Below, piece by piece: positions 1 through 64,000 of a stretch of 64,000 nt of DNA. The notes below the pieces were generated by a model. It did no database searches, had not been told where the DNA came from, and saw only the letters and a list, made by a program, of their open reading frames with translations. Numbering within the stretch: the first letter of the stretch is position 1; the number at the start of each line of letters is the position of its first letter. The stretch is from an uncultured Prevotella sp. (lineage in GTDB: Bacteria; Bacteroidota; Bacteroidia; Bacteroidales; Bacteroidaceae), in contig CAJOPT010000128.1 of assembly GCA_905236455.1 (NCBI GenBank), positions 62,001 through 126,000 of the forward strand. The letters run 5' to 3'. A program made the position numbers and the translations under genes.

Positions 1-325
1 CTGCCATTACAAATGCGAAGAATGGTATTATTCCACGTAGTCCCTCAAGAAAATATGGATAATCCATCACTGTCAACTGGGTGAATACTATGGTGGAAGG
101 CGCAACGCCAAAGGTGACATCATCAGCTAATGAGTCAAGTTCTTTTCCTATTGGTGAGCTTACCCCTAACAAGCGTGCACTCATGCCGTCGAAGAAGTCG
201 AATACGGCACCTATGACAATCCATAACAATGCCATCTTCGGATTCTGGAAGAAGGCAAAGTAAGTAGCTATGCAACCTGAAATGAGATTACAGCATGTAA
301 TAGTGTTTGGAATGTGTTTCTTCAT
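1..325 (-). CDS. pssA: CDP-diacylglycerol--serine O-phosphatidyltransferase, C-terminus cut by window edge
   Basis: Minus-strand reading MKKHIPNTITCCNLISGCIATYFAFF...GAVFDFFDGMSARLLG, which has a CDP-alcohol phosphatidyltransferase motif; adjacent to psd. Confidence 0.85.
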   Translation of the reverse strand, partial: MKKHIPNTITCCNLISGCIATYFAFFQNPKMALLWIVIGAVFDFFDGMSARLLGVSSPIGKELDSLADDVTFGVAPSTIVFTQLTVMDYPYFLEGLRGIIPFFAFVMA

Positions 326-348
326 TTATGTTCTATGTATGCTTTAGG

Positions 349-1041
349 CTATCGCAGCTTGGCTATAATGGTCTGGTCGCCTGTAGTCGACTGTCCCATC
401 TTCACACATACTTCCGACCCTACAGGTAGGTAAACGTCTACACGCGAGCCGAGCTTAATGAAACCAAGATGCTCGTCAATATAACAATCCTCACCTTCCT
501 TGGCGTAAGTGACGATTCTGCGAGCTACTGCTCCGGCTATCTGTCGGCACAATATATCAACACCGTCAGGTGTGGTAATCATAATGTCTGCATGTTCATT
601 CTCTTCGCTCGCCTTTGGCAGCCAAGCTTTATGGTAGTTGCCGTTATGATGGCTGACAAGTTTCACCTGTCCGTCAACAGGAAACCAGTTGGCATGTACG
701 TTCCAAAGGCTCATGAAAATGCTTATCATTAACCGCCGGTCATGGAAATATTCATTTTCCTCAACCTCTTCTATCACAACAATACGCCCGTCAGCAGGTG
801 CTACGACAATATTGTCGGTGTCTTCAGATGGGAAATATCTTATAGGACAACGATAGAAATTTGTCACAATAGCATATATGGTGCCAAAGACAACCATGAA
901 AATCCAGAATGGAATCTTTGTCTCAAAGGCATACCATAATATCAATGCTATGACAACAAGACAGATACCTCCATATAGCAGAGTGTCGGTACCTTCTCTG
1001 TGTATCCTTATTTTCTTGAGTTTCTTAATTCTTTTACCCAT
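349..1041 (-). CDS. psd: Phosphatidylserine decarboxylase family protein (short form)
   Basis: ORF track; [35 protein letters not shown] and [12 protein letters not shown] motifs; start set at MGKRIKK (ORF begins at 1050). Confidence 0.9.
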
Positions 1042-1112
1042 GATAAGCAAATGGAATATTTCTGCAAAGGTAATTCTTTTTTACCATTTTACAAAATTTT
1101 TGCGCTCATTCT

Positions 1113-1144
1113 TTTGCAATATCGGTATTATACATTAACTTTGC
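1113..1144 (+). promoter_or_regulatory. Bacteroidetes-type promoter of dnaE: TTTG-N19-TAACTTTG
   Basis: TTTG at 1113-1116, 19-nt spacer, TAACTTTGC at 1136-1144, 6 nt before the dnaE ATG. Confidence 0.7.
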
Positions 1145-1150
1145 AGTATT

Positions 1151-4100
1151 ATGGAAGATTTTATACATCTGCATGTCCACACTTATTATTCTATATTGGA
1201 TGGTCAGTCACCTATAGGCAGGCTGGTAGACAAAGCTGTTGCCGACGGGATGAAAGGTATGGCAATAACCGATCACGGTGATATGTTCGGCGTAAAGGAG
1301 CTTTTTGATTATTGTAAAGGCGTAAACAAGAAACTGAAAGCAGAAGGAAAGGAGCCGTTTAAGCCTATCTTCGGATGTGAGATGTATGTGGCACGTCACG
1401 GTGACAAAACCAAGAAGGTTGACAAGAGTGATATGAGTGGCTACCATCTTATCGTCCTTGCTAAGAATAAACAAGGATATCATAACTTGGTGAAGCTGGT
1501 AAGCCGTGCCTGGGTTGACGGTTTCTACATGCGTCCCCGTACAGACCGCGCGGATTTAGAGAAATATCATGAAGGACTTATAGTCTGTTCTGCTTGTATA
1601 GCAGGAGAAGTACCCAAGAAAATACTCGCTGGTGATATCGCCGGTGCCCGTGAGGCTATTGAGTGGCATCAGCGTGTTTTTGGCGATGATTATTATTTGG
1701 AGCTCCAGCGGCATGAAGTTAAAGACCCTGCAATACGTGCGAACCGTGAGACCTTTCCTTTGCAGCAACAGGCTAATAAGGTTATAATTGAACTGGCGAA
1801 GGAATATGGAATCAAATTGGTATGTACCAATGACGCCCATTTTGTAGACAAGGAAAATGCCGAGGCTCATGACCATCTGCTATGTCTGGCTACATCCAAG
1901 GATTTGGATGACCCTACACGTATGCTATATTCCAAACAAGAGTGGTTTAAGACACGTGAGGAGATGAATGAGATTTTCTGCGATGTGCCGGAGGCTTTGT
2001 CAAATACTATTGAGGTGTTGGATAAGGTTGAGTTTTATGATATCAATCATGATCCTATCATGCCTTTCTTTCCTATTCCTGCGGAGTTCGGTACCGAAGA
2101 TGATATAAGGCGAAAGTATACTGATGAAGACCTCTATCGTGAGTTCACGTCAGACGAGCATGGTGAGAATCAATTGCCGGAAGATGAGGGAAAAAAGAAA
2201 ATAGAACATCTCGGAGGTATTGAGAAACTATACCGTATTAAGTTTGAGGCAGACTACCTTGCTAAACTGGCGTATGATGGTGCCCGTAAGCTATATGGTG
2301 ATCCTCTTTCAGAAGAAGTCCGTGAGCGTATTCTTTTTGAACTGCATATAATGAAGACGATGGGATTTCCCGGTTACTTCCTTATAGTTCAGGATTTTAT
2401 CAACTCAGCACGCAACCAGCTTGGAGTGATGGTTGGACCAGGACGTGGCTCTGCCGCCGGTTCGGTAGTGGCTTATTGTCTTGGTATTACTAAGATAGAT
2501 CCGATGAAGTACGATCTTCTGTTTGAGCGTTTCCTTAACCCCGACCGAATCTCACTTCCCGATATAGATACAGATTTTGATGATGACGGACGTGGAAAGG
2601 TCTTGCAGTGGGTTGAGGATAAGTATGGACATGAGAATTGCGCACATATTATTACCTATTCCAGTATGGCGACAAAGAATTCCATCAAGGATGTAGCCAG
2701 AGTGGAAAAGGTTCCTCTGGACATATCAAATGCTTGGTGTAAGGCTATTCCAGACAGACTTCCTGACGGGATGAAGATGAACCTCACAAATGCAATTAAA
2801 TGTACTCCTATATTGCAAGAGGCTGAAGTGTCTGCCGACATGCGTGAGCGGAATACCATAAAGTATGCGAAGATGTTGGAAGGTACCATACGCGGAACGG
2901 GTATCCATGCGTGCGGCTTTATTATATGTAGGGATCCTATTAGTGACTGGGTTCCTGTGTCTACAGCCGATGACCCCGACGAGAAGGGTAGGAAGGTGAA
3001 TTGTACACAGTATGACGGTCATGTCATAGAGGAAACCGGTCTCATCAAGATGGACTTCCTTGGCTTAAAGACATTGTCGGAGTTGAAAGAAGCCGTGGAA
3101 AACGTTCGTCTGTCTACCGGTAAGGTTGTAGATCTTGATACCATCCCAATTGATGATCCAAAGACCTATGAGCTATATCAGAAAGGGCAGACTGTCGGAA
3201 CGTTCCAGTTTGAGTCTTCCGGTATGCAGAATTATCTCCGTCAACTGCATCCTACAGTCTTTGAGGATCTTATTGCGATGAACGCGCTATATCGTCCCGG
3301 ACCTATGGACTATATTCCGGACTTTATTAAACGTAAGAACGACCCGTCGTTGGTGACATACGATATACCTTGTATGGAAAAGTACCTTAAGGATACGTAT
3401 GGTATTACAGTTTATCAGGAGCAGGTGATGTTGCTGTCTCGACAGCTCGCTAACTTCACACGTGGTCAGAGCGATGCCTTGCGAAAAGCTATGGGTAAGA
3501 AGAAAAAGGCTATTGTTGACCAGATGAAGCCAAAGTTTATAGAGGGCGGTAAGTCAAACGGACATGACCCGAAAGTGTTGGAGAAAATATGGGCAGACTG
3601 GGAGAAGTTCGCTTCTTATGCGTTTAATAAGAGTCATGCCACATGTTATTCATGGGTAGCATACCAGACGGCATATATGAAAGCCAACTATCCCGCAGAG
3701 TTCATGGCTGCCATCATGAGTCGGCGCAAAGACCAGATAACTGAAATCACGAAACTAATGGATGAGTGTCGTGCTTTGGGAATAGAGACGCTGGGACCAG
3801 ACGTGAATGAAAGCCGTATAAAGTTTACTGTTAACAAGAACGGTGCCATAAGGTTCGGACTTGCCGGAATAAAAGGTATGGGTGAAGGTCCGGCTAATGC
3901 GATTATATTAGAGCGTGAGAAGAATGGACCATATAAGGATATCTATGACTTCGCGCAGCGTGTTGACTTAAAGAGCGTTAACAGGAAAGCCTTTGAGAGT
4001 CTTGCGTATAGTGGTGGCTTTGACAGCTTTGGCTATATGAGGGAGCAGTTCTTTGCGCCGAGCGGTAAGGATGGAACATTCCTCGATACTATAGTAAGAT

Positions 4101-4870
4101 ACGGTTTCCTTTATCAGCAGGAACAGGCGCAGGCTCAGAATTCTCTTTTCGGCGGTACTGACGCAGTTGAGATAGCTCATCCCGCTATTCCTTCAGCAAA
4201 CAAATGGCCGTTGATAGAGAAGCTGAATAAAGAACGTGACCTTGTAGGTATCTATCTCTCTGCTCATCCTTTAGATGAGTATAGTGTCGTGCTTAACAAT
4301 ATGTGTAATACAAAATGCAGTGAGATTGCTCGTGATGCCGACAAGACAGAGCTGAGGAACCGTGAAGAGCTTACCTTCGGTGGAATTGTCACTAATGTTA
4401 CCGAGCGTTTCTCTCAAAAAACAGGAAAGCCCTTTGGCTTCATCACGATTGAAGACTTTGACGGTTCCGGTGAACTGCTTCTCTTTGGCAATGATTGGAC
4501 ACGCTGGAATGGATTGCTTAAGGAGAACTATTCTGTTTTTATTACCGCAAAATATACAGAACGTTATAAGAACAGCAAAATCTTTGACCTTTCTATAGAG
4601 AATGTTGAGCAGCTTTATGATGTAAAGAGGAAGAAGCTGGAGCGGCTTACTATTGTAGCCAACGAGAACAATCTTGATGACACTCTTGTGACAGAGTTGT
4701 TGTCAGTTATCGATGCTAATCCCGGCTATACGCAACTATATATCAAACTGAACTCAGCGGACGGGCAGAACTCAGTATTGCTGCATAGTAGTAAGAAAAC
4801 GTTGGATGTGGACAGAAAACTTATATCGTTTATAGAGAATCAGGAGCACCTTGATTATATTATCAATTAG
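1151..4870 (+). CDS. dnaE: DNA polymerase III subunit alpha
   Basis: 1239 aa; PHP-domain N-terminus (HLHVHTYYSILDG), PDIDTDF, GPGRGSAAGS, YRPGPM motifs. Confidence 0.97.
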   Translation: MEDFIHLHVHTYYSILDGQSPIGRLVDKAVADGMKGMAITDHGDMFGVKELFDYCKGVNKKLKAEGKEPFKPIFGCEMYVARHGDKTKKVDKSDMSGYHLIVLAKNKQGYHNLVKLVSRAWVDGFYMRPRTDRADLEKYHEGLIVCSACIAGEVPKKILAGDIAGAREAIEWHQRVFGDDYYLELQRHEVKDPAIRANRETFPLQQQANKVIIELAKEYGIKLVCTNDAHFVDKENAEAHDHLLCLATSKDLDDPTRMLYSKQEWFKTREEMNEIFCDVPEALSNTIEVLDKVEFYDINHDPIMPFFPIPAEFGTEDDIRRKYTDEDLYREFTSDEHGENQLPEDEGKKKIEHLGGIEKLYRIKFEADYLAKLAYDGARKLYGDPLSEEVRERILFELHIMKTMGFPGYFLIVQDFINSARNQLGVMVGPGRGSAAGSVVAYCLGITKIDPMKYDLLFERFLNPDRISLPDIDTDFDDDGRGKVLQWVEDKYGHENCAHIITYSSMATKNSIKDVARVEKVPLDISNAWCKAIPDRLPDGMKMNLTNAIKCTPILQEAEVSADMRERNTIKYAKMLEGTIRGTGIHACGFIICRDPISDWVPVSTADDPDEKGRKVNCTQYDGHVIEETGLIKMDFLGLKTLSELKEAVENVRLSTGKVVDLDTIPIDDPKTYELYQKGQTVGTFQFESSGMQNYLRQLHPTVFEDLIAMNALYRPGPMDYIPDFIKRKNDPSLVTYDIPCMEKYLKDTYGITVYQEQVMLLSRQLANFTRGQSDALRKAMGKKKKAIVDQMKPKFIEGGKSNGHDPKVLEKIWADWEKFASYAFNKSHATCYSWVAYQTAYMKANYPAEFMAAIMSRRKDQITEITKLMDECRALGIETLGPDVNESRIKFTVNKNGAIRFGLAGIKGMGEGPANAIILEREKNGPYKDIYDFAQRVDLKSVNRKAFESLAYSGGFDSFGYMREQFFAPSGKDGTFLDTIVRYGFLYQQEQAQAQNSLFGGTDAVEIAHPAIPSANKWPLIEKLNKERDLVGIYLSAHPLDEYSVVLNNMCNTKCSEIARDADKTELRNREELTFGGIVTNVTERFSQKTGKPFGFITIEDFDGSGELLLFGNDWTRWNGLLKENYSVFITAKYTERYKNSKIFDLSIENVEQLYDVKRKKLERLTIVANENNLDDTLVTELLSVIDANPGYTQLYIKLNSADGQNSVLLHSSKKTLDVDRKLISFIENQEHLDYIIN

Positions 4871-4958
4871 CTGAGACAAAGATACGAGATATTGGCATGG
4901 TGTTTGCATACATCTGTATAGTGGTAACTATTTATAATCATTAAAACATATAACAGAC

Positions 4959-5273
4959 ATGGAAGTAAAAATCACAAAGGAGAACTTTGAGACATTAAAG
5001 AATGGTGAGTTGCCGTTTGTTTTGGATTTGTGGGCAACATGGTGTGGACCATGCAGAATGGTTGGTCCTGTTATCTCAGAGCTCGCTAAGGACTATGACG
5101 GGAAGATTGTAGTAGGAAAGTGCGATGTAGATGAAAATGAGGAGATTGCCATGGAGCTTGGAGTGCGTAATATACCTACGATTCTCTTCTATAAGGGTGG
5201 ACAGGTGGTTGACAAGTTTGTCGGCGCAGCCCCCAAGAATGTGTTGGATGAGAAATTCAAGGCTTTATTATAA
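4959..5273 (+). CDS. trxA: Thioredoxin
   Basis: 104 aa with WATWCGPCRM active site. Confidence 0.96.
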   Translation: MEVKITKENFETLKNGELPFVLDLWATWCGPCRMVGPVISELAKDYDGKIVVGKCDVDENEEIAMELGVRNIPTILFYKGGQVVDKFVGAAPKNVLDEKFKALL

Positions 5274-5292
5274 TAAAGCACAATAATGAGCT

Positions 5293-5703
5293 TTAGAAGA
5301 CGACAGTCCTACTGCCGTCTTCTTTTGTTGTTATGGTAACCTTGACGGTGTCTTCTGGTAATAGTTCATCAATCAGCTCAGGCCATTCCAGAAAACAGAG
5401 GTGTCCAGAATAGAAGTAGTCCTCATATCCCATGTCGTAGACCTCTTCAAGTCGTTTTATCCTATAGAAATCAAAATGGTAGACAGGAGAGCCGTTACCT
5501 GAAGTGTATTCATTTACAATTGCGAATGTCGGTGAGGTGATAGTATCTTCGACACCAAGTTCCTGACAAATAGCCTTTATGAAGGTGGTCTTTCCTGTTC
5601 CCATCTTACCATAAAAGGCGAATACTTTTCCTTTTCCCATATTGCCAATGAAGACTCTGGCGGCTTCATTGATCTTGCTAATATCTTGAATAATGATTTC
5701 CAT
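5293..5703 (-). CDS. tsaE: tRNA threonylcarbamoyladenosine biosynthesis ATPase TsaE
   Basis: 136 aa; GKMGTGKTTFIKAICQELG Walker A and TSPTFAIVNEY motif. Confidence 0.94.
   Translation of the reverse strand: MEIIIQDISKINEAARVFIGNMGKGKVFAFYGKMGTGKTTFIKAICQELGVEDTITSPTFAIVNEYTSGNGSPVYHFDFYRIKRLEEVYDMGYEDYFYSGHLCFLEWPELIDELLPEDTVKVTITTKEDGSRTVVF
5295..5330 (+). terminator. Intrinsic terminator of trxA lying inside the 3' end of tsaE
   Basis: AGAAGACGACAGT-cct-ACTGCCGTCTTCT stem (13 bp, one A.C mismatch) followed by TTTTGTTGTT. Confidence 0.65.
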
Positions 5704-5718
5704 ATAACAAAAATGGTA

Positions 5719-7272
5719 TTATCGTTTTCGTGAGCTTAATGTTACCAGTGGAATAAGCATCTCTTCCATTGAGATTCCGCCATGTTGGAACGTGTCCTTG
5801 TAATAGCTCACATAGTAGTTGTAATTGTTCGGATAGGCAAAGAATGCGTCACTGGTAGCGAAGACGTATGAGGTACTGAGGTTCGGTGATGGCAATTGGG
5901 CTTTTGCCGGGTCTTTAATTACAAATACCTCTTTGTCATTGTAGCTCAGGTTCTTTCCCAGCTTATACCGCAAGTTGGTGTTTGTGTTGCGGTCACCGAT
6001 AATCTTTATTGGTCTTGTGGCACGTATGGAGCCATGGTCAGTGGTGATGATTATTTTATAATCGGTCTGAGCCAGCATGCGCATTATATCTGCTAATAGG
6101 GAATGTCTAAACCAGCTGAGTGTAATACTACGGTATGCGCTTTCATTATTAGCAAGCTCACGTACCATTTTCATCTCTGTACGTGCGTGGGAGAGCATGT
6201 CAATGAAGTTTACCACCAAAACATTCAAGTCGTTTTGCTTTAGGTTGTTGAACTGTTGCCTGAACTTTTCTGCGCCTATGGAGTCATTAATCTTATGGTA
6301 GGAGAACTTATCATGCCTACGATACCTTTCAATCTGGGTACTGATGAGTGGTCCCTCATTGAGGTTCTTTCCCTCCTCTTCATCCTCGTCGACCCACAGT
6401 TCTGGAAACATCTTTGATATTTGTACTGGCATCAGGCCGCTGAAGATGGCATTGCGCGCATATTGGGTGGCAGTAGGTAGAATACTTAGGTAGATATCTT
6501 CGTCTATATCGAACAAGTCTCCTATCTCCTCGGATAGAACGCGCCATTGATCATACCTGAAGTTGTCGATTACAATCAGAAATACTTTCTCGCCATTGTT
6601 CAGCAAAGGGAATACTTTCTTCTTGAATATGTCTGGTGACATCATAGGACGTTCTGTCGTAGATGGTGATACCCAGTTCAGGTAGTTTTTCTTAATGAAT
6701 TTCGCAAACCCATTGTTGGCGTCTTCTTTCTGCATCTTCAGCATGTCGTTCATGCTGCTATCAGTATTACTCAGTTCCAATTCCCATCTGACGAGCCTCT
6801 TATAAACTTCTATCCAGTCTTTATAGTCCTGACAGTTCTGTATCTGAGTAGAGATATCCATGAAATTCTGTTGGTAACTGGTCTGGGTTACCTCGGTTAC
6901 AATCTCTCTCCTATGTATATTCTTCTTCAGTGTGAGAAGTATCTGATTCGGATTTACGGGTTTTATGAGATAATCGGCTATCTTTGACCCTATGGCTTGG
7001 TCCATGATGTCCTCCTCCTCGCTTTTTGTAACCATGACAATAGGGGTCGCAGGCTGAATGTCTTTGATTTTCTGTATTGTCTCTAAGCCACTTAAACCTG
7101 GCATCTGTTCATCAAGAAGGATAAGATCGAATGTCTGAGTGTCACACTGGTCGATAGCATCGCTACCATTTGTGACTGTAATAACATCATATCCTTTTTT
7201 CTTAAGGAACAATATCTGTGCAGTGAGAAGTTCTATCTCATCGTCAACCCATAATAATAGTCCGTTTCTCAT
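5719..7272 (-). CDS. porX: Response regulator with PglZ domain, PorX-like (type IX secretion regulation)
   Basis: N-terminal receiver domain (LLWVDDEIELL, LILLDEQMPG, MVTKSEEED) fused to a PglZ/alkaline-phosphatase-like region (ITTDHGSIRATRP). Confidence 0.88.
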   Translation of the reverse strand: MRNGLLLWVDDEIELLTAQILFLKKKGYDVITVTNGSDAIDQCDTQTFDLILLDEQMPGLSGLETIQKIKDIQPATPIVMVTKSEEEDIMDQAIGSKIADYLIKPVNPNQILLTLKKNIHRREIVTEVTQTSYQQNFMDISTQIQNCQDYKDWIEVYKRLVRWELELSNTDSSMNDMLKMQKEDANNGFAKFIKKNYLNWVSPSTTERPMMSPDIFKKKVFPLLNNGEKVFLIVIDNFRYDQWRVLSEEIGDLFDIDEDIYLSILPTATQYARNAIFSGLMPVQISKMFPELWVDEDEEEGKNLNEGPLISTQIERYRRHDKFSYHKINDSIGAEKFRQQFNNLKQNDLNVLVVNFIDMLSHARTEMKMVRELANNESAYRSITLSWFRHSLLADIMRMLAQTDYKIIITTDHGSIRATRPIKIIGDRNTNTNLRYKLGKNLSYNDKEVFVIKDPAKAQLPSPNLSTSYVFATSDAFFAYPNNYNYYVSYYKDTFQHGGISMEEMLIPLVTLSSRKR

Positions 7273-7296
7273 CTTTGTTTCTTTCCGTAATTGTTG

Positions 7297-10200
7297 TCAG
7301 AATCCTTCTAACTCGTAATATTCATCCTCAATATTGACATCTTGGGATTGAGGCTTCTTGGTATTATTGTTATCTATGCCAAAATCATCGAAGTAAATCT
7401 CAGTGTCATCAGTAGGTTGCTCTTGTACATTTGTACCGGGCTCGTCAGGTATCGTAATCGTCGGATCCTGTGGGGCAGTCTGCTGTTTCTCCTCCGGGAC
7501 TACATAGGTCCCCTCAACCTCTTCATTTACTATTGTCGCAGGCTCATCGATAGGGATGTCAGTGACTTGCTCATCAACAGGACTGATGTTCGCAGGCTCA
7601 TCGGCAGGGATGTCGGTGACTTGCTCGTCAACAGGAATGATGTTCGCAGGCTCATCAACAGGAATGATGTTCGCAGGCTCATCAACAGGAATGTCGGTGA
7701 CTTGCTCATTAGTAGGAATCTCCTCCTTTCTCTGTGGTTCTGAAGGGGTTTCTTGAACCGGTTCCTTGTCCTTGGAAATATCTTTCTCCGGATCTATCTT
7801 ATCTGGAGCATCTGTCGTTTGCGGCTCTTCAATGATTTCCTTGGTTGCGTCTTTCTCAGAAGCTTCTGTAGGAATCTCAGTAGTGACTTCTTCTTCCTTA
7901 GGAGTTACTGGTTCTTCTGTAGGAATGTCGAATCCCGCATCTTGAATAGACTCGTCTTGTTGTATAACGTCTATATCCTCTTTGGTAGGAGAAGCACTTT
8001 CTATTTCCTCCTTGATGTCACGCTCACGTGGAGTAGCCACCTCTGCAGGTTCCGACAAAAGATATCTTTGTGTTATCTTTAGAGGAACATAGTTTTCTGA
8101 ATAGAAGTCATCATAGTCCTGATAGCTAAACCGTGTTCTTAAAAGAGCATGGTTCTGGTCACTGATTATAATACCCTTGATTTGCTTGTCTTGGAGAATT
8201 GTGTTGTTTGTCCCGTCAAGCTGACGTGCATATTGGAATGCTTCATCATAGCTTCTGAAACCACTGAACTGCATCTCATGCAGGTCTCCAACTTCTTCTA
8301 TGTTTATTTCAAAGTTTCGCACTACAAAGTTTGTGAAGTTAAACTTTGCCATTTCAAAGAGCAGTTTGTTCTCAGAGATAGAGTCTGGGTGATAGACAAG
8401 TATGAACTTGTAATCTCCAAGGCGCTCCGCAGAAAACACTTGTGTCTTGATACTGTCACTGTCGTTGAGTACGGCAGATCTTCGTGACCATACATCGTCA
8501 AGGTCGAACTTGCCCCCATGCAGTCGTTTGCCGGCATTCACACCGTTGACAATCATACCTGCCATCTCGCTGATACGGCTTTGTGGGTATTTCTCCACAA
8601 CCTCTTTCATTGCCTTGACACAACTCTCGACATCACCGTCATTGAGCTTGCTTAGTCCGCCAATAAACAGGAACTTGTCACGGTTTGCACCCAATTGGAA
8701 CCTTGTGTCGGAAATGTGTACATTACCGGCAACCTCGTTATATCTGTTCTTCTTGAATGCCTCGTAAGTAGCAGCATACAAAGAGTCTTCTATTTGTATG
8801 CCGAATTTCGAGTTCTCCTTGAAGTACGGGTCTGTTAGGAGTGTAGTCCACTGACTTTCTGGGAACTTCTCTTTTAGCTTGTCAATGTATGAGTCTGCTA
8901 TATTTGGCTCATTCTTACGTGAATATAACAGGAACAGATGATAATATACATCATCCATTTTCTCGTAGTCTGGATAATTGTCTGTAAGCCGTCTCAGATG
9001 TTTCTCACTGAGCGGTATATTGTCGAGCTGATCCTTGAATATAACACCGGCATGGTGAAGTCCGTCTGTCAGTATCAGGTTACTTGCGGCAAGCTGCTCT
9101 TCTGTGAAAGGAATCTGCGCCAGATAGTATTCACGTTTGTGTGGGTCGTTTTGGGCACTATCGGCTATTTGTTCGAGAGAGTCTCGTTTAAGCTCTTCTC
9201 TCATGATGGAGTCACGTTGCTCTTCTGTAAGTTCTTCTCCAGCGTCAGAGCCAATATTGCCTACAACGGTTTTGTTTGCTCGTTGCCAGTTGTCAGCATT
9301 CTCGCGTTGTCCCCATTGTTTCTGGAATGTAGCTTTACCTTGGTTTACCGCCATCTGATTATAGAAATACCAGATGCTGCTTTGCTGTCCACCTGTTTGT
9401 GCTGATGCCGTATTAGACTGCTCGCTTTTACCCGAGATATTCATGTCAAGACCATTGTTGCCCTGTTGTTTGGCAGCTTCAGCCTCAGCTTGTTTCTTAC
9501 GCTCTTCTTTCTCTTTCTTCTTTAGAGCTTCTATCACACGGTCAATGGCAGCATTTCTCTCTTCCTCAGGCATTTTAGCCAAGAGCTGGAGGGAGTCCTG
9601 TAAATGAATGGCGTCGGTAAAAGGAACAAGTTCGTCAAGAATCTTTGAGCGGTCGGATAGTTGCTGGTAGTCTTTTCTGTCTTTGTCTAACAAACCGATA
9701 GCTTCGCCATAGCAACGTCGGGCATCACCGAATCTCTCCATCTTCCAGTACAAGTCACCAAGGTGTAAAAGTAGCACACCTTTCTCTATGCCGTTGCGTG
9801 TCGCTTTCTCATTTCCCATCTCGTAGGCAGAGATGGCTTTCATTGTGTCTCTTTCTGCCAGGTAAATGTTACCCATGGCATAATACACTTGGTCAAGGTA
9901 GTCTTTGTTGTTGTCGGATGCAGCCATGCGCTTTAGCTTGCCGATCATTTGTTTAGCATGACCGCCAGCCATGACCTCTGTCATGGCAATACGCGCATTG
10001 AACTCCAGTTCATATGACGGATTTTGGTGTATTACTTTCTTGAAAGCCTGATATGCTTCCTGCTTGTGCCCTAAGGCTGCTTGCAGCTGTCCCATAAGAT
10101 ACCATTCACGGGCTTTTTGCTTGCGTCTCATCTCATGTTTGATGACTTTACGCAGATAGGGGATAGCTTTGTCAAACTCACCGGTATGGATATAGTAATC

Positions 10201-10854
10201 AGCAAATGTATAGTCCCATTCCTTTACGGCTCTCCAGTCGATAGAGTCACGACGCATGTTTCGTATAACATCCTCAGCGTCGTAAAGCCACTCTTGCTCA
10301 ATATAGCATTTTGCCAGCCATGCGCGTGCTTTTCCATATATGGCTGGCTGAGTCTGGTAGAGACGGCTCATATATGAGAATGTGGCGGCAGCTTCATCGA
10401 AAGCTCCCTTGTGGAATTGTGAACGTCCCATGAGCATCCATGCTTTCCAAAGGAATGGATTGTATTCCTTACGACTTAGCCACTCGATATCTTTCTCTGT
10501 CTTCTTCCGACTCTTGTTCCATTCTGGACGTATCTTGATGCTGTGTCTGTGAATGGCTTTCTGGGCTTTCTCTATGGCACGTTCGAAATTAGACTTTCCA
10601 AGTTCAATACTCTTCTTGTTTCCTACGGTGTATAAGGGTATGATTTCCGTAAAGTTGTCTTTGTTACCATTCTCTTTCTCCAGACTACCGTCTATATATG
10701 CTTGAGCACCGTTGTAATATGTGTTGTATTTGGCATTAAAAGAGTGCCACCAACGTGACTTGGAAGTGTTCTTTTGGGTAGAACACCCTGCGATTACCGC
10801 AATGGCAGCAATCAGAATGAATGGGATAATATTTCTTGTCTTAAGTGGTGTCAC
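7297..10854 (-). CDS. porW: TPR lipoprotein, PorW/SprE-like (type IX secretion associated)
   Basis: 1185 aa; lipobox AVIAGCS; repeated TPR segments; Glu/Pro-rich C-terminus. Confidence 0.82.
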   Translation of the reverse strand: MTPLKTRNIIPFILIAAIAVIAGCSTQKNTSKSRWWHSFNAKYNTYYNGAQAYIDGSLEKENGNKDNFTEIIPLYTVGNKKSIELGKSNFERAIEKAQKAIHRHSIKIRPEWNKSRKKTEKDIEWLSRKEYNPFLWKAWMLMGRSQFHKGAFDEAAATFSYMSRLYQTQPAIYGKARAWLAKCYIEQEWLYDAEDVIRNMRRDSIDWRAVKEWDYTFADYYIHTGEFDKAIPYLRKVIKHEMRRKQKAREWYLMGQLQAALGHKQEAYQAFKKVIHQNPSYELEFNARIAMTEVMAGGHAKQMIGKLKRMAASDNNKDYLDQVYYAMGNIYLAERDTMKAISAYEMGNEKATRNGIEKGVLLLHLGDLYWKMERFGDARRCYGEAIGLLDKDRKDYQQLSDRSKILDELVPFTDAIHLQDSLQLLAKMPEEERNAAIDRVIEALKKKEKEERKKQAEAEAAKQQGNNGLDMNISGKSEQSNTASAQTGGQQSSIWYFYNQMAVNQGKATFQKQWGQRENADNWQRANKTVVGNIGSDAGEELTEEQRDSIMREELKRDSLEQIADSAQNDPHKREYYLAQIPFTEEQLAASNLILTDGLHHAGVIFKDQLDNIPLSEKHLRRLTDNYPDYEKMDDVYYHLFLLYSRKNEPNIADSYIDKLKEKFPESQWTTLLTDPYFKENSKFGIQIEDSLYAATYEAFKKNRYNEVAGNVHISDTRFQLGANRDKFLFIGGLSKLNDGDVESCVKAMKEVVEKYPQSRISEMAGMIVNGVNAGKRLHGGKFDLDDVWSRRSAVLNDSDSIKTQVFSAERLGDYKFILVYHPDSISENKLLFEMAKFNFTNFVVRNFEINIEEVGDLHEMQFSGFRSYDEAFQYARQLDGTNNTILQDKQIKGIIISDQNHALLRTRFSYQDYDDFYSENYVPLKITQRYLLSEPAEVATPRERDIKEEIESASPTKEDIDVIQQDESIQDAGFDIPTEEPVTPKEEEVTTEIPTEASEKDATKEIIEEPQTTDAPDKIDPEKDISKDKEPVQETPSEPQRKEEIPTNEQVTDIPVDEPANIIPVDEPANIIPVDEQVTDIPADEPANISPVDEQVTDIPIDEPATIVNEEVEGTYVVPEEKQQTAPQDPTITIPDEPGTNVQEQPTDDTEIYFDDFGIDNNNTKKPQSQDVNIEDEYYELEGF
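7525..7713 (-). repeat. In-frame tandem repeat, 7 x 27 bp, in the porW 3' region
   Basis: Encodes TNEQVTDIP/VDEPANIIP/VDEPANIIP/VDEQVTDIP/ADEPANISP/VDEQVTDIP/IDEPATIVN. Confidence 0.9.
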
Positions 10855-10919
10855 TCTTATTTAACTACGATTTTGCGGTTTTTATTGCCTTGTGGATGGA
10901 TAAATCGCTAAAGGATTTG

Positions 10920-11099
10920 TTAATTCTTGTTTTTTAAGGCTTCTTCCATCATACATGATAATTTGCATTCTTCCTTACTTGTGCAGCTTGCGCAATTGTC
11001 TTTGTTTGTTACGATCTCATCATTGTCACCTCGTGAAGTGAGTGCGGCAATGATTCCTAATACGATTAGAGCACCGGTTCCTATGAGAATGAATTCCAT
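10920..11099 (-). CDS. 59-aa membrane-anchored Cys-motif small protein (below the supplied ORF threshold)
   Basis: Manual translation MEFILIGTGALIVLGIIAALTSRGDNDEIVTNKDNCASCTSKEECKLSCMMEEALKNKN*; sits between aroA and porW in the same orientation. Confidence 0.7.
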   Translation of the reverse strand: MEFILIGTGALIVLGIIAALTSRGDNDEIVTNKDNCASCTSKEECKLSCMMEEALKNKN

Positions 11100-11102
11100 A
11101 TA

Positions 11103-12338
11103 TCAGTCTGCTTGTATGATTTCAAAGCCTGCCGAACGCAGGTCATCCCAGTAATGAGGATATGACTTTGTTACTACCTCTGGATTATTGATGCAGATAC
11201 TTCCTAACTTGATGGCTAAGGGAGCAAAAGACATTGCCATGCGATGGTCTTCATAAGTGTCAATCACAGGATTAGCCTGAACCTCACACTTCTCACCATT
11301 CCAAACCAACTCTTCTCCGTTAATGTCTTGTATCACATATCCAAACTTCTTGAGTTCTGTTTTCAAAGCCTCTATACGATCGGTCTCTTTTATCTTTAGC
11401 GTGGCAAGACCCTTGAAGTGGAATGGAATATCCAAGATACAACAAGTGACGACTAATGTCTGCGCAAGGTCTGGCTGATTGATAAAGTCATAGTCGAACC
11501 GTGGTAGAGTGCGCATGTGTCTTGTCAAGGTCGCCGTGTTGTTGTCTATCTGTGTCTTCACACCGAGTATGCTAAAAAGGTATCTTACCACAGAGTCGCC
11601 TTGGCGTGAGGCGTCTTTAAGTCCTGGTAATATAATACGTGACTCTGTGTCGTCACTTAACGCAAGCATTTCGTACCAATATGATGCAGCACTCCAGTCG
11701 TTTTCTATCGTGTATGCACACTCTTGATATTGCTGTGGTGGTACTGTTATAGTGTCTACTCCCGTCCATTCTACTTTGTTGCCGAACTCGTGCATCACGT
11801 GTAATGTAAGGTCAATATACGGGCGTGATATAATATTACCGGTTAATCGTAGCTCCAAGCCTTTTCTTAATATCGGACCTATAATCAATAGTGCAGAGAT
11901 GTATTGAGAACTGATATTACCTGGTATGCTTAGGAAACCTCCTTCAAGTTCCGCGCCGCGGATATGGAGTGGGGGATAGCCTTCCTTTTCCAAGTATTCA
12001 ATATCGGCACCTAATAGTCTAAGGGCATCGACTAATATACCTATCGGGCGATTTTTCATTCGCTCTGTTCCGGTAATGGTATGCTCGCCTTCTGTCGCAC
12101 TGAGGTATGCAGTCATGAAGCGCATGGCGGTGCCGGCAGCCTTGATATCTATTACTTCCGGCATGTTGTCCAACGCAGAGATTATCACCTCGGTGTCATC
12201 ACAGTCGGAGAGGTTGTCTGGGCGGATCTTACTTTTAGTCAGCGCCTGTATTATCAAGGCGCGATTACTTATGCTTTTTGAGGCAGGTAAACGGATTTCC
12301 GAATGCAGCTTTTCAGGTGCCTTTATTATATATCGCAT
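11103..12338 (-). CDS. aroA: 3-phosphoshikimate 1-carboxyvinyltransferase
   Basis: LPASKSISNRALI, GTAMRFMTA, KIKETDRI and DHRMAMSFA motifs; start set at MRYIIKAPEKL. Confidence 0.93.
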   Translation of the reverse strand: MRYIIKAPEKLHSEIRLPASKSISNRALIIQALTKSKIRPDNLSDCDDTEVIISALDNMPEVIDIKAAGTAMRFMTAYLSATEGEHTITGTERMKNRPIGILVDALRLLGADIEYLEKEGYPPLHIRGAELEGGFLSIPGNISSQYISALLIIGPILRKGLELRLTGNIISRPYIDLTLHVMHEFGNKVEWTGVDTITVPPQQYQECAYTIENDWSAASYWYEMLALSDDTESRIILPGLKDASRQGDSVVRYLFSILGVKTQIDNNTATLTRHMRTLPRFDYDFINQPDLAQTLVVTCCILDIPFHFKGLATLKIKETDRIEALKTELKKFGYVIQDINGEELVWNGEKCEVQANPVIDTYEDHRMAMSFAPLAIKLGSICINNPEVVTKSYPHYWDDLRSAGFEIIQAD

Positions 12339-12495
12339 GTCTTGTGTTCTTATATTGATGTGCAAATTTACAAATTATTTTTTTCTTTACGTTGTTATAC
12401 TTCCTGAACTTCATTACTTCTTTAACTTCTTTAACTTCTTAAATTTTATAATTACATATTTATTGTGTACTTTTGCATCCGCTAACAAAGCGTAT

Positions 12496-12568
12496 CGGGA
12501 TGTGGCGCAGTTGGTAGCGTACGCGTCTGGGGGGCGTGTGGTCGCCAGTTCGAGTCTGGTCATCCCGA
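12496..12568 (+). tRNA. tRNA-Pro (anticodon GGG), no encoded CCA
   Basis: Cloverleaf folds by hand: CGGGATG/CATCCCG acceptor, GCGC/GCGT D stem, CGCGT-CTGGGGG-GCGTG anticodon arm, GCCAG-TTCGAGT-CTGGT T arm. Confidence 0.95.
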
Positions 12569-12579
12569 CTGAAAAGTTT

Positions 12580-12619
12580 ATACCGCTTAGGTGAGATACT
12601 CCCAAGCGGTATTTTTTTT
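12580..12619 (+). terminator. Intrinsic terminator downstream of tRNA-Pro
   Basis: ATACCGCTT...AAGCGGTAT followed by T-run. Confidence 0.85.
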
Positions 12620-12657
12620 GTTAATTTCAAAAACGGATAAATTTATATGCTTAGGAT

Positions 12658-12690
12658 TTTGAAGGATGCAAAAAAACTTTGTATCTTTGC
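12658..12690 (+). promoter_or_regulatory. Bacteroidetes-type promoter TTTG-N20-TATCTTTG
   Basis: TTTG 12658-12661, TATCTTTG 12682-12689, upstream of the ORF at 12738. Confidence 0.7.
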
Positions 12691-12737
12691 GGAGTAATAA
12701 TGTTGTTCAGAAATTGGAATAAAGAAAGGGCTTTTTT

Positions 12738-13226
12738 ATGGGAGTAAAGTTTTTCAGAAAGTTTTTTGTGTTGACTATGATGCTTACGGTCTGTTTAGGT
12801 GTATATGCACAGAAGGGTAGGACAGTACGAAAGAAGACTTCTGTGACACGAAGTGTTCAGACGCCGGAACAGAAAGTTCTTGGTAAGCATAAGCTCAGCT
12901 TACAATGGATTTCATGGGATTACTTTGGCGTTTGTAATGTGAAAAAGAATCCAGATGGAACTCTTTGGTGTACTGGGCAACAACTGTCCCGGGAGAATGA
13001 TGACTACCTGCGTATTGATGGTATGATAGAGATTGTGGATGCAAAGAACCTTCGTTTTACCGGTACCATTGCCATGAAGGTCTATCACATCAACAACGGA
13101 GAAGAGTGTGTGCGTGAAGGAACATTTGACTTCAAGGCTAGTGGGAACCGTAAATATTGGCGTTTGCAGCAGATGACTAATCCTTGTGATGAGTGTTGTG
13201 ATTATGTTGATATTTATTTTAGATAG
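12738..13226 (+). CDS. Secreted hypothetical protein
   Basis: 162-aa ORF with signal peptide, promoter upstream; no recognised domain. Confidence 0.75.
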   Translation: MGVKFFRKFFVLTMMLTVCLGVYAQKGRTVRKKTSVTRSVQTPEQKVLGKHKLSLQWISWDYFGVCNVKKNPDGTLWCTGQQLSRENDDYLRIDGMIEIVDAKNLRFTGTIAMKVYHINNGEECVREGTFDFKASGNRKYWRLQQMTNPCDECCDYVDIYFR

Positions 13227-13252
13227 TTAAATATATATAGAATCTGTTTTAA

Positions 13253-13933
13253 TTGTTGACAGCCAGATATATGCAGATGGGGCATTCTATTAGAGTCGTG
13301 TTTTTCCCTCTTCTGGCGGTTTTGCTGTTGTCAGGCTGTAGGAGTACGAAGTTTGTTGGAGAAGGACAGACCTTCGGAGCCAATCAGGTAAAGATAGATA
13401 GCCGCTATTATTTCCGTGATCTTGGTGACAAACAAATTTCCGCAGCAAAGGCAAATGGCATAGACCCTATAGATAATCGTGATGAGGCAAAGCGGAAAGT
13501 GCGTCAGTTGAGACATGTGGAAGAGACGGAATACTATAAGCTTGACCCTATGCCACATTCCATACCATACCTTACCAAAGAAGCTCATAAACTTCTGAAA
13601 ACTATCGGCAAGCGTTTCCAAAAACAACTGAAGAGGCAGGGATGCAGGCAACACCGTATAATAGCAACTTCGATGTTGCGAACCCGTGATGATGTGACGA
13701 GACTCCGTAAAGTCAATGGTAATGCGGCAAAAAACTCAGCTCACATGTATGGCACAACATTTGATCTTTCATACACCCGCTTTAACCGTATAGATACAGA
13801 GGGTGAGCCAGTCGGTAACACTGTAATGGCAAACCTCTTAGGCGAGGTAATCTATCAATTGCGTGATGAGGGACGTTGTTGGGTAATCTTTGAGCGTAAC
13901 CAACATTGCTTTCATATTACCAGTCGGAGATAG
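13253..13933 (+). CDS. DUF5715-like lipoprotein (putative peptidase-like cell wall protein)
   Basis: Lipobox LLLSGCRS; MLRTRDDVTRLRKVNGNAAKNSAHMYGTTFDLSYTRF...CFHIT. Confidence 0.7.
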   Translation: MLTARYMQMGHSIRVVFFPLLAVLLLSGCRSTKFVGEGQTFGANQVKIDSRYYFRDLGDKQISAAKANGIDPIDNRDEAKRKVRQLRHVEETEYYKLDPMPHSIPYLTKEAHKLLKTIGKRFQKQLKRQGCRQHRIIATSMLRTRDDVTRLRKVNGNAAKNSAHMYGTTFDLSYTRFNRIDTEGEPVGNTVMANLLGEVIYQLRDEGRCWVIFERNQHCFHITSRR

Positions 13934-13934
13934 A

Positions 13935-15374
13935 TTATTTTATTACGCAGCAACGGCTTTTCCCGTTTTTCCGGATGATATACAATCCTTTAGAAATACT
14001 GTTGCCCTGCCTTGCATTTAGTCTTACTCCATTAAGGTCGTATATACAGTCAGGAAGATCCTTTGTATTATTATCTAACATGCTAATGCCGTTTACGGTC
14101 ATAGCTGGCATATAGATGACCTCTCCCAATGAACTGTCGTCGGCTTTATGAGTGATGACGCTCTCTATCTTCTCCGCTGTCTGTTCGTCTACTCCCCATT
14201 GGTTATTCTGCGCATAGATGGTGCTGGTACCATTATTGTAAAGATCGTATGTCATTCCGTTATTTCCGTTATCCTTGAAGATGTTCCCTCCAGGGCAATA
14301 AATGTCATCGGTCTCATTTAACACATTACCATTGATCTCAGTGCGCCCCAGGCAAATGTCTCCACCTCCAATTATGGTAATTCCCCAGAGGTTACCGGTG
14401 ACATTGTTTCCATAGATACGTGCCGAAGTCTTGTAATATGGGTCATAGATGCTTATGCCACTGCCGCCATTGTTGGCGTTTAGCTCATGGTTGTTGTCAG
14501 CCAGCGTATTCCCGCTAATTGTTACGTTGCATGGTCCCATAGTCGTCACACCGTATCGGCAGTCTTTGATGTTGTTGTCCTCAAAAACAACGTTTGCTCC
14601 TTCTTCACCAGTCCAGTTTGCTATGCCAATACCTCCAACCATGGTTAATGTCGGCTCTCCCTTGATGTCACACTTGCGGATGACGATGCTTTCTGAAGCT
14701 ACAAGGTTTATCTGTGGGGTGTTTTTGTTGTTGAGGGCATTGCGGTAAATACGACACGCCTCAATGAGGGTCTTATTCTTACTTCCATATGTGTTGGCGA
14801 TGGCAGGGCAGTAATTGTCGGCAAAGAGACAGTCTCTAACCGTTAGTGTGCCTGAGCTGTTTGTCATATATATAGCTCCACTGTTTTTCCCATTATATTC
14901 GTGGAACTCACACTGTTCTATCTCTAATGAGGAGGCGCCTGCGGCTTCAATTCCCACATATCTGAAAGTGATATTTTTGAATGGTGTCATCCGTGCTCCG
15001 TTGCTGATGATAATCTCTGTGCATGGTGGCAGGTAGTCACCGGCATGGTTGTCAGCAAGGTCGTCAAATGTTATGGTTAAGCCTTGTGCCGATTTAAAAT
15101 CAACCTCACCTTCGATAATCAGACGTGAACCGGCGTTTACTAAAATAAGCTCTTTGATGTCGTCATCAAGTATAAGACGGTCGCCATCGGCAATCGTCAG
15201 GCTGTCATCAAGAAAGAATGTTCCTGTGTCAGGATTTTTATGGAGGTTTGTTCCGTCAATATCAGCCAGCGAACTGAAGGTGTACACCTTTCCATCGCCA
15301 GAAGTAGTGAAATTCTTTGCTATGGCAGGTATGAGGTAACAAATCGTTATTATAGTAATAAAATATCTTCTCAT
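13935..15374 (-). CDS. Secreted right-handed beta-helix protein with T9SS-like C-terminal sorting segment
   Basis: Signal peptide, many N/G-rich parallel beta-helix turns, C-terminus CIYDLNGVRLNARQGNSISKGLYIIRKNGKSRCCVIK; start set at MRRYFIT. Confidence 0.75.
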   Translation of the reverse strand: MRRYFITIITICYLIPAIAKNFTTSGDGKVYTFSSLADIDGTNLHKNPDTGTFFLDDSLTIADGDRLILDDDIKELILVNAGSRLIIEGEVDFKSAQGLTITFDDLADNHAGDYLPPCTEIIISNGARMTPFKNITFRYVGIEAAGASSLEIEQCEFHEYNGKNSGAIYMTNSSGTLTVRDCLFADNYCPAIANTYGSKNKTLIEACRIYRNALNNKNTPQINLVASESIVIRKCDIKGEPTLTMVGGIGIANWTGEEGANVVFEDNNIKDCRYGVTTMGPCNVTISGNTLADNNHELNANNGGSGISIYDPYYKTSARIYGNNVTGNLWGITIIGGGDICLGRTEINGNVLNETDDIYCPGGNIFKDNGNNGMTYDLYNNGTSTIYAQNNQWGVDEQTAEKIESVITHKADDSSLGEVIYMPAMTVNGISMLDNNTKDLPDCIYDLNGVRLNARQGNSISKGLYIIRKNGKSRCCVIK

Positions 15375-15463
15375 TTTTATCTGCTTTGTTTTGGGGTGCA
15401 AAATTAATTAAAAGATGGGAAATAATTCTCGTCTGTCGTGTTTTTTTTATATTTTTGCAGGTC

Positions 15464-16213
15464 ATGATGAAGAATTTGATATATGGCATGATATTGTTGA
15501 TGGCTATGGTAGGGTGCCGGCATCAGACAATGTTGCAGGAGAGACCGGTAGGACAGGCTGTTGCAAGTTCAGGTAATGCTTCAGGAAACACAAGTATACT
15601 CCGTTCTCTCCAGCAAGGCGATTTGTTGTTTGTCGTCAATCCCCAAGGGAATGCCATTACTGAAGTTACGGAAGGTTACGATGGTATGCAGATTGACCAT
15701 GTGGGAGTGTTGCTTAATGATTCCAATGGAGAGGCGTATGTCGTTGAGGCTGTTCCCCAAAAAGGTGTAGTGAAGACACACATTTCTGATTTCCTTAGCC
15801 AGAATGCTCCGATGCAAGGCGATTGCCATATCTTGGTAGGTCGCCTTTCTGTTGATTGGGACATACCAGCTACAAAGAAGAATCTATTGTGCTGCATCGG
15901 AGTACCATATGACTCATTGTACCTTCCAGATAATCAGGCTGTTTATTGCTCAGAACTGGTTCAACAGTCGTTTGTCGACAGACACGGACAGCGACTTTTC
16001 GAGACTATTCCCATGCAATTCCGGAATAAAGAAGGTGATATCCCGCAAACTTTTGTCCGTCGGTATCAAAGCCTTAACATTGCGGTTCCTGAAGGACAAC
16101 CTGGAACCAATCCTGGTCAACTGTCCCGAAGCAGACTGCTTAAAATGATAGGTATGATAAAAAACGTCAATAAAAAAAATCTCTCGCAAGATAGTTGTTA
16201 TTCCATGAAATAG
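15464..16213 (+). CDS. YiiX-like permuted NlpC/P60 papain-fold lipoprotein
   Basis: QQGDLLFVV...IDHVGVLLND, then AVYCSELVQQSF in permuted His-then-Cys order; start set at MMKNLIYG. Confidence 0.75.
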   Translation: MMKNLIYGMILLMAMVGCRHQTMLQERPVGQAVASSGNASGNTSILRSLQQGDLLFVVNPQGNAITEVTEGYDGMQIDHVGVLLNDSNGEAYVVEAVPQKGVVKTHISDFLSQNAPMQGDCHILVGRLSVDWDIPATKKNLLCCIGVPYDSLYLPDNQAVYCSELVQQSFVDRHGQRLFETIPMQFRNKEGDIPQTFVRRYQSLNIAVPEGQPGTNPGQLSRSRLLKMIGMIKNVNKKNLSQDSCYSMK

Positions 16214-16250
16214 TATTATCTTTGCATCATCAACTTAAAACATCATCATT

Positions 16251-16697
16251 ATGAATAAACCTAAAGGCTTTAGCCGTTCCACTTTGTTTAAGGTTATCTG
16301 TGGTACAGTAGTCGTTCTGCTGCTTTTTATGTTGTATAATTGTGTATTACGGGGCGGCAATAAGGCTGTGCTCACACCAGATGATGATGACATTGAAGAG
16401 CAAAAAGCGGTGCTCAAGGATACTTTCGATGTACTTGGCGACTATCTTTTCCCCACCCAGAAGGTCAGCAAGGAAGATATGATGACTGATGACGAGAAGA
16501 AAAAGTCTGAATCAAAGAAAGATGATGACAAAAAGGATGATGTTAAGACGGTAGTCATCGACAAGCCAAGTGCAGACGAGATAGAATCGGCTGACATTAG
16601 CTCTGATCCAAAGCCGGCACCAGCTCCAGACCCAAAACTTTCTGCTCCAACAATAGAGAAAATGGAGGCACCGAAGGTGACTCCAATAGAACAATAG
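16251..16697 (+). CDS. Conserved hypothetical single-pass membrane protein
   Basis: N-terminal TM segment and charged Asp/Lys-rich tail; TATCTTTG promoter element at 16217. Confidence 0.65.
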   Translation: MNKPKGFSRSTLFKVICGTVVVLLLFMLYNCVLRGGNKAVLTPDDDDIEEQKAVLKDTFDVLGDYLFPTQKVSKEDMMTDDEKKKSESKKDDDKKDDVKTVVIDKPSADEIESADISSDPKPAPAPDPKLSAPTIEKMEAPKVTPIEQ

Positions 16698-16760
16698 TAG
16701 AAAGATTGAGTATAGGATAAAACAATTTTCAACTCAAATCCAAAGTCAACGAATCAAAAC

Positions 16761-17513
16761 TTAAGGATTCAAGACTAATTCAACGGGGCAGTGGTCGCTA
16801 CCCATAATTTCTGTGTGTATGTCAGCACTCTCAATCTTGCTGAGAAGACGTTTTGAGACAACAAAGTAGTCAATACGCCACCCTGCATTCTTCTGGCGTG
16901 CCTGGAAACGGTATGACCACCATGAATATGTTATCTTATCTGGATGTAGGGTACGGAAAGTGTCGATGAAGCCGTTTTGAAGCAAAACAGTGAACTTCTC
17001 TCGTTCCTCATCGGTGAACCCGGCATTTCTTCTGTTGGTCTTTGGGTTTTTCAGGTCAATCTCTTCATGTGCTACATTCATGTCACCACATACGATGACA
17101 GGTTTCTTCGTGTCCAGTTCTTTGAGGTAGGACAGGAAAGCGTCTTCCCAGGTCATGCGATAGTCCAACCGGCGGAGACCGTCCTGAGAGTTTGGAGTGT
17201 AGACAGTTACGAGATAAAAGTCTTTCATCTCCAAAGTTATAACTCGACCTTCATGGTCATGTTCCTCTATACCAATACCATAACTCACGCTTAATGGCTC
17301 ATATTTGGTAAAAACGGCAGTACCTGAATATCCTTTTTTCTCTGCGTAATTCCAGTATGACCGGTATCCAGGGAAGCTGATATCAAGTTGTCCTTCCTGC
17401 ATCTTTGTCTCCTGCAGACAGAAAAAATCTGCATTGAGAGATAAAAACGCTTCGTTAAAGTTTTTTCCAACGCAAGCTCTCAAGCCATTTACGTTCCATG
17501 AGATAAATTTCAT
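16761..17513 (-). CDS. xth: Exodeoxyribonuclease III
   Basis: [41 protein letters not shown] motifs. Confidence 0.95.
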
Positions 17514-17553
17514 TCCTCTTAAAGCTAAAATAACATAATTAAAGGCTCAAAAC

Positions 17554-18147
17554 TCAAATCCTTTTTGATTCTCCACGTAGCAAATTCATGAATTCCTCAC
17601 GTGTCTTAGCCTGATTAAAGGCTCCACTGAAGTCACTTGTCGTGGTGATACTGTTTTGCTTTTCTACACCGCGCATCTGCATACACATATGCTTTGCCTC
17701 AATGACGACCATCACACCCAAAGGCTTGAGAGTCTCTTGGATGCAATCTTTAATCTGCTGAGTCATACGCTCTTGAACCTGCATGCGGTGACTGTAGATG
17801 TCAACGACTCGCGCGATCTTACTTAATCCGGTAATATAGCCATTGGGGATATATGCGACATGTACTTTCCCGTAAAAAGGTAGCATGTGATGTTCGCACA
17901 TTGAAAAGAAATCAATGTCTTTTACTATAACCATCTGGTTATATTTCTCCTCGAATAATGCGTCAGTAAGAACCTTATGAGGATCCTGTGAGTAGCCGCG
18001 TGTTAGAATTTGCATAGCTTTTGCTACACGCATAGGGGTTTTGATAATTCCCTCACGCTCAGGGTTCTCACCAAGTAATTCTATAATTCTCTTGTAATGT
18101 TCCGCAAGTTCTTCAAGTCCATTGCGGAATTCTATTTCTGGATTCAT
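17554..18147 (-). CDS. folE: GTP cyclohydrolase I
   Basis: [40 protein letters not shown] motifs. Confidence 0.96.
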
Positions 18148-18151
18148 GATG

Positions 18152-18895
18152 TTATTCTATGTCGTGATACTCAGCATTCCGAACCGAAATCTTGCCTGTT
18201 ACAATAATAGCAGACTTAAAGCCCATGTCTTTTACTTTCCTTAGCATAGCGGCAGCCTTTTTCTTGTCAGTGAAGTTACCTACTCGGCAAATCCATCTTG
18301 GTGAATAGAAATGTACGTATACAGGCTCGTCAGGGAATGCGGCTTTAATCCTGTGTCCAACACGTTGAGCATTCTGCCTGTCTTCACGGGTGTTGCCACC
18401 TGAAAATACTTGTATGCGATAGCCATTAGTCTTCTTCCGTCCTTTGTACACTACCTTTTTCATCACTTTGTGTGTGCTTGGGGTTCCGTCTGGGTTCATT
18501 ACACGCTTGCGTACCATCTTTGTACGGGTCCGTTGCACATTCTTGTCATGCGTAATGTCCAGTTTCCTGTCTGGAGCAATGACAATTTCCTTTTTTGGCA
18601 AGGTTGGGTTCATTGTGATGCGTGGCACTTCAGGTGGACGGTTCTGTCTTAATTCATTCTGGCGTCTTTCTTCTTCCTTTGCTTTTTTCTTTGCCTCTTT
18701 CTCTGCCTGCTTTGCCGCTTTCTTCTCGGCTTTCATCTGCTCCTTGGTCTTTGGCACGTCTTTTTTCTTGCCATATACCAAAGCGTCAATCTCTGCACTC
18801 TGTTTTATAGATACAGAACCATTCGATTGTGCTTTGATGAATACAGCGCAACACAACATAGTTAAGGATAAGACAATAAGTCGTTTCATGGGCAT
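18152..18895 (-). CDS. SPOR domain-containing secreted protein
   Basis: C-terminal [22 protein letters not shown]...[18 protein letters not shown]. Confidence 0.85.
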
Positions 18896-18924
18896 AGTTT
18901 TTTAATTGTATATTAATTCGATGA

Positions 18925-18962
18925 TTGTCAGGGGTAAAGGTTTAACCGCTTACCCCTGACAA
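18925..18962. terminator. Stem-loop between tpiA and the SPOR gene (possible terminator)
   Basis: Perfect 13-bp inverted repeat TTGTCAGGGGTAA...TTACCCCTGACAA; no clear U-tract. Confidence 0.5.
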
Positions 18963-18975
18963 ATATTATTGCCAC

Positions 18976-19734
18976 TTATTTCCAAGCATCGATGATGCCT
19001 TTAAAGTCGGCAGCCTTGAGGGAGGCACCACCAATCAGTCCACCGTCAATGTCTGGTTTTGCGAACAGTTCAGGAGCATTGCTTGCCTTACAGCTGCCAC
19101 CATATAATATAGTAGTATCTTCGGCTACGATTTCGCCATACTTCTCAGCAATGATGGAACGGATATAGGCATGGATCTCCTCTGCTTGGTCAGCAGTAGC
19201 AGTCTTACCTGTACCGATAGCCCATATTGGCTCGTATGCAATGATAATGTTCTTGAAGTCCTCTGCGCTAAGATTGAAGACACTGCCCTCAAGCTCAGCC
19301 TTCACAACCTCGTTCTGCTTCTCAGCCTCACGCTCTTCTAAAGTCTCTCCAATACAGAAGATTACTTTCAGATTGTTCTTCAAAGCGAGCAATACCTTTT
19401 CCTTAAGAATCTCAGGAGTCTCATTATAGTATTGACGACGCTCAGAGTGTCCAAGGATGACGTACTGTGCACCAGTGCTCTTAACCATCTCAGCGCTTAC
19501 TTCACCAGTATAAGCTCCTTTTTCCTTGTCTGCACAGTTTTCTGCGCCTAACCCGATAATGTCTTGATTCAGGAACTGGGCAATACTTGCTAAATGGATA
19601 AACGGTGTGCAGATGACAACACCGCAATTAGGCTTGTCTGCCGCAAGTGTCTCGTTAAGTTCCTTAGCCAAGGCTACTCCGTCTTGCAGGTTCATGTTCA
19701 TTTTCCAGTTTCCTGCTACGATTTTTTTTCTCAT
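18976..19734 (-). CDS. tpiA: Triosephosphate isomerase (own ATG at 19734, but in frame with the upstream ORF)
   Basis: [37 protein letters not shown] motifs. Confidence 0.95.
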
Positions 19735-21006
19735 TTTTTGTCGTTTTAAAAGTTGATATAATCTGTTAGATCTTTTTTTCCTCTTTATCCATTTTGTCCA
19801 TGCCCATAAACGATCGGCGATTGTCAAGAGCGTAAGGGGAAGGACAAACCATAAAATAATGGTAGTAAGCTTCATAGCCACATTGTCCTTTTGGTGGACC
19901 ATAATCTGCTTATTGGTAGGGAGTGCGTTATGACTCCATTTTCCAATGATAGTACCGTTTTTTAGTAGTACTAATCCTGGATTGCTCCTTATTATCGTCT
20001 TTAATGTGGTGGCATCAGTAGTGCAGAATGGGTATTCCGCTCCTGTCATGTCACTCCAATGTTCTATACCGTCATTTCCGCTGGCAGTAAGACAATAGAA
20101 CTTGTGACCGTTGTCCTGTGCGTATTCAAAGATACGGTCAATATCACCAAAGCTGCCGTCATCGGCATGTTCCAGATATGGGGCTATCAGCAAGAATGTG
20201 TATCCTTTGTCGTCAAGAACCTGCTGGGTGATGTCCTCACCAGTTGCTGTCTCCGTGATGGAAAAGTCGTGTATTGGTGGTTCATAGCCCTTTTCTGTTA
20301 TTACCGTTTTACTGTCAATGAACGTCCATGTGGAGTCGGGATAGTTCTCCAGTGTGAATTCTTTTTGCTCCCCGTTTTTCTCCATAATGAATGTCGTGTC
20401 AAATTTTGGCTGCTTGGCGCCCTTGGGAATCTCCATACCTTTTTTGATATTCGCTCCTATATGGTAAGGACGAAAGTCAAACATCGGCAAGCGGTACAAA
20501 CTCCATGTACTTGTCATGAGGATAAACAATACAGTGAAGTTGATAACAATTCCCTGATTGGTTTTTGAGATGAAGCGTCTCATCCGAAGAGGGTTACGTA
20601 CCACAACAGCTGCAAGGGTCAACAGTACGAAGTTCTTTGCAAGAGTCTGACCATTTGTCAGCTTAAGCGCATCTCCAAAACATCCGCAGTCTTGGATGGG
20701 GTCAAATATTGCCAACCATAGTGTCACTATAGTCATCACAACCATGAACACAAAGGTAACCTTTGATACCAGCCTGCGTCGAATGGCAAACAGTAAGAAT
20801 ATACCTATGCAAAACTCCAAAGCAGACAACGAGACTGATGCCGCAAGTGTCATCCAGTCGGCTACGCTTTTTTCAAGGTGGAATACTTCAAGGTAGTCTT
20901 GAAGCTTATATTGCGTTCCCAACGGGTCTACTGCTTTGACAAATCCTGATAGGATAAAGACAACAGCAAGTATCAGTCGACATACGTTGACAGCTATTGT
21001 TCTCAC
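19735..21006 (-). CDS. DoxX/MauE-like membrane protein with C-terminal thioredoxin-like region; no in-frame stop before tpiA
   Basis: Four TM DoxX-type N-terminus with [21 protein letters not shown]; the ORF continues as one 676-aa frame into TpiA. Confidence 0.8.
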
Positions 21007-21554
21007 TTCTCTTTTAGCTTAATAGCACCGAAGACGGCATAGTTTATGATATCTTGATAGTTTGAACCGATACCCTCCGATACCAGCGTGTTCCCATCAA
21101 GATCTTCAATCTCCTTGACTCGTTGGATCTTTGTGAGAATGAAGTCTGTATAGCTGCTGACACGCATGGAACGCCATGCCTCGTCGTAATCATGGTTTTT
21201 GCGTAACATCAGTTCTAAAGTCTCTGACGCATAACGGTCATATAGTGTCAAAGCCTCTGATGTGGTGATATCGGTCTTGTCTACATACCCGCATTCTAAC
21301 TGTATCAGTCCAACAATGCCATAGTTTACAAGTGCAATGAATTCAGGGCGTATACCTTCACCTACCAGCGATTCTTTCTTTATCTCCAAAGAACGGATCC
21401 GTTTGGCTTTTATAAGCAACTGGTCGGTAAGCGACGACGGGCGCATGATACGCCAGGATGCTCCATAGTCGTGTAGCTTACTTGCGAAAAGCGAGCGGCA
21501 TTCCGACATTACTTCCTTGAATTCTTCTTCTGTATTTGGCGTCTTATTTGACAT
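21003..21554 (-). CDS. DUF1599 domain-containing protein (internal duplication)
   Basis: Two copies of xHDYxxxWRxMRxSSxTDxxLxKxxRxxxxE...Ix(Y)xxxGxIxL; start set at MSNKTPN. Confidence 0.85.
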
Positions 21555-21741
21555 AGTCTTGAATATATTCCGTTGCAAAGGTAGGCAACAAATTTCACAT
21601 ATCCAAATGTTCAACCAACTTTATTCTCATTTTAGAACTACAACAATTATTAACTAAGTATTGGTATGCACCTTTTGTGATTTTTTTAGCTCTTTCTGCA
21701 AAAAAAATAGTAACTTTGCGCACTAAAAAGATATTATACAC

Positions 21742-23259
21742 ATGAGAAACCTTAGTGATGCTGAACTTGCAAAGCTTTTGGACCAAGATATCTTTCATCA
21801 GATTTCCGCAGTGGCTGACCGGCTTAATGTGGAATGCTATGTCGTCGGAGGATATGTTCGCGACCTTTTCCTCGAGCGTCCTTCCAATGACATAGATGTT
21901 GTTGTGGTTGGTAGTGGTATTAGAGTGGCGGAAGAATTGAAAAAAGCGATAGGGAAAAGAGCAAATCTGAGCATTTTTCGTAATTTTGGTACGGCACAAG
22001 TGAAGATTCCAGTATGTTCTCATTCCAAATCGTCGACTTCGGATAAAGCTAATTCTTTTCTCGAAATTGAATTTGTAGGTGCCCGTAAAGAGAGCTATAG
22101 TCATAACTCGCGTAAACCCCATGTTGAAGATGGTACGCTTGAAGATGACCAGAATCGTCGTGACTTTACTATAAATGCCATGGCGATTTGCCTGAATAAA
22201 AATCGTTTTGGCGAACTTGTGGATCCTTTTGATGGCTTTTATGATTTGGAAGATGGTATTATCCGTACTCCACTCGATCCTGACATCACTTTTTCTGATG
22301 ATCCGTTGCGGATGCTACGTTGTGTCCGTTTTGCCACACAACTGGATTTTTTCATTGAGGAAGAAACCTTTGAGGCGTTAGGACGTAACCGCAGCCGTAT
22401 AAAAATTATCAGTGGAGAGCGCATATCTGATGAACTGAATAAAATAATGCTGTCACCACATCCGTCAAAAGGACTTATGGACTTATACAGATGTGGACTT
22501 TTGGAACTTATACTGCCAGAATTAGTTCAGCTCGACATCGTGGAAACGCGTAACGGACGTGCGCATAAGAACAATTTCTATCATACACTTGAGGTTCTTG
22601 AAAATGTCGTAGCTCGGATTAAGTCGCGCAACGAGACTATAAGGGAGGATGGTGAGGCTATAAGAGACAATGGCCTGTGGCTTCGATGGGCAGCATTGCT
22701 GCATGATATTGGTAAGCCTAAGAGTAAGCGATGGGATCCAACATTAGGATGGACCTTCCATAATCATAACTTTATCGGAGCGAAAATGGTACCCGCTATT
22801 TTCAGGAGACTCAAACAGCCAATGGATGCCAAGATGAAATATGTTCAGAAGCTCGTAGACCTCCATATGCGTCCGATTGTTATTGCTGACGAAGAGGTTA
22901 CAGACAGTGCTGTGCGCCGTCTTTTGAACGATGCAGGTGAGGATATTGATGACCTTATGATGCTTTGTGAGGCCGATATTACTAGTAAGAATGAAATGAG
23001 AAAGGCACGGTTCCTTGAGAATTTCCGTATGGTTCGTGAGAAACTTACCGACTTGAAAGCAAAAGACTATGTTCGCTTGCTCCAACCGTGTATTGATGGA
23101 AATGAGATAATGGAGATGTTCCACCTACAACCCAGTAGGGAGGTCGGAGAACTGAAGCGTTACCTTAAGGATGCAGTTTTAGACAATAAGGTGCCTAATG
23201 AGCGTGAACCATTGATGCTGTTATTGAAAGAAAAGGCCTCTCAAATGGGGCTAATCTGA
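21742..23259 (+). CDS. CCA tRNA nucleotidyltransferase / poly(A) polymerase family with HD domain
   Basis: YVVGGYVRDLFLERPSNDIDVVV, RRDFTINAMA, LHDIGKP motifs. Confidence 0.93.
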   Translation: MRNLSDAELAKLLDQDIFHQISAVADRLNVECYVVGGYVRDLFLERPSNDIDVVVVGSGIRVAEELKKAIGKRANLSIFRNFGTAQVKIPVCSHSKSSTSDKANSFLEIEFVGARKESYSHNSRKPHVEDGTLEDDQNRRDFTINAMAICLNKNRFGELVDPFDGFYDLEDGIIRTPLDPDITFSDDPLRMLRCVRFATQLDFFIEEETFEALGRNRSRIKIISGERISDELNKIMLSPHPSKGLMDLYRCGLLELILPELVQLDIVETRNGRAHKNNFYHTLEVLENVVARIKSRNETIREDGEAIRDNGLWLRWAALLHDIGKPKSKRWDPTLGWTFHNHNFIGAKMVPAIFRRLKQPMDAKMKYVQKLVDLHMRPIVIADEEVTDSAVRRLLNDAGEDIDDLMMLCEADITSKNEMRKARFLENFRMVREKLTDLKAKDYVRLLQPCIDGNEIMEMFHLQPSREVGELKRYLKDAVLDNKVPNEREPLMLLLKEKASQMGLI

Positions 23260-23391
23260 ATTTAAAGGTTGATAATAATCTTATTAATAGTAAAAAAGGT
23301 GTAATTTAAACTATAAAAAAACGATAATGTTTATTAAAAACAAGGTTAGATTTTATATAAATAAATTTATAATGAGTAATTTTGTAGGCTG

Positions 23392-23418
23392 AAAACCGAA
23401 CGAGTGTCGCTCGGTTTT
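23392..23418 (+). promoter_or_regulatory. Leader stem-loop upstream of the RND efflux operon
   Basis: AAAACCGAACG-agtgt-CGCTCGGTTTT inverted repeat (one mismatch), just after TAATTTTG at 23377-23384. Confidence 0.55.
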
Positions 23419-23454
23419 CTCTTAACAAGAAGAATATTAATAATAAAAATAGGT

Positions 23455-24711
23455 ATGAAAAGAAACAAGTATTTGTTGTATGTTGCTTTGGCATCAGCAG
23501 TGATTCTTTCAGGCTGTGGAAAGAAGTCTGGAGGACGTCCCAATTTTGGAGACAATGAGTATCCAGTAATGACTGTAGGTACACAAAGCACACAGTTGCA
23601 GACTACATATCCTGCAACAATCAAAGGTGTACAGGATGTGGAAATCCGTCCAAAAGTATCAGGCTTTATTACTCGTCTGGCCGTTCAAGAAGGTCAGGCG
23701 GTAGGTAAGGGACAGGTGTTGTTTACTGTCGATAATGTTACTTATCTGGCAGCTGTACGTCAGGCTGAGGCAGCCGTACGTCAGGCTCAGGCCTCAGTAA
23801 ATTCAGCTCAGGCTCAATTGAATACAGCAACCCTGACATATAAGAACAGTCAGGAGCTGTTTAAGAATAATGTCATAGGTAGCTATGAACTGCAAACGGC
23901 AAAAAATACGATGGAGACTGCTCAGGCAGGTCTTAATCAGGCTCGTTCAGCAGTAGCTCAGGCTCAGGCAGCTCTAACTAATGCCAAGGAGACTCTTAGT
24001 TTCTGTACTGTTACCAGTCCGGCTGCAGGTGTAATAGGAAATCTTCCATACAAACAGGGTGCTCTGGTAAGCCCCTCGTCAAATCCTGCTGTGACGACAG
24101 TCTCAAATATCAGCACTATGGAAGTGTATTTCTCAATGACTGAAAAGGACTTGCTGGCAATGACCAAGAACGCTGGTGGCATTAAAGCTGCGGTAAACGC
24201 TTATCCACCAGTAAAGCTTCAGTTGGCAGATGGTAGTATATACAACCATGAGGGTACGGTGACGAAGGTAAGTGGTGTTATTGATGCTACCACAGGTTCA
24301 GTGTCAATGATTGCCCGTTTCTCTAACCCAGAGCATTTGCTTAAGAGTGGTGGCTCTGGCTCAATCATTGTTCCTACAAATGATAGCCGTGCCATGATGA
24401 TACCTCAGTCGGCTACCGTACAGGTTCAGGACAAGATCTTTGTATATAAAGTAGATCAAAACAACAAAGTACGCTATACTGAGATAAAGGTTAATCCGCA
24501 GAATGACGGTAATTCGTACATCGTTACTGACGGTCTGAAGGTTGGCGATAAGATTGTGACCTCAGGTCTTACGAAGCTTACCGATGCGATGGATATCAAG
24601 CCAATCTCCCAGGAGCAATATGACAAGAAGATTCAGGATGCAGAGAAACTTGGAGAGAACCAAGGAACTGCAAAAGGCTTCATTGACGCTATGGGCGGTG
24701 GTAAGAAATAA
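23455..24711 (+). CDS. RND efflux periplasmic adaptor (MFP) lipoprotein
   Basis: Lipobox VILSGCG; EIRPKVSGFITRLAVQEGQAVGKGQ biotinyl-lipoyl-like region; hairpin repeats. Confidence 0.93.
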   Translation: MKRNKYLLYVALASAVILSGCGKKSGGRPNFGDNEYPVMTVGTQSTQLQTTYPATIKGVQDVEIRPKVSGFITRLAVQEGQAVGKGQVLFTVDNVTYLAAVRQAEAAVRQAQASVNSAQAQLNTATLTYKNSQELFKNNVIGSYELQTAKNTMETAQAGLNQARSAVAQAQAALTNAKETLSFCTVTSPAAGVIGNLPYKQGALVSPSSNPAVTTVSNISTMEVYFSMTEKDLLAMTKNAGGIKAAVNAYPPVKLQLADGSIYNHEGTVTKVSGVIDATTGSVSMIARFSNPEHLLKSGGSGSIIVPTNDSRAMMIPQSATVQVQDKIFVYKVDQNNKVRYTEIKVNPQNDGNSYIVTDGLKVGDKIVTSGLTKLTDAMDIKPISQEQYDKKIQDAEKLGENQGTAKGFIDAMGGGKK

Positions 24712-24766
24712 GAAGCGAGAAAAAATAGAAATACAATTCTAAAGACAACGCTAACATTCGAGAATT

Positions 24767-27700
24767 ATGACATTTACGAATTTTATAAAACGCCCTGTGC
24801 TGTCAACGGTAATCTCTATTGTGATAGTAATATTGGGCTTTATCGGTTTGGTGACGCTCCCTATTGAGCAGTATCCAGACATTGCGCCGCCTACCGTTAT
24901 GGTGATAACAAGTTATCAAGGAGCTGACGCTGAGACAGTGCTGAACTCTGTGCTTGCACCATTGGAGGAAAGTATCAATGGTGTGGAGGGTATGGACTAT
25001 ATGACCTCATCGGCATCAAATGCAGGTTCTGCAAGTATTACGGTTATGTTCCGTCAGGGAATGAATGCGGATATGTGTGCGGTGAATGTCCAGAACCGTG
25101 TCAGTCAGGCATCCGCTTTGTTGCCGGCAGAGGTGACTCGTGCAGGTGTGCAGGTAATGAAGCGCCAGACATCACAGGTTATAATGTATACCCTGACCTC
25201 TGAAGATGGCCGTTATGATGATGAGTTTCTGACAAACTATGCTAATATCAATATTGTTCCAGCTTTGAAACGTATCGAAGGTGTCGGTGACGTACAAAGC
25301 CCTGGTATGAAGACCTATTCTATGCGTATATGGCTTAAGCCTGACGTAATGAAACAGTACAGTCTAATGCCGACAGATATTAGTGGTGTGCTGGCAGAGC
25401 AGAATATAGAGGCTGCTCCAGGTTCCTTCGGTGAACTCAGTAATGTCGCATACGAATATACTATGCGCTATACAGGTCGTTTGAAGACGGCAGAAGAATT
25501 TGGTAATATCATTATCAAGACAACGAGTGACGGACAGACTCTTAAGTTGAAGGATGTTGCGAAAGTAGAGCTTGGTGGCTTGCAGTACTCTGTAGCCATG
25601 AAGAACAACAACAGACCTTCTGTCATGGGTATGGTTCAGCAAATTGCTGGCTCCAATGCCAATGAAATCGCAAAGAACGTGAAGAAAGAGCTTGAGGAAC
25701 AAGCAAAGAGCTTTCCCCCAGGTCTTGAGTATAAGATTAACTATGATGTCACGGAATTCCTTTATGCAAGTATTGAGGAGGTAGTATTCACGCTTATCCT
25801 TACTTTGTTCTTGGTGTTCTTAGTGGTATATATCTTCTTGCAAGACTTCCGCTCAACACTTATTCCGCTAATCGCTGTTCCTGTATCTCTTATTGGTACG
25901 TTCTTCTTCTTGAAGGTGTTTGGATTCTCTATCAACTTGCTGGTATTGTCGGCATTGCTTCTCGCCATAGCTATTGTTGTTGACGATGCTATTATAGTTG
26001 TTGAGGCGGTGCATGCCAAGCTTGATCAGGGGTATAAGAGTGCTTTGACAGCTGCCATTGATGCCATGAATGAGATTTCTGGCGCTATCATCTCAGTGAC
26101 ACTGGTGATGGCTTCAGTGTTTATTCCGGTGTCGTTCATCGGCGGTACCAGCGGAACATTCTATCGTGAGTTCGGTATTACGATGGCTGTGTCTATCTTC
26201 ATCTCTGCCTTGAACGCCTTGACTCTGTCACCGGCCTTGTGTGCTATCTTCTTAAAACCGCATGATGGTGAGGAAGAGAAAAAGATGTCATTTGTAGACA
26301 GGTTCCATGCTGCTTTCAATCGTACCTATGACAAGACGATGAATAAATATAAAGGCTATGTGGAGAAACTTGTGCATAAGCCTATTCTCATACTCTTGTT
26401 AGTTGTTGTTGGTATAGCATCACTTGTAGTGACAATGATGACGACAAAGACAGGTTTGGTGCCAGATGAGGATACCGGAACTCTGTTCTGTACCGTTTCA
26501 ATGCCTCCTTCAACATCTGTTGCACGCACCAAGCAGGTCATAGCACAAGTAGACTCTATGCTCGGTGCTAATCCGGCGATCAAGAACCGTGAGCAGATAC
26601 AAGGATATAACTTCATAGCTGGTGCTGGCTCCGACCAGGCAACGTTTATCATCAAACTAAAGCCTTTTGAGGAACGTACTGGCGGATTCTGGTATAAGCT
26701 CTCAGGACTTTGGGAAGGTGATGGTATTATGCGCTTCTTTGTCAATCCAATGGAGTCAACATCTGTATTGGGTATGATATACAAGCAGACTGCAAGCATC
26801 AAAGATGCGCAGATTCTCGCATTCGCACCACCAATGATACCTGGATTCTCTGCAAACAGTGGTGTGTCATTGGTTATGCAGGATCGTACAGGTGGTGATT
26901 TAGGAAAGTTCTTTGATATTGTACAGAATTATCTTAAAGAGCTCAACAAACGTCCAGAGATACAGATGGCTATGACTGCCTATAATCCGAATTATCCACA
27001 GTATATGATTCATATTGATGTGGCAAAATGTAAGCAAGCTGGTATTGGTCCGTCAACGGTTCTCACTACCCTGCAAGGATATTACGGTGGTCTTTATGCT
27101 TCCAACTTTAATGCTTATGGAAAGTTGTATCGTGTGATGATTCAGGCTGGTCCAGAGGATCGTATGACTCCTGAGAGTATGAATAAAATCTATGTTCGTA
27201 CAAATGGAGGAATGACACCTGTGGGTGAATTCTGTACCCTTGAGCGGGTTTATGGTCCGGCTAACATCAACCGTTTCAACTTGTTTACATCTATAAATGC
27301 AACCGTAACTGTTAATGATGGCTATTCAACAGGAGAGGCTATCCAGGCTGTAGAAGAAGTCGCTGCTGATATACTGCCACAGGGATATGCTTATGAGTAT
27401 TCAGGTCTTACACGTCAGGAAGCAAAGTCGAGCAACTCCACTGCATTGATTTTCTTGCTTTGTATTATGTTCATATATCTGATCTTATCTGCACAGTATG
27501 AGAGTTATATTCTGCCGTTGGCTGTAATTCTATCTGTGCCGTTTGGTCTTGCGGGTGCTTTCGGCTTTACACAGCTGTTTGGACACTCCAATGACATTTA
27601 CATGCAGATTTCATTGATTATGTTGATAGGTCTGTTGGCTAAAAATGCAATCCTTATCGTGCAGTTCGCATTGGAGCGTCGTGAGCTCGGTATGGCAATA

Positions 27701-28027
27701 TCGTGGTCTGCTGTCTTGGGTTCCGCAGCACGTTTGCGTCCAATCCTTATGACTTCTCTTGCTATGATTATTGGTTTGCTTCCAATGATGTTCGCCTCTG
27801 GCGTAGGTAAGAATGGTAACCAGACTCTTGGCGCCGCGGCTGTAGGTGGTATGTTGATCGGTACTTTGTGCCAGCTCTTTGTCGTACCTACGTTGTTTGT
27901 CATCTTCCAGTCATTGCAGGAGAAGTTCAAACCAATGAATTTCGAGAATGAGGAGAATGTGGAAGTTGAACGGGAGTTGGAACAATATGCCCACGGTCCT
28001 ATCCAGGAGTATAAAATAGAACAATAA
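24767..28027 (+). CDS. RND efflux inner-membrane permease (HAE1-type)
   Basis: 1086 aa; FIKRPVLSTVISIVIVILG, FLQDFRSTLIPLIAVPVSLIGTF, AIVVDDAIIVVEA motifs. Confidence 0.96.
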   Translation: MTFTNFIKRPVLSTVISIVIVILGFIGLVTLPIEQYPDIAPPTVMVITSYQGADAETVLNSVLAPLEESINGVEGMDYMTSSASNAGSASITVMFRQGMNADMCAVNVQNRVSQASALLPAEVTRAGVQVMKRQTSQVIMYTLTSEDGRYDDEFLTNYANINIVPALKRIEGVGDVQSPGMKTYSMRIWLKPDVMKQYSLMPTDISGVLAEQNIEAAPGSFGELSNVAYEYTMRYTGRLKTAEEFGNIIIKTTSDGQTLKLKDVAKVELGGLQYSVAMKNNNRPSVMGMVQQIAGSNANEIAKNVKKELEEQAKSFPPGLEYKINYDVTEFLYASIEEVVFTLILTLFLVFLVVYIFLQDFRSTLIPLIAVPVSLIGTFFFLKVFGFSINLLVLSALLLAIAIVVDDAIIVVEAVHAKLDQGYKSALTAAIDAMNEISGAIISVTLVMASVFIPVSFIGGTSGTFYREFGITMAVSIFISALNALTLSPALCAIFLKPHDGEEEKKMSFVDRFHAAFNRTYDKTMNKYKGYVEKLVHKPILILLLVVVGIASLVVTMMTTKTGLVPDEDTGTLFCTVSMPPSTSVARTKQVIAQVDSMLGANPAIKNREQIQGYNFIAGAGSDQATFIIKLKPFEERTGGFWYKLSGLWEGDGIMRFFVNPMESTSVLGMIYKQTASIKDAQILAFAPPMIPGFSANSGVSLVMQDRTGGDLGKFFDIVQNYLKELNKRPEIQMAMTAYNPNYPQYMIHIDVAKCKQAGIGPSTVLTTLQGYYGGLYASNFNAYGKLYRVMIQAGPEDRMTPESMNKIYVRTNGGMTPVGEFCTLERVYGPANINRFNLFTSINATVTVNDGYSTGEAIQAVEEVAADILPQGYAYEYSGLTRQEAKSSNSTALIFLLCIMFIYLILSAQYESYILPLAVILSVPFGLAGAFGFTQLFGHSNDIYMQISLIMLIGLLAKNAILIVQFALERRELGMAISWSAVLGSAARLRPILMTSLAMIIGLLPMMFASGVGKNGNQTLGAAAVGGMLIGTLCQLFVVPTLFVIFQSLQEKFKPMNFENEENVEVERELEQYAHGPIQEYKIEQ

Positions 28028-28067
28028 TATCTTGACAGGTATCTAATTATCAAACAGACAAGTGATA

Positions 28068-29462
28068 ATGAAAACAAGAAATATAATAACAATAGGTCTT
28101 ACGGCTGTTCTGCTGAGCAGCTGTAAGGCATACCATTCGCTCTATGACAATTATGAGCGTCCGGATGTCAGGACTGATAGTATTGTGCGTTCGCCAATAA
28201 ACGATAATCTGTATCTGAATACCGATACGACAGGCTTTGGCAACCTCCCATGGAGGTCGGTCTTCACTGATCCGATACTGCAGGATATCATATCGAGGAC
28301 ACTTGCCAATAATCCGGACTTGTTGAATGCTGCCATTAACATTGATATTGCTGAGGCACAGCTGAAAGCAGCTAAACTGGCGTTCCTGCCATCAATAGCA
28401 TTCGCGCCGCAAGGCACAATATCACATTTCGGAGGTTCCGATGGTACTACCACAAAGGCATATACCATCCCACTTGCAGCTTCATGGAATCTTGACCTTT
28501 TCGGCACGTTACGCAGCCAGAAGAAGTCAGCTCAGGTTGCATTGATACAGATGAAGGATTACCAGTTGGCTGTGAAGACGAGCCTTATATGTAATGCCGC
28601 AAATATGTATTATACCCTTCTGATGCTTGACCGTCAGATGGAGATTGTAAATGAGATGCAACAGCTGACCAAGGATACTTGGGAAATGATGAAATTACAG
28701 ATGTCATTCGGGCGTGCCCGCTCAACAAGTGTTCAGAGTGCGGAGTCTGCTTATTATTCTGTCCTAACACAAAGTGTGACATTGAAGGGCAATATTCGGG
28801 AGGTTGAGAATTCGTTGTCATTGCTCATGGGTGAGCCAATACATGGTATTGAACGGGGTAGCCTTGCAAGTCAGGTACTGCCAGAGCAATACGCCACAGG
28901 TGTCGGTCTGAACATGCTTGCTAACCGTCCTGACATTCACGCAAAAGAAATGGCGTTGGCACAATGTTTCTATGGAATGGAGACTGCGCGTAGCCGTTTC
29001 TATCCACAGATAACTATCTCTCCAACAGGCGCATACACTAATAGCAATGGTCTTGTAAATCCAGGTAAGATACTGCTTAGCGTTGTAGGTCAACTTACTC
29101 AGCCAATCTTCCAAAAAGGGCAGCTTGTAGCTGGTCTTCGTGTCGCAGAGGCACAGTATAAACAAGCTTACAACACATGGCAGAATGCTATTCTGACAGC
29201 TGGCAGTGAGGTAAGTAAGGCACTTGTACAGTATAATTCCGCTGTTGAGAAGAGTGACTTGGAAACCAAGCAGATTGAGGTTCTCAAGAAAAATGTAGAG
29301 CAAACCACAATGCTATACAAACAGTCATCCAGCACCTACCTGGAGGTAATTACAGCACAACAGCAATTGCTAAACGTGGAGATCTCTAAAGTTCAGGATG
29401 ATTTCTCGAAGATGCAAGCTGTCGTAAATTTGTATTATGCACTTGGCGGTGGGGTAAACTGA
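28068..29462 (+). CDS. TolC-family outer membrane efflux lipoprotein
   Basis: Lipobox LLSSCKAY; LPWRSVFTDPILQDII, AARSRFYPQ-like motifs; third gene of RND operon. Confidence 0.93.
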   Translation: MKTRNIITIGLTAVLLSSCKAYHSLYDNYERPDVRTDSIVRSPINDNLYLNTDTTGFGNLPWRSVFTDPILQDIISRTLANNPDLLNAAINIDIAEAQLKAAKLAFLPSIAFAPQGTISHFGGSDGTTTKAYTIPLAASWNLDLFGTLRSQKKSAQVALIQMKDYQLAVKTSLICNAANMYYTLLMLDRQMEIVNEMQQLTKDTWEMMKLQMSFGRARSTSVQSAESAYYSVLTQSVTLKGNIREVENSLSLLMGEPIHGIERGSLASQVLPEQYATGVGLNMLANRPDIHAKEMALAQCFYGMETARSRFYPQITISPTGAYTNSNGLVNPGKILLSVVGQLTQPIFQKGQLVAGLRVAEAQYKQAYNTWQNAILTAGSEVSKALVQYNSAVEKSDLETKQIEVLKKNVEQTTMLYKQSSSTYLEVITAQQQLLNVEISKVQDDFSKMQAVVNLYYALGGGVN

Positions 29463-29505
29463 TGAGTTAAGTAGTAAATAGTAAATAGTCAAATCGTAAA
29501 TAAAT

Positions 29506-30285
29506 ATGGCAAGTGAAATCAGTCCAAGAGCCGAAGTGAGCCCCAAGGCAAAGATCGGTGACAACTGTAAAATATTCCCATTCGTGTATATAGAGGACGA
29601 TGTGGTGATTGGCGATGGATGTATCATATTCCCATTTGTAAGTATCCTTAATGGCACACGTATGGGAAAAAAGAACAAAGTACATCAGGGAGCCGTACTC
29701 GGCGCCCTGCCACAAGACTTCAACTTCCGTGGTGAGAAGAGTGAGCTTGTGATCGGTGACAACAATATTATCCGAGAGAATGTTGTCATCAATCGTGCTA
29801 CACATTCTGGCTGCCAGACGGTTATCGGCAATGATAATTTCTTGATGGAGGGATCTCATATCAGCCATGATACAAAAGTTGGCAACAGCTGTGTTTTCGG
29901 ATATGGAACAAAGATTGCCGGTGACTGTGAGATAGGAAACGGTGTTATCTATTCGTCAAGTGTCATAGAAAACGCCGGAACGCGAGTAGGAGAGGGCGCA
30001 ATGATACAAGCGGGAACTACATTCTCAAAAGATGTGCCGCCGTATATCATTGCAGGAGGTACACCTGTTGAGTATGGTGGTGTCAACGTCACTATGTGCA
30101 AGGCGTATGGCATCAGTGACAAGGTGCTGAAGCACATAGCCAATGCCTATCGTCTGGTATTCAATGGAAAGACAGATGTTCAGGATGCCCGCCGCCAAAT
30201 TAGGGAGCAGGTTCCTGAGAGTGAGGAGATTACAAAAATCATGGATTTCATAAAGCATACTACCCAAGGTATAATAGGTAAATAG
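29506..30285 (+). CDS. LpxA-like left-handed beta-helix acyltransferase (divergent paralog)
   Basis: Hexapeptide repeats; collinear with E. coli LpxA, including SHISHD and DVPPYIIAGG. Confidence 0.85.
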   Translation: MASEISPRAEVSPKAKIGDNCKIFPFVYIEDDVVIGDGCIIFPFVSILNGTRMGKKNKVHQGAVLGALPQDFNFRGEKSELVIGDNNIIRENVVINRATHSGCQTVIGNDNFLMEGSHISHDTKVGNSCVFGYGTKIAGDCEIGNGVIYSSSVIENAGTRVGEGAMIQAGTTFSKDVPPYIIAGGTPVEYGGVNVTMCKAYGISDKVLKHIANAYRLVFNGKTDVQDARRQIREQVPESEEITKIMDFIKHTTQGIIGK

Positions 30286-30336
30286 GCAATGAAAGACAAT
30301 GATAGTAATTAGGCGTAAAAGGATACGAATGTGAGC

Positions 30337-31122
30337 CTAATAGGAGGCTGTACAATGTATACCTTCAGCTATAACACGGTCGCGGATGGCATCAAGCTGT
30401 TCGCGACTTGCTTTTTTTAGTCCTTTTATGGGAGTCTCACGGTCAATCGTGTAAATCATAACGGATTCCGGATGGATTTCCTTCAAGGCTTCAATCCATG
30501 GCTTGACATATCTTTCTCCAGTGTTGTCAATTGGTACTCCGTCTCTGTCATCTTTTCCTGTAAGGAATATTGTCTGAATGATGACATGACCATTAAAAGC
30601 CTTCAGCTCCTCAATGACTTTATTAACATCGTATGTATGAGACACAGGACGGTCTATGCGTCGTATGAAGTCTGCATCTATAGTGTCCAGCTTCTGAATA
30701 TTATTGTCAACAAGTTTCAGAGCCTCATGCACATCTTTCTTATAGGACATCGTTGCATTGCTCAAAACCGACACTTTTGCTTCCTTACAATATTTGTTAC
30801 GCAGACTAATAGTGTCGTAAATAATACCGGCGAAATCAGGATGGGCTGTAGGCTCACCATTACCGGCAAAGGTCAGTACGTCTGGGAGAGCATTGTCTTT
30901 AGACATTTCCTGTAATTTCTTTTCCAAGGATTCTGCCACTTCTTTGCGAGTAGGGCGTGGCATAGAGGGACGAAAGTCTTTGTTAAGTCCGCATTCGCAA
31001 TAAAGACAGTCGAATGTGCAGATTTTTCCGTCACCAGGCATGAGGTTGATGCCGAGTGAGATACCTAAACGCCGGCTGTGTACTGGACCGAAGATAGGTG
31101 ATGGATAAATTATTGTACTCAT
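30337..31122 (-). CDS. Radical SAM protein
   Basis: CTFDCLYCECG cluster motif; FAGNGEPTAHPDF. Confidence 0.88.
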   Translation of the reverse strand: MSTIIYPSPIFGPVHSRRLGISLGINLMPGDGKICTFDCLYCECGLNKDFRPSMPRPTRKEVAESLEKKLQEMSKDNALPDVLTFAGNGEPTAHPDFAGIIYDTISLRNKYCKEAKVSVLSNATMSYKKDVHEALKLVDNNIQKLDTIDADFIRRIDRPVSHTYDVNKVIEELKAFNGHVIIQTIFLTGKDDRDGVPIDNTGERYVKPWIEALKEIHPESVMIYTIDRETPIKGLKKASREQLDAIRDRVIAEGIHCTASY

Positions 31123-31202
31123 TGATTATTCTTCAATTGTTCAAAAAACAAATCAAAAACTTCAAAACATGTTACAGCATACGCCATAATGTGGATTCTC
31201 TA

Positions 31203-31943
31203 TTAGTCAAGAAATCCTTGGTCACGAAGTGCCTGTAACATGGTCTCTGACATTTTCTCGTTGTCTTTTTTTGTATATCGGCAGTCGGTGAAGACTTGTG
31301 CAAGTGTCTCCTTGTTGTTTAGCTCCACAAAATGCCGGTTTTCCTCAAGCTCTTCCTTGGCTTTATAAAAAGAGTCGATGCGTGCCGATGTGTAGTCTTC
31401 ATATATCTCTTGATGAATTATACTTTCCAGTGGCAGCCGGTCGGAGAGGGCTGGTGTCTCATCTGGCCAGCCGAGCGTTATTGTAGCGACAGGGAATACT
31501 AACTTGGGTAGCTGAAGTATGTCAATTATCATCTTTGGCATGTATATGGTTGTTCCAAGAAAACAAGTTCCTAACCCTTCTTCTTCTGCAAGGTTGCAGA
31601 ATGTTTGGCAATATAACAATGCGTCGGTAGAGGCATTGATGAAGGATAGGAAATTGTCATATCCGGGATTTGCCTTCCTGTTCTCTGCCCATAGTGTAGT
31701 GCGCCGGAAGTCGGCACAGAAGGTTAGCATAACTGGTGCTTGTGTCACCATTGGCTGGTTGAAGTGTGCTGGTGCCAGACGACGTTTCATTTCGTCGTCA
31801 CGTGTGATAATTACAGAATACAGTTGCAGGTTACCCATTGTAGGTGTTCGCTCCGCTTCTTCCAGTAGTCGGTGTAACAAATTTTGTTCCACAGCTTTCG
31901 TGGAGTATTTTCTGATTGTTCGTCTGTTGTTTATTGATGCCAT
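31203..31943 (-). CDS. Nitroreductase family protein
   Basis: NNRRTIRKYS N-terminus, ERTPTMGNLQLYSVI, GLGTCFLGT. Confidence 0.88.
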   Translation of the reverse strand: MASINNRRTIRKYSTKAVEQNLLHRLLEEAERTPTMGNLQLYSVIITRDDEMKRRLAPAHFNQPMVTQAPVMLTFCADFRRTTLWAENRKANPGYDNFLSFINASTDALLYCQTFCNLAEEEGLGTCFLGTTIYMPKMIIDILQLPKLVFPVATITLGWPDETPALSDRLPLESIIHQEIYEDYTSARIDSFYKAKEELEENRHFVELNNKETLAQVFTDCRYTKKDNEKMSETMLQALRDQGFLD

Positions 31944-32067
31944 AATATAGTTGCTTTCAGTATTTATGCTGCAAAGGTAATGTTAAAATCGTATAATTCA
32001 CATTATATTGAACTATAAATGTGTTTTTTTTATTATTTTTGCAACTGAATTTGAATTCACAATAATC

Positions 32068-32577
32068 ATGGAGAATAATAATCAAAACGCTGGAGAGAAT
32101 TCACAAGTTGTTGAAGTTCGCCCTAAAGAGCTGGCTTGCGATGTTGTGCGTTTTCAAAACAATAAGGAGAAATGGGTGGCATTTGTAGGTTTACTGGACG
32201 GACGCCCATACGAGATCTTTACTGGTTTGCAGGATGACGAGGAGGGAATAGTGCTTCCTAAAACCGTTACTAAAGGAAAGATAATAAAGCAGGTTAATGA
32301 GGATGGCTCAAGTCGTTATGACTTCCAGTTTGAGAACAAACGGGGATATAAGACTACTGTTGAAGGTCTTTCTGAGAAGTTCAATCCAGAGTATTGGAAT
32401 TATGCCAAGCTTATCTCTGGTGTCCTTCGCTATCGCATGCCTATAGAAAACGTTATAAAACTGGTCGCTTCTTTGTCATTGAAAGATGAAAGCATTAACA
32501 CCTGGAAAACGGGCGTTGAACGGGCTTTGAAGAAATATGTCAATGGCGGTGAGGATGTGGAAGATTCTCTTGAATAG
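32068..32577 (+). CDS. Stand-alone protein resembling the C-terminal domain of Bacteroidetes class II ribonucleotide reductase
   Basis: RPKELACDVVRFQNNKEKWVAFVGLLDGRPYEIFTG...ISGVLRYRMPIENVIKLV...TWKTGVERALKKYV; start set at MENNNQN. Confidence 0.65.
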   Translation: MENNNQNAGENSQVVEVRPKELACDVVRFQNNKEKWVAFVGLLDGRPYEIFTGLQDDEEGIVLPKTVTKGKIIKQVNEDGSSRYDFQFENKRGYKTTVEGLSEKFNPEYWNYAKLISGVLRYRMPIENVIKLVASLSLKDESINTWKTGVERALKKYVNGGEDVEDSLE

Positions 32578-32608
32578 CTAAGGTTAATAATTCTTCAGGT
32601 TTAATGAG

Positions 32609-32998
32609 ATGATGCAGTTGACATGCGGGTATATCTTGTTGAAAGGACTTCGGTTTCATGCTTTTCATGGCGTCCTGCCACAGGAGCGTGAGGTCGGTAA
32701 CGACTATGTTGTCAATGTACGTATAGGATATCCTTTGGCAACCGCGTCAGAGAGTGATGATGTCAACTATACCTTGCATTATGGTGAGGCTTATGACATG
32801 ATACGAGATGAGATGATGTCACCTTCGGCATTGCTGGAACATGTGGCAGAGCGTATAGCACGGGCTCTTTTTACACGATGGACGAAAATACAGTCCTTGG
32901 ACTTGGAACTGACGAAGGAGAATCCTCCGATAGGCGCATATTGCGAAGGAGCGAGTGTCGAAATGCATTGGGATTCTTTACATGAGGGAAGCCTTTGA
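32609..32998 (+). CDS. folB: Dihydroneopterin aldolase
   Basis: LKGLRFHAFHGVLPQEREVGNDY; TKENPPIG. Confidence 0.92.
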   Translation: MMQLTCGYILLKGLRFHAFHGVLPQEREVGNDYVVNVRIGYPLATASESDDVNYTLHYGEAYDMIRDEMMSPSALLEHVAERIARALFTRWTKIQSLDLELTKENPPIGAYCEGASVEMHWDSLHEGSL

Positions 32999-33043
32999 TT
33001 TTCAATCAATAGGATATCTCTTTATAACGATATAGATACTTTT

Positions 33044-34309
33044 ATGATAAGAAAGATATTTTTTTTGTTTTTTGCCTTTATGACAAGCATTGCTGTTGCA
33101 GATGGTGCAAATAAGCAATTTACACTTGTTATTGACGCTGGGCATGGAGGACATGATACAGGCGCTCCAGGTGCCTTCTCAAAAGAAAAGAACATCAACC
33201 TTAATATTGCATTGGCTTTTGGAAGGTATGTAGAGCGTAACTGTCCTGATGTACGGGTGATATATACTCGTAAGACTGATGTGTTTATAACCCTGAAGGA
33301 ACGTGCCAACATTGCAAATCGCAACAATGCTGATTTGTTTATCTCTGTACATACTAATGCACTTCCTGCGGGAAGAATAGCACGAGGATTTGAGACTTAT
33401 ACATTAGGTATGCACCGCGCAAAGGACAATCTTGATGTGGCTATGCGTGAGAATAGTGTTATCTCCATGGAGAAAGACTACAAACAGCGTTATCAAGGCT
33501 TTGACCCAAGGTCGTCAGAGAGCTATATCATGTTTGAGTTTATGCAAAGTGCCAACATGGAGAAGAGTGTCGAATTGGCAAAAATCATACAGCGTACGGT
33601 GTGTAGCACGGCAGGACGTGTTGACAAGGGTGTGCATCAGGCAGGCTTCCTTGTGCTTCGTGAGACTTCCATGCCAAGTTGCCTGATAGAGCTCGGGTTT
33701 ATCAGTACACCGGATGAAGAGAACTTCCTTAATTCGGAACAGGGTATCGACGCTATGGCTCGTGGAATATATCAGGCGTTTGTGACTTATAAGAACCGTT
33801 ATAGTGGTAAGGTTGTGGTTCCTTACGTGGCTCCAAAGTCCAATAGTTTTGAGGATCAGCATCATATCTTCCCGCAGGATGACACTCCTTCTTCCAGTAA
33901 GGAGAGGAATGCATCTAAAAAAGAACGGGAGCAGGAAAAAATGGAGAGTAAGGTTGAGACTGTGAAACATGTGGTGCATGAGGTTAAGGAGGAACAGGTA
34001 AAACCCGAGCCTTTGATGTCAACGGTTCAGCCATTACCAAATGCTCCGGTTTTCAAGGTCCAGATTTTTGTCTCTGATAGTCCACTGCCAGCCAAGCATC
34101 CTCAGTTTAAGGGACATGGCAAGGATGTGGAGAGCTACTCCGAAGGTGGAATGACTAAATATACTATTGGCAGTAGTGGGAGCTATGATGAAATATGCCG
34201 GATACATAATTCCTTGAAGAGTGATTTCCCGGGATCGTTTGTCATCGCTCTTAAAAACGGTAAACGCATGGATCTGCATCAGGCTATAAAGGAAAGTAAA
34301 AAACACTGA
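33044..34309 (+). CDS. N-acetylmuramoyl-L-alanine amidase with SPOR-like C-terminus
   Basis: VIDAGHGGHDTGAPG, FISVHTNA, CLIELGFIS motifs. Confidence 0.94.
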   Translation: MIRKIFFLFFAFMTSIAVADGANKQFTLVIDAGHGGHDTGAPGAFSKEKNINLNIALAFGRYVERNCPDVRVIYTRKTDVFITLKERANIANRNNADLFISVHTNALPAGRIARGFETYTLGMHRAKDNLDVAMRENSVISMEKDYKQRYQGFDPRSSESYIMFEFMQSANMEKSVELAKIIQRTVCSTAGRVDKGVHQAGFLVLRETSMPSCLIELGFISTPDEENFLNSEQGIDAMARGIYQAFVTYKNRYSGKVVVPYVAPKSNSFEDQHHIFPQDDTPSSSKERNASKKEREQEKMESKVETVKHVVHEVKEEQVKPEPLMSTVQPLPNAPVFKVQIFVSDSPLPAKHPQFKGHGKDVESYSEGGMTKYTIGSSGSYDEICRIHNSLKSDFPGSFVIALKNGKRMDLHQAIKESKKH

Positions 34310-34352
34310 TATTTAAGTTAAAAATAAAATAATAGTCTATTATAACGGAAGT

Positions 34353-35285
34353 ATGAAAATTAAAAACGAAGTCAAGATAGCTATAGTCGCAATCATTGGA
34401 ATAATGGTGTTGTTTTTTGGTATGCAGTTCCTTAAAGGACTATCCTTCTTTTCCTCTGACACGACATATGTGATGAAGTTTAATAACATCACTGGGTTGT
34501 CTACCTCAAGTCCAATCACTGCCAATGGTTTCCGGGTAGGCACGGTAAAGACAGTAAACTATGATTACTCTTCGCCAGAGGATATCAAAGTCGATGTCAA
34601 TATAGATAAGGATATGATTATTCCAAATGGTACGAAGGCTGAGATAGTAAGTGATATGCTCGGAAATGTTCAGATTGTACTCAGGCTGGGCGATATCAAA
34701 AACGGAAGGCTTCCTGTTGGTGGGGTAATTGAAGGTGGTATGGAGAAAGGCGCAATGGATGCGGTTATGTCGATGGTGCCGGAGATACAAAAGCTGCTGC
34801 CAAAGATGGATTCTATTCTCACTGGCATCAATACTCTGGTGGCTGACCCGTCAATAGCGGCGTCATTGCATAATATCAATACTATTACATCTGACCTGAC
34901 AACCTCAACACGCCAGCTGAATCAGATTATGGCTACAGTAAACAAGGAATTGCCCGGACTGACTGGGAAGGCAAACGGATTGCTTACGCATGCTGACGGA
35001 ACGATGTCTAATGCTGATAATATGATAACAACCTTAAACGATAAGGTCGGAGGAATAGATGTCGCGGGAACCATGGCTAAGGTTGACCAGACTCTTGCGA
35101 ATGTACAGAGCCTTACAGATAAACTCAATAGCAACCAAGGGACACTGGGATTGCTGATGAATGACAAAACTCTTTATCAAAACCTGACACAGACGATGCA
35201 AGATGCCGATGCGTTACTTGTTGACTTCAAGGATCATCCAAAGAGATATATACACTTCTCAGTATTCGGAAAAAAAGACAAATAA
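34353..35285 (+). CDS. MCE/MlaD family protein
   Basis: N-terminal TM and VMKFNNITGLSTSSPITANGFRVGTVKTV MCE domain. Confidence 0.92.
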   Translation: MKIKNEVKIAIVAIIGIMVLFFGMQFLKGLSFFSSDTTYVMKFNNITGLSTSSPITANGFRVGTVKTVNYDYSSPEDIKVDVNIDKDMIIPNGTKAEIVSDMLGNVQIVLRLGDIKNGRLPVGGVIEGGMEKGAMDAVMSMVPEIQKLLPKMDSILTGINTLVADPSIAASLHNINTITSDLTTSTRQLNQIMATVNKELPGLTGKANGLLTHADGTMSNADNMITTLNDKVGGIDVAGTMAKVDQTLANVQSLTDKLNSNQGTLGLLMNDKTLYQNLTQTMQDADALLVDFKDHPKRYIHFSVFGKKDK

Positions 35286-35577
35286 TGCGGTATTTAAATT
35301 AAGTCTAAATAAGTTTGTTAAAGTTCCACACTTTAAGAGAAATATGTAAATGGTGAATTGTCAGTGACTTTCAGCATTTTATAAAATGTTTTTCAAATTA
35401 TCGTAAAAGTGACTGAAATGTGCAAAATTGTTTGGAAATCAGAGTGTTAGAATAATGCAAGCGTAAAAATATTAAAGCCAAAATACATGGCGTTGCAAAG
35501 TACTAACAATAGGGCATTTAGCTAAAAATGCCATGACTCGACAAATTGGCGCATTAGTAAATTTCAAAATTGTTGAT

Positions 35578-35586
35578 TACCTTTGC
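35578..35586 (+). promoter_or_regulatory. -7 element (TACCTTTGC) upstream of dnaA
   Basis: TACCTTTGC, 50 nt before dnaA ATG. Confidence 0.55.
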
Positions 35587-35635
35587 AAAGTCTTTCGTGA
35601 GAGAACGATGTAAGACAACAATGTATTAACTGGAT

Positions 35636-37048
35636 ATGAACGTAAAACCTATGAAACTCTGGGAGCAATGTCTACTACTTATCCGTGATAACGTCACGGA
35701 AAAGCAGTTCGATACTTGGTTCAAACCCATTGTCTGTGAGTCCTTCCAGGAAGAGACCAAGACTTTGCGGCTACGGGTACAAAGTCCATTCGTGTATGAG
35801 TACCTCGAGGAGAACTATATCGACCTGTTGAGCAAGGTTCTTACGCATGTATATGGAAAAGGTGTACGCCTGACATATCGGGTTGTCACAGATAAAGAAA
35901 ATCATCTGACGCAAGATATTCAGGCTGAGCCAGTTGAGAACATTGACTCGCAACGTCCTACTGGCAGGGCTAATCAGCCTCGTACCAAGCTCGATACTGC
36001 ACAACATGATATTGACTCACAATTAGATCCGCATAAGTCATTTGCTAATTTTATTGAGGGTGACAGTAATAAACTGCCTCGTTCTATAGGTTTGTCTATT
36101 GCGGAACATCCAAACACCACGCAGTTTAATCCAATGTTTATCTATGGTCCATCAGGATGTGGAAAGACACATCTTATGAATGCTATAGGACTGCACATAA
36201 AGAAACTGTATCCTCAGAAACGTGTATTGTATATTAGTGCAAAGCTTTTCCAGGTTCAATATACTAACTCCGTATTGCAGAATACTGTTAACGACTTTAT
36301 AAGCTTCTATCAGACTATAGATGTGCTTTTGGTTGATGACATACAGGAGTGGGTGAGCGCAGCGAAGACACAGGACACATTCTTCCATATCTTCGATCAC
36401 CTTTTCCGTAATGGAAGACGTATATTGTTGGCTTCTGATCGCCCTCCGGTTGATCTGAAAGGTATGAATGAGCGTTTGCTTACGCGTTTCTCTTGCGGAT
36501 TAATAGCTGAGTTGGAAAAACCAAACATACAGTTGTGTATTGATATCCTCAATCATAAGATACAACATGAGGGGTTACAGATACCTGACGAAGTGGTGCG
36601 GTTTATCGCTCAGACTGCAAATGGTAGCGTTCGTGATCTACAGGGTGTCATTAATTCTTTGCTCGCATATAGCGTTGTATATAACAGCAGTGTTGACATG
36701 CGCTTGGCTGAGCGCGTCATCAAGCGTGCTGTGAAGATTGATGAAAAACCTCTTACCATTGATGATATCGTGGAGACGGTATGCAATCATTTTAATGTCC
36801 GCACTTCAGATGTGTCGAGTCGCAGCCGTAAACAAGAGTATGTGGTGGCACGACAGGTCTCTATGTATCTTGCTCAGAAGTACACAAAGATGCCGGCATC
36901 ACGTATCGGAAAACTTGTTGGTGGACGTGACCACTCTACGGTTATTCATAGTTGTTCTCAAATAGAAAAACGCATGAAGGTTGATCATGCCTTTATGGAT
37001 GAGATAACAAGTATCGAGAATTCATTCAAGATAAAAAGACAATTATAA
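35636..37048 (+). CDS. dnaA: Chromosomal replication initiator protein DnaA
   Basis: FIYGPSGCGKTHLMNAIG, LLVDDIQEW, SSRSRKQEYVVARQVSMYLAQKYT...GRDHSTVIH signature. Confidence 0.98.
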   Translation: MNVKPMKLWEQCLLLIRDNVTEKQFDTWFKPIVCESFQEETKTLRLRVQSPFVYEYLEENYIDLLSKVLTHVYGKGVRLTYRVVTDKENHLTQDIQAEPVENIDSQRPTGRANQPRTKLDTAQHDIDSQLDPHKSFANFIEGDSNKLPRSIGLSIAEHPNTTQFNPMFIYGPSGCGKTHLMNAIGLHIKKLYPQKRVLYISAKLFQVQYTNSVLQNTVNDFISFYQTIDVLLVDDIQEWVSAAKTQDTFFHIFDHLFRNGRRILLASDRPPVDLKGMNERLLTRFSCGLIAELEKPNIQLCIDILNHKIQHEGLQIPDEVVRFIAQTANGSVRDLQGVINSLLAYSVVYNSSVDMRLAERVIKRAVKIDEKPLTIDDIVETVCNHFNVRTSDVSSRSRKQEYVVARQVSMYLAQKYTKMPASRIGKLVGGRDHSTVIHSCSQIEKRMKVDHAFMDEITSIENSFKIKRQL

Positions 37049-37070
37049 TTCATCTCATCTTGATGGATAT

Positions 37071-37114
37071 AAAAAATAAGAGTTAAGAAACGATATTCTT
37101 AACTCTTATTTTTT
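37071..37114. terminator. Bidirectional intrinsic terminator between dnaA and the fumarase gene
   Basis: AAAAAATAAGAGTTAAGAA-N6-TTCTTAACTCTTATTTTTT, perfect 19-bp arms. Confidence 0.9.
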
Positions 37115-37126
37115 TACTCAAAGTCC

Positions 37127-38776
37127 TTAACATTTAGCGTTCGGACACCAAGGCTTCAGTTGCTTGAAGAAGTCGTTGCCTTTATCATCAACGAGGATGA
37201 AAGCAGGGAAGTCTTCTACGGTGATCTTCCATATAGCTTCCATGCCCAGCTCAGGATATTCAACACATTCGATACTCTTGATACTGCTCTGTGAGAGGAC
37301 TGCGGCAACACCACCGATGGTACCAAGATAGAAACCGCCGTGTTTCTGGCAGGCGTCCGTAACTACCTGTGAGCGATTGCCCTTTGCAATCATTACAAGT
37401 GAGGCTCCATTGTCTTGGAACTCATCGACATATGGATCCATGCGGTTTGCTGTGGTCGGTCCCATAGACCCGCACGGATAGCCTTCTGGCGTCTTGGCTG
37501 GTCCAGCGTATAGTATCGGATGATCCTTGAAGTATTGTGGCATCTCCTCACCAGCATCAAGGCGTGCCTTCAGCTTCGCATGTGCGATGTCACGAGCTAC
37601 AATAATCGTTCCCCTCAAATTGACACGGGTGCTTACAGGGTATTTTGTCAGTTCTGCCCGTACTGCGTCAATACCTTTGTCAAGATCAATCTCAATGCCT
37701 TTCGTTCCCTCTCCAGGACGGCGGAACTCTTCTGGTATAAGCTCTGACGGGTTACTGTCCATCTTCTCAAGCCATATGCCATCACGGTTGATCTTAGCTT
37801 TGATATTACGGTCAGCGGAACAGCTTACTCCCATGCCTATAGGACAGGATGCTCCATGACGTGGCAGACGGATAACACGGATGTCATGTGCCAAAGCCTT
37901 GCCGCCAAACTGTGCACCCAGGCCAATCTTCTGTGCCTCTACAAGAAGTTTCTGCTCTAAGTCGATGTCGCGGAAGGCTCGTCCTGTCTCATCACCGGTG
38001 GTAGGCAGACTGTCGTAATACTTTATACTGGCGAGTTTCACAGTGAGCAGGTTCTTCTCGGCACTTGTTCCACCAATGACGAAGGCGATATGATAAGGTG
38101 GACAGGCTGCGGTGCCAAGGCTCTTCATTTTCTCTACAAGGAAAGGAAGAAGTGTTCCTTCATTCTGTATGGTTGCCTTTGTCATAGGATAGAAGTATGT
38201 CTTGTTGGCAGAACCGCCGCCTTTGGCAACCATTACGAAACGATACTCCGCACCCTCAGTAGCCTCGATGTCAATCTGTGCAGGGAGGTTGCAGCGTGTG
38301 TTCACCTCGTCATACATGTTGAGAGGAGCGTTCTGTGAGTAGCGAAGGTTCTCAATGGTAAAGGTGTTGTAGACTCCTTTCGAGAGTGCTTCCTCGTCCT
38401 CAAAGCCAGTCCAGACCTGTTGACCTTTCTCACCATGGATAATAGCGGTTCCGGTATCCTGACAGAAGGGTAGTATACCCTTGGCGGCTGTCTCTGCGTT
38501 GCGTAGGAACTGTAATGCCACATACTTGTCATTCTCGCTTGCCTCAGGGTCACTTAGGATGGCAGCGACCTGCTCATTATGTTCACGACGTAGCATAAAC
38601 TCCACATCATGGAATGCCTCTTGTGCAAGTAGGGTCAGTGCCTCTGGTGATACTTTAACAATTTCCTTTCCCTCAAACTCGCTGAGGCTGATGCCTTCTT
38701 TCGTCAGCAGGCGATACTCTGTTGTGTCTTTCCCCATCTGGAACATGGGGGCGTACTTGAAATCTGTTGTTGCCAT
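37127..38776 (-). CDS. Fumarate hydratase, class I
   Basis: [39 protein letters not shown] motifs. Confidence 0.94.
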
Positions 38777-38816
38777 GGTTGTTTTTATTGTTTATTCGTT
38801 ATTACGTTATCTCGTT

Positions 38817-41714
38817 TTAATATCCGAAGATTTCTTCTGTGGAAAGACGCTTTACCGGGGCTATTTTCTCTAATTTCTCCATGTCAAGGTCTTCTTCCTT
38901 ACCGAGAATAAGATACTTATAAGGTTTGTTTACCATATTGGCTTTCTCGAAATTCACAATATCCTGCAAAGTAAGCGACGGCAGTGCCTTATAAATATAT
39001 TCGTTAGTATCGTAGTCGAGACCCATCTGCTTCAGCCAGTAGTAGGTGGAGAGTACGGAGAACTTTGTTGTCCTTGCACTTTGCAGACTCTTGGTAAGGC
39101 TCTGCTTGGCTATCTCAAAGGCTGCCTGGCTCTGAGGCAAAGTGTCTACAATCTGATTGAATGTCTTGATACAGTCTGCCATCTTGTCATTCTGTGAGAT
39201 GATGAAGGTATAGAATGACTCAGGTTGATTCTTTCGTGAAGGACTGCTGTATCGTGCGGATGCGTTATATGCAAGTCCACGGCTCTCGCGAAGCTCTTGA
39301 AATACAATACCGTTCATGCTGCCTCCGAAATACTCATTGAAAAGGGCACGAAGAGGAGCCTCTTCCTTGTTCCATGGCTTGTTCTCATTGTGGAACTGTA
39401 CCATATAGATATTCTTGGCGTCATACGGTGCAATGTATACTTCATTCTCTGGTGTCGGCTGCATAGTGTATTCCGGTCCTCGTGGAGCAGGAGTAAGCTT
39501 TTTCTTCGTTTTGTGAACACTACCGAGAAGCTTGCTAAGCTCCTTTTCTGTCATAGGACCATAATACAGCACGGTCTTTTCCATGTTGCGCAGGTTCTTG
39601 AGACATTCGAGCAGGCTCTGTGGGTTCATCTCGCGTAGCTGTTCTATACTGTAAATGTTACGCTGGGAATTATATGAGCCATATTGTCCGTAAGTCATCA
39701 AGGCACGGAAACTCTCGCGTTGATCTTTTTTGCTGTCATCCCTGCTTTTTTGAACCAAGTCAACGAAACTGGTGTATGAGTCATTGTCGGCCTTGGCATT
39801 TTGCAACAGGTCTTCCACAAGGGTTAGGGCCTGTGGCAGGTTCTCATTAAGACCAGTCAGCCATACCGTAGTCTTGTCTTCTGTCTGTGAGATACCATAG
39901 CTACATGCAAGCTTGTAGAATTCCTGCTGTATTTGACTGACGGTTTTCTTATTGGTGCCAATATAATTAAGGTAGCTGGCTGCATAGCCAATGTCCAAAT
40001 CGTCCTCGTCACCAAAATCATAGACAAAGCGGAGAGTGAAGCGGTCGTCTTCTGTGTTCTGCTTGTAAAGTAGTGGAAGCCCCGCTTTGGTCTTAGTGTC
40101 TTTTAAGTCGTTATTGAAATCAAGGAAACGAGGCTCTATTGGTTTCGCCTCACTGTTCTTAATCTCATTTAGGAACGTGGAACTGAGGTCTCGGTTTGTC
40201 GGTATGGCGGTGATGGTTGGCTTGTCGATCTTTTTCTGGGTCGTGTCTTCGCCAACCTTCTTGTATACACATGCATAATTGTCAAGGAAGTGTTTGTTGG
40301 CAAAATCCACAATCTGTTGCTTTGTCATCTTTGCCTGACGGTCGAGTCTTCCTACGACATCTGCCCATGGCAGGTTGTTAATAAACGCGTCAACCATGAT
40401 ATTTGCACGGTTGCGGTTGTTGTCAAGACTTGTGAGGTATTGTAGCTTCTTGTTGCTGATGACACTTGGCAACAGCTCATCGGAGAAGTTGCCGCGTTTC
40501 AGGTTGTCGATTTCTCCTAATACCAGTGTGCGAAGCTCTTCCAAAGACTGTCCCGCCTTCGGCATACCATAGACGATGAATCCGGAGTAGTCGGTCATGT
40601 CATAGATAAACGCACTCACACCTTGAGCTTTCATAGTCTGCTCGAGGTTCACCTCAAACAAACCTGCCTTACCATTGGCAAGAATCGAGGAGATGACATC
40701 AAGCGTGTCGGCTTGTGCGTCATTGGCTCCTTTAAAGAGCCATGCCATCATCAGATTTTCTGCTTCCTGACCAACAATGGTTGAGTCTTTTGGCTGTGTC
40801 AGTGCTGGTTGTTGTCCGTATTCTGGTCGAGAGAGGTTCGTGCTCGGCTTCCATGAACCGAAATACTTGTCAATAATTTCTATCACCTCGTCTGGGTTGA
40901 AGTCGCCAGCCATACAGATTGCCACATTGTTGGGTACATAGTAGCGTTTGAAATAATTCTTGATATTGATAATGGATGGATTCTTAAGGTGTTCCTGAGT
41001 ACCGATGGTTGTCTGCGTACCGTAGGGATGTCCAGGCAGCAACATCTTCAGAATAGCGGCATATTCTTTGCGCATGTCGTTGGCAAGTCCGATATTGTAT
41101 TCCTCATATACAGCTTCCAACTCAGTATGGAACCCACGGATTACCATGTTCTGAAAACGGTCTGCTTGTACCTTCGCCCAGTTCTCAATCTCATTCGATG
41201 GAATGTTCTCCACATAGCAAGTCACGTCGTTAGACGTAAAGGCGTTCGTCCCTTCACTGCCGATAGCCGACATGAGTTTGTCGTATTCGTTAGGAATGAA
41301 GTACTTGGCGGCAAGCTGGCTCACAGAGTCAATCTCATGGTATGCTTGTCTCCTTGCTTCTGGGTCGGTCAGCGTACGGTATACTTCATATCGTGCCTCG
41401 ATGTCGTCAAGGTAAGGCTTTTCCGCTGCAGCGTCAGTGACACCAAACCGATTGGTGCCTTTAAACATCAGGTGCTCCAGATAATGGGCAAGACCAGTTG
41501 TCTCGGCAGGATCGTTGCGCGAACCTGTCCTTACCGCAATGTTAGCTTGCAGACGTGGCTTCTCTTTGTTTACAGAGAGGTAAACCTTGAGTCCGTTACT
41601 TAGTGTGTAGATACGTGTCTGCATTGGATCTCCCGCAACTGTCTCATAGTCATGAGCCATCATAGGCATAAAAGAAAAGAGGCATAAAAGGAGAAAGGCA
41701 GTTAGGTACCGCAT
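38817..41714 (-). CDS. M16 family zinc metallopeptidase, secreted
   Basis: HYLEHLMFKGTNRF (HxxEH) and second inactive M16 half; signal peptide; start set at MRYLTAF. Confidence 0.93.
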   Translation of the reverse strand: MRYLTAFLLLCLFSFMPMMAHDYETVAGDPMQTRIYTLSNGLKVYLSVNKEKPRLQANIAVRTGSRNDPAETTGLAHYLEHLMFKGTNRFGVTDAAAEKPYLDDIEARYEVYRTLTDPEARRQAYHEIDSVSQLAAKYFIPNEYDKLMSAIGSEGTNAFTSNDVTCYVENIPSNEIENWAKVQADRFQNMVIRGFHTELEAVYEEYNIGLANDMRKEYAAILKMLLPGHPYGTQTTIGTQEHLKNPSIINIKNYFKRYYVPNNVAICMAGDFNPDEVIEIIDKYFGSWKPSTNLSRPEYGQQPALTQPKDSTIVGQEAENLMMAWLFKGANDAQADTLDVISSILANGKAGLFEVNLEQTMKAQGVSAFIYDMTDYSGFIVYGMPKAGQSLEELRTLVLGEIDNLKRGNFSDELLPSVISNKKLQYLTSLDNNRNRANIMVDAFINNLPWADVVGRLDRQAKMTKQQIVDFANKHFLDNYACVYKKVGEDTTQKKIDKPTITAIPTNRDLSSTFLNEIKNSEAKPIEPRFLDFNNDLKDTKTKAGLPLLYKQNTEDDRFTLRFVYDFGDEDDLDIGYAASYLNYIGTNKKTVSQIQQEFYKLACSYGISQTEDKTTVWLTGLNENLPQALTLVEDLLQNAKADNDSYTSFVDLVQKSRDDSKKDQRESFRALMTYGQYGSYNSQRNIYSIEQLREMNPQSLLECLKNLRNMEKTVLYYGPMTEKELSKLLGSVHKTKKKLTPAPRGPEYTMQPTPENEVYIAPYDAKNIYMVQFHNENKPWNKEEAPLRALFNEYFGGSMNGIVFQELRESRGLAYNASARYSSPSRKNQPESFYTFIISQNDKMADCIKTFNQIVDTLPQSQAAFEIAKQSLTKSLQSARTTKFSVLSTYYWLKQMGLDYDTNEYIYKALPSLTLQDIVNFEKANMVNKPYKYLILGKEEDLDMEKLEKIAPVKRLSTEEIFGY

Positions 41715-41780
41715 CTCGGTGTTCTTGTACGTTGTTTCCATTATTGTTTGTATTAAGTTTTAATCTTATCTGGTTTGATG

Positions 41781-43634
41781 TTACTCTTCGTAGTCGATCT
41801 CATGGTCGAGCTTTGAGATAAAGTCGTCAAACACATCCTGCTCAACGTCACCCATGGCGAATTCCTTTTCTGCGTCTTTCCTGATTTCTGCAATCCATGC
41901 GCGACGGGCGGTGATGTAGTCCTTATGTATCTGTCTCATTGCTTCTTCGTCAAGTTCTTCCAGTCCGTAATAGTCGAGAATCATGTTGTAAGACCATGTC
42001 CACTGATATTCGCGGAAGTGGTCGTTGATCTCCCGGAAACGGTTGCTGACATCCTGAATGGTCTCAAGGGTACCGCTCTTGATGTCTTCAATAATGCGTA
42101 ACTCCTCACTCTCTGGTAAGAGTAGTCCTGAAAGGTCGTTCCACTTACCTAAACCAATCTCGGTTTGTGGCTTACCCAGCCAACCGCCTTTCACGGCACG
42201 CTTTAGTACGGCTCCCATATATATGCGCAGGGCGATATCGTAATACTTGATTCCTTTGCGGAGTGACGAGGCGTTTATGACATACTCATGGTAGTTGTAG
42301 CTTGACACATTGTCACCGCTGGCAGCACGGAGGTTCTCAAGGATTTGCTTGCCTTCCACAATCTCGCCGACGGTGAATGGTGATAGCCAATCGAAGTTGA
42401 TAATGCTTTTCCTGCAACTGGCGGCACGCTTGTCTCGTTTCGGCCATTTCTTAATATCACGGTATAGTCCTACCGTAGTGATGTTGCGTCCCGGTACAAG
42501 ATACATAGTGTCGCCGTATGCCATTAAATAGGAGAAAGGCAGACAGCGTGTGTCCGGGTGGTGCATCAGCTTACCGAAACAGACAGAGAAGGCACCAATG
42601 GTTGCCGGCATCAATACGTAGGAGCCGCTGGCAGTCTTTGTGCCTCGCTCCAGAGTGCCATAGTGCATCGGTCCCATCTTATAGGCATGGTTGGAGAAAT
42701 TGGTGTTGGAGCCAGCGTTATAGAACGAGAACTCTCCTCCAATAAGCAAACTTGACTTATGGTGACTTGCAGAGAAAGGACCGCAGAAGGCTGCACATGC
42801 CTCACCGTTTGCCATAAAGGAATTGGCGAAGAACAGACTTGCCTCAGCCGTGAATCCATTGGTGATCTGACAGGCCTCGCCAACGAAGCAGTCTTGCATC
42901 TTCACGGAATTTGTGATTGAGCAGCCATTGGATATAATGGAGTTCTCACAGATGACACCTGTACCGATATATACGCTGGCATCATTGCTACTCATAATCG
43001 TACAGTCGCTGAGACGCGCCGCACCGCTAATCTCACAATCGTCCTTTATGACGGTGTTGGTAATCTCTTTGGTGTTTACAATCTTTACGTTATTACCTAT
43101 GGTGCCACGGTCTGGATTTGACAATTTTATCTCTTCGCTTATCATGCGGTGAATGGCATCTTTAAGCTGACGGTCATTGAAGTGTTTCACCATGAAGGCG
43201 GCAAGCTGGCTGTTAAGCTCGTTGAACAAGATTACATTTCCGTCACCCATCTCATTGAGCACTGATACTAAATGTCCTTCTCCATAGGTGGCTCCCTCTG
43301 TGGTCTCCATAGTACAGATATTGGATATGTAGCAGTCATTGCCAATGGTATAGTTATTAATGAAATTACCAACATTCTCAATCAGACAGTCGTTGCCCAC
43401 TGTGACATTGCGTAGCGTGGCGTTGTTGATTCCCGCATGTTTGAAAAAACCGGTGCTTACCTCTACTTGCTTCTCAAACTCGCCAAGTCTTATCGTACCA
43501 TAGAACATGACGCGATGGAAGGAGTATGGCTTGAAATTCTCTGCGACACTTACGTTGTCCCAGCTTTCTGCCCAACAGTTGTTGTTTTCAAGGATCTGAA
43601 TCTCTTCTTGAGTTAGTGACCTGTAGTTATTCAT
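41781..43634 (-). CDS. DUF4954 family protein with left-handed beta-helix region
   Basis: 617 aa; hexapeptide-like repeats followed by long helical region. Confidence 0.8.
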   Translation of the reverse strand: MNNYRSLTQEEIQILENNNCWAESWDNVSVAENFKPYSFHRVMFYGTIRLGEFEKQVEVSTGFFKHAGINNATLRNVTVGNDCLIENVGNFINNYTIGNDCYISNICTMETTEGATYGEGHLVSVLNEMGDGNVILFNELNSQLAAFMVKHFNDRQLKDAIHRMISEEIKLSNPDRGTIGNNVKIVNTKEITNTVIKDDCEISGAARLSDCTIMSSNDASVYIGTGVICENSIISNGCSITNSVKMQDCFVGEACQITNGFTAEASLFFANSFMANGEACAAFCGPFSASHHKSSLLIGGEFSFYNAGSNTNFSNHAYKMGPMHYGTLERGTKTASGSYVLMPATIGAFSVCFGKLMHHPDTRCLPFSYLMAYGDTMYLVPGRNITTVGLYRDIKKWPKRDKRAASCRKSIINFDWLSPFTVGEIVEGKQILENLRAASGDNVSSYNYHEYVINASSLRKGIKYYDIALRIYMGAVLKRAVKGGWLGKPQTEIGLGKWNDLSGLLLPESEELRIIEDIKSGTLETIQDVSNRFREINDHFREYQWTWSYNMILDYYGLEELDEEAMRQIHKDYITARRAWIAEIRKDAEKEFAMGDVEQDVFDDFISKLDHEIDYEE

Positions 43635-43652
43635 ATCTATTGTGTTTAGTTG

Positions 43653-44942
43653 TTATTCTTCAATATTGTAAAGGAAATCGTTATAGGGATATTTTTGTAC
43701 GTGTAGCTCGCGTACTTTCTTATAAAGTATCTTGCGGAACTCTTCTATGTTTTCTCTCTCGAGAGCGGAGATGAACAGACAATTGTCGTTGAGCTTTGCC
43801 ATCCAGGTTCTTTTGAGTTCCTCAAGGGTGACATTCTCCTTTGTGGCAGGAGTAAGGTCATCGGCTTCTTTCTCAACCCATGTGTAACCGTCAATCTTGT
43901 TGAAAACAATCATTGAAGGCTTGTCGGCACAGCCTAAGTCTGCCAGTGTCTTTTCCACAACAGAGATCTGCTCCTCAAAATCAGGATGGGATATATCTAC
44001 CACATGCAACAGAAGGTCGGCCTCGCGAACCTCATCAAGGGTAGACTTAAACGACTCTACCAGGTCGGTGGGTAGCTTGCGGATGAAACCAACGGTGTCG
44101 GCAAGCAGGAACGGGAGGTTCTCAATGGTGACCTTCCTTACTGTGGTGTCGAGAGTGGCAAAGAGCTTGTTCTCCGCAAACACCTCACTCTTGGAAAGAA
44201 GGTTCATGATCGTTGACTTGCCGACATTAGTGTAGCCGACTAACGCAACGCGGATGAGCCTTCCACGGTTCTTGCGCTGGGTGGTCTTCTGCTTGTCAAT
44301 CTCTGCAAGACGTTGCTTTAGTAGGGTGATACGCTGGAGAATGATACGACGGTCCATCTCCAACTGTGTCTCTCCAGGACCACGTAAGCCTACTGAGCCT
44401 TTGCCTCCGCCACTACCGGAGCCTCCACCTTGTCTCTCAAGGTGTGTCCACAGACGTTGAAGGCGCGGAAGCATATATCTGTATTGTGCCAGCTCTACCT
44501 GTGTCTTGGCATTGGCGGTCTGAGCGCGCATGGCAAAGATGTCGAGAATGAGCGATGTACGGTCGAGTATCTTTACTTTCAGCTCATTCTCTATATTGCG
44601 GATCTGCTTGGCTGTAAGCTCATCATCGAAAATGACCATTCCCACAGGACTGTTCTCTGGAGTGAGCTCTATGCCATCTGCCTCGTATTGCTCCGCCATG
44701 TCCTCACGCATCTTGATGAAGTCTCTTATCTCATCCAGCTTTCCCTTTCCTACGTATGTTACGGAACTGGGACCGCTGATGCGTTGAGTAAAACGCTTTA
44801 TTGTCACGGCACCGGCAGTATCGGCAAGAAATTCCAGCTCGTCAAGGTATTCCTTTGTCTTGCTCTCGTCCTGTTGCTTGGTGATTAAACCAACAAGGAC
44901 GGCCGTCTCGGCCTTGACTTCGGAAATTACAAATTCTTTCAT
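43653..44942 (-). CDS. hflX: GTPase HflX
   Basis: ARRAQTANAK-type region, GPGETQLEMDRR, ALVGYTNVGKSTIMN, FADTVGFIRKLP-type motif. Confidence 0.95.
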   Translation of the reverse strand: MKEFVISEVKAETAVLVGLITKQQDESKTKEYLDELEFLADTAGAVTIKRFTQRISGPSSVTYVGKGKLDEIRDFIKMREDMAEQYEADGIELTPENSPVGMVIFDDELTAKQIRNIENELKVKILDRTSLILDIFAMRAQTANAKTQVELAQYRYMLPRLQRLWTHLERQGGGSGSGGGKGSVGLRGPGETQLEMDRRIILQRITLLKQRLAEIDKQKTTQRKNRGRLIRVALVGYTNVGKSTIMNLLSKSEVFAENKLFATLDTTVRKVTIENLPFLLADTVGFIRKLPTDLVESFKSTLDEVREADLLLHVVDISHPDFEEQISVVEKTLADLGCADKPSMIVFNKIDGYTWVEKEADDLTPATKENVTLEELKRTWMAKLNDNCLFISALERENIEEFRKILYKKVRELHVQKYPYNDFLYNIEE

Positions 44943-45193
44943 CTAATAGTATTGAATAGTATAATCTTTGCAAAGGTACGAGTAAATGAGCACAATACAA
45001 AATAAAAAGTCATTTTTATTTTTATTGTTGAATGGAAGTACCTTCTTCAAAGGTAAATAAAATTTCGGAGATTATAGGGGCAGTCGAGATAAAAATGTGA
45101 ACAAATTACAAAAATTAGTAATCAAATCGCTTTTCTAATTCAAATAAATTTCATACTTTTGTGGAAAACTTCTAAATTGTAATGCATAACACA

Positions 45194-47632
45194 ATGGAAA
45201 ACAAAAAGTATGGTCATTTTGACGACCAACATCGGGAGTATGTGATTACCGACCCGAAGACACCTTGGCCTTGGATTAACTACCTTGGCAATGAGGATTT
45301 TTTCTCTCTAATCAGTAACACGGCAGGTGGCTACTCCTTCTATAAGGATGCTAAGTTCCGCCGTATCACCCGTTACCGCTACAATGGTGTCCCAATGGAC
45401 AATGGCGGCAGGTATTTCTATGTTAAGGATGGGGATACCGTATGGAATCCTGGTTGGAAACCATGTAAGACTCCACTCGACTTCTATGAGTGCCGTCATG
45501 GCATGAGCTACACTCGTGTGACAGGGCGCAAGAATGATGTTGAGGCATCTGTATTGTTCTTCGTACCTCTGAAGACATGGGCTGAGGTGCAGAAGCTTAC
45601 TCTTACCAACCACTCATCAGAGACAAAGAAGCTAAAGCTGTTTTCTTTCGCAGAATGGTGCTTATGGAACGCGGCTACAGACATGGAGAACTTCCAGCGT
45701 AACTTCTCTACTGGTGAGGTGGAGATAGAGGGTAGCACCATCTATCATAAGACAGAATACCGTGAGCGTCGAAACCACTATGCCTTCTATACCGTTAATG
45801 CGCCAGTTGACGGCTATGATACAGACCGTGAGACATTTGTCGGTCTGTATAACGGCTTTGATGAGCCCGAGGCTGTGCTCGAAGGCAAGCCACGTAACAG
45901 TCATGCGCATGGCTGGAGTCCCATAGCCTCACATTATATTGAGGTTGAGCTGGCACCTGGTGAGAGTCGTGACTTTGTTTTCCTGTTGGGATATGTAGAG
46001 AACGAGCAAGAAGAGAAGTTCTCCGCACCGCAGGTTATCAACAAAGCCAAGGCTAAGGCTTTGATGGAGCAGTTTGATACCACTGATAAGGTGGATCTTG
46101 CCTTTGCACACTTGCAAGACTACTGGAACCGCCTGCTTGATATCTATATCGTAAACACTGGCAACGATAAGCTCGACCGTATGGTGAATATATGGAACCA
46201 ATACCAGTGTATGGTGACATTCAACTTCTCACGCTCGGCATCGTTCTTTGAGAGCGGCATCGGACGAGGGATGGGATTCCGCGACAGCAACCAGGACCTT
46301 GTGGGGTTCGTCCATCAGATACCAAGCCGCGCGCGTCAGCGTATCATCGACATCGCCTCGACACAGTTCCCTGACGGTGGTTGCTACCACCAATATCAGC
46401 CGCTAACCAAGCGTGGTAACAACGATATCGGTGGCGGATTCAACGATGACCCATGCTGGCTGATTTTCGGAACTGTGGCTTATTTGAAAGAGACTGGTGA
46501 TTTCTCAATTCTAGATGAACAGGTTCCGTTTGATAATCAGCCAGGTAGCGAGGTTTCGCTCTTTGAACACTTGAAGGTTAGCTTCGACCACGTAGTCAAC
46601 AATCTCGGTCCTCACTGTCTGCCACTCATCGGACGTGCTGACTGGAACGACTGTCTGAACCTCAACTGTTTCTCTTGGGATCCGAATGAGAGCTTCCAGA
46701 CTACAGAGAACAAGAGCGAGGGCTCTAAGGCTGAGTCACTGATGATAGCAGGTTTGTTTGTCGTAACAGGAAAACAATATGTGGAACTCTGTCGTAAGAC
46801 TGGACGTGAAGAAGAGGCCGACCGTGCCCAGAAAGCTGTCGACGCTATGGTTGCGGCTGTCAAGAAAGATGGCTGGGACGGAGAGTGGTATCTGCGCGCA
46901 TACGACTACTTCGGCAACAAGATTGGCTCTCATGAGTGTGATGAGGCAAAGATCTTCATTGAGTCACAAGGATGGTGTACTATGGCTGAAATCGGTGCTG
47001 AGGAGGGTATGGTTGCCAAGAGTCTCGACTCTACGAAGAAATACCTGGAGTGTGAGCATGGTATCGTTTTGAACAATCCTGCCTTCACGAAGTATGTATA
47101 TGAGTATGGTGAGATCTCTTCTTATCCGGAAGGATACAAAGAGAACGCAGGTATCTTCTGTCATAACAATCCATGGGTGATTATCGGTGAGACGCTTGCC
47201 GGACGAGGCAATGATGCCTGGAGCCATTATGCCAAGATCCTACCGTCGTATGTTGAGGAGAAATACCAGACGCTGCATAAGGTGGAGCCATACGTAAACT
47301 GTCAGATGGTTGCTGGTAAGGATGCGGCTAAGCCTGGTGAGGGAAAGAACTCATGGCTTACTGGTACAGCCGCATGGATGTGGCTCACTGTCAGCCAATA
47401 TATCCTTGGTGTTAAACCGGAATACGACGGGTTGTGTATCGATCCTTGTCTGCCTGTGTCGGCACAAGACTATACCATCAAACGTAAGTTCCGTGATGCG
47501 GAGTATGAGATTAACGTACATCCAAATGGTAGCCAGAAAGGTGTAAAGGCGGTCACTGTCGATGGCAAGCCACTCGATGGTGCCCTTGTTCCTTATACTC
47601 CAGGCAAGCATATCGTTGAAGTGACGATGTAA
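45194..47632 (+). CDS. GH94-type disaccharide phosphorylase (cellobiose phosphorylase-like)
   Basis: 816-aa [60 protein letters not shown]. Confidence 0.9.
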
Positions 47633-47656
47633 AAGTGAATCAAGAGTTTAGAATTA

Positions 47657-47698
47657 AGAATTAAGGGTTATCGCTAATCGGCGATAACCCTTAATTCT
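47657..47698. terminator. Perfect 18-bp inverted repeat between convergent genes, probable terminator
   Basis: AGAATTAAGGGTTATCGC-taatcg-GCGATAACCCTTAATTCT; no strong U-tract. Confidence 0.6.
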
Positions 47699-48308
47699 AA
47701 TCTTTAACCTCTAACCTCATCATGCGTCTCCATTTGAAGTACCCCATTACGGCAATGACAACGTATAGCGCGTATAATGAGGCCTTGAAGGGTATATCCT
47801 TATAGAAGTAGAGTACGCATGTGACAACGTCTACGGCAATCCAGATGAACCATTGCTCCAGATATTTGTGTGCCAGTGCCCAGATTCCTACGATGCTCAG
47901 TGCAGTGGTGAAACTGTCGGCAACAGGTACTCGTGAGTCTGTATATGTTACCAGCAGCCACCAGATCACTCCCCAGATGATGGCAGTGACAATGAGCCAT
48001 GGGAGTATGAGGCTCCGCTTGAAGTGTGTGATGGGAAGGACGGCGCTTTCCTTTTCGTCAGACGTTCCAGTCTTCCTGTTGCTCCGTGTCCATTTCACGA
48101 ATCCGTATACCGTCACGGCGATATAGTAGAATTCCATGCCGCAGTCAGCGTACAACCCTTTTTGGTAGTATAGCACAATACCTAAGGCTTGCATCATGAA
48201 TCCTGCCAGCCACATCCAGTGGCTGGCACGGTACTCAAGCAGGATATATGCCAGCCCCAAGACTGTGGTGGTGATGTCTAACCAATGGCTCAGAAGAAAT
48301 TCCATCAT
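47697..48308 (-). CDS. pnuT: PnuC/PnuT family transporter, inferred thiamine transporter
   Basis: PnuC family TM pattern (LGLAYILLEYRASHWMW, GFVKWTR); 12 nt after a TPP-riboswitch-controlled TonB receptor. Confidence 0.82.
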   Translation of the reverse strand: MMEFLLSHWLDITTTVLGLAYILLEYRASHWMWLAGFMMQALGIVLYYQKGLYADCGMEFYYIAVTVYGFVKWTRSNRKTGTSDEKESAVLPITHFKRSLILPWLIVTAIIWGVIWWLLVTYTDSRVPVADSFTTALSIVGIWALAHKYLEQWFIWIAVDVVTCVLYFYKDIPFKASLYALYVVIAVMGYFKWRRMMRLEVKD

Positions 48309-48320
48309 CGTCGTGGTATC

Positions 48321-50747
48321 TTAGAATTTAAGCGTGAGACTTGCCATCGTGGTGAATCCGGCCATGGGGATGAATCCTATCTGATAGTAGCGGTTGTCGG
48401 GCGTATGACCATAGCTTTCTGCCACGGCAGAGTATACCCATCCGCTGGCTGCATAATGGCGGTTGAACAAGTTGTTGAAGTTCAGTCCTATAGCAACTTC
48501 CTTCAAAGGACAAACCTTTGTAACCTTGGTGGTATAGCTCAGGGCAAGGTCTGACTGAGAGTAGCAGGGGAGGGAGCGGTCTGCGTTCTCGGTGTTGTCA
48601 AGATACTGTCGGCTGACGAAGTTGGTATGCCATACAGCCTGCCAGCCATTGTAGTGCAGGTTGGCGAAGCCATTGAGAATCATCGATGGCGAGAATGCCA
48701 AAGTGGAGTTGTCATAGTGTATCTGCCTCAGCTCATCACCGTTGCCGTCGCAGTGGTATGTCGCTGCGTCAGGGTTGCCTTCCCAGTCGTCCCAGTCTTC
48801 CACCATCTCGTCGAAATCCTTAATCTTGTTCTTGCTTAGGGCTGCATTACCCTCAAGTGTCAGCCATGGAGTAACGTTCCATCCGGCAGTCAGCTCGATA
48901 CCCATGCGGTAGGAGTCCTTGATGTTGGTGGTCAGCGCCTCACCAATGTCACTCACGGCACCTGTCTGCACAAACTGGTCGGTATAATCCATATAATAGA
49001 GGTTCACACCTGCGCGCCAGTTGCTGCCAGTGAACTGATAGCCTACCTCATAGTCAAGCAGTGACTCGGCTGTCGGTGCGGGGTAGTTGCCATTGTCTGT
49101 GAAGTTATTGCGCTCAGGTTCGCGATGGCTCAGTGCGGCTGAACCGTAGAAGCGGTGACCGCCTTGACTGAAGCTGAATCCTGCCTTAGGATTGAAGAAG
49201 TCATAAGTCTTGTCGATGTCAAGGAAATGCTTGTCATAAAGATATGTCTCCTTGTTGTATATGAACTTATCATTGTATCCGTCGGTCGTATATCCCACAT
49301 GGCGGTACTGCATGTCGGCGAAAATGCTCCATGCCGGTGTTATGGAGTATGATGCCTTTACGTAGGCGCTGGCGTCAAGCTTCTTCGCGTCGGAGTCGTA
49401 ATATTTGTAGTCTCCTTTTGCAAGTAACAGGTTTCTCAGCTGCTCATTAGAGATATAGGTCGCGTATCCAAAGTGGTTGCCTTTGAAGTTCTGGAAGTTT
49501 AATCCTCCTACGATGTCCCATGTGTCATCCTTGTAGTTAAGGCTCCATACTGCACCGTATGAGTCTTGCTTTAGTCCCTTCTTGCGTACCCAGTCGGTAC
49601 GTTTCACGCCGTCAACGGCATCATAGCCGAACTCGGCATTTGGAAGTCCTATCTTTTTTATCTTGTTGTTGGGACGGAACTCATTGTAATAGCCATAGCC
49701 GTGAGTATAATGGAGCGATGCCGCAGTGTTCCAATGTTCGTTGATGGTCCATGCGCCGGACAAGATGCTGCGGTTCTGCCAGAAATTGTCAGTGGTCTTG
49801 TCCCAATAACTGCCATCGGCAAACTTATAGCGTTGTGTGTGCCAGCCGTTATTGTCAATGATGAAGGCCTCATAGAGACTGTTGAACTGTCCGAAGCCGG
49901 CGTCATACAGGTCTTTGTATGTCTTTATGCCTGTTTTCTCGCCGTATGTGCCGTCCATGATACTCTGGTCGTCGTTGCCTGCAGTGACACCGTTCCATGC
50001 CTGACCAGTCTTCTCAAAGTTACCGAAGTTCTTGTAGCGAAGCGTAAACTTGTTGCCAAGCCAGGTGAGACCACCGTAGTAGCTTCCAGAACGACCACTG
50101 GTACCATGTATGAAACCGTCGGTGTTGGTCTCATGGTATGCACCGTCAAAAATGAGGTGGTTCCATAGCAGTCCCGTAGAGAAGCTGCCACCAAGGTTAT
50201 AGGTGTTGTATGAACCGTAGGAGGCGGAGAACTCTGCCGTGGGAACGTCTGAAGGTACCTTAGATACTAATGCCACCGTACCGCCAAAGGCTCCGTCGCC
50301 ATTCGTTGAGGTTCCCACACCACGTTGTATCTGTACACTTCCCAGCAACGAGGCATAGCTGTTCATGTTAGCCCAGAACACGCACTGGTCTTCTGGTGAG
50401 TTCATAGGCACTCCGTCAAGGGTCACGTTGATACGTGAGTCACCGGCTCCGCGGATGCGCATGTATGTCGTGCCGCTACCCACGCCGTTCTCACTCCATG
50501 CCAGTACACCGGGTGTCTGTGAGAACAGGAACGGCAGTTCCTTACCGGTCTTGGAAAACTCTGAGAGTTCTTGCTTCTTTACACTTGCCACGGCGAATGG
50601 TGCGTTCTTGGGAACCCATACACCTTTTACCACTACTTCCTGCATTTGTTCCATGCGAAGCGAGTCATTGTCGTTGCCTGTTTTCATTGAACCATAGGCA
50701 GCTCCTGTCATCAGCAGGACAGCCGTCATAACTACAATCTTTTTCAT
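48321..50747 (-). CDS. TonB-dependent outer membrane receptor, inferred thiamine/TPP uptake
   Basis: Plug domain (LPFLFSQTPGVLAWSENGVGSGTTYMRIRGAGDSRINVTLDGVPMNSPE) and barrel; TPP riboswitch in leader. Confidence 0.9.
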   Translation of the reverse strand: MKKIVVMTAVLLMTGAAYGSMKTGNDNDSLRMEQMQEVVVKGVWVPKNAPFAVASVKKQELSEFSKTGKELPFLFSQTPGVLAWSENGVGSGTTYMRIRGAGDSRINVTLDGVPMNSPEDQCVFWANMNSYASLLGSVQIQRGVGTSTNGDGAFGGTVALVSKVPSDVPTAEFSASYGSYNTYNLGGSFSTGLLWNHLIFDGAYHETNTDGFIHGTSGRSGSYYGGLTWLGNKFTLRYKNFGNFEKTGQAWNGVTAGNDDQSIMDGTYGEKTGIKTYKDLYDAGFGQFNSLYEAFIIDNNGWHTQRYKFADGSYWDKTTDNFWQNRSILSGAWTINEHWNTAASLHYTHGYGYYNEFRPNNKIKKIGLPNAEFGYDAVDGVKRTDWVRKKGLKQDSYGAVWSLNYKDDTWDIVGGLNFQNFKGNHFGYATYISNEQLRNLLLAKGDYKYYDSDAKKLDASAYVKASYSITPAWSIFADMQYRHVGYTTDGYNDKFIYNKETYLYDKHFLDIDKTYDFFNPKAGFSFSQGGHRFYGSAALSHREPERNNFTDNGNYPAPTAESLLDYEVGYQFTGSNWRAGVNLYYMDYTDQFVQTGAVSDIGEALTTNIKDSYRMGIELTAGWNVTPWLTLEGNAALSKNKIKDFDEMVEDWDDWEGNPDAATYHCDGNGDELRQIHYDNSTLAFSPSMILNGFANLHYNGWQAVWHTNFVSRQYLDNTENADRSLPCYSQSDLALSYTTKVTKVCPLKEVAIGLNFNNLFNRHYAASGWVYSAVAESYGHTPDNRYYQIGFIPMAGFTTMASLTLKF

Positions 50748-50800
50748 TGAATACCTTTTTTAAAATAATACATAAAAAGGGGCATTTTCTCGTTTAACCT

Positions 50801-50874
50801 TTCCCTACGTCGGCATTACCCGCATCAGGTTCGAGGGTATCATCTCAGCCACCAACTGGCGGCACCCCTTGGAA
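50801..50874 (-). promoter_or_regulatory. TPP (THI element) riboswitch
   Basis: Minus strand TTCCAAGGGGTGCC...GGCTGAGATGATACCC...GAACCTGATGCGGGTAATGCCGACGTAGGGAA; paired P1 ends TTCC/GGAA. Confidence 0.95.
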
Positions 50875-50882
50875 ACTCGCTG

Positions 50883-50914
50883 CAAAGGTACGCATAAGCG
50901 AGGACAAAACCAAA
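50883..50914 (-). promoter_or_regulatory. Promoter of the riboswitch operon: TTTG-N20-TACCTTTG
   Basis: Minus strand TTTG (50914-50911), N20, TACCTTTG (50890-50883); predicted start just upstream of the aptamer. Confidence 0.65.
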
Positions 50915-51080
50915 AGAAAAATCCATTTTTTCTTTTGCTTTGTCGAGCGGGAGTACTTTCGACAAAGTCAGAGGTACGCATAAGCGAGGACAAAACCAAA
51001 AGAAAAATCCATTTTTTCTTTTGCTTTGTCGAGCGGGAGTACTTTCGACAAAGTCAAAGGTACGCATAAGCGAGGACAAA
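50887..51080. repeat. 86-bp tandem repeat, 2.26 copies (ABABA organisation)
   Basis: GGTACGCATAAGCGAGGACAAA... starts at 50887, 50973 and 51059; the two full copies differ at one base. Confidence 0.97.
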
Positions 51081-51230
51081 TATAATGATTGACAAACTGT
51101 CATTATTGCTGACAAGATGACAGACAAAGACCGGAGCTCAACTATTTTCTTTCTTGTTGTTTTCATTTTGGAATAACATTTGAAGTAAGGATGTTTAGAA
51201 AAACGAATAAAACAAGAAAGGAGACTAAAA

Positions 51231-53738
51231 ATGACATTTGACAAGTTTACAATCAAGGCGCAGGAAACCGTCCAGGCGGCGGTGTTCATAGCGCAACGTA
51301 ATGGTCAGCAGACCATAGAACCTGTGCATCTGCTGGCTGGTTTGCTGGATAAAGCTAAGGATGTGATGTCGTTCCTCTTCCAGAAGCTGGGTGTTAATGC
51401 TCAGCAGGTGGAGACATTGGTAAACAGTGAGATTCTGCACCTGCCTAAGGTACAGGGAGGGGAGCCATATTTCTCTCCTGATGCTAATAAAGTACTGATA
51501 CAGGCTCAGGACATCTCCCAGAAGCTGGGCGATGAGTTTGTGTCGGTGGAACCTCTGTTGGTGGCTTTGCTGAAGGTGTCGTCAACTGCCAGTCGTATCA
51601 TGAAAGATGCCGGCATTAATGAGAAAGAACTTAATAAGGCTATTGAGGAGTTGCGCAAGGGACAGAAGGTACAGAGCCAAAGCGCAGATGACAACTACCA
51701 GAGTCTGGCTAAGTACGCCCGTAACCTCGTGGAGGATGCCCGTGCCGGTAAACTCGACCCTGTGATTGGGCGTGACGATGAGATCCGTAGGTTACTACAA
51801 ATACTTTCCAGGCGTACAAAGAACAATCCTATATTAATAGGTGAGCCAGGAACGGGTAAGACTGCTATCGTGGAGGGTCTTGCAGAGCGAGTGGTGAGAG
51901 GTGACGTTCCTGAGAATCTTCGTGATAAACAGCTATTCTCACTCGACATGGGTGCCTTGTTAGCTGGTGCTAAGTATAAAGGTGAGTTTGAGGAACGCCT
52001 CAAGAGTGTCATCAAGGAGGTTACAAGCAGTGAGGGACAGGTAATACTCTTCATTGACGAGATCCACACACTGGTGGGTGCCGGTGGCGGTGAGGGAGCG
52101 ATGGATGCCGCAAATATCCTGAAGCCTGCACTGGCACGTGGCGAGCTGAGAGCCATTGGTGCCACGACTCTGAACGAGTATCAGAAATACTTCGAGAAGG
52201 ACAAAGCTTTGGAGCGCCGCTTCCAGACAGTGATGGTTGACGAGCCCGACGAACTGAGTGCCATCTCCATCCTCCGTGGCTTGAAAGAACGTTATGAGAA
52301 CCATCATAAGGTACGTATACAAGATGATGCCTGTATCGCAGCTGTGAAACTCTCCGAACGGTATATCTCCGAGCGGTTCCTGCCAGACAAGGCTATTGAC
52401 CTAATGGATGAGGCTGCCGCTAAGCTGCGTATGGAACGTGACTCCGTACCGGAGGAGCTTGATGAACTTACACGTAAGCTGAAGCAGTTGGAGATAGAGC
52501 GCGAGGCGATAAAACGTGAGAACGACCAGCCGAAGATAGCTCAGCTTGACAAGGAGATCGCAGAGCTGCGTGAACAGGAGCATATCTTCCGCGCTAAGTG
52601 GGAAGGTGAGAAAGGTCTTGTAAACAAAATTCAACAAGACAAACAGGAGATAGAGAACCTGAAGTTTGAGGCTGAGCGTGCAGAGCGTGAGGGCAACTAC
52701 CAGCGTGTGGCAGAGATCCGCTATGGCAAGCTGAAGGAGCTTGAGGAAGACATCAGGCGTATCTCCGAGGATCTTCAGACTAACTCACCTGAGAATAAAC
52801 TGGTGAGAGAGGAGGTTACTGCCGATGATATCGCAGAGGTGGTGAGCCGGTGGACAGGTATACCTGTCACAAGGATGATGCAGAGCGAGCGTGAGAAACT
52901 GCTGCACTTAGAGGATGAGCTCCACAAAAGAGTCATCGGTCAAAACGAGGCTATAACCGCAGTCTCTGATGCCGTGCGCCGCAGTCGGGCAGGCTTGCAG
53001 GATCCAAAACGTCCGATAGCCTCCTTTATCTTCCTCGGTACTACGGGTGTCGGTAAGACTGAGCTGGCAAAGGCATTGGCGGAATATCTGTTTAACGATG
53101 AGACAATGATGACTCGCATCGATATGAGTGAGTATCAGGAGAAATATAGTGTGTCAAGGCTCATCGGAGCACCTCCGGGATATGTCGGCTATGACGAGGG
53201 AGGACAGCTCACCGAGGCTGTAAGACGTAAACCCTATTCCGTCGTCCTCTTCGATGAGATAGAAAAAGCTCATCCTGATGTGTTCAATATCTTGTTGCAG
53301 GTACTTGATGACGGGCGTCTTACCGATAACAAGGGGCGTACCGCTGACTTCAAGAACACTATCATTATCATGACGAGCAATGCCACTTATGAACAGTTGC
53401 GCGCTACTATGCGACCGGAGTTCCTAAACCGTATTGATGAGATTATTACGTTCCAGCCTCTGTCAAAAGAGGAGATTGAGAATATAGTCAAGCTACAGCT
53501 CGACCGTGTCAAGAACATGCTTGAACCGCAAGGCTTCAAGCTGGAGGCTACACCACATGCGATAGCGTTCCTTGCTGAGGCAGGATACGATCCTGAGTTT
53601 GGTGCCCGACCCGTCAAGAGGGCAATACAGACACATGTGCTCAATGAACTGTCAAAACAGTTATTGGCAGACAGGGTTACGCGCGACAAGCCTATAATAA
53701 TCGACTCGTTTGGCGAGGGCTTGGTATTCAGAAACTAA
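51231..53738 (+). CDS. clpB: ATP-dependent chaperone ClpB
   Basis: 835 aa; two AAA+ modules ([30 protein letters not shown]) and coiled-coil middle domain. Confidence 0.97.
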
Positions 53739-54838
53739 ATTCTTCGGAGATGGCATTGCAACAGCTTGCCATCTCCGTCTCGTAAATGCATGCCGCTGCC
53801 ATTGCAATAACGGAACATATTGCACTCGGCACAGTCGTCACGGCGCATCCATTCTCTGTTGCGGTAAACATCAAAGCGTCTCTCCCATACATCCATGAAG
53901 TCGTCAGTGTAGATATTGCCTTGATGATAGTCGGAGCGTATGCTGGAACAGGCGGAGATGGAGCCGTCTACGAGTACAGAGGCTACAGAGATACCTGCCT
54001 TGCAGAAAAATGCATACGGACGTACGTCAAGCTCGTATTCTCCCACAAACCCCTCACAGCCGTATTCCACGTCAATAGTACCTTCCTTGCGATTCCTACG
54101 TATGAAGTCGAGCATACCTTGGAAGTGTTCATCCGTTAGCAGCACACCCGGACTCGTCGCTGCCCGCCCCACAGGGAACACGTCGAGCAACCGCCATGTG
54201 GTGACACCTTCCGACAGCAGGAAGTCGCGCATGGCATCTAACTCATTGTAGTTGCGCTCGGTAACACATGTCACTATATCCCAAACCACGCGTGGCTCAT
54301 CCCTCAGCATGTGGATGGCATCCACGACATGACGGAAACTGTCTTTCTTTCCACGCATCCAGGTATGGCTGTCTTCCAGTCCGTCGAGACTTACGGTCAT
54401 GGCATGCATGCCGGCATTGACAAGACGGTGGAACCGTTCTGGTGTGAGTGCCTGCGCATTGGTAACCAGTCCCCACGGGAAACCTCGTGCATAGATCTCC
54501 TGACAGCAGGTCTCAAGGTCGTCACGCATGAGAGGCTCACCGCCAGTGATGATTACGAAAACCTGTCGTGGGTCTGCCGTCTGTGTCGGCAGACTCATAG
54601 ACATTGTTTTGTGTGATTTTATATTGTCGAGCACCCTTAGGAAATCCTCCATAGGCATGTCAGGATGTCCTGAGACAGTTTTACAGTCGCTGCCGCAATG
54701 ACGGCAGGAAAGGTTACAGCGTAGGGTGCATTCCCAGAACAGTTGTTTCAGTGGGTGCTCCTCAACGATTTCTTTCTGAACCAGTCTCTGTATTTCCAGT
54801 CCGAGCCTTCGGCGTAGTGATATTTTTTTGTACTTCAA
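53735..54838 (-). CDS. Radical SAM/SPASM enzyme, TIGR04133-like (rSAM/lipoprotein system)
   Basis: LFWECTLRCNLSCRHCGSDC cluster motif; SPASM-like Cys cluster FFCKAG...CSSI...CAECNMFRYCNGSG...QCH; start inferred as TTG at 54838 (ORF extends to 54925). Confidence 0.75.
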   Translation of the reverse strand: MKYKKISLRRRLGLEIQRLVQKEIVEEHPLKQLFWECTLRCNLSCRHCGSDCKTVSGHPDMPMEDFLRVLDNIKSHKTMSMSLPTQTADPRQVFVIITGGEPLMRDDLETCCQEIYARGFPWGLVTNAQALTPERFHRLVNAGMHAMTVSLDGLEDSHTWMRGKKDSFRHVVDAIHMLRDEPRVVWDIVTCVTERNYNELDAMRDFLLSEGVTTWRLLDVFPVGRAATSPGVLLTDEHFQGMLDFIRRNRKEGTIDVEYGCEGFVGEYELDVRPYAFFCKAGISVASVLVDGSISACSSIRSDYHQGNIYTDDFMDVWERRFDVYRNREWMRRDDCAECNMFRYCNGSGMHLRDGDGKLLQCHLRRI

Positions 54839-54879
54839 TTGCAAAATTGCTGAATTTTGTGCAAACATACACAAATTAT

Positions 54880-54910
54880 TTTGAAAAACCGAAAAAACAT
54901 TGTAATTTTG
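54880..54910 (+). promoter_or_regulatory. GH97 promoter TTTG-N19-TAATTTTG
   Basis: TTTG 54880-54883; TAATTTTG 54903-54910; gene starts 54938. Confidence 0.65.
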
Positions 54911-54937
54911 CCACTTTATAACCAAATAATAAAAATT

Positions 54938-57013
54938 ATGCGACGGATTGTCTTTGTATTATTGTTGATGGCTGGATTCGTAAACATGTCGGCGGAAGAG
55001 TACACGCTGACCTCTCCTGACGGCAAGCTGAAGATAGGAATTCAGACAGACGAGGTGTTGACGTGGGAGATAGAATATGACGGTACAACGGTAATCCTGC
55101 CTTCGGGAATTTGGATGGAGACAGACAAGGGCGACTTCGGTCTTAACATGGAGGTTGAGAAGACCAAGGAGGCTCAGGTGTCGGAGTCTTTCGACACTCC
55201 TTTCTATAAGAAAGCATCCGTGAAAGATGAATACAAAGAACTGATATTGAAATGCGATGGTTACAGAGTGGTGTTCCGTGCTTATAACGACGGTGCGGCA
55301 TATCGTTTTGAGAGCGATATGAAGGAACTTACGGTAACTAATGAGAACGCATTCTTCAATTTTGAAGGCGACTATAAGGCTTTCATACCATATATCAACG
55401 ACAACAGGGGAGGGGAGCGATGGTGCTACTCCTTCGAGTCGTACTATGACGAGCAGCCTTTGTCAAAGATGTATAAGGACTCTCTTGCCATCACACCATT
55501 GGCGGTATGTCTGCCAAATGGAAAGAAAGCGGTTGTGATGGATGCTGGTGTGGAGAACTATCCGGGAATGTTTCTGCTCAAAGGCGAGGACCATGCGCTG
55601 AAGGCTGCCTTCGCACCATATCCTTTGGAGACAGCGATAGGTGGACATGCCCGTCTCAACCTTGTGCCTACACTCCGTGCCGACTATATCGCCAAGGCAG
55701 AAAAAGACCAAGTATTTCCTTGGCGTGCCGTGGTTGTCACCAACAACGATGGCGACTTGCTCAACTGTGATATGGCACAGCGGCTGGCTCCCAAGTGCCG
55801 CATCAAAGATACTTCCTGGATAAAGCCCGGTAAGGTGGCATGGGACTGGTGGAATAATACTAATCTCACGGGCGTGGACTTCGAGGCTGGCATAAATACC
55901 GAGACCTATAAGTATTTTATCGACTTTGCCAAACGTAATGGTCTGGAGTATATCATCATTGACGAGGGATGGAGCTCTCCGGAGTCGCTGATGATTCTTA
56001 GTAAGAAAATCGACTTGCTTGCTCTTGTACAATATGCGAAGGAGCGTGGTATCGGTATAATACTATGGTCAAGCTGGCGTAATATGATAGGTAAGACGGC
56101 ACAGGATAATATCAATAACGTTTCCTTGAACAATGCCAAACTGGAGTTTGAGCAACCTGCCGACTCCGGTAAGGTGTATACCATGGATGAGGTGATGGCT
56201 CACTATCAGCAAATGGGGATAAAGGGTTTCAAGGTTGACTTCTTCGACCGTGACGACCAGGAGGTGATACGCTCCGCATACGAGGTGGCTGAATGTGCAG
56301 CAAGGCACCATCTGTTGCTTGACCTGCATGGCTTGAAGCCGTTTGGTATACAACGTGCCTATCCTAATATCGTTAATTTCGAGGGTGTGAAAGGACTGGA
56401 GAATTCCAAGTGGGAGCCGCGTAAGGGCGACGGACCGTTGCATGATCAGCCACGGTATGATGTCACAGCACCTTTCTTGCGAATGCTGCCCGGTCCGATG
56501 GACTATACACCTGGTGCAATGAGCAATGCCACGCGTGACCAGTTCTTTGGTAACAACAATCATCCTATGAGTCAGGGAACACGTGTTCATCAGATGGCAA
56601 TGTACACCATCTTCGAGGCACCCCTGCAGATGCTTGCCGACAGTCCTACTCGATATGAGAAGGAACAGGAGTGTACTGATTTCATAAGTAAGATTCCGAC
56701 CACCTTTGACGAGACTGTCGTCCTTGATGCCAAGATAGGGGAATACATACTGCTGGCAAGGAGGAAGGGTGCGACATGGTATCTGGCGGCTATGACCAAC
56801 TGGGTACCGCGCGACCTCACCGTAGACCTCAGCCTTCTTCCCTCTGTGGGTGGAGACCATAAGAGCTCTTCCGCGGTGATCTTTGCCGACGGCATAAACG
56901 CGCATCGTGATGCTACAGACTATAAGAGGTCTGTCGTTACGGTGACTCCAGGGCAGAAGCTGGATATCCACCTTGCTCCTGGTGGCGGCTGGACGGCTAT
57001 TGTGGATTTCTAA
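54938..57013 (+). CDS. Glycoside hydrolase family 97 (SusB-like alpha-glucosidase)
   Basis: Signal peptide; SPDGKLKIGI, EYIIIDEGWS, GIKGFKVDFFDRDDQE, LLDLHGLKPFG motifs. Confidence 0.94.
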   Translation: MRRIVFVLLLMAGFVNMSAEEYTLTSPDGKLKIGIQTDEVLTWEIEYDGTTVILPSGIWMETDKGDFGLNMEVEKTKEAQVSESFDTPFYKKASVKDEYKELILKCDGYRVVFRAYNDGAAYRFESDMKELTVTNENAFFNFEGDYKAFIPYINDNRGGERWCYSFESYYDEQPLSKMYKDSLAITPLAVCLPNGKKAVVMDAGVENYPGMFLLKGEDHALKAAFAPYPLETAIGGHARLNLVPTLRADYIAKAEKDQVFPWRAVVVTNNDGDLLNCDMAQRLAPKCRIKDTSWIKPGKVAWDWWNNTNLTGVDFEAGINTETYKYFIDFAKRNGLEYIIIDEGWSSPESLMILSKKIDLLALVQYAKERGIGIILWSSWRNMIGKTAQDNINNVSLNNAKLEFEQPADSGKVYTMDEVMAHYQQMGIKGFKVDFFDRDDQEVIRSAYEVAECAARHHLLLDLHGLKPFGIQRAYPNIVNFEGVKGLENSKWEPRKGDGPLHDQPRYDVTAPFLRMLPGPMDYTPGAMSNATRDQFFGNNNHPMSQGTRVHQMAMYTIFEAPLQMLADSPTRYEKEQECTDFISKIPTTFDETVVLDAKIGEYILLARRKGATWYLAAMTNWVPRDLTVDLSLLPSVGGDHKSSSAVIFADGINAHRDATDYKRSVVTVTPGQKLDIHLAPGGGWTAIVDF

Positions 57014-57047
57014 TTTCGAGTTGTAAAGTATATAAATATATTATAAT

Positions 57048-57566
57048 ATGAGATGTCCGGAATGTAATACTGAGATTACTAATCTGAAGCTGAGAGCCTG
57101 TCCAAACTGTGGGGCTCCTTTGGATAATGCCAAGAAGCAAAACAGTAAAAGTGATGAGCCAAGGTTAAGTAAGGGGATGATTATATTTATCATCGCCGGT
57201 ACGTTGTTCCTTATTCTGTTTACCATAGGCTATTTCATTAATCATCAGAATGATCCTGAATATACGCGTACAATGATAGAGCCTGACACGACGCTTGCCG
57301 ACAAAACCGTTGTTACCTTCGACACGCTTGTAAGGGATACTCTGAAGAATGACTCTATCAATAAGGCGGAGAAGAAGGAGGCAGAGAAGATATACAACAG
57401 TATACGTAAGAAGCCAAAGAGTGAGGAAACGGTAGAGGAGAATAAGGAACACTCTTCCGGGGGGGCTTCTTCCGAAGGAAGCTCACAGGAAAGTGGTAAT
57501 ACCTCTTCACAGGAGACCGCTCCTATCGTGGCTCCTACTCCAAAGATAGAGCAGATAGAGAACTAA
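57048..57566 (+). CDS. Zinc-ribbon single-pass membrane protein
   Basis: MRCPECNTEITNLKLRACPNCGAPL, then TM segment. Confidence 0.8.
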   Translation: MRCPECNTEITNLKLRACPNCGAPLDNAKKQNSKSDEPRLSKGMIIFIIAGTLFLILFTIGYFINHQNDPEYTRTMIEPDTTLADKTVVTFDTLVRDTLKNDSINKAEKKEAEKIYNSIRKKPKSEETVEENKEHSSGGASSEGSSQESGNTSSQETAPIVAPTPKIEQIEN

Positions 57567-57934
57567 ATGTCGTTTATCTGCCTTTGGTCTTTTCCAATAT
57601 AGTTTTTTGATGAATCGATGGCGATGAGTACACCGTCTTCAATACCTCCATGTGTCTTGTGCGGACTGAAGACGAGTACCTTGTTGTCATATTCCCCTAA
57701 CCATGTCAGTAGACCGGTGTCCGCACTCATCCACCATACATTCTTTCTCTCACCAGTAATCTTGCGCAGGTCTACTTTCATCTCTCTGCTGGTATAGTTG
57801 TAAACCAACAGATAGTCGTTGCCTCGTGTGGCTGACAGACGCTCGTACTGCGTTCCGTTGTCCCAGAGCTTCTGGGCTGTCATGCTGGCACTCAGCATCA
57901 AGGCTATTGCCAGTGATAGTAATTTCTTGTCCAT
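57563..57934 (-). CDS. Secreted stand-alone collagen-binding-like domain (C-terminal domain typical of DUF4038 proteins)
   Basis: Signal peptide then ATRGNDYLLVYNYTSREMKVDLRKITGERKNVWWMSADTG...GGIEDGVLIAIDSSKNY. Confidence 0.65.
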   Translation of the reverse strand: MDKKLLSLAIALMLSASMTAQKLWDNGTQYERLSATRGNDYLLVYNYTSREMKVDLRKITGERKNVWWMSADTGLLTWLGEYDNKVLVFSPHKTHGGIEDGVLIAIDSSKNYIGKDQRQINDI

Positions 57935-57955
57935 AGTCTTCTGATGGTGGAGCTT

Positions 57956-58552
57956 TTACCTCCATCGCTTAACAATATCGATTAGTTCTTCAACGTCTGA
58001 CTGCATTTCCTTGGGATAAATGAGCACAAGGACTTTTGCATGGTCTACTACGCCACCCCTCAGTATTTCTTTGTTCATATACCAGATTCGTCCGTCGTCG
58101 GCATAGCCGGAGAATATGGTTTCACTGCTGTTTACGTAGGTGATGGTCTTAATCTTGACAGTCTCTGTGAGGAAGAAGTCTATGTCCGGGTAGTTAGTGA
58201 CAGCCCAGGTTCCGAGTAATGGCCAGTGGGCGAGGCACACCTCTTCGTAGTTCCATTTGTTTAAGTAGGCTGGTACGTCGTCTACCCATATCTCATCTGA
58301 CTGCGTCATAATGTTGGGAACGCTGAAGCCGTAGCCTGTATCAACCCAAGTAGCATCGCTAAATAGGGAAGGGGAGGAGTCGGTTGCGTCATCCCTTGTG
58401 TCTTTGATTACTTCGTCATCGGTGGGTTTCACTGCTCCGGCGGTAGCTGTGACAGCTGTGTCGTTGTCTGCAGCGAATGATGTCTTCGGAGTCTTTGCGG
58501 TGCATGTGTTGATTAGCACCGGGATAAGCAATAGTAGGATGTTTTGTTTCAT
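57956..58552 (-). CDS. Hypothetical secreted protein or lipoprotein
   Basis: 198 aa with N-terminal hydrophobic segment and Cys (PVLINTCTAK); no recognised domain. Confidence 0.6.
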   Translation of the reverse strand: MKQNILLLLIPVLINTCTAKTPKTSFAADNDTAVTATAGAVKPTDDEVIKDTRDDATDSSPSLFSDATWVDTGYGFSVPNIMTQSDEIWVDDVPAYLNKWNYEEVCLAHWPLLGTWAVTNYPDIDFFLTETVKIKTITYVNSSETIFSGYADDGRIWYMNKEILRGGVVDHAKVLVLIYPKEMQSDVEELIDIVKRWR

Positions 58553-58597
58553 GGGTTCAAAGTTAGTGTTTTTTTGAAATTATTCCAAGGGAAAGAG

Positions 58598-59302
58598 TTA
58601 AAAAGAGAATGTTTCTTGCAAATCCGTAGTTAAAGTAGTCTTTATCTTCTTTGCTTCTATAACCTTCAGTGTGTTGCCCTTGACCTGGAAGCGTATGTCA
58701 TAGTCAAAGAACGGCATACCGTAGATACGCTCCTCGGAGGTGTGATAATGTGGACGTGGGTCGAGAGCGAGGGTGTTGCGGAGGGCGGAGCCTTGTTCCT
58801 TAGAGAACAACTTGCTGACATCCTCGGGAATATCCACGGTGAGTTCTCTCCATTCGCGCTCTTCAGTAAAGCCACCGTTGGCTTCTGGGTGGCAGTCGGT
58901 ATAAGGAATATACGGTTTTATGTCGTATATCGGAGTGCCGTCCATGAGGTCAGCCCCGCTGACTACTATCACCCCTTCACCGACGCTGACGATACGGACC
59001 GACGACAGTCCGAGACCGTTGGGGCGGAAGGGGCTTCTTGTGGCGAACACCCCTAAACGCTCGTTGCCTCCTAACCGTGGCGGGCGTACGGTAAGGTTTC
59101 TTGTGTCTTTGTTGGCAGAGAATCCCCATATCAGCCACAGATAGTCAAACTTCTCCAGTCCTCTTATGGCATCCGGGTTGTTGTATTCCGGCTCGAGGAT
59201 AATCTCTCCCCTCAGCTCTTCCACCAGTCCACTCTGCCTTGGTACTCCAAATTTGGATGTGAAAGGCGAGCGGAATATGGCGATAGGTTTTATTTCTTTC
59301 AT
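58598..59302 (-). CDS. trmO: tRNA (N6-threonylcarbamoyladenosine(37)-N6)-methyltransferase TrmO
   Basis: IAIFRSPFTSKFGVPRQSGL, TRSPFRPNGLGLSSVRI, GTPIYDIKPYIPYTDC. Confidence 0.92.
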   Translation of the reverse strand: MKEIKPIAIFRSPFTSKFGVPRQSGLVEELRGEIILEPEYNNPDAIRGLEKFDYLWLIWGFSANKDTRNLTVRPPRLGGNERLGVFATRSPFRPNGLGLSSVRIVSVGEGVIVVSGADLMDGTPIYDIKPYIPYTDCHPEANGGFTEEREWRELTVDIPEDVSKLFSKEQGSALRNTLALDPRPHYHTSEERIYGMPFFDYDIRFQVKGNTLKVIEAKKIKTTLTTDLQETFSF

Positions 59303-59400
59303 GATTTTCATATATGAAGAGTATGCAAAAATATAGTTTTATGCTGACATTCCCAAATATTTTTATTACTTTTGCAAGCAGATGTGAAAATATATAGAAA

Positions 59401-61401
59401 ATGGAAGAGCAAGAGAAGTTGAATATCCAGCTGCCCGACAATGCGTTTCGGGAGTTAAAGGATGGTGAGAGTTATGAGCCGGTAATGGATCCACGGAAGA
59501 CATATCCGGAGGTTAATGCGTGGTCAGTGACATGGGGTGTCATTATGGCAATGCTGTTCTCCGCAGCCGCAGCCTATTTAGGACTGAAGGTCGGACAGGT
59601 GTTTGAGGCTGCCATACCTATAGCCATCATTGCCGTGGGAGTGTCAACGGCTACCAAGCGTAGCAAGGCGCTCGGTGAGAATGTCATCATTCAGAGCATC
59701 GGAGCCTGCTCTGGCGCAGTAGTGGCTGGAGCCATCTTCACCTTGCCGGCAATATACATTCTTCAGGCAAAGTACCCGGAGATGACGGCGTCGTTTGTCA
59801 AGATCTTCATGGCGTCTGCCTTAGGAGGAATCTTAGGAATCTTGTTCCTCATACCGTTCAGGAAGTACTTCGTAAGCGACATGCATGGCAAGTATCCGTT
59901 CCCGGAGGCTACCGCCACCACTCAGGTGCTGGTGAGTGGCGCCAAGGGTGGTGACCAGGCAAAGCCGTTGCTTATCGCCGGAGCCGTGGGAGGACTGTAT
60001 GACTTCATTGTCTCAACCTTCGGTTGGTGGAATGAGAACTTCACCAGTCGCGTGGTGGGATGGGGCGAGCAGCTTGCCGACCAAGCAAAGTTAGTGTTTA
60101 AGATAAACACCGGTGCGGCAGTGTTAGGCTTAGGCTATATCATCGGATTGAAATATGCGCTTTATATCTGTTTCGGCTCGTTGGCGGTATGGTGGCTCAT
60201 CGTTCCAGGTATGTCCATACTCTTCTCCGACACCGTGCTTAATGTTGGCGGTAGCGCAGTGACGATGGCGGTGGGACAGATGAGTCCTGAGGAGATCTTC
60301 AAGACCTATGCCCGTAGCATCGGTATCGGTGGTATCGCCATGGCAGGTGTCATTGGTATTGTCAAGTCATGGGGTATCATCAAGAGTGCCGTAGGACTGG
60401 CGGCAAAGGAGATACAAGGCGGTGCCGCCTCACAGACTTCCGACACGGTGCGTACTAACCGTGACTTGTCGTTTAAGTTTATAGGCATCGGCTCCCTTGT
60501 AGCCATCCTTGCGACTTTCATATTCTTCTGGTTGGGAGTGATGGATAATCTGTTGTTTGCTATCGTCGCCATCCTGCTCGTAACGATTATTGCCTTCCTC
60601 TTCACCACCGTGGCAGCCAATGCCATTGCCATCGTAGGTAGCAATCCCGTCTCTGGTATGACGCTGATGACGCTGATTCTGGCGTCGGTGGTCATGGCGG
60701 CAGTAGGACTGCAAGGCTCCGAAGGTATGTTGGCAGCGTTAATAATGGGTGGTGTCGTCTGTACGGCTCTCTCTATGGCAGGCTGCTTTATCACCGACCT
60801 GAAGATAGGATATTGGCTCGGTACCACTCCTAAGAAGCAAGAGACTTGGAAGTTCTTGGGAACACTGGTGTCGGCGGCTACCGTCGGTGGTGTTATGATG
60901 CTTCTGAACAAGACCTACGGCTTCGACCCTAACGTCGACGGACACCTTGTCGCTCCACAGGCTAATGCCATGGCTGCCGTTATCGAACCGATGATGAACG
61001 GTGCCGGTGCACCATGGCTGCTATATGGTATCGGTGCTTTGATAGCGTTAGTACTCACATTCTTCAAGATTCCGGCTTTGGCATTCGCACTGGGTATGTT
61101 TATTCCGTTGGAGCTTAACTTGCCATTGCTCGTCGGTGGTGCCGTCAACTGGTATGTTACTACACGCTCCAAGGACGAACAGGTAAACAAGGCTCGTGGT
61201 GACAAGGGTACGTTGATAGCCAGTGGCTTCATCGCCGGTGGTGCCCTCATGGGTGTGGTAAGTGCGTTGCTGAAGTTTGGCGGTGTAGACCTGATAAATA
61301 ATGTATGGCTTGAGAACCCGATGTCACAGGTCTGCTCACTCGTAGCCTATATCCTTCTTATAGTATACTTTGTAATGGCAACAAAAACGAAGAAGCTATA
61401 G
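59401..61401 (+). CDS. OPT family oligopeptide transporter
   Basis: 666 aa polytopic; TWGVIMAMLFSAAAAYLGLKVGQVFEAAIPIAI. Confidence 0.92.
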   Translation: MEEQEKLNIQLPDNAFRELKDGESYEPVMDPRKTYPEVNAWSVTWGVIMAMLFSAAAAYLGLKVGQVFEAAIPIAIIAVGVSTATKRSKALGENVIIQSIGACSGAVVAGAIFTLPAIYILQAKYPEMTASFVKIFMASALGGILGILFLIPFRKYFVSDMHGKYPFPEATATTQVLVSGAKGGDQAKPLLIAGAVGGLYDFIVSTFGWWNENFTSRVVGWGEQLADQAKLVFKINTGAAVLGLGYIIGLKYALYICFGSLAVWWLIVPGMSILFSDTVLNVGGSAVTMAVGQMSPEEIFKTYARSIGIGGIAMAGVIGIVKSWGIIKSAVGLAAKEIQGGAASQTSDTVRTNRDLSFKFIGIGSLVAILATFIFFWLGVMDNLLFAIVAILLVTIIAFLFTTVAANAIAIVGSNPVSGMTLMTLILASVVMAAVGLQGSEGMLAALIMGGVVCTALSMAGCFITDLKIGYWLGTTPKKQETWKFLGTLVSAATVGGVMMLLNKTYGFDPNVDGHLVAPQANAMAAVIEPMMNGAGAPWLLYGIGALIALVLTFFKIPALAFALGMFIPLELNLPLLVGGAVNWYVTTRSKDEQVNKARGDKGTLIASGFIAGGALMGVVSALLKFGGVDLINNVWLENPMSQVCSLVAYILLIVYFVMATKTKKL

Positions 61402-61415
61402 AGATAATGTTTTAT

Positions 61416-61442
61416 CGGACTCCCGTCAGCGACGGGAGTCCG
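61416..61442. terminator. Stem-loop between the convergent OPT and BASS-like genes, probable terminator
   Basis: CGGACTCCCGTC-agc-GACGGGAGTCCG, perfect 12-bp stem. Confidence 0.75.
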
Positions 61443-62385
61443 TCTTTCGCTTCTGCCATATCTCAATGCTGTTGATGATGTTTTGCCAGAGGATATAGCA
61501 GCCCGGTCCGACTGATGACAGTGGGTTCAGGTAGGCGTATGCTATCCAGATGGCGAAAGCCGTGTTTTTCTGTCCCAGCGACTGACCGGCTTCCACTGTT
61601 CTGTTGAAGAAATGTCCCACATAGCGTCCAACGGCAAACTGTATGATGCAGAGAATTAGTCCCAAGAGTGCTATCAACAGGATAAAGCCTGCCGACGTGT
61701 TGGCATGGCAGATATTCTTTACCGTGGTGCCAGTGACAATCATCAGCGAGATTCCCCACATATAGTAGCTGAGGTCTTTTATTCCTATAATAGTCTTATG
61801 GAAGCGGTGCATGTGGTGTTTCACTATGTATGCCAGCAGCATGGGAACCAAGAGTACGATACAAACCTGATATAGGATCTTCAGGAAAGCAGCCGTGAAC
61901 GACATGTCGGCTGCCTTGTCTATCATCGGGAAGCATACAGGTATCAAGGCAGCTGTGATGAAGTTGGAGATGAAGGTGTAGGAGGTCATCTCTTCCAGGT
62001 TGCCGCCCAGCTTCTGGGTTACCACGGCAGCGGCGGCGGCACACGGTCCGATGATACATGTAAGTATTGCCTCAAGCAGAATGAGGTTCTTGCCTTGTAT
62101 GTCGAAAACGACAATAGCTCCGACTATTATTGCGACAAAGAGTATCTGGAACAGTCCTATCCACAGGTGCCAACCCACTGGGCGCAGCTTGCGGAAGTCC
62201 ACTTTGCAGAATGTCACAAAGAGGATAAGGAACATAAACAGCGGCAGAATCGTGTCGAAGATTGGCGCGAAGAAAACCGCAGCCCCGTCGAGTGCCGGTG
62301 TGTATGCGAATAACAGATAAAGGATTGAACCCATGCCCATGGATACAGGCAGTGTCCAATCCTTTATAAAACGAATAATGCTCAC
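61426..62385 (-). CDS. Bile acid:sodium symporter (BASS)-like transporter
   Basis: 319-aa polytopic protein; IGPCAAAAAVVTQKLGGN, GQKNTAFAIWIAYAYLNP. Confidence 0.78.
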   Translation of the reverse strand: MSIIRFIKDWTLPVSMGMGSILYLLFAYTPALDGAAVFFAPIFDTILPLFMFLILFVTFCKVDFRKLRPVGWHLWIGLFQILFVAIIVGAIVVFDIQGKNLILLEAILTCIIGPCAAAAAVVTQKLGGNLEEMTSYTFISNFITAALIPVCFPMIDKAADMSFTAAFLKILYQVCIVLLVPMLLAYIVKHHMHRFHKTIIGIKDLSYYMWGISLMIVTGTTVKNICHANTSAGFILLIALLGLILCIIQFAVGRYVGHFFNRTVEAGQSLGQKNTAFAIWIAYAYLNPLSSVGPGCYILWQNIINSIEIWQKRKTDSRR

Positions 62386-63176
62386 TATAGGTTGTCTTTC
62401 TCTATGTCCTTGAAATATTTGTAGGTAGCAACCTTCAGCTCGTCAGCGGCAGGCTCGTCAGCGACGATGATACCATGCTGGTGCATCTGCAAGGCAGAGA
62501 TAGTCCACTCATGGGTAACGGCACCTTCTACCGCGGCTTTCAAGGCACGAGCCTTATGGTGTCCGTTTACGAGAATCATCACCTCCTTGGCATCCATCAC
62601 CGTGCCCACACCTACTGTAAGGGCGAGCTTTGGAACCTTGTTGACATCGTTGTCGAAGAAACGGCTGTTGGCAATGATGGTGTCTGTGGTCAGAGTCTTT
62701 ACACGTGTGCGTGAGGTCAGTGATGAGTAAGGCTCATTGAAGGCGATGTGTCCGTCAGGACCGATACCGCCGAGGAAGAGGTCAATGCCGCCAGCCTCAC
62801 GTATCATCTCCTCGTAGTGTGCGCACTCTGCCTCCAGGTCTTCTGCGTTACCATTGAGGATATGTATGTTCTCTTTCGGACAGTCAATGTGGTCGAAGAG
62901 GTTGCGTGCCATGAAAGAGTGGTAGCTCTCTGGATGGTCCTCAGGAAGGTTCACATACTCGTCCATGTTGAATGTCAGTACGTTTTTGAAAGACACACGT
63001 CCCTCTTTGTATGCCTTTACAAGACAAGCATACATACCCTCTGGTGAGGAACCTGTAGGAAGACCCAATACAAATGGCTTCTCCGCTGTTGGCTTTGCCG
63101 CATTAATTCTCTCGATGACATGATTAGCTGCCCACTGGGACATCTTATCATAATTAGGTTCAATAATTAATCGCAT
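62385..63176 (-). CDS. nagB: Glucosamine-6-phosphate deaminase
   Basis: [35 protein letters not shown] motifs; start set at MRLIIEPNY. Confidence 0.95.
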
Positions 63177-63290
63177 AATACTTATATTATAATAGGTGTT
63201 TTGTTGTTGCTGCAAAAGTAATATAAATTGAAAAAAAACGAATAAGGACAGTATAATAATTTATAAAAAATAACATTTCCAGCTGCCATT

Positions 63291-63317
63291 AAAAAAGCCC
63301 CGACATCTCGTCGGAGC
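63291..63317 (-). terminator. Intrinsic terminator on the minus strand
   Basis: 8-bp stem with a G.U wobble in the minus-strand RNA, then a run of 6 U; the plus-strand RNA would have a C.A mismatch instead. Confidence 0.85.
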
Positions 63318-63389
63318 GTTTTCAAGTTTTTGAATGTTTCAGCAGTTTGAGTTTTATGTAGTTATATCCTTATGAAAATCGTTTTTTAC
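63291..63389 (-). ncRNA. Candidate sRNA or 3'UTR-derived RNA with its own promoter and terminator
   Basis: Minus-strand TTTG-N20-TACCTTTGC (63426-63394), about 100 nt without a plausible ORF, then GCTCCGAC-gagat-GTCGGGGC-TTTTTT. Confidence 0.6.
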
Positions 63390-63393
63390 TTGC

Positions 63394-63426
63394 GCAAAGG
63401 TATACATAAAATTGATATAAATCAAA
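63394..63426 (-). promoter_or_regulatory. Consensus promoter of the candidate sRNA
   Basis: TTTG (63426-63423), 20-nt spacer, TACCTTTGC (63402-63394). Confidence 0.7.
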
Positions 63427-63474
63427 TTTGCAATAAAAAAATGTACAAAAAATCTACGTAAACGTTTTCGGAAA

Positions 63475-64000
63475 TCACATGCCTATAAGTATTCTCGCAT
63501 CGACAGCTGTCACCTCTTTGTCATCTGCCAGCAACGGATTCAGGTCTATTTCCTTAATCTCCGTGGCGAAACGGAGGAGGGTAGAGAGCCGCACGATAAT
63601 CTCGGCATATTTCTGTTCGTTGATTCCCTTTTGTCCACGTGTACCTTTGATAATCTTATATCCACGCAATGACCTTATCATCGAATATACTTCCGGGTAG
63701 GACAGGGGGGCAAGACCGCTTGATACGTCTTTCAACACCTCTACGAAGATACCTCCGAGACCGCATAGCACCACATGTCCGAATCGCGGCTCATACTTGG
63801 CACCTATAAACAGCTCAGTACCTTGCAGCATCTTCTGTACCATGACAGCCTTGGCACCATCGATCTGCATCATACGCTCAAACTCCAGTGCCAGGTGCTT
63901 CTCGCTACGGATATTGAGAGCAACGCCGCCAACGTCACTCTTATGTACGGGACCGACAACCTTTGCCACGACGGGATAGCCTACCTTGGTGGCGAACGCT
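63475..64000 (-). CDS. ADP-forming acetate/acyl-CoA synthetase, ATP-grasp portion; 5' part cut by window edge
   Basis: AFATKVGYPVVAKVVGPVHKSDVGGVALNI...LFIGAKYEPRFGHVVLCGLGGIFVEVLKDVSSGLAPL; the frame stays open to base 64000. Confidence 0.88.
   Translation of the reverse strand, partial: AFATKVGYPVVAKVVGPVHKSDVGGVALNIRSEKHLALEFERMMQIDGAKAVMVQKMLQGTELFIGAKYEPRFGHVVLCGLGGIFVEVLKDVSSGLAPLSYPEVYSMIRSLRGYKIIKGTRGQKGINEQKYAEIIVRLSTLLRFATEIKEIDLNPLLADDKEVTAVDARILIGM

Follow-up and report, generated by a model that had tools for sequence, protein, structure and literature searches.

The window analysed here, a stretch of 64,000 nucleotides from an uncultured Prevotella sp., carries on its minus strand a thiamine operon which consists of a TPP riboswitch aptamer, a gene for an OMthi-like TonB-dependent receptor and a gene for a PnuC/PnuT-like transporter (Table 1). 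The OMthi-pnuT arrangement with a TPP riboswitch is known from gut Bacteroidetes (PMC5613172). The operon of the window is like those in its riboswitch, receptor and PnuT-like gene, but here, and in some relatives, a repeat unit supplies the predicted promoter. The repeat directly adjoins the riboswitch as a tandem array (50883-51080), to which TRF assigned a period of 86, 2.3 copies and 98% matches, while the repeat search of the window found two full 86-nt copies, 99% identical to each other, and three occurrences of a 26-nt A box at a spacing of 86. The array described in the earlier note was thereby confirmed. An 86-bp tandem of this kind cannot be attributed to chance, and the near-identity of its two units indicates that the tandem step was recent; since the genome is a draft of 140 contigs, in which a 198-bp array could be mis-counted, the exact copy number is uncertain. 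No Rfam family matched the repeat at the gathering score. A protein-coding reading was rejected, given that the 149-aa ORF across the array has no Pfam match. Another tandem repeat of the window, of 27/54 bp and possibly protein-coding, is located at 7535-7709.

Table 1. Features of the thiamine operon, the tandem array and the single repeat unit within the window
Feature	Position	Strand	Evidence or remark
hflX-like GTPase gene, predicted to be driven by the unit at 44971	43653..44942	-	ORF scan, 429 aa, TIGR03156 HflX
Single 77-bp unit, promoter region of the hflX-like gene	44971..45047	-	R1 93.5 bits
PnuC/PnuT-like transporter, second gene of the operon	47697..48308	-	PF04973 177.7 bits
TonB-dependent receptor, OMthi-like	48321..50747	-	Pfam Plug + TonB barrel; orthologues TPP-controlled
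TPP riboswitch aptamer	50784..50879	-	Rfam RF00059, 58.3 bits vs gathering score 54.3
Promoter-proximal unit, 86 bp	50883..50968	-	Covariance model R1 88.2 bits, E 1e-19; own-genome relatives 84-86%
-7 box TACCTTTG, proximal, predicted active	50883..50890	-	Sequence; same-place box in 36 orthologues
Outer stem, unit 1	AAGGTAC 50885-50891 (holds -7 box) with GTACTTT 50953-50959	.	RNAalifold consensus; covariation
Inner stem, unit 1	arms 50907-50921 + 50927-50941	.	93% complementary; family covariation
-33 box TTTG, N20 from proximal -7, within inner stem	50911..50914	-	CAAA on + strand
Second tandem unit, 99% identical, -7 box TACCTCTG	50969..51054	-	Repeat search, covariance model R1
-7 box TACCTCTG, middle	50969-50976	-	Sequence
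Distal -7 box + spacer, 3' end of a truncated/diverged third unit	51055..51080	-	No TTTG at N19-21
-7 box TACCTTTG, distal	51055-51062	-	Sequence

Read on the minus strand, the proximal copy has the arrangement TTTG-N20-TACCTTTG. The middle box shows the same spacing but its -7 is damaged (CTCTG), and upstream of the distal box TTTG was seen at no other spacing than N14 and N30. The three boxes, the proximal N20 spacing and the lack of a distal TTTG at N19-21 are as the earlier note gave them. Its division of the array into two modules, A and B, had to be abandoned, because one unit runs from a -7 box to the next -7 box, and what had been called A is the -7 box plus spacer closing each unit. 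The distal piece gave only a weak match to the covariance model described below (51055-51150, 12 bits). The length of 86 bp of the window unit is due to 3 additional loop bases and a small junction hairpin (TTTGAC-TTT-GTCGAAA).

The possibility that the repeat is private to the thiamine locus was ruled out by searching its own genome, a step proposed beforehand that disclosed a genome-wide family absent from the original proposal. About 20 places were found by a BLAST-type search, and a covariance model (R1) built from 16 units gave 99 matches at E<1. At a threshold of at least 25 bits there were 86 units at 70 sites, 15 of which had more than one unit; R1 was trained on this genome and under-counts distant subfamilies. 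Apart from the array, the window has one further unit, at 44971-45047, in front of the hflX-like gene. Among the 299 genomes sampled from the genus (rumen Prevotella), 250 had relatives of the unit, and some had none. Unit length was about 64-86 bp, the typical unit being of 77 bp and reading, towards the gene, AAGAAGGTACTTNCGYTCG-stem-loop-stem-GCTC(A/G)CTTAATCGTACCTTTG.

Units of this family are imperfect palindromes, whose outer arm contains the -7 box and whose inner arm contains the -33 box. In 43 distinct pairs of inner arms, located by sequence anchors and not by a structure-fitted alignment, 6.30 of 8 positions formed Watson-Crick pairs versus 4.60 with partners shuffled (sd 0.16, maximum 5.19 in 5000 shuffles; slid registers at most 4.31), and outer arms had 5.53 of 7 pairs versus 4.63 (sd 0.11, maximum 5.13), figures which partly reflect inheritance within subfamilies, every subfamily being one independent compensatory change. 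Outer-arm covariation was weaker in G027 alone (5.62 versus 5.32). The outer arms differ between subfamilies but match each other within each one: GGTAC/GTACC, GTTAC/GTAAC, AAATTTC/GAAATTT, AAAATCT/AGATTTT, GATGATGC/GCATCAT and AAGATAA/TTATCTT. At thiamine promoters the outer arm likewise tracks the local -7 variant, with GTAC, GTAG, GTAA and ATAG accompanied by GTAC, CTAC, TTAC and CTAT, respectively. Conserved unpaired motifs, GCTCG-like on both sides, lie between the arms. From 5' to 3', the folded unit is made up of an outer arm, an internal loop that is conserved and GCTCG-like, an A/T stem that covaries and is closed by a short loop, a second conserved loop, GCTC(A/G)CTTAATC, and the other outer arm. 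The palindrome may act as a cruciform, within single-stranded DNA or as a copying substrate. The RNA fold of the repeat is strong (z = -4.3) and this, together with the covariation, would suit an element working at the RNA level, namely a hairpin of a read-through transcript (terminator or processing site) standing beside promoters by happenstance. Such an explanation is highly improbable, since the unit lies upstream of its own predicted start site, its A/T-rich stem has neither a conserved GC stem nor a U-run, and the -7 box is within the stem.

Sigma-ABfr promoters of Bacteroides have the elements TTTG and TAnnTTTG (PMC7366714). In the family, the sigma-ABfr -7 box (TANNTTTG) closes almost every unit, from a few to about 150 nt 5' of the start codon, and at most sites it coincides with the last 8 bases of the unit. 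TTTG was found at N19-21 upstream of the -7 in 111 of the 115 units ending in TANNTTTG (two species). The location of both boxes of the proximal thiamine copy inside the repeat stands, and TTTG-N19/20-TANNTTTG is kept family-wide. At 62 of 70 sites, the start of an ORF of at least 100 aa is no more than 350 nt from the unit; among the other sites, several coincide with the end of a contig. All ten downstream genes that were checked were core genes (pgk, dapA, aspartokinase, typA, uvrB, malic enzyme, ffh, metG, dnaB and hflX). The unit therefore matches the sigma-ABfr consensus fully (PMC7366714) and stands where a promoter is expected. Boxes and spacing are those of the known sigma-ABfr promoters (PMC7366714), although the ordinary ones stand outside any repeated palindrome. 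Every unit would carry a sigma-ABfr promoter in full, the 3' inner arm contributing the -33 TTTG and the 3' outer arm the -7 TANNTTTG, and, units being located at transcription-unit starts, the gene-adjacent one would set the transcription start. Two further forms were observed. A near-perfect symmetrical unit between divergent genes (G000:C2:13411-13491, L025) has a -7 box at either end and would represent a bidirectional promoter form. Four units (L017, L020, L126 and L149; G000 positions C92:7172, C41:1449, C90:9456 and C2:21527) have in common a 35-bp insert, AACCAACGGTCACTGTTTGCGAAGCAAGGGAAAGT, and a stretch similar to it lies 3' of a RAYT-like gene in L283.

The history of the thiamine promoter was followed in orthologous receptor genes drawn from relatives and from named rumen Prevotella MAGs. 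TPP aptamers precede most of them, and a TANNTTTGC box lies just 5' of the aptamer in 36 of the 36 MAG orthologues inspected, most of which have no unit; the thiamine operons of the relatives likewise have this box just upstream of the aptamer. The comparison of copy number in this interval, which the earlier note had advised, gave 0 units in many species, one in G032, G022, L195, L221 and L227, two in L238, L247, L229 and L226, and three in G027 and G009/L206. Within 52 MAG loci, all matches at E<0.01 were at the thiamine promoter except L202:925. The window unit is only 74% identical to the G027 unit at the equivalent place, but 84-86% identical to units at other loci of the genome it belongs to. 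RUG12596 has three palindromic units upstream of its thiamine operon (L206/L097, about 314-585), two of them similar and the third with a GC-richer stem (TTTTGTCCGCTTAAGGACAAAA). The presence of -7 boxes in the orthologues together with the varying number of units indicates that the promoter position is ancestral and the units are lineage-specific, and that tandem growth happened several times. It had been proposed that a local duplication of two modules built or strengthened the thiamine promoter. The near-identity of the two units and the proximal -33 inside the repeat would agree with this, but the family is genome-wide, single units elsewhere hold a complete promoter, the orthologues have their -7 box with or without a unit, the second copy has a damaged -7 and the third has no -33. 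A promoter-building duplication is accordingly very unlikely. Since most orthologues have the -7 box and no unit, the repeat was not the creator of the thiamine promoter; rather, the unit would now supply the promoter of the TPP-riboswitch transcript.

Concerning the turnover of the family, units before unrelated genes at unlinked loci can be as much as 95-99% identical, for example those at C99:40272 (malic enzyme gene) and C97:11423 (uvrB). When units of two species were compared, 108 of 116 had their nearest neighbour at a different site within the same genome; 61 were expected, and 2000 shuffles of the labels gave no more than 83. The expanded subfamilies differ by species. Modules of the GTAAC type start right behind an older TATCTTTG or TAACTTTG box and close with their own (C41:18518, C24:16698, C96:23568), and AAATTTTG-type modules lie between a spacer and GTACCTTTG (C89:33797, C67:23117). 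The flanks at C101:29062, TCGGTTT and GCATTACCTTTG, correspond to the two sides of the 3' end of another subfamily, which indicates a unit nested within a unit. In addition, 30 of 98 sites have a -7-like box immediately 5' of the distal unit, versus 1-5 in control positions; this box could be a duplication or belong to an older unit. Of 35 G027 sites, only 6 stand before a gene with a unit in G000 as well. Near-identity at unrelated genes, nesting and tandems, and the species-differing occupancy of sites indicate that units have spread. Neither a constant terminal sequence nor a target duplication was demonstrated at the units, whose outer arms vary between subfamilies, unlike normal transposon ends. 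Orthologous sites yielded no clean pair of one empty and one occupied, since even the closest relatives, about 77% identical in clpB, are too distant for intergenic alignment.

In attention to these data, the array is probably a tandem duplication of one member of a palindrome family of rumen Prevotella that is dispersed, non-coding and promoter-carrying. The module appears to move between genes and to multiply on the spot, so that promoters throughout the genome are probably renewed or replaced by it. Units would spread between loci of one genome by inserting at or beside existing -7 boxes. Such an insertion would leave the older -7 box 5' of the unit, so that n units tend towards n+1 boxes, and units would multiply locally into tandem arrays, with recombination or slippage between box repeats as the probable mode. 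An alternative is that the units are a selected promoter class (a regulon), regulatory and not mobile. The palindrome and its conserved loops would then be recognised by a protein or by DNA topology, and copies would appear and be kept for the usefulness of a hairpin promoter. The strict promoter position, the core genes downstream, the conserved internal-loop motifs and the arms kept complementary are all consistent with it, as is the finding that 6 of 35 G027 sites precede a gene which also bears a unit in G000. However, the stems vary widely in sequence, unlike an operator, some genomes of the genus do without any unit, and the near-identical units before unrelated genes, the species-specific subfamilies and the nested and tandem units point to copying. 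We consider the regulon unlikely and retain the dispersed promoter-carrying palindrome as the explanation.

As for what might move the units, the genome of the window encodes a RAYT-like protein of 340 aa (C69:140-1162). Its match to Pfam Y1_Tnp, of 19.6 bits and below the cut-off of 23, was the pointer to the RAYT-like family, and its match to NCBIfam REP_Tyr_transpos (E 1.7e-11, 44 bits) is also below the cut-off of 80. Two units lie 187 bp downstream of this gene. The element count, for which at most 16 candidates per genome were scored and which is therefore capped at 16, had a median of 15 in genomes with a RAYT-like gene versus 5 in those without (299 genomes, p=6.6e-14, with no species-tree correction), and the association persisted in all four quartiles of clpB similarity to the genome of the window (p 4e-5 to 1e-3). 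DDE_Tnp_1, an unrelated transposase family used as control, showed no association with element number (p=0.15). The IS200-like transposase (Pfam Y1_Tnp) was rejected as correlate, having no clear relation to element number. The flanking of RAYT genes by units was also rejected, as units were found at 1 of 40 RAYT loci and at 1 of 40 shifted controls; in the first RAYT set they were at 3 of 25 loci. Exceptions occur in both directions, given that the complete genome G024 has 33 units and no RAYT, while G016 and G011 have a RAYT gene and no unit. Another RAYT group (L321, L322, L327 and L328) has conserved hairpins, CAAGCGGCAAAACCGCTTGG and ACGTCAGTTTTGCTGACG, directly 3' of its genes, which are probably its own cognate structures. 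For the missing enrichment, the hairpins of this second group and the exceptions both ways, the RAYT is a lead and not a conclusion. The element counts, which hold within the clpB strata, and the gene in the same genome make it possible, though doubtful, that a RAYT-like HUH transposase specific to Prevotella spreads the units as REPIN-like elements, the promoter being replicated along with the unit. Such a transposase would explain how the palindrome family dispersed and is not an alternative to that dispersal. Slightly more speculative is the stronger form, in which the palindromes are copied by a RAYT-like transposase of the genus into the -7 boxes of core-gene promoters, and a large part of the unit-bearing promoters of rumen Prevotella are replicating "promoter REPINs" with sigma boxes as arms.

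Matus-Garcia et al. (cited in PMC4596501 and PMC8049555) reportedly described in 2012 putative mobile promoters, which are short promoter-containing repeats up to 95-99% identical before non-homologous genes of one genome. The family shares with them a near-identical sequence of 50-100 bp before unrelated genes of one genome. It differs in that the promoter lies inside a covarying palindrome, in its tandem growth and nesting, and in that many subfamilies of one structural family occur across the genus. With REPIN/RAYT systems (PMC8049555; PMC3733652) it shares dispersed extragenic hairpins, subfamilies, alternative complementary stem residues and a RAYT-like correlate. In contrast, REPINs are mainly downstream of genes, whereas our units are at promoters, are 64-86 bp long with promoter boxes in their arms and are not adjacent to a RAYT gene. 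Inspection by eye revealed no GTAG/CGTC tag at either unit end; units end in TANNTTTG. As in MITEs, the units are non-coding, multi-copy and of a size within 50-1000 bp, but in place of constant terminal inverted repeats matching a parent transposon their outer arms differ between subfamilies. The BrickBuilt MITE of Porphyromonas gingivalis is made of 23-nt direct repeats with leader and tail (PMC4596501). Both are intergenic repeats of Bacteroidales with tandem internal units and promoter activity (predicted in our case), but the unit of 64-86 bp has no 23-nt minisatellite, its sequence is different, and BrickBuilt is not fixed at -7 boxes. In its working the family is like a mobile promoter, and it is similar to REPINs and to BrickBuilt, but as tested it lacks defining features of the latter two. 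No description of it was found in the open-access literature, a search that did not cover the 2012 mobile-promoter survey.

For annotation, the family explains assembly-breaking repeats at gene starts and advises caution against taking such arrays as locus-specific regulation. It has been suggested that REPINs and RAYTs might form a promoter system (PMC8049555), and the Prevotella palindromes, if our reading is true, would provide a one-case answer. If the units are both mobile and active in transcription, dozens of core genes in an abundant rumen genus would have promoters that turn over by the copying of one hairpin module and not by point mutation, and promoter rewiring could be measured there in a natural system.
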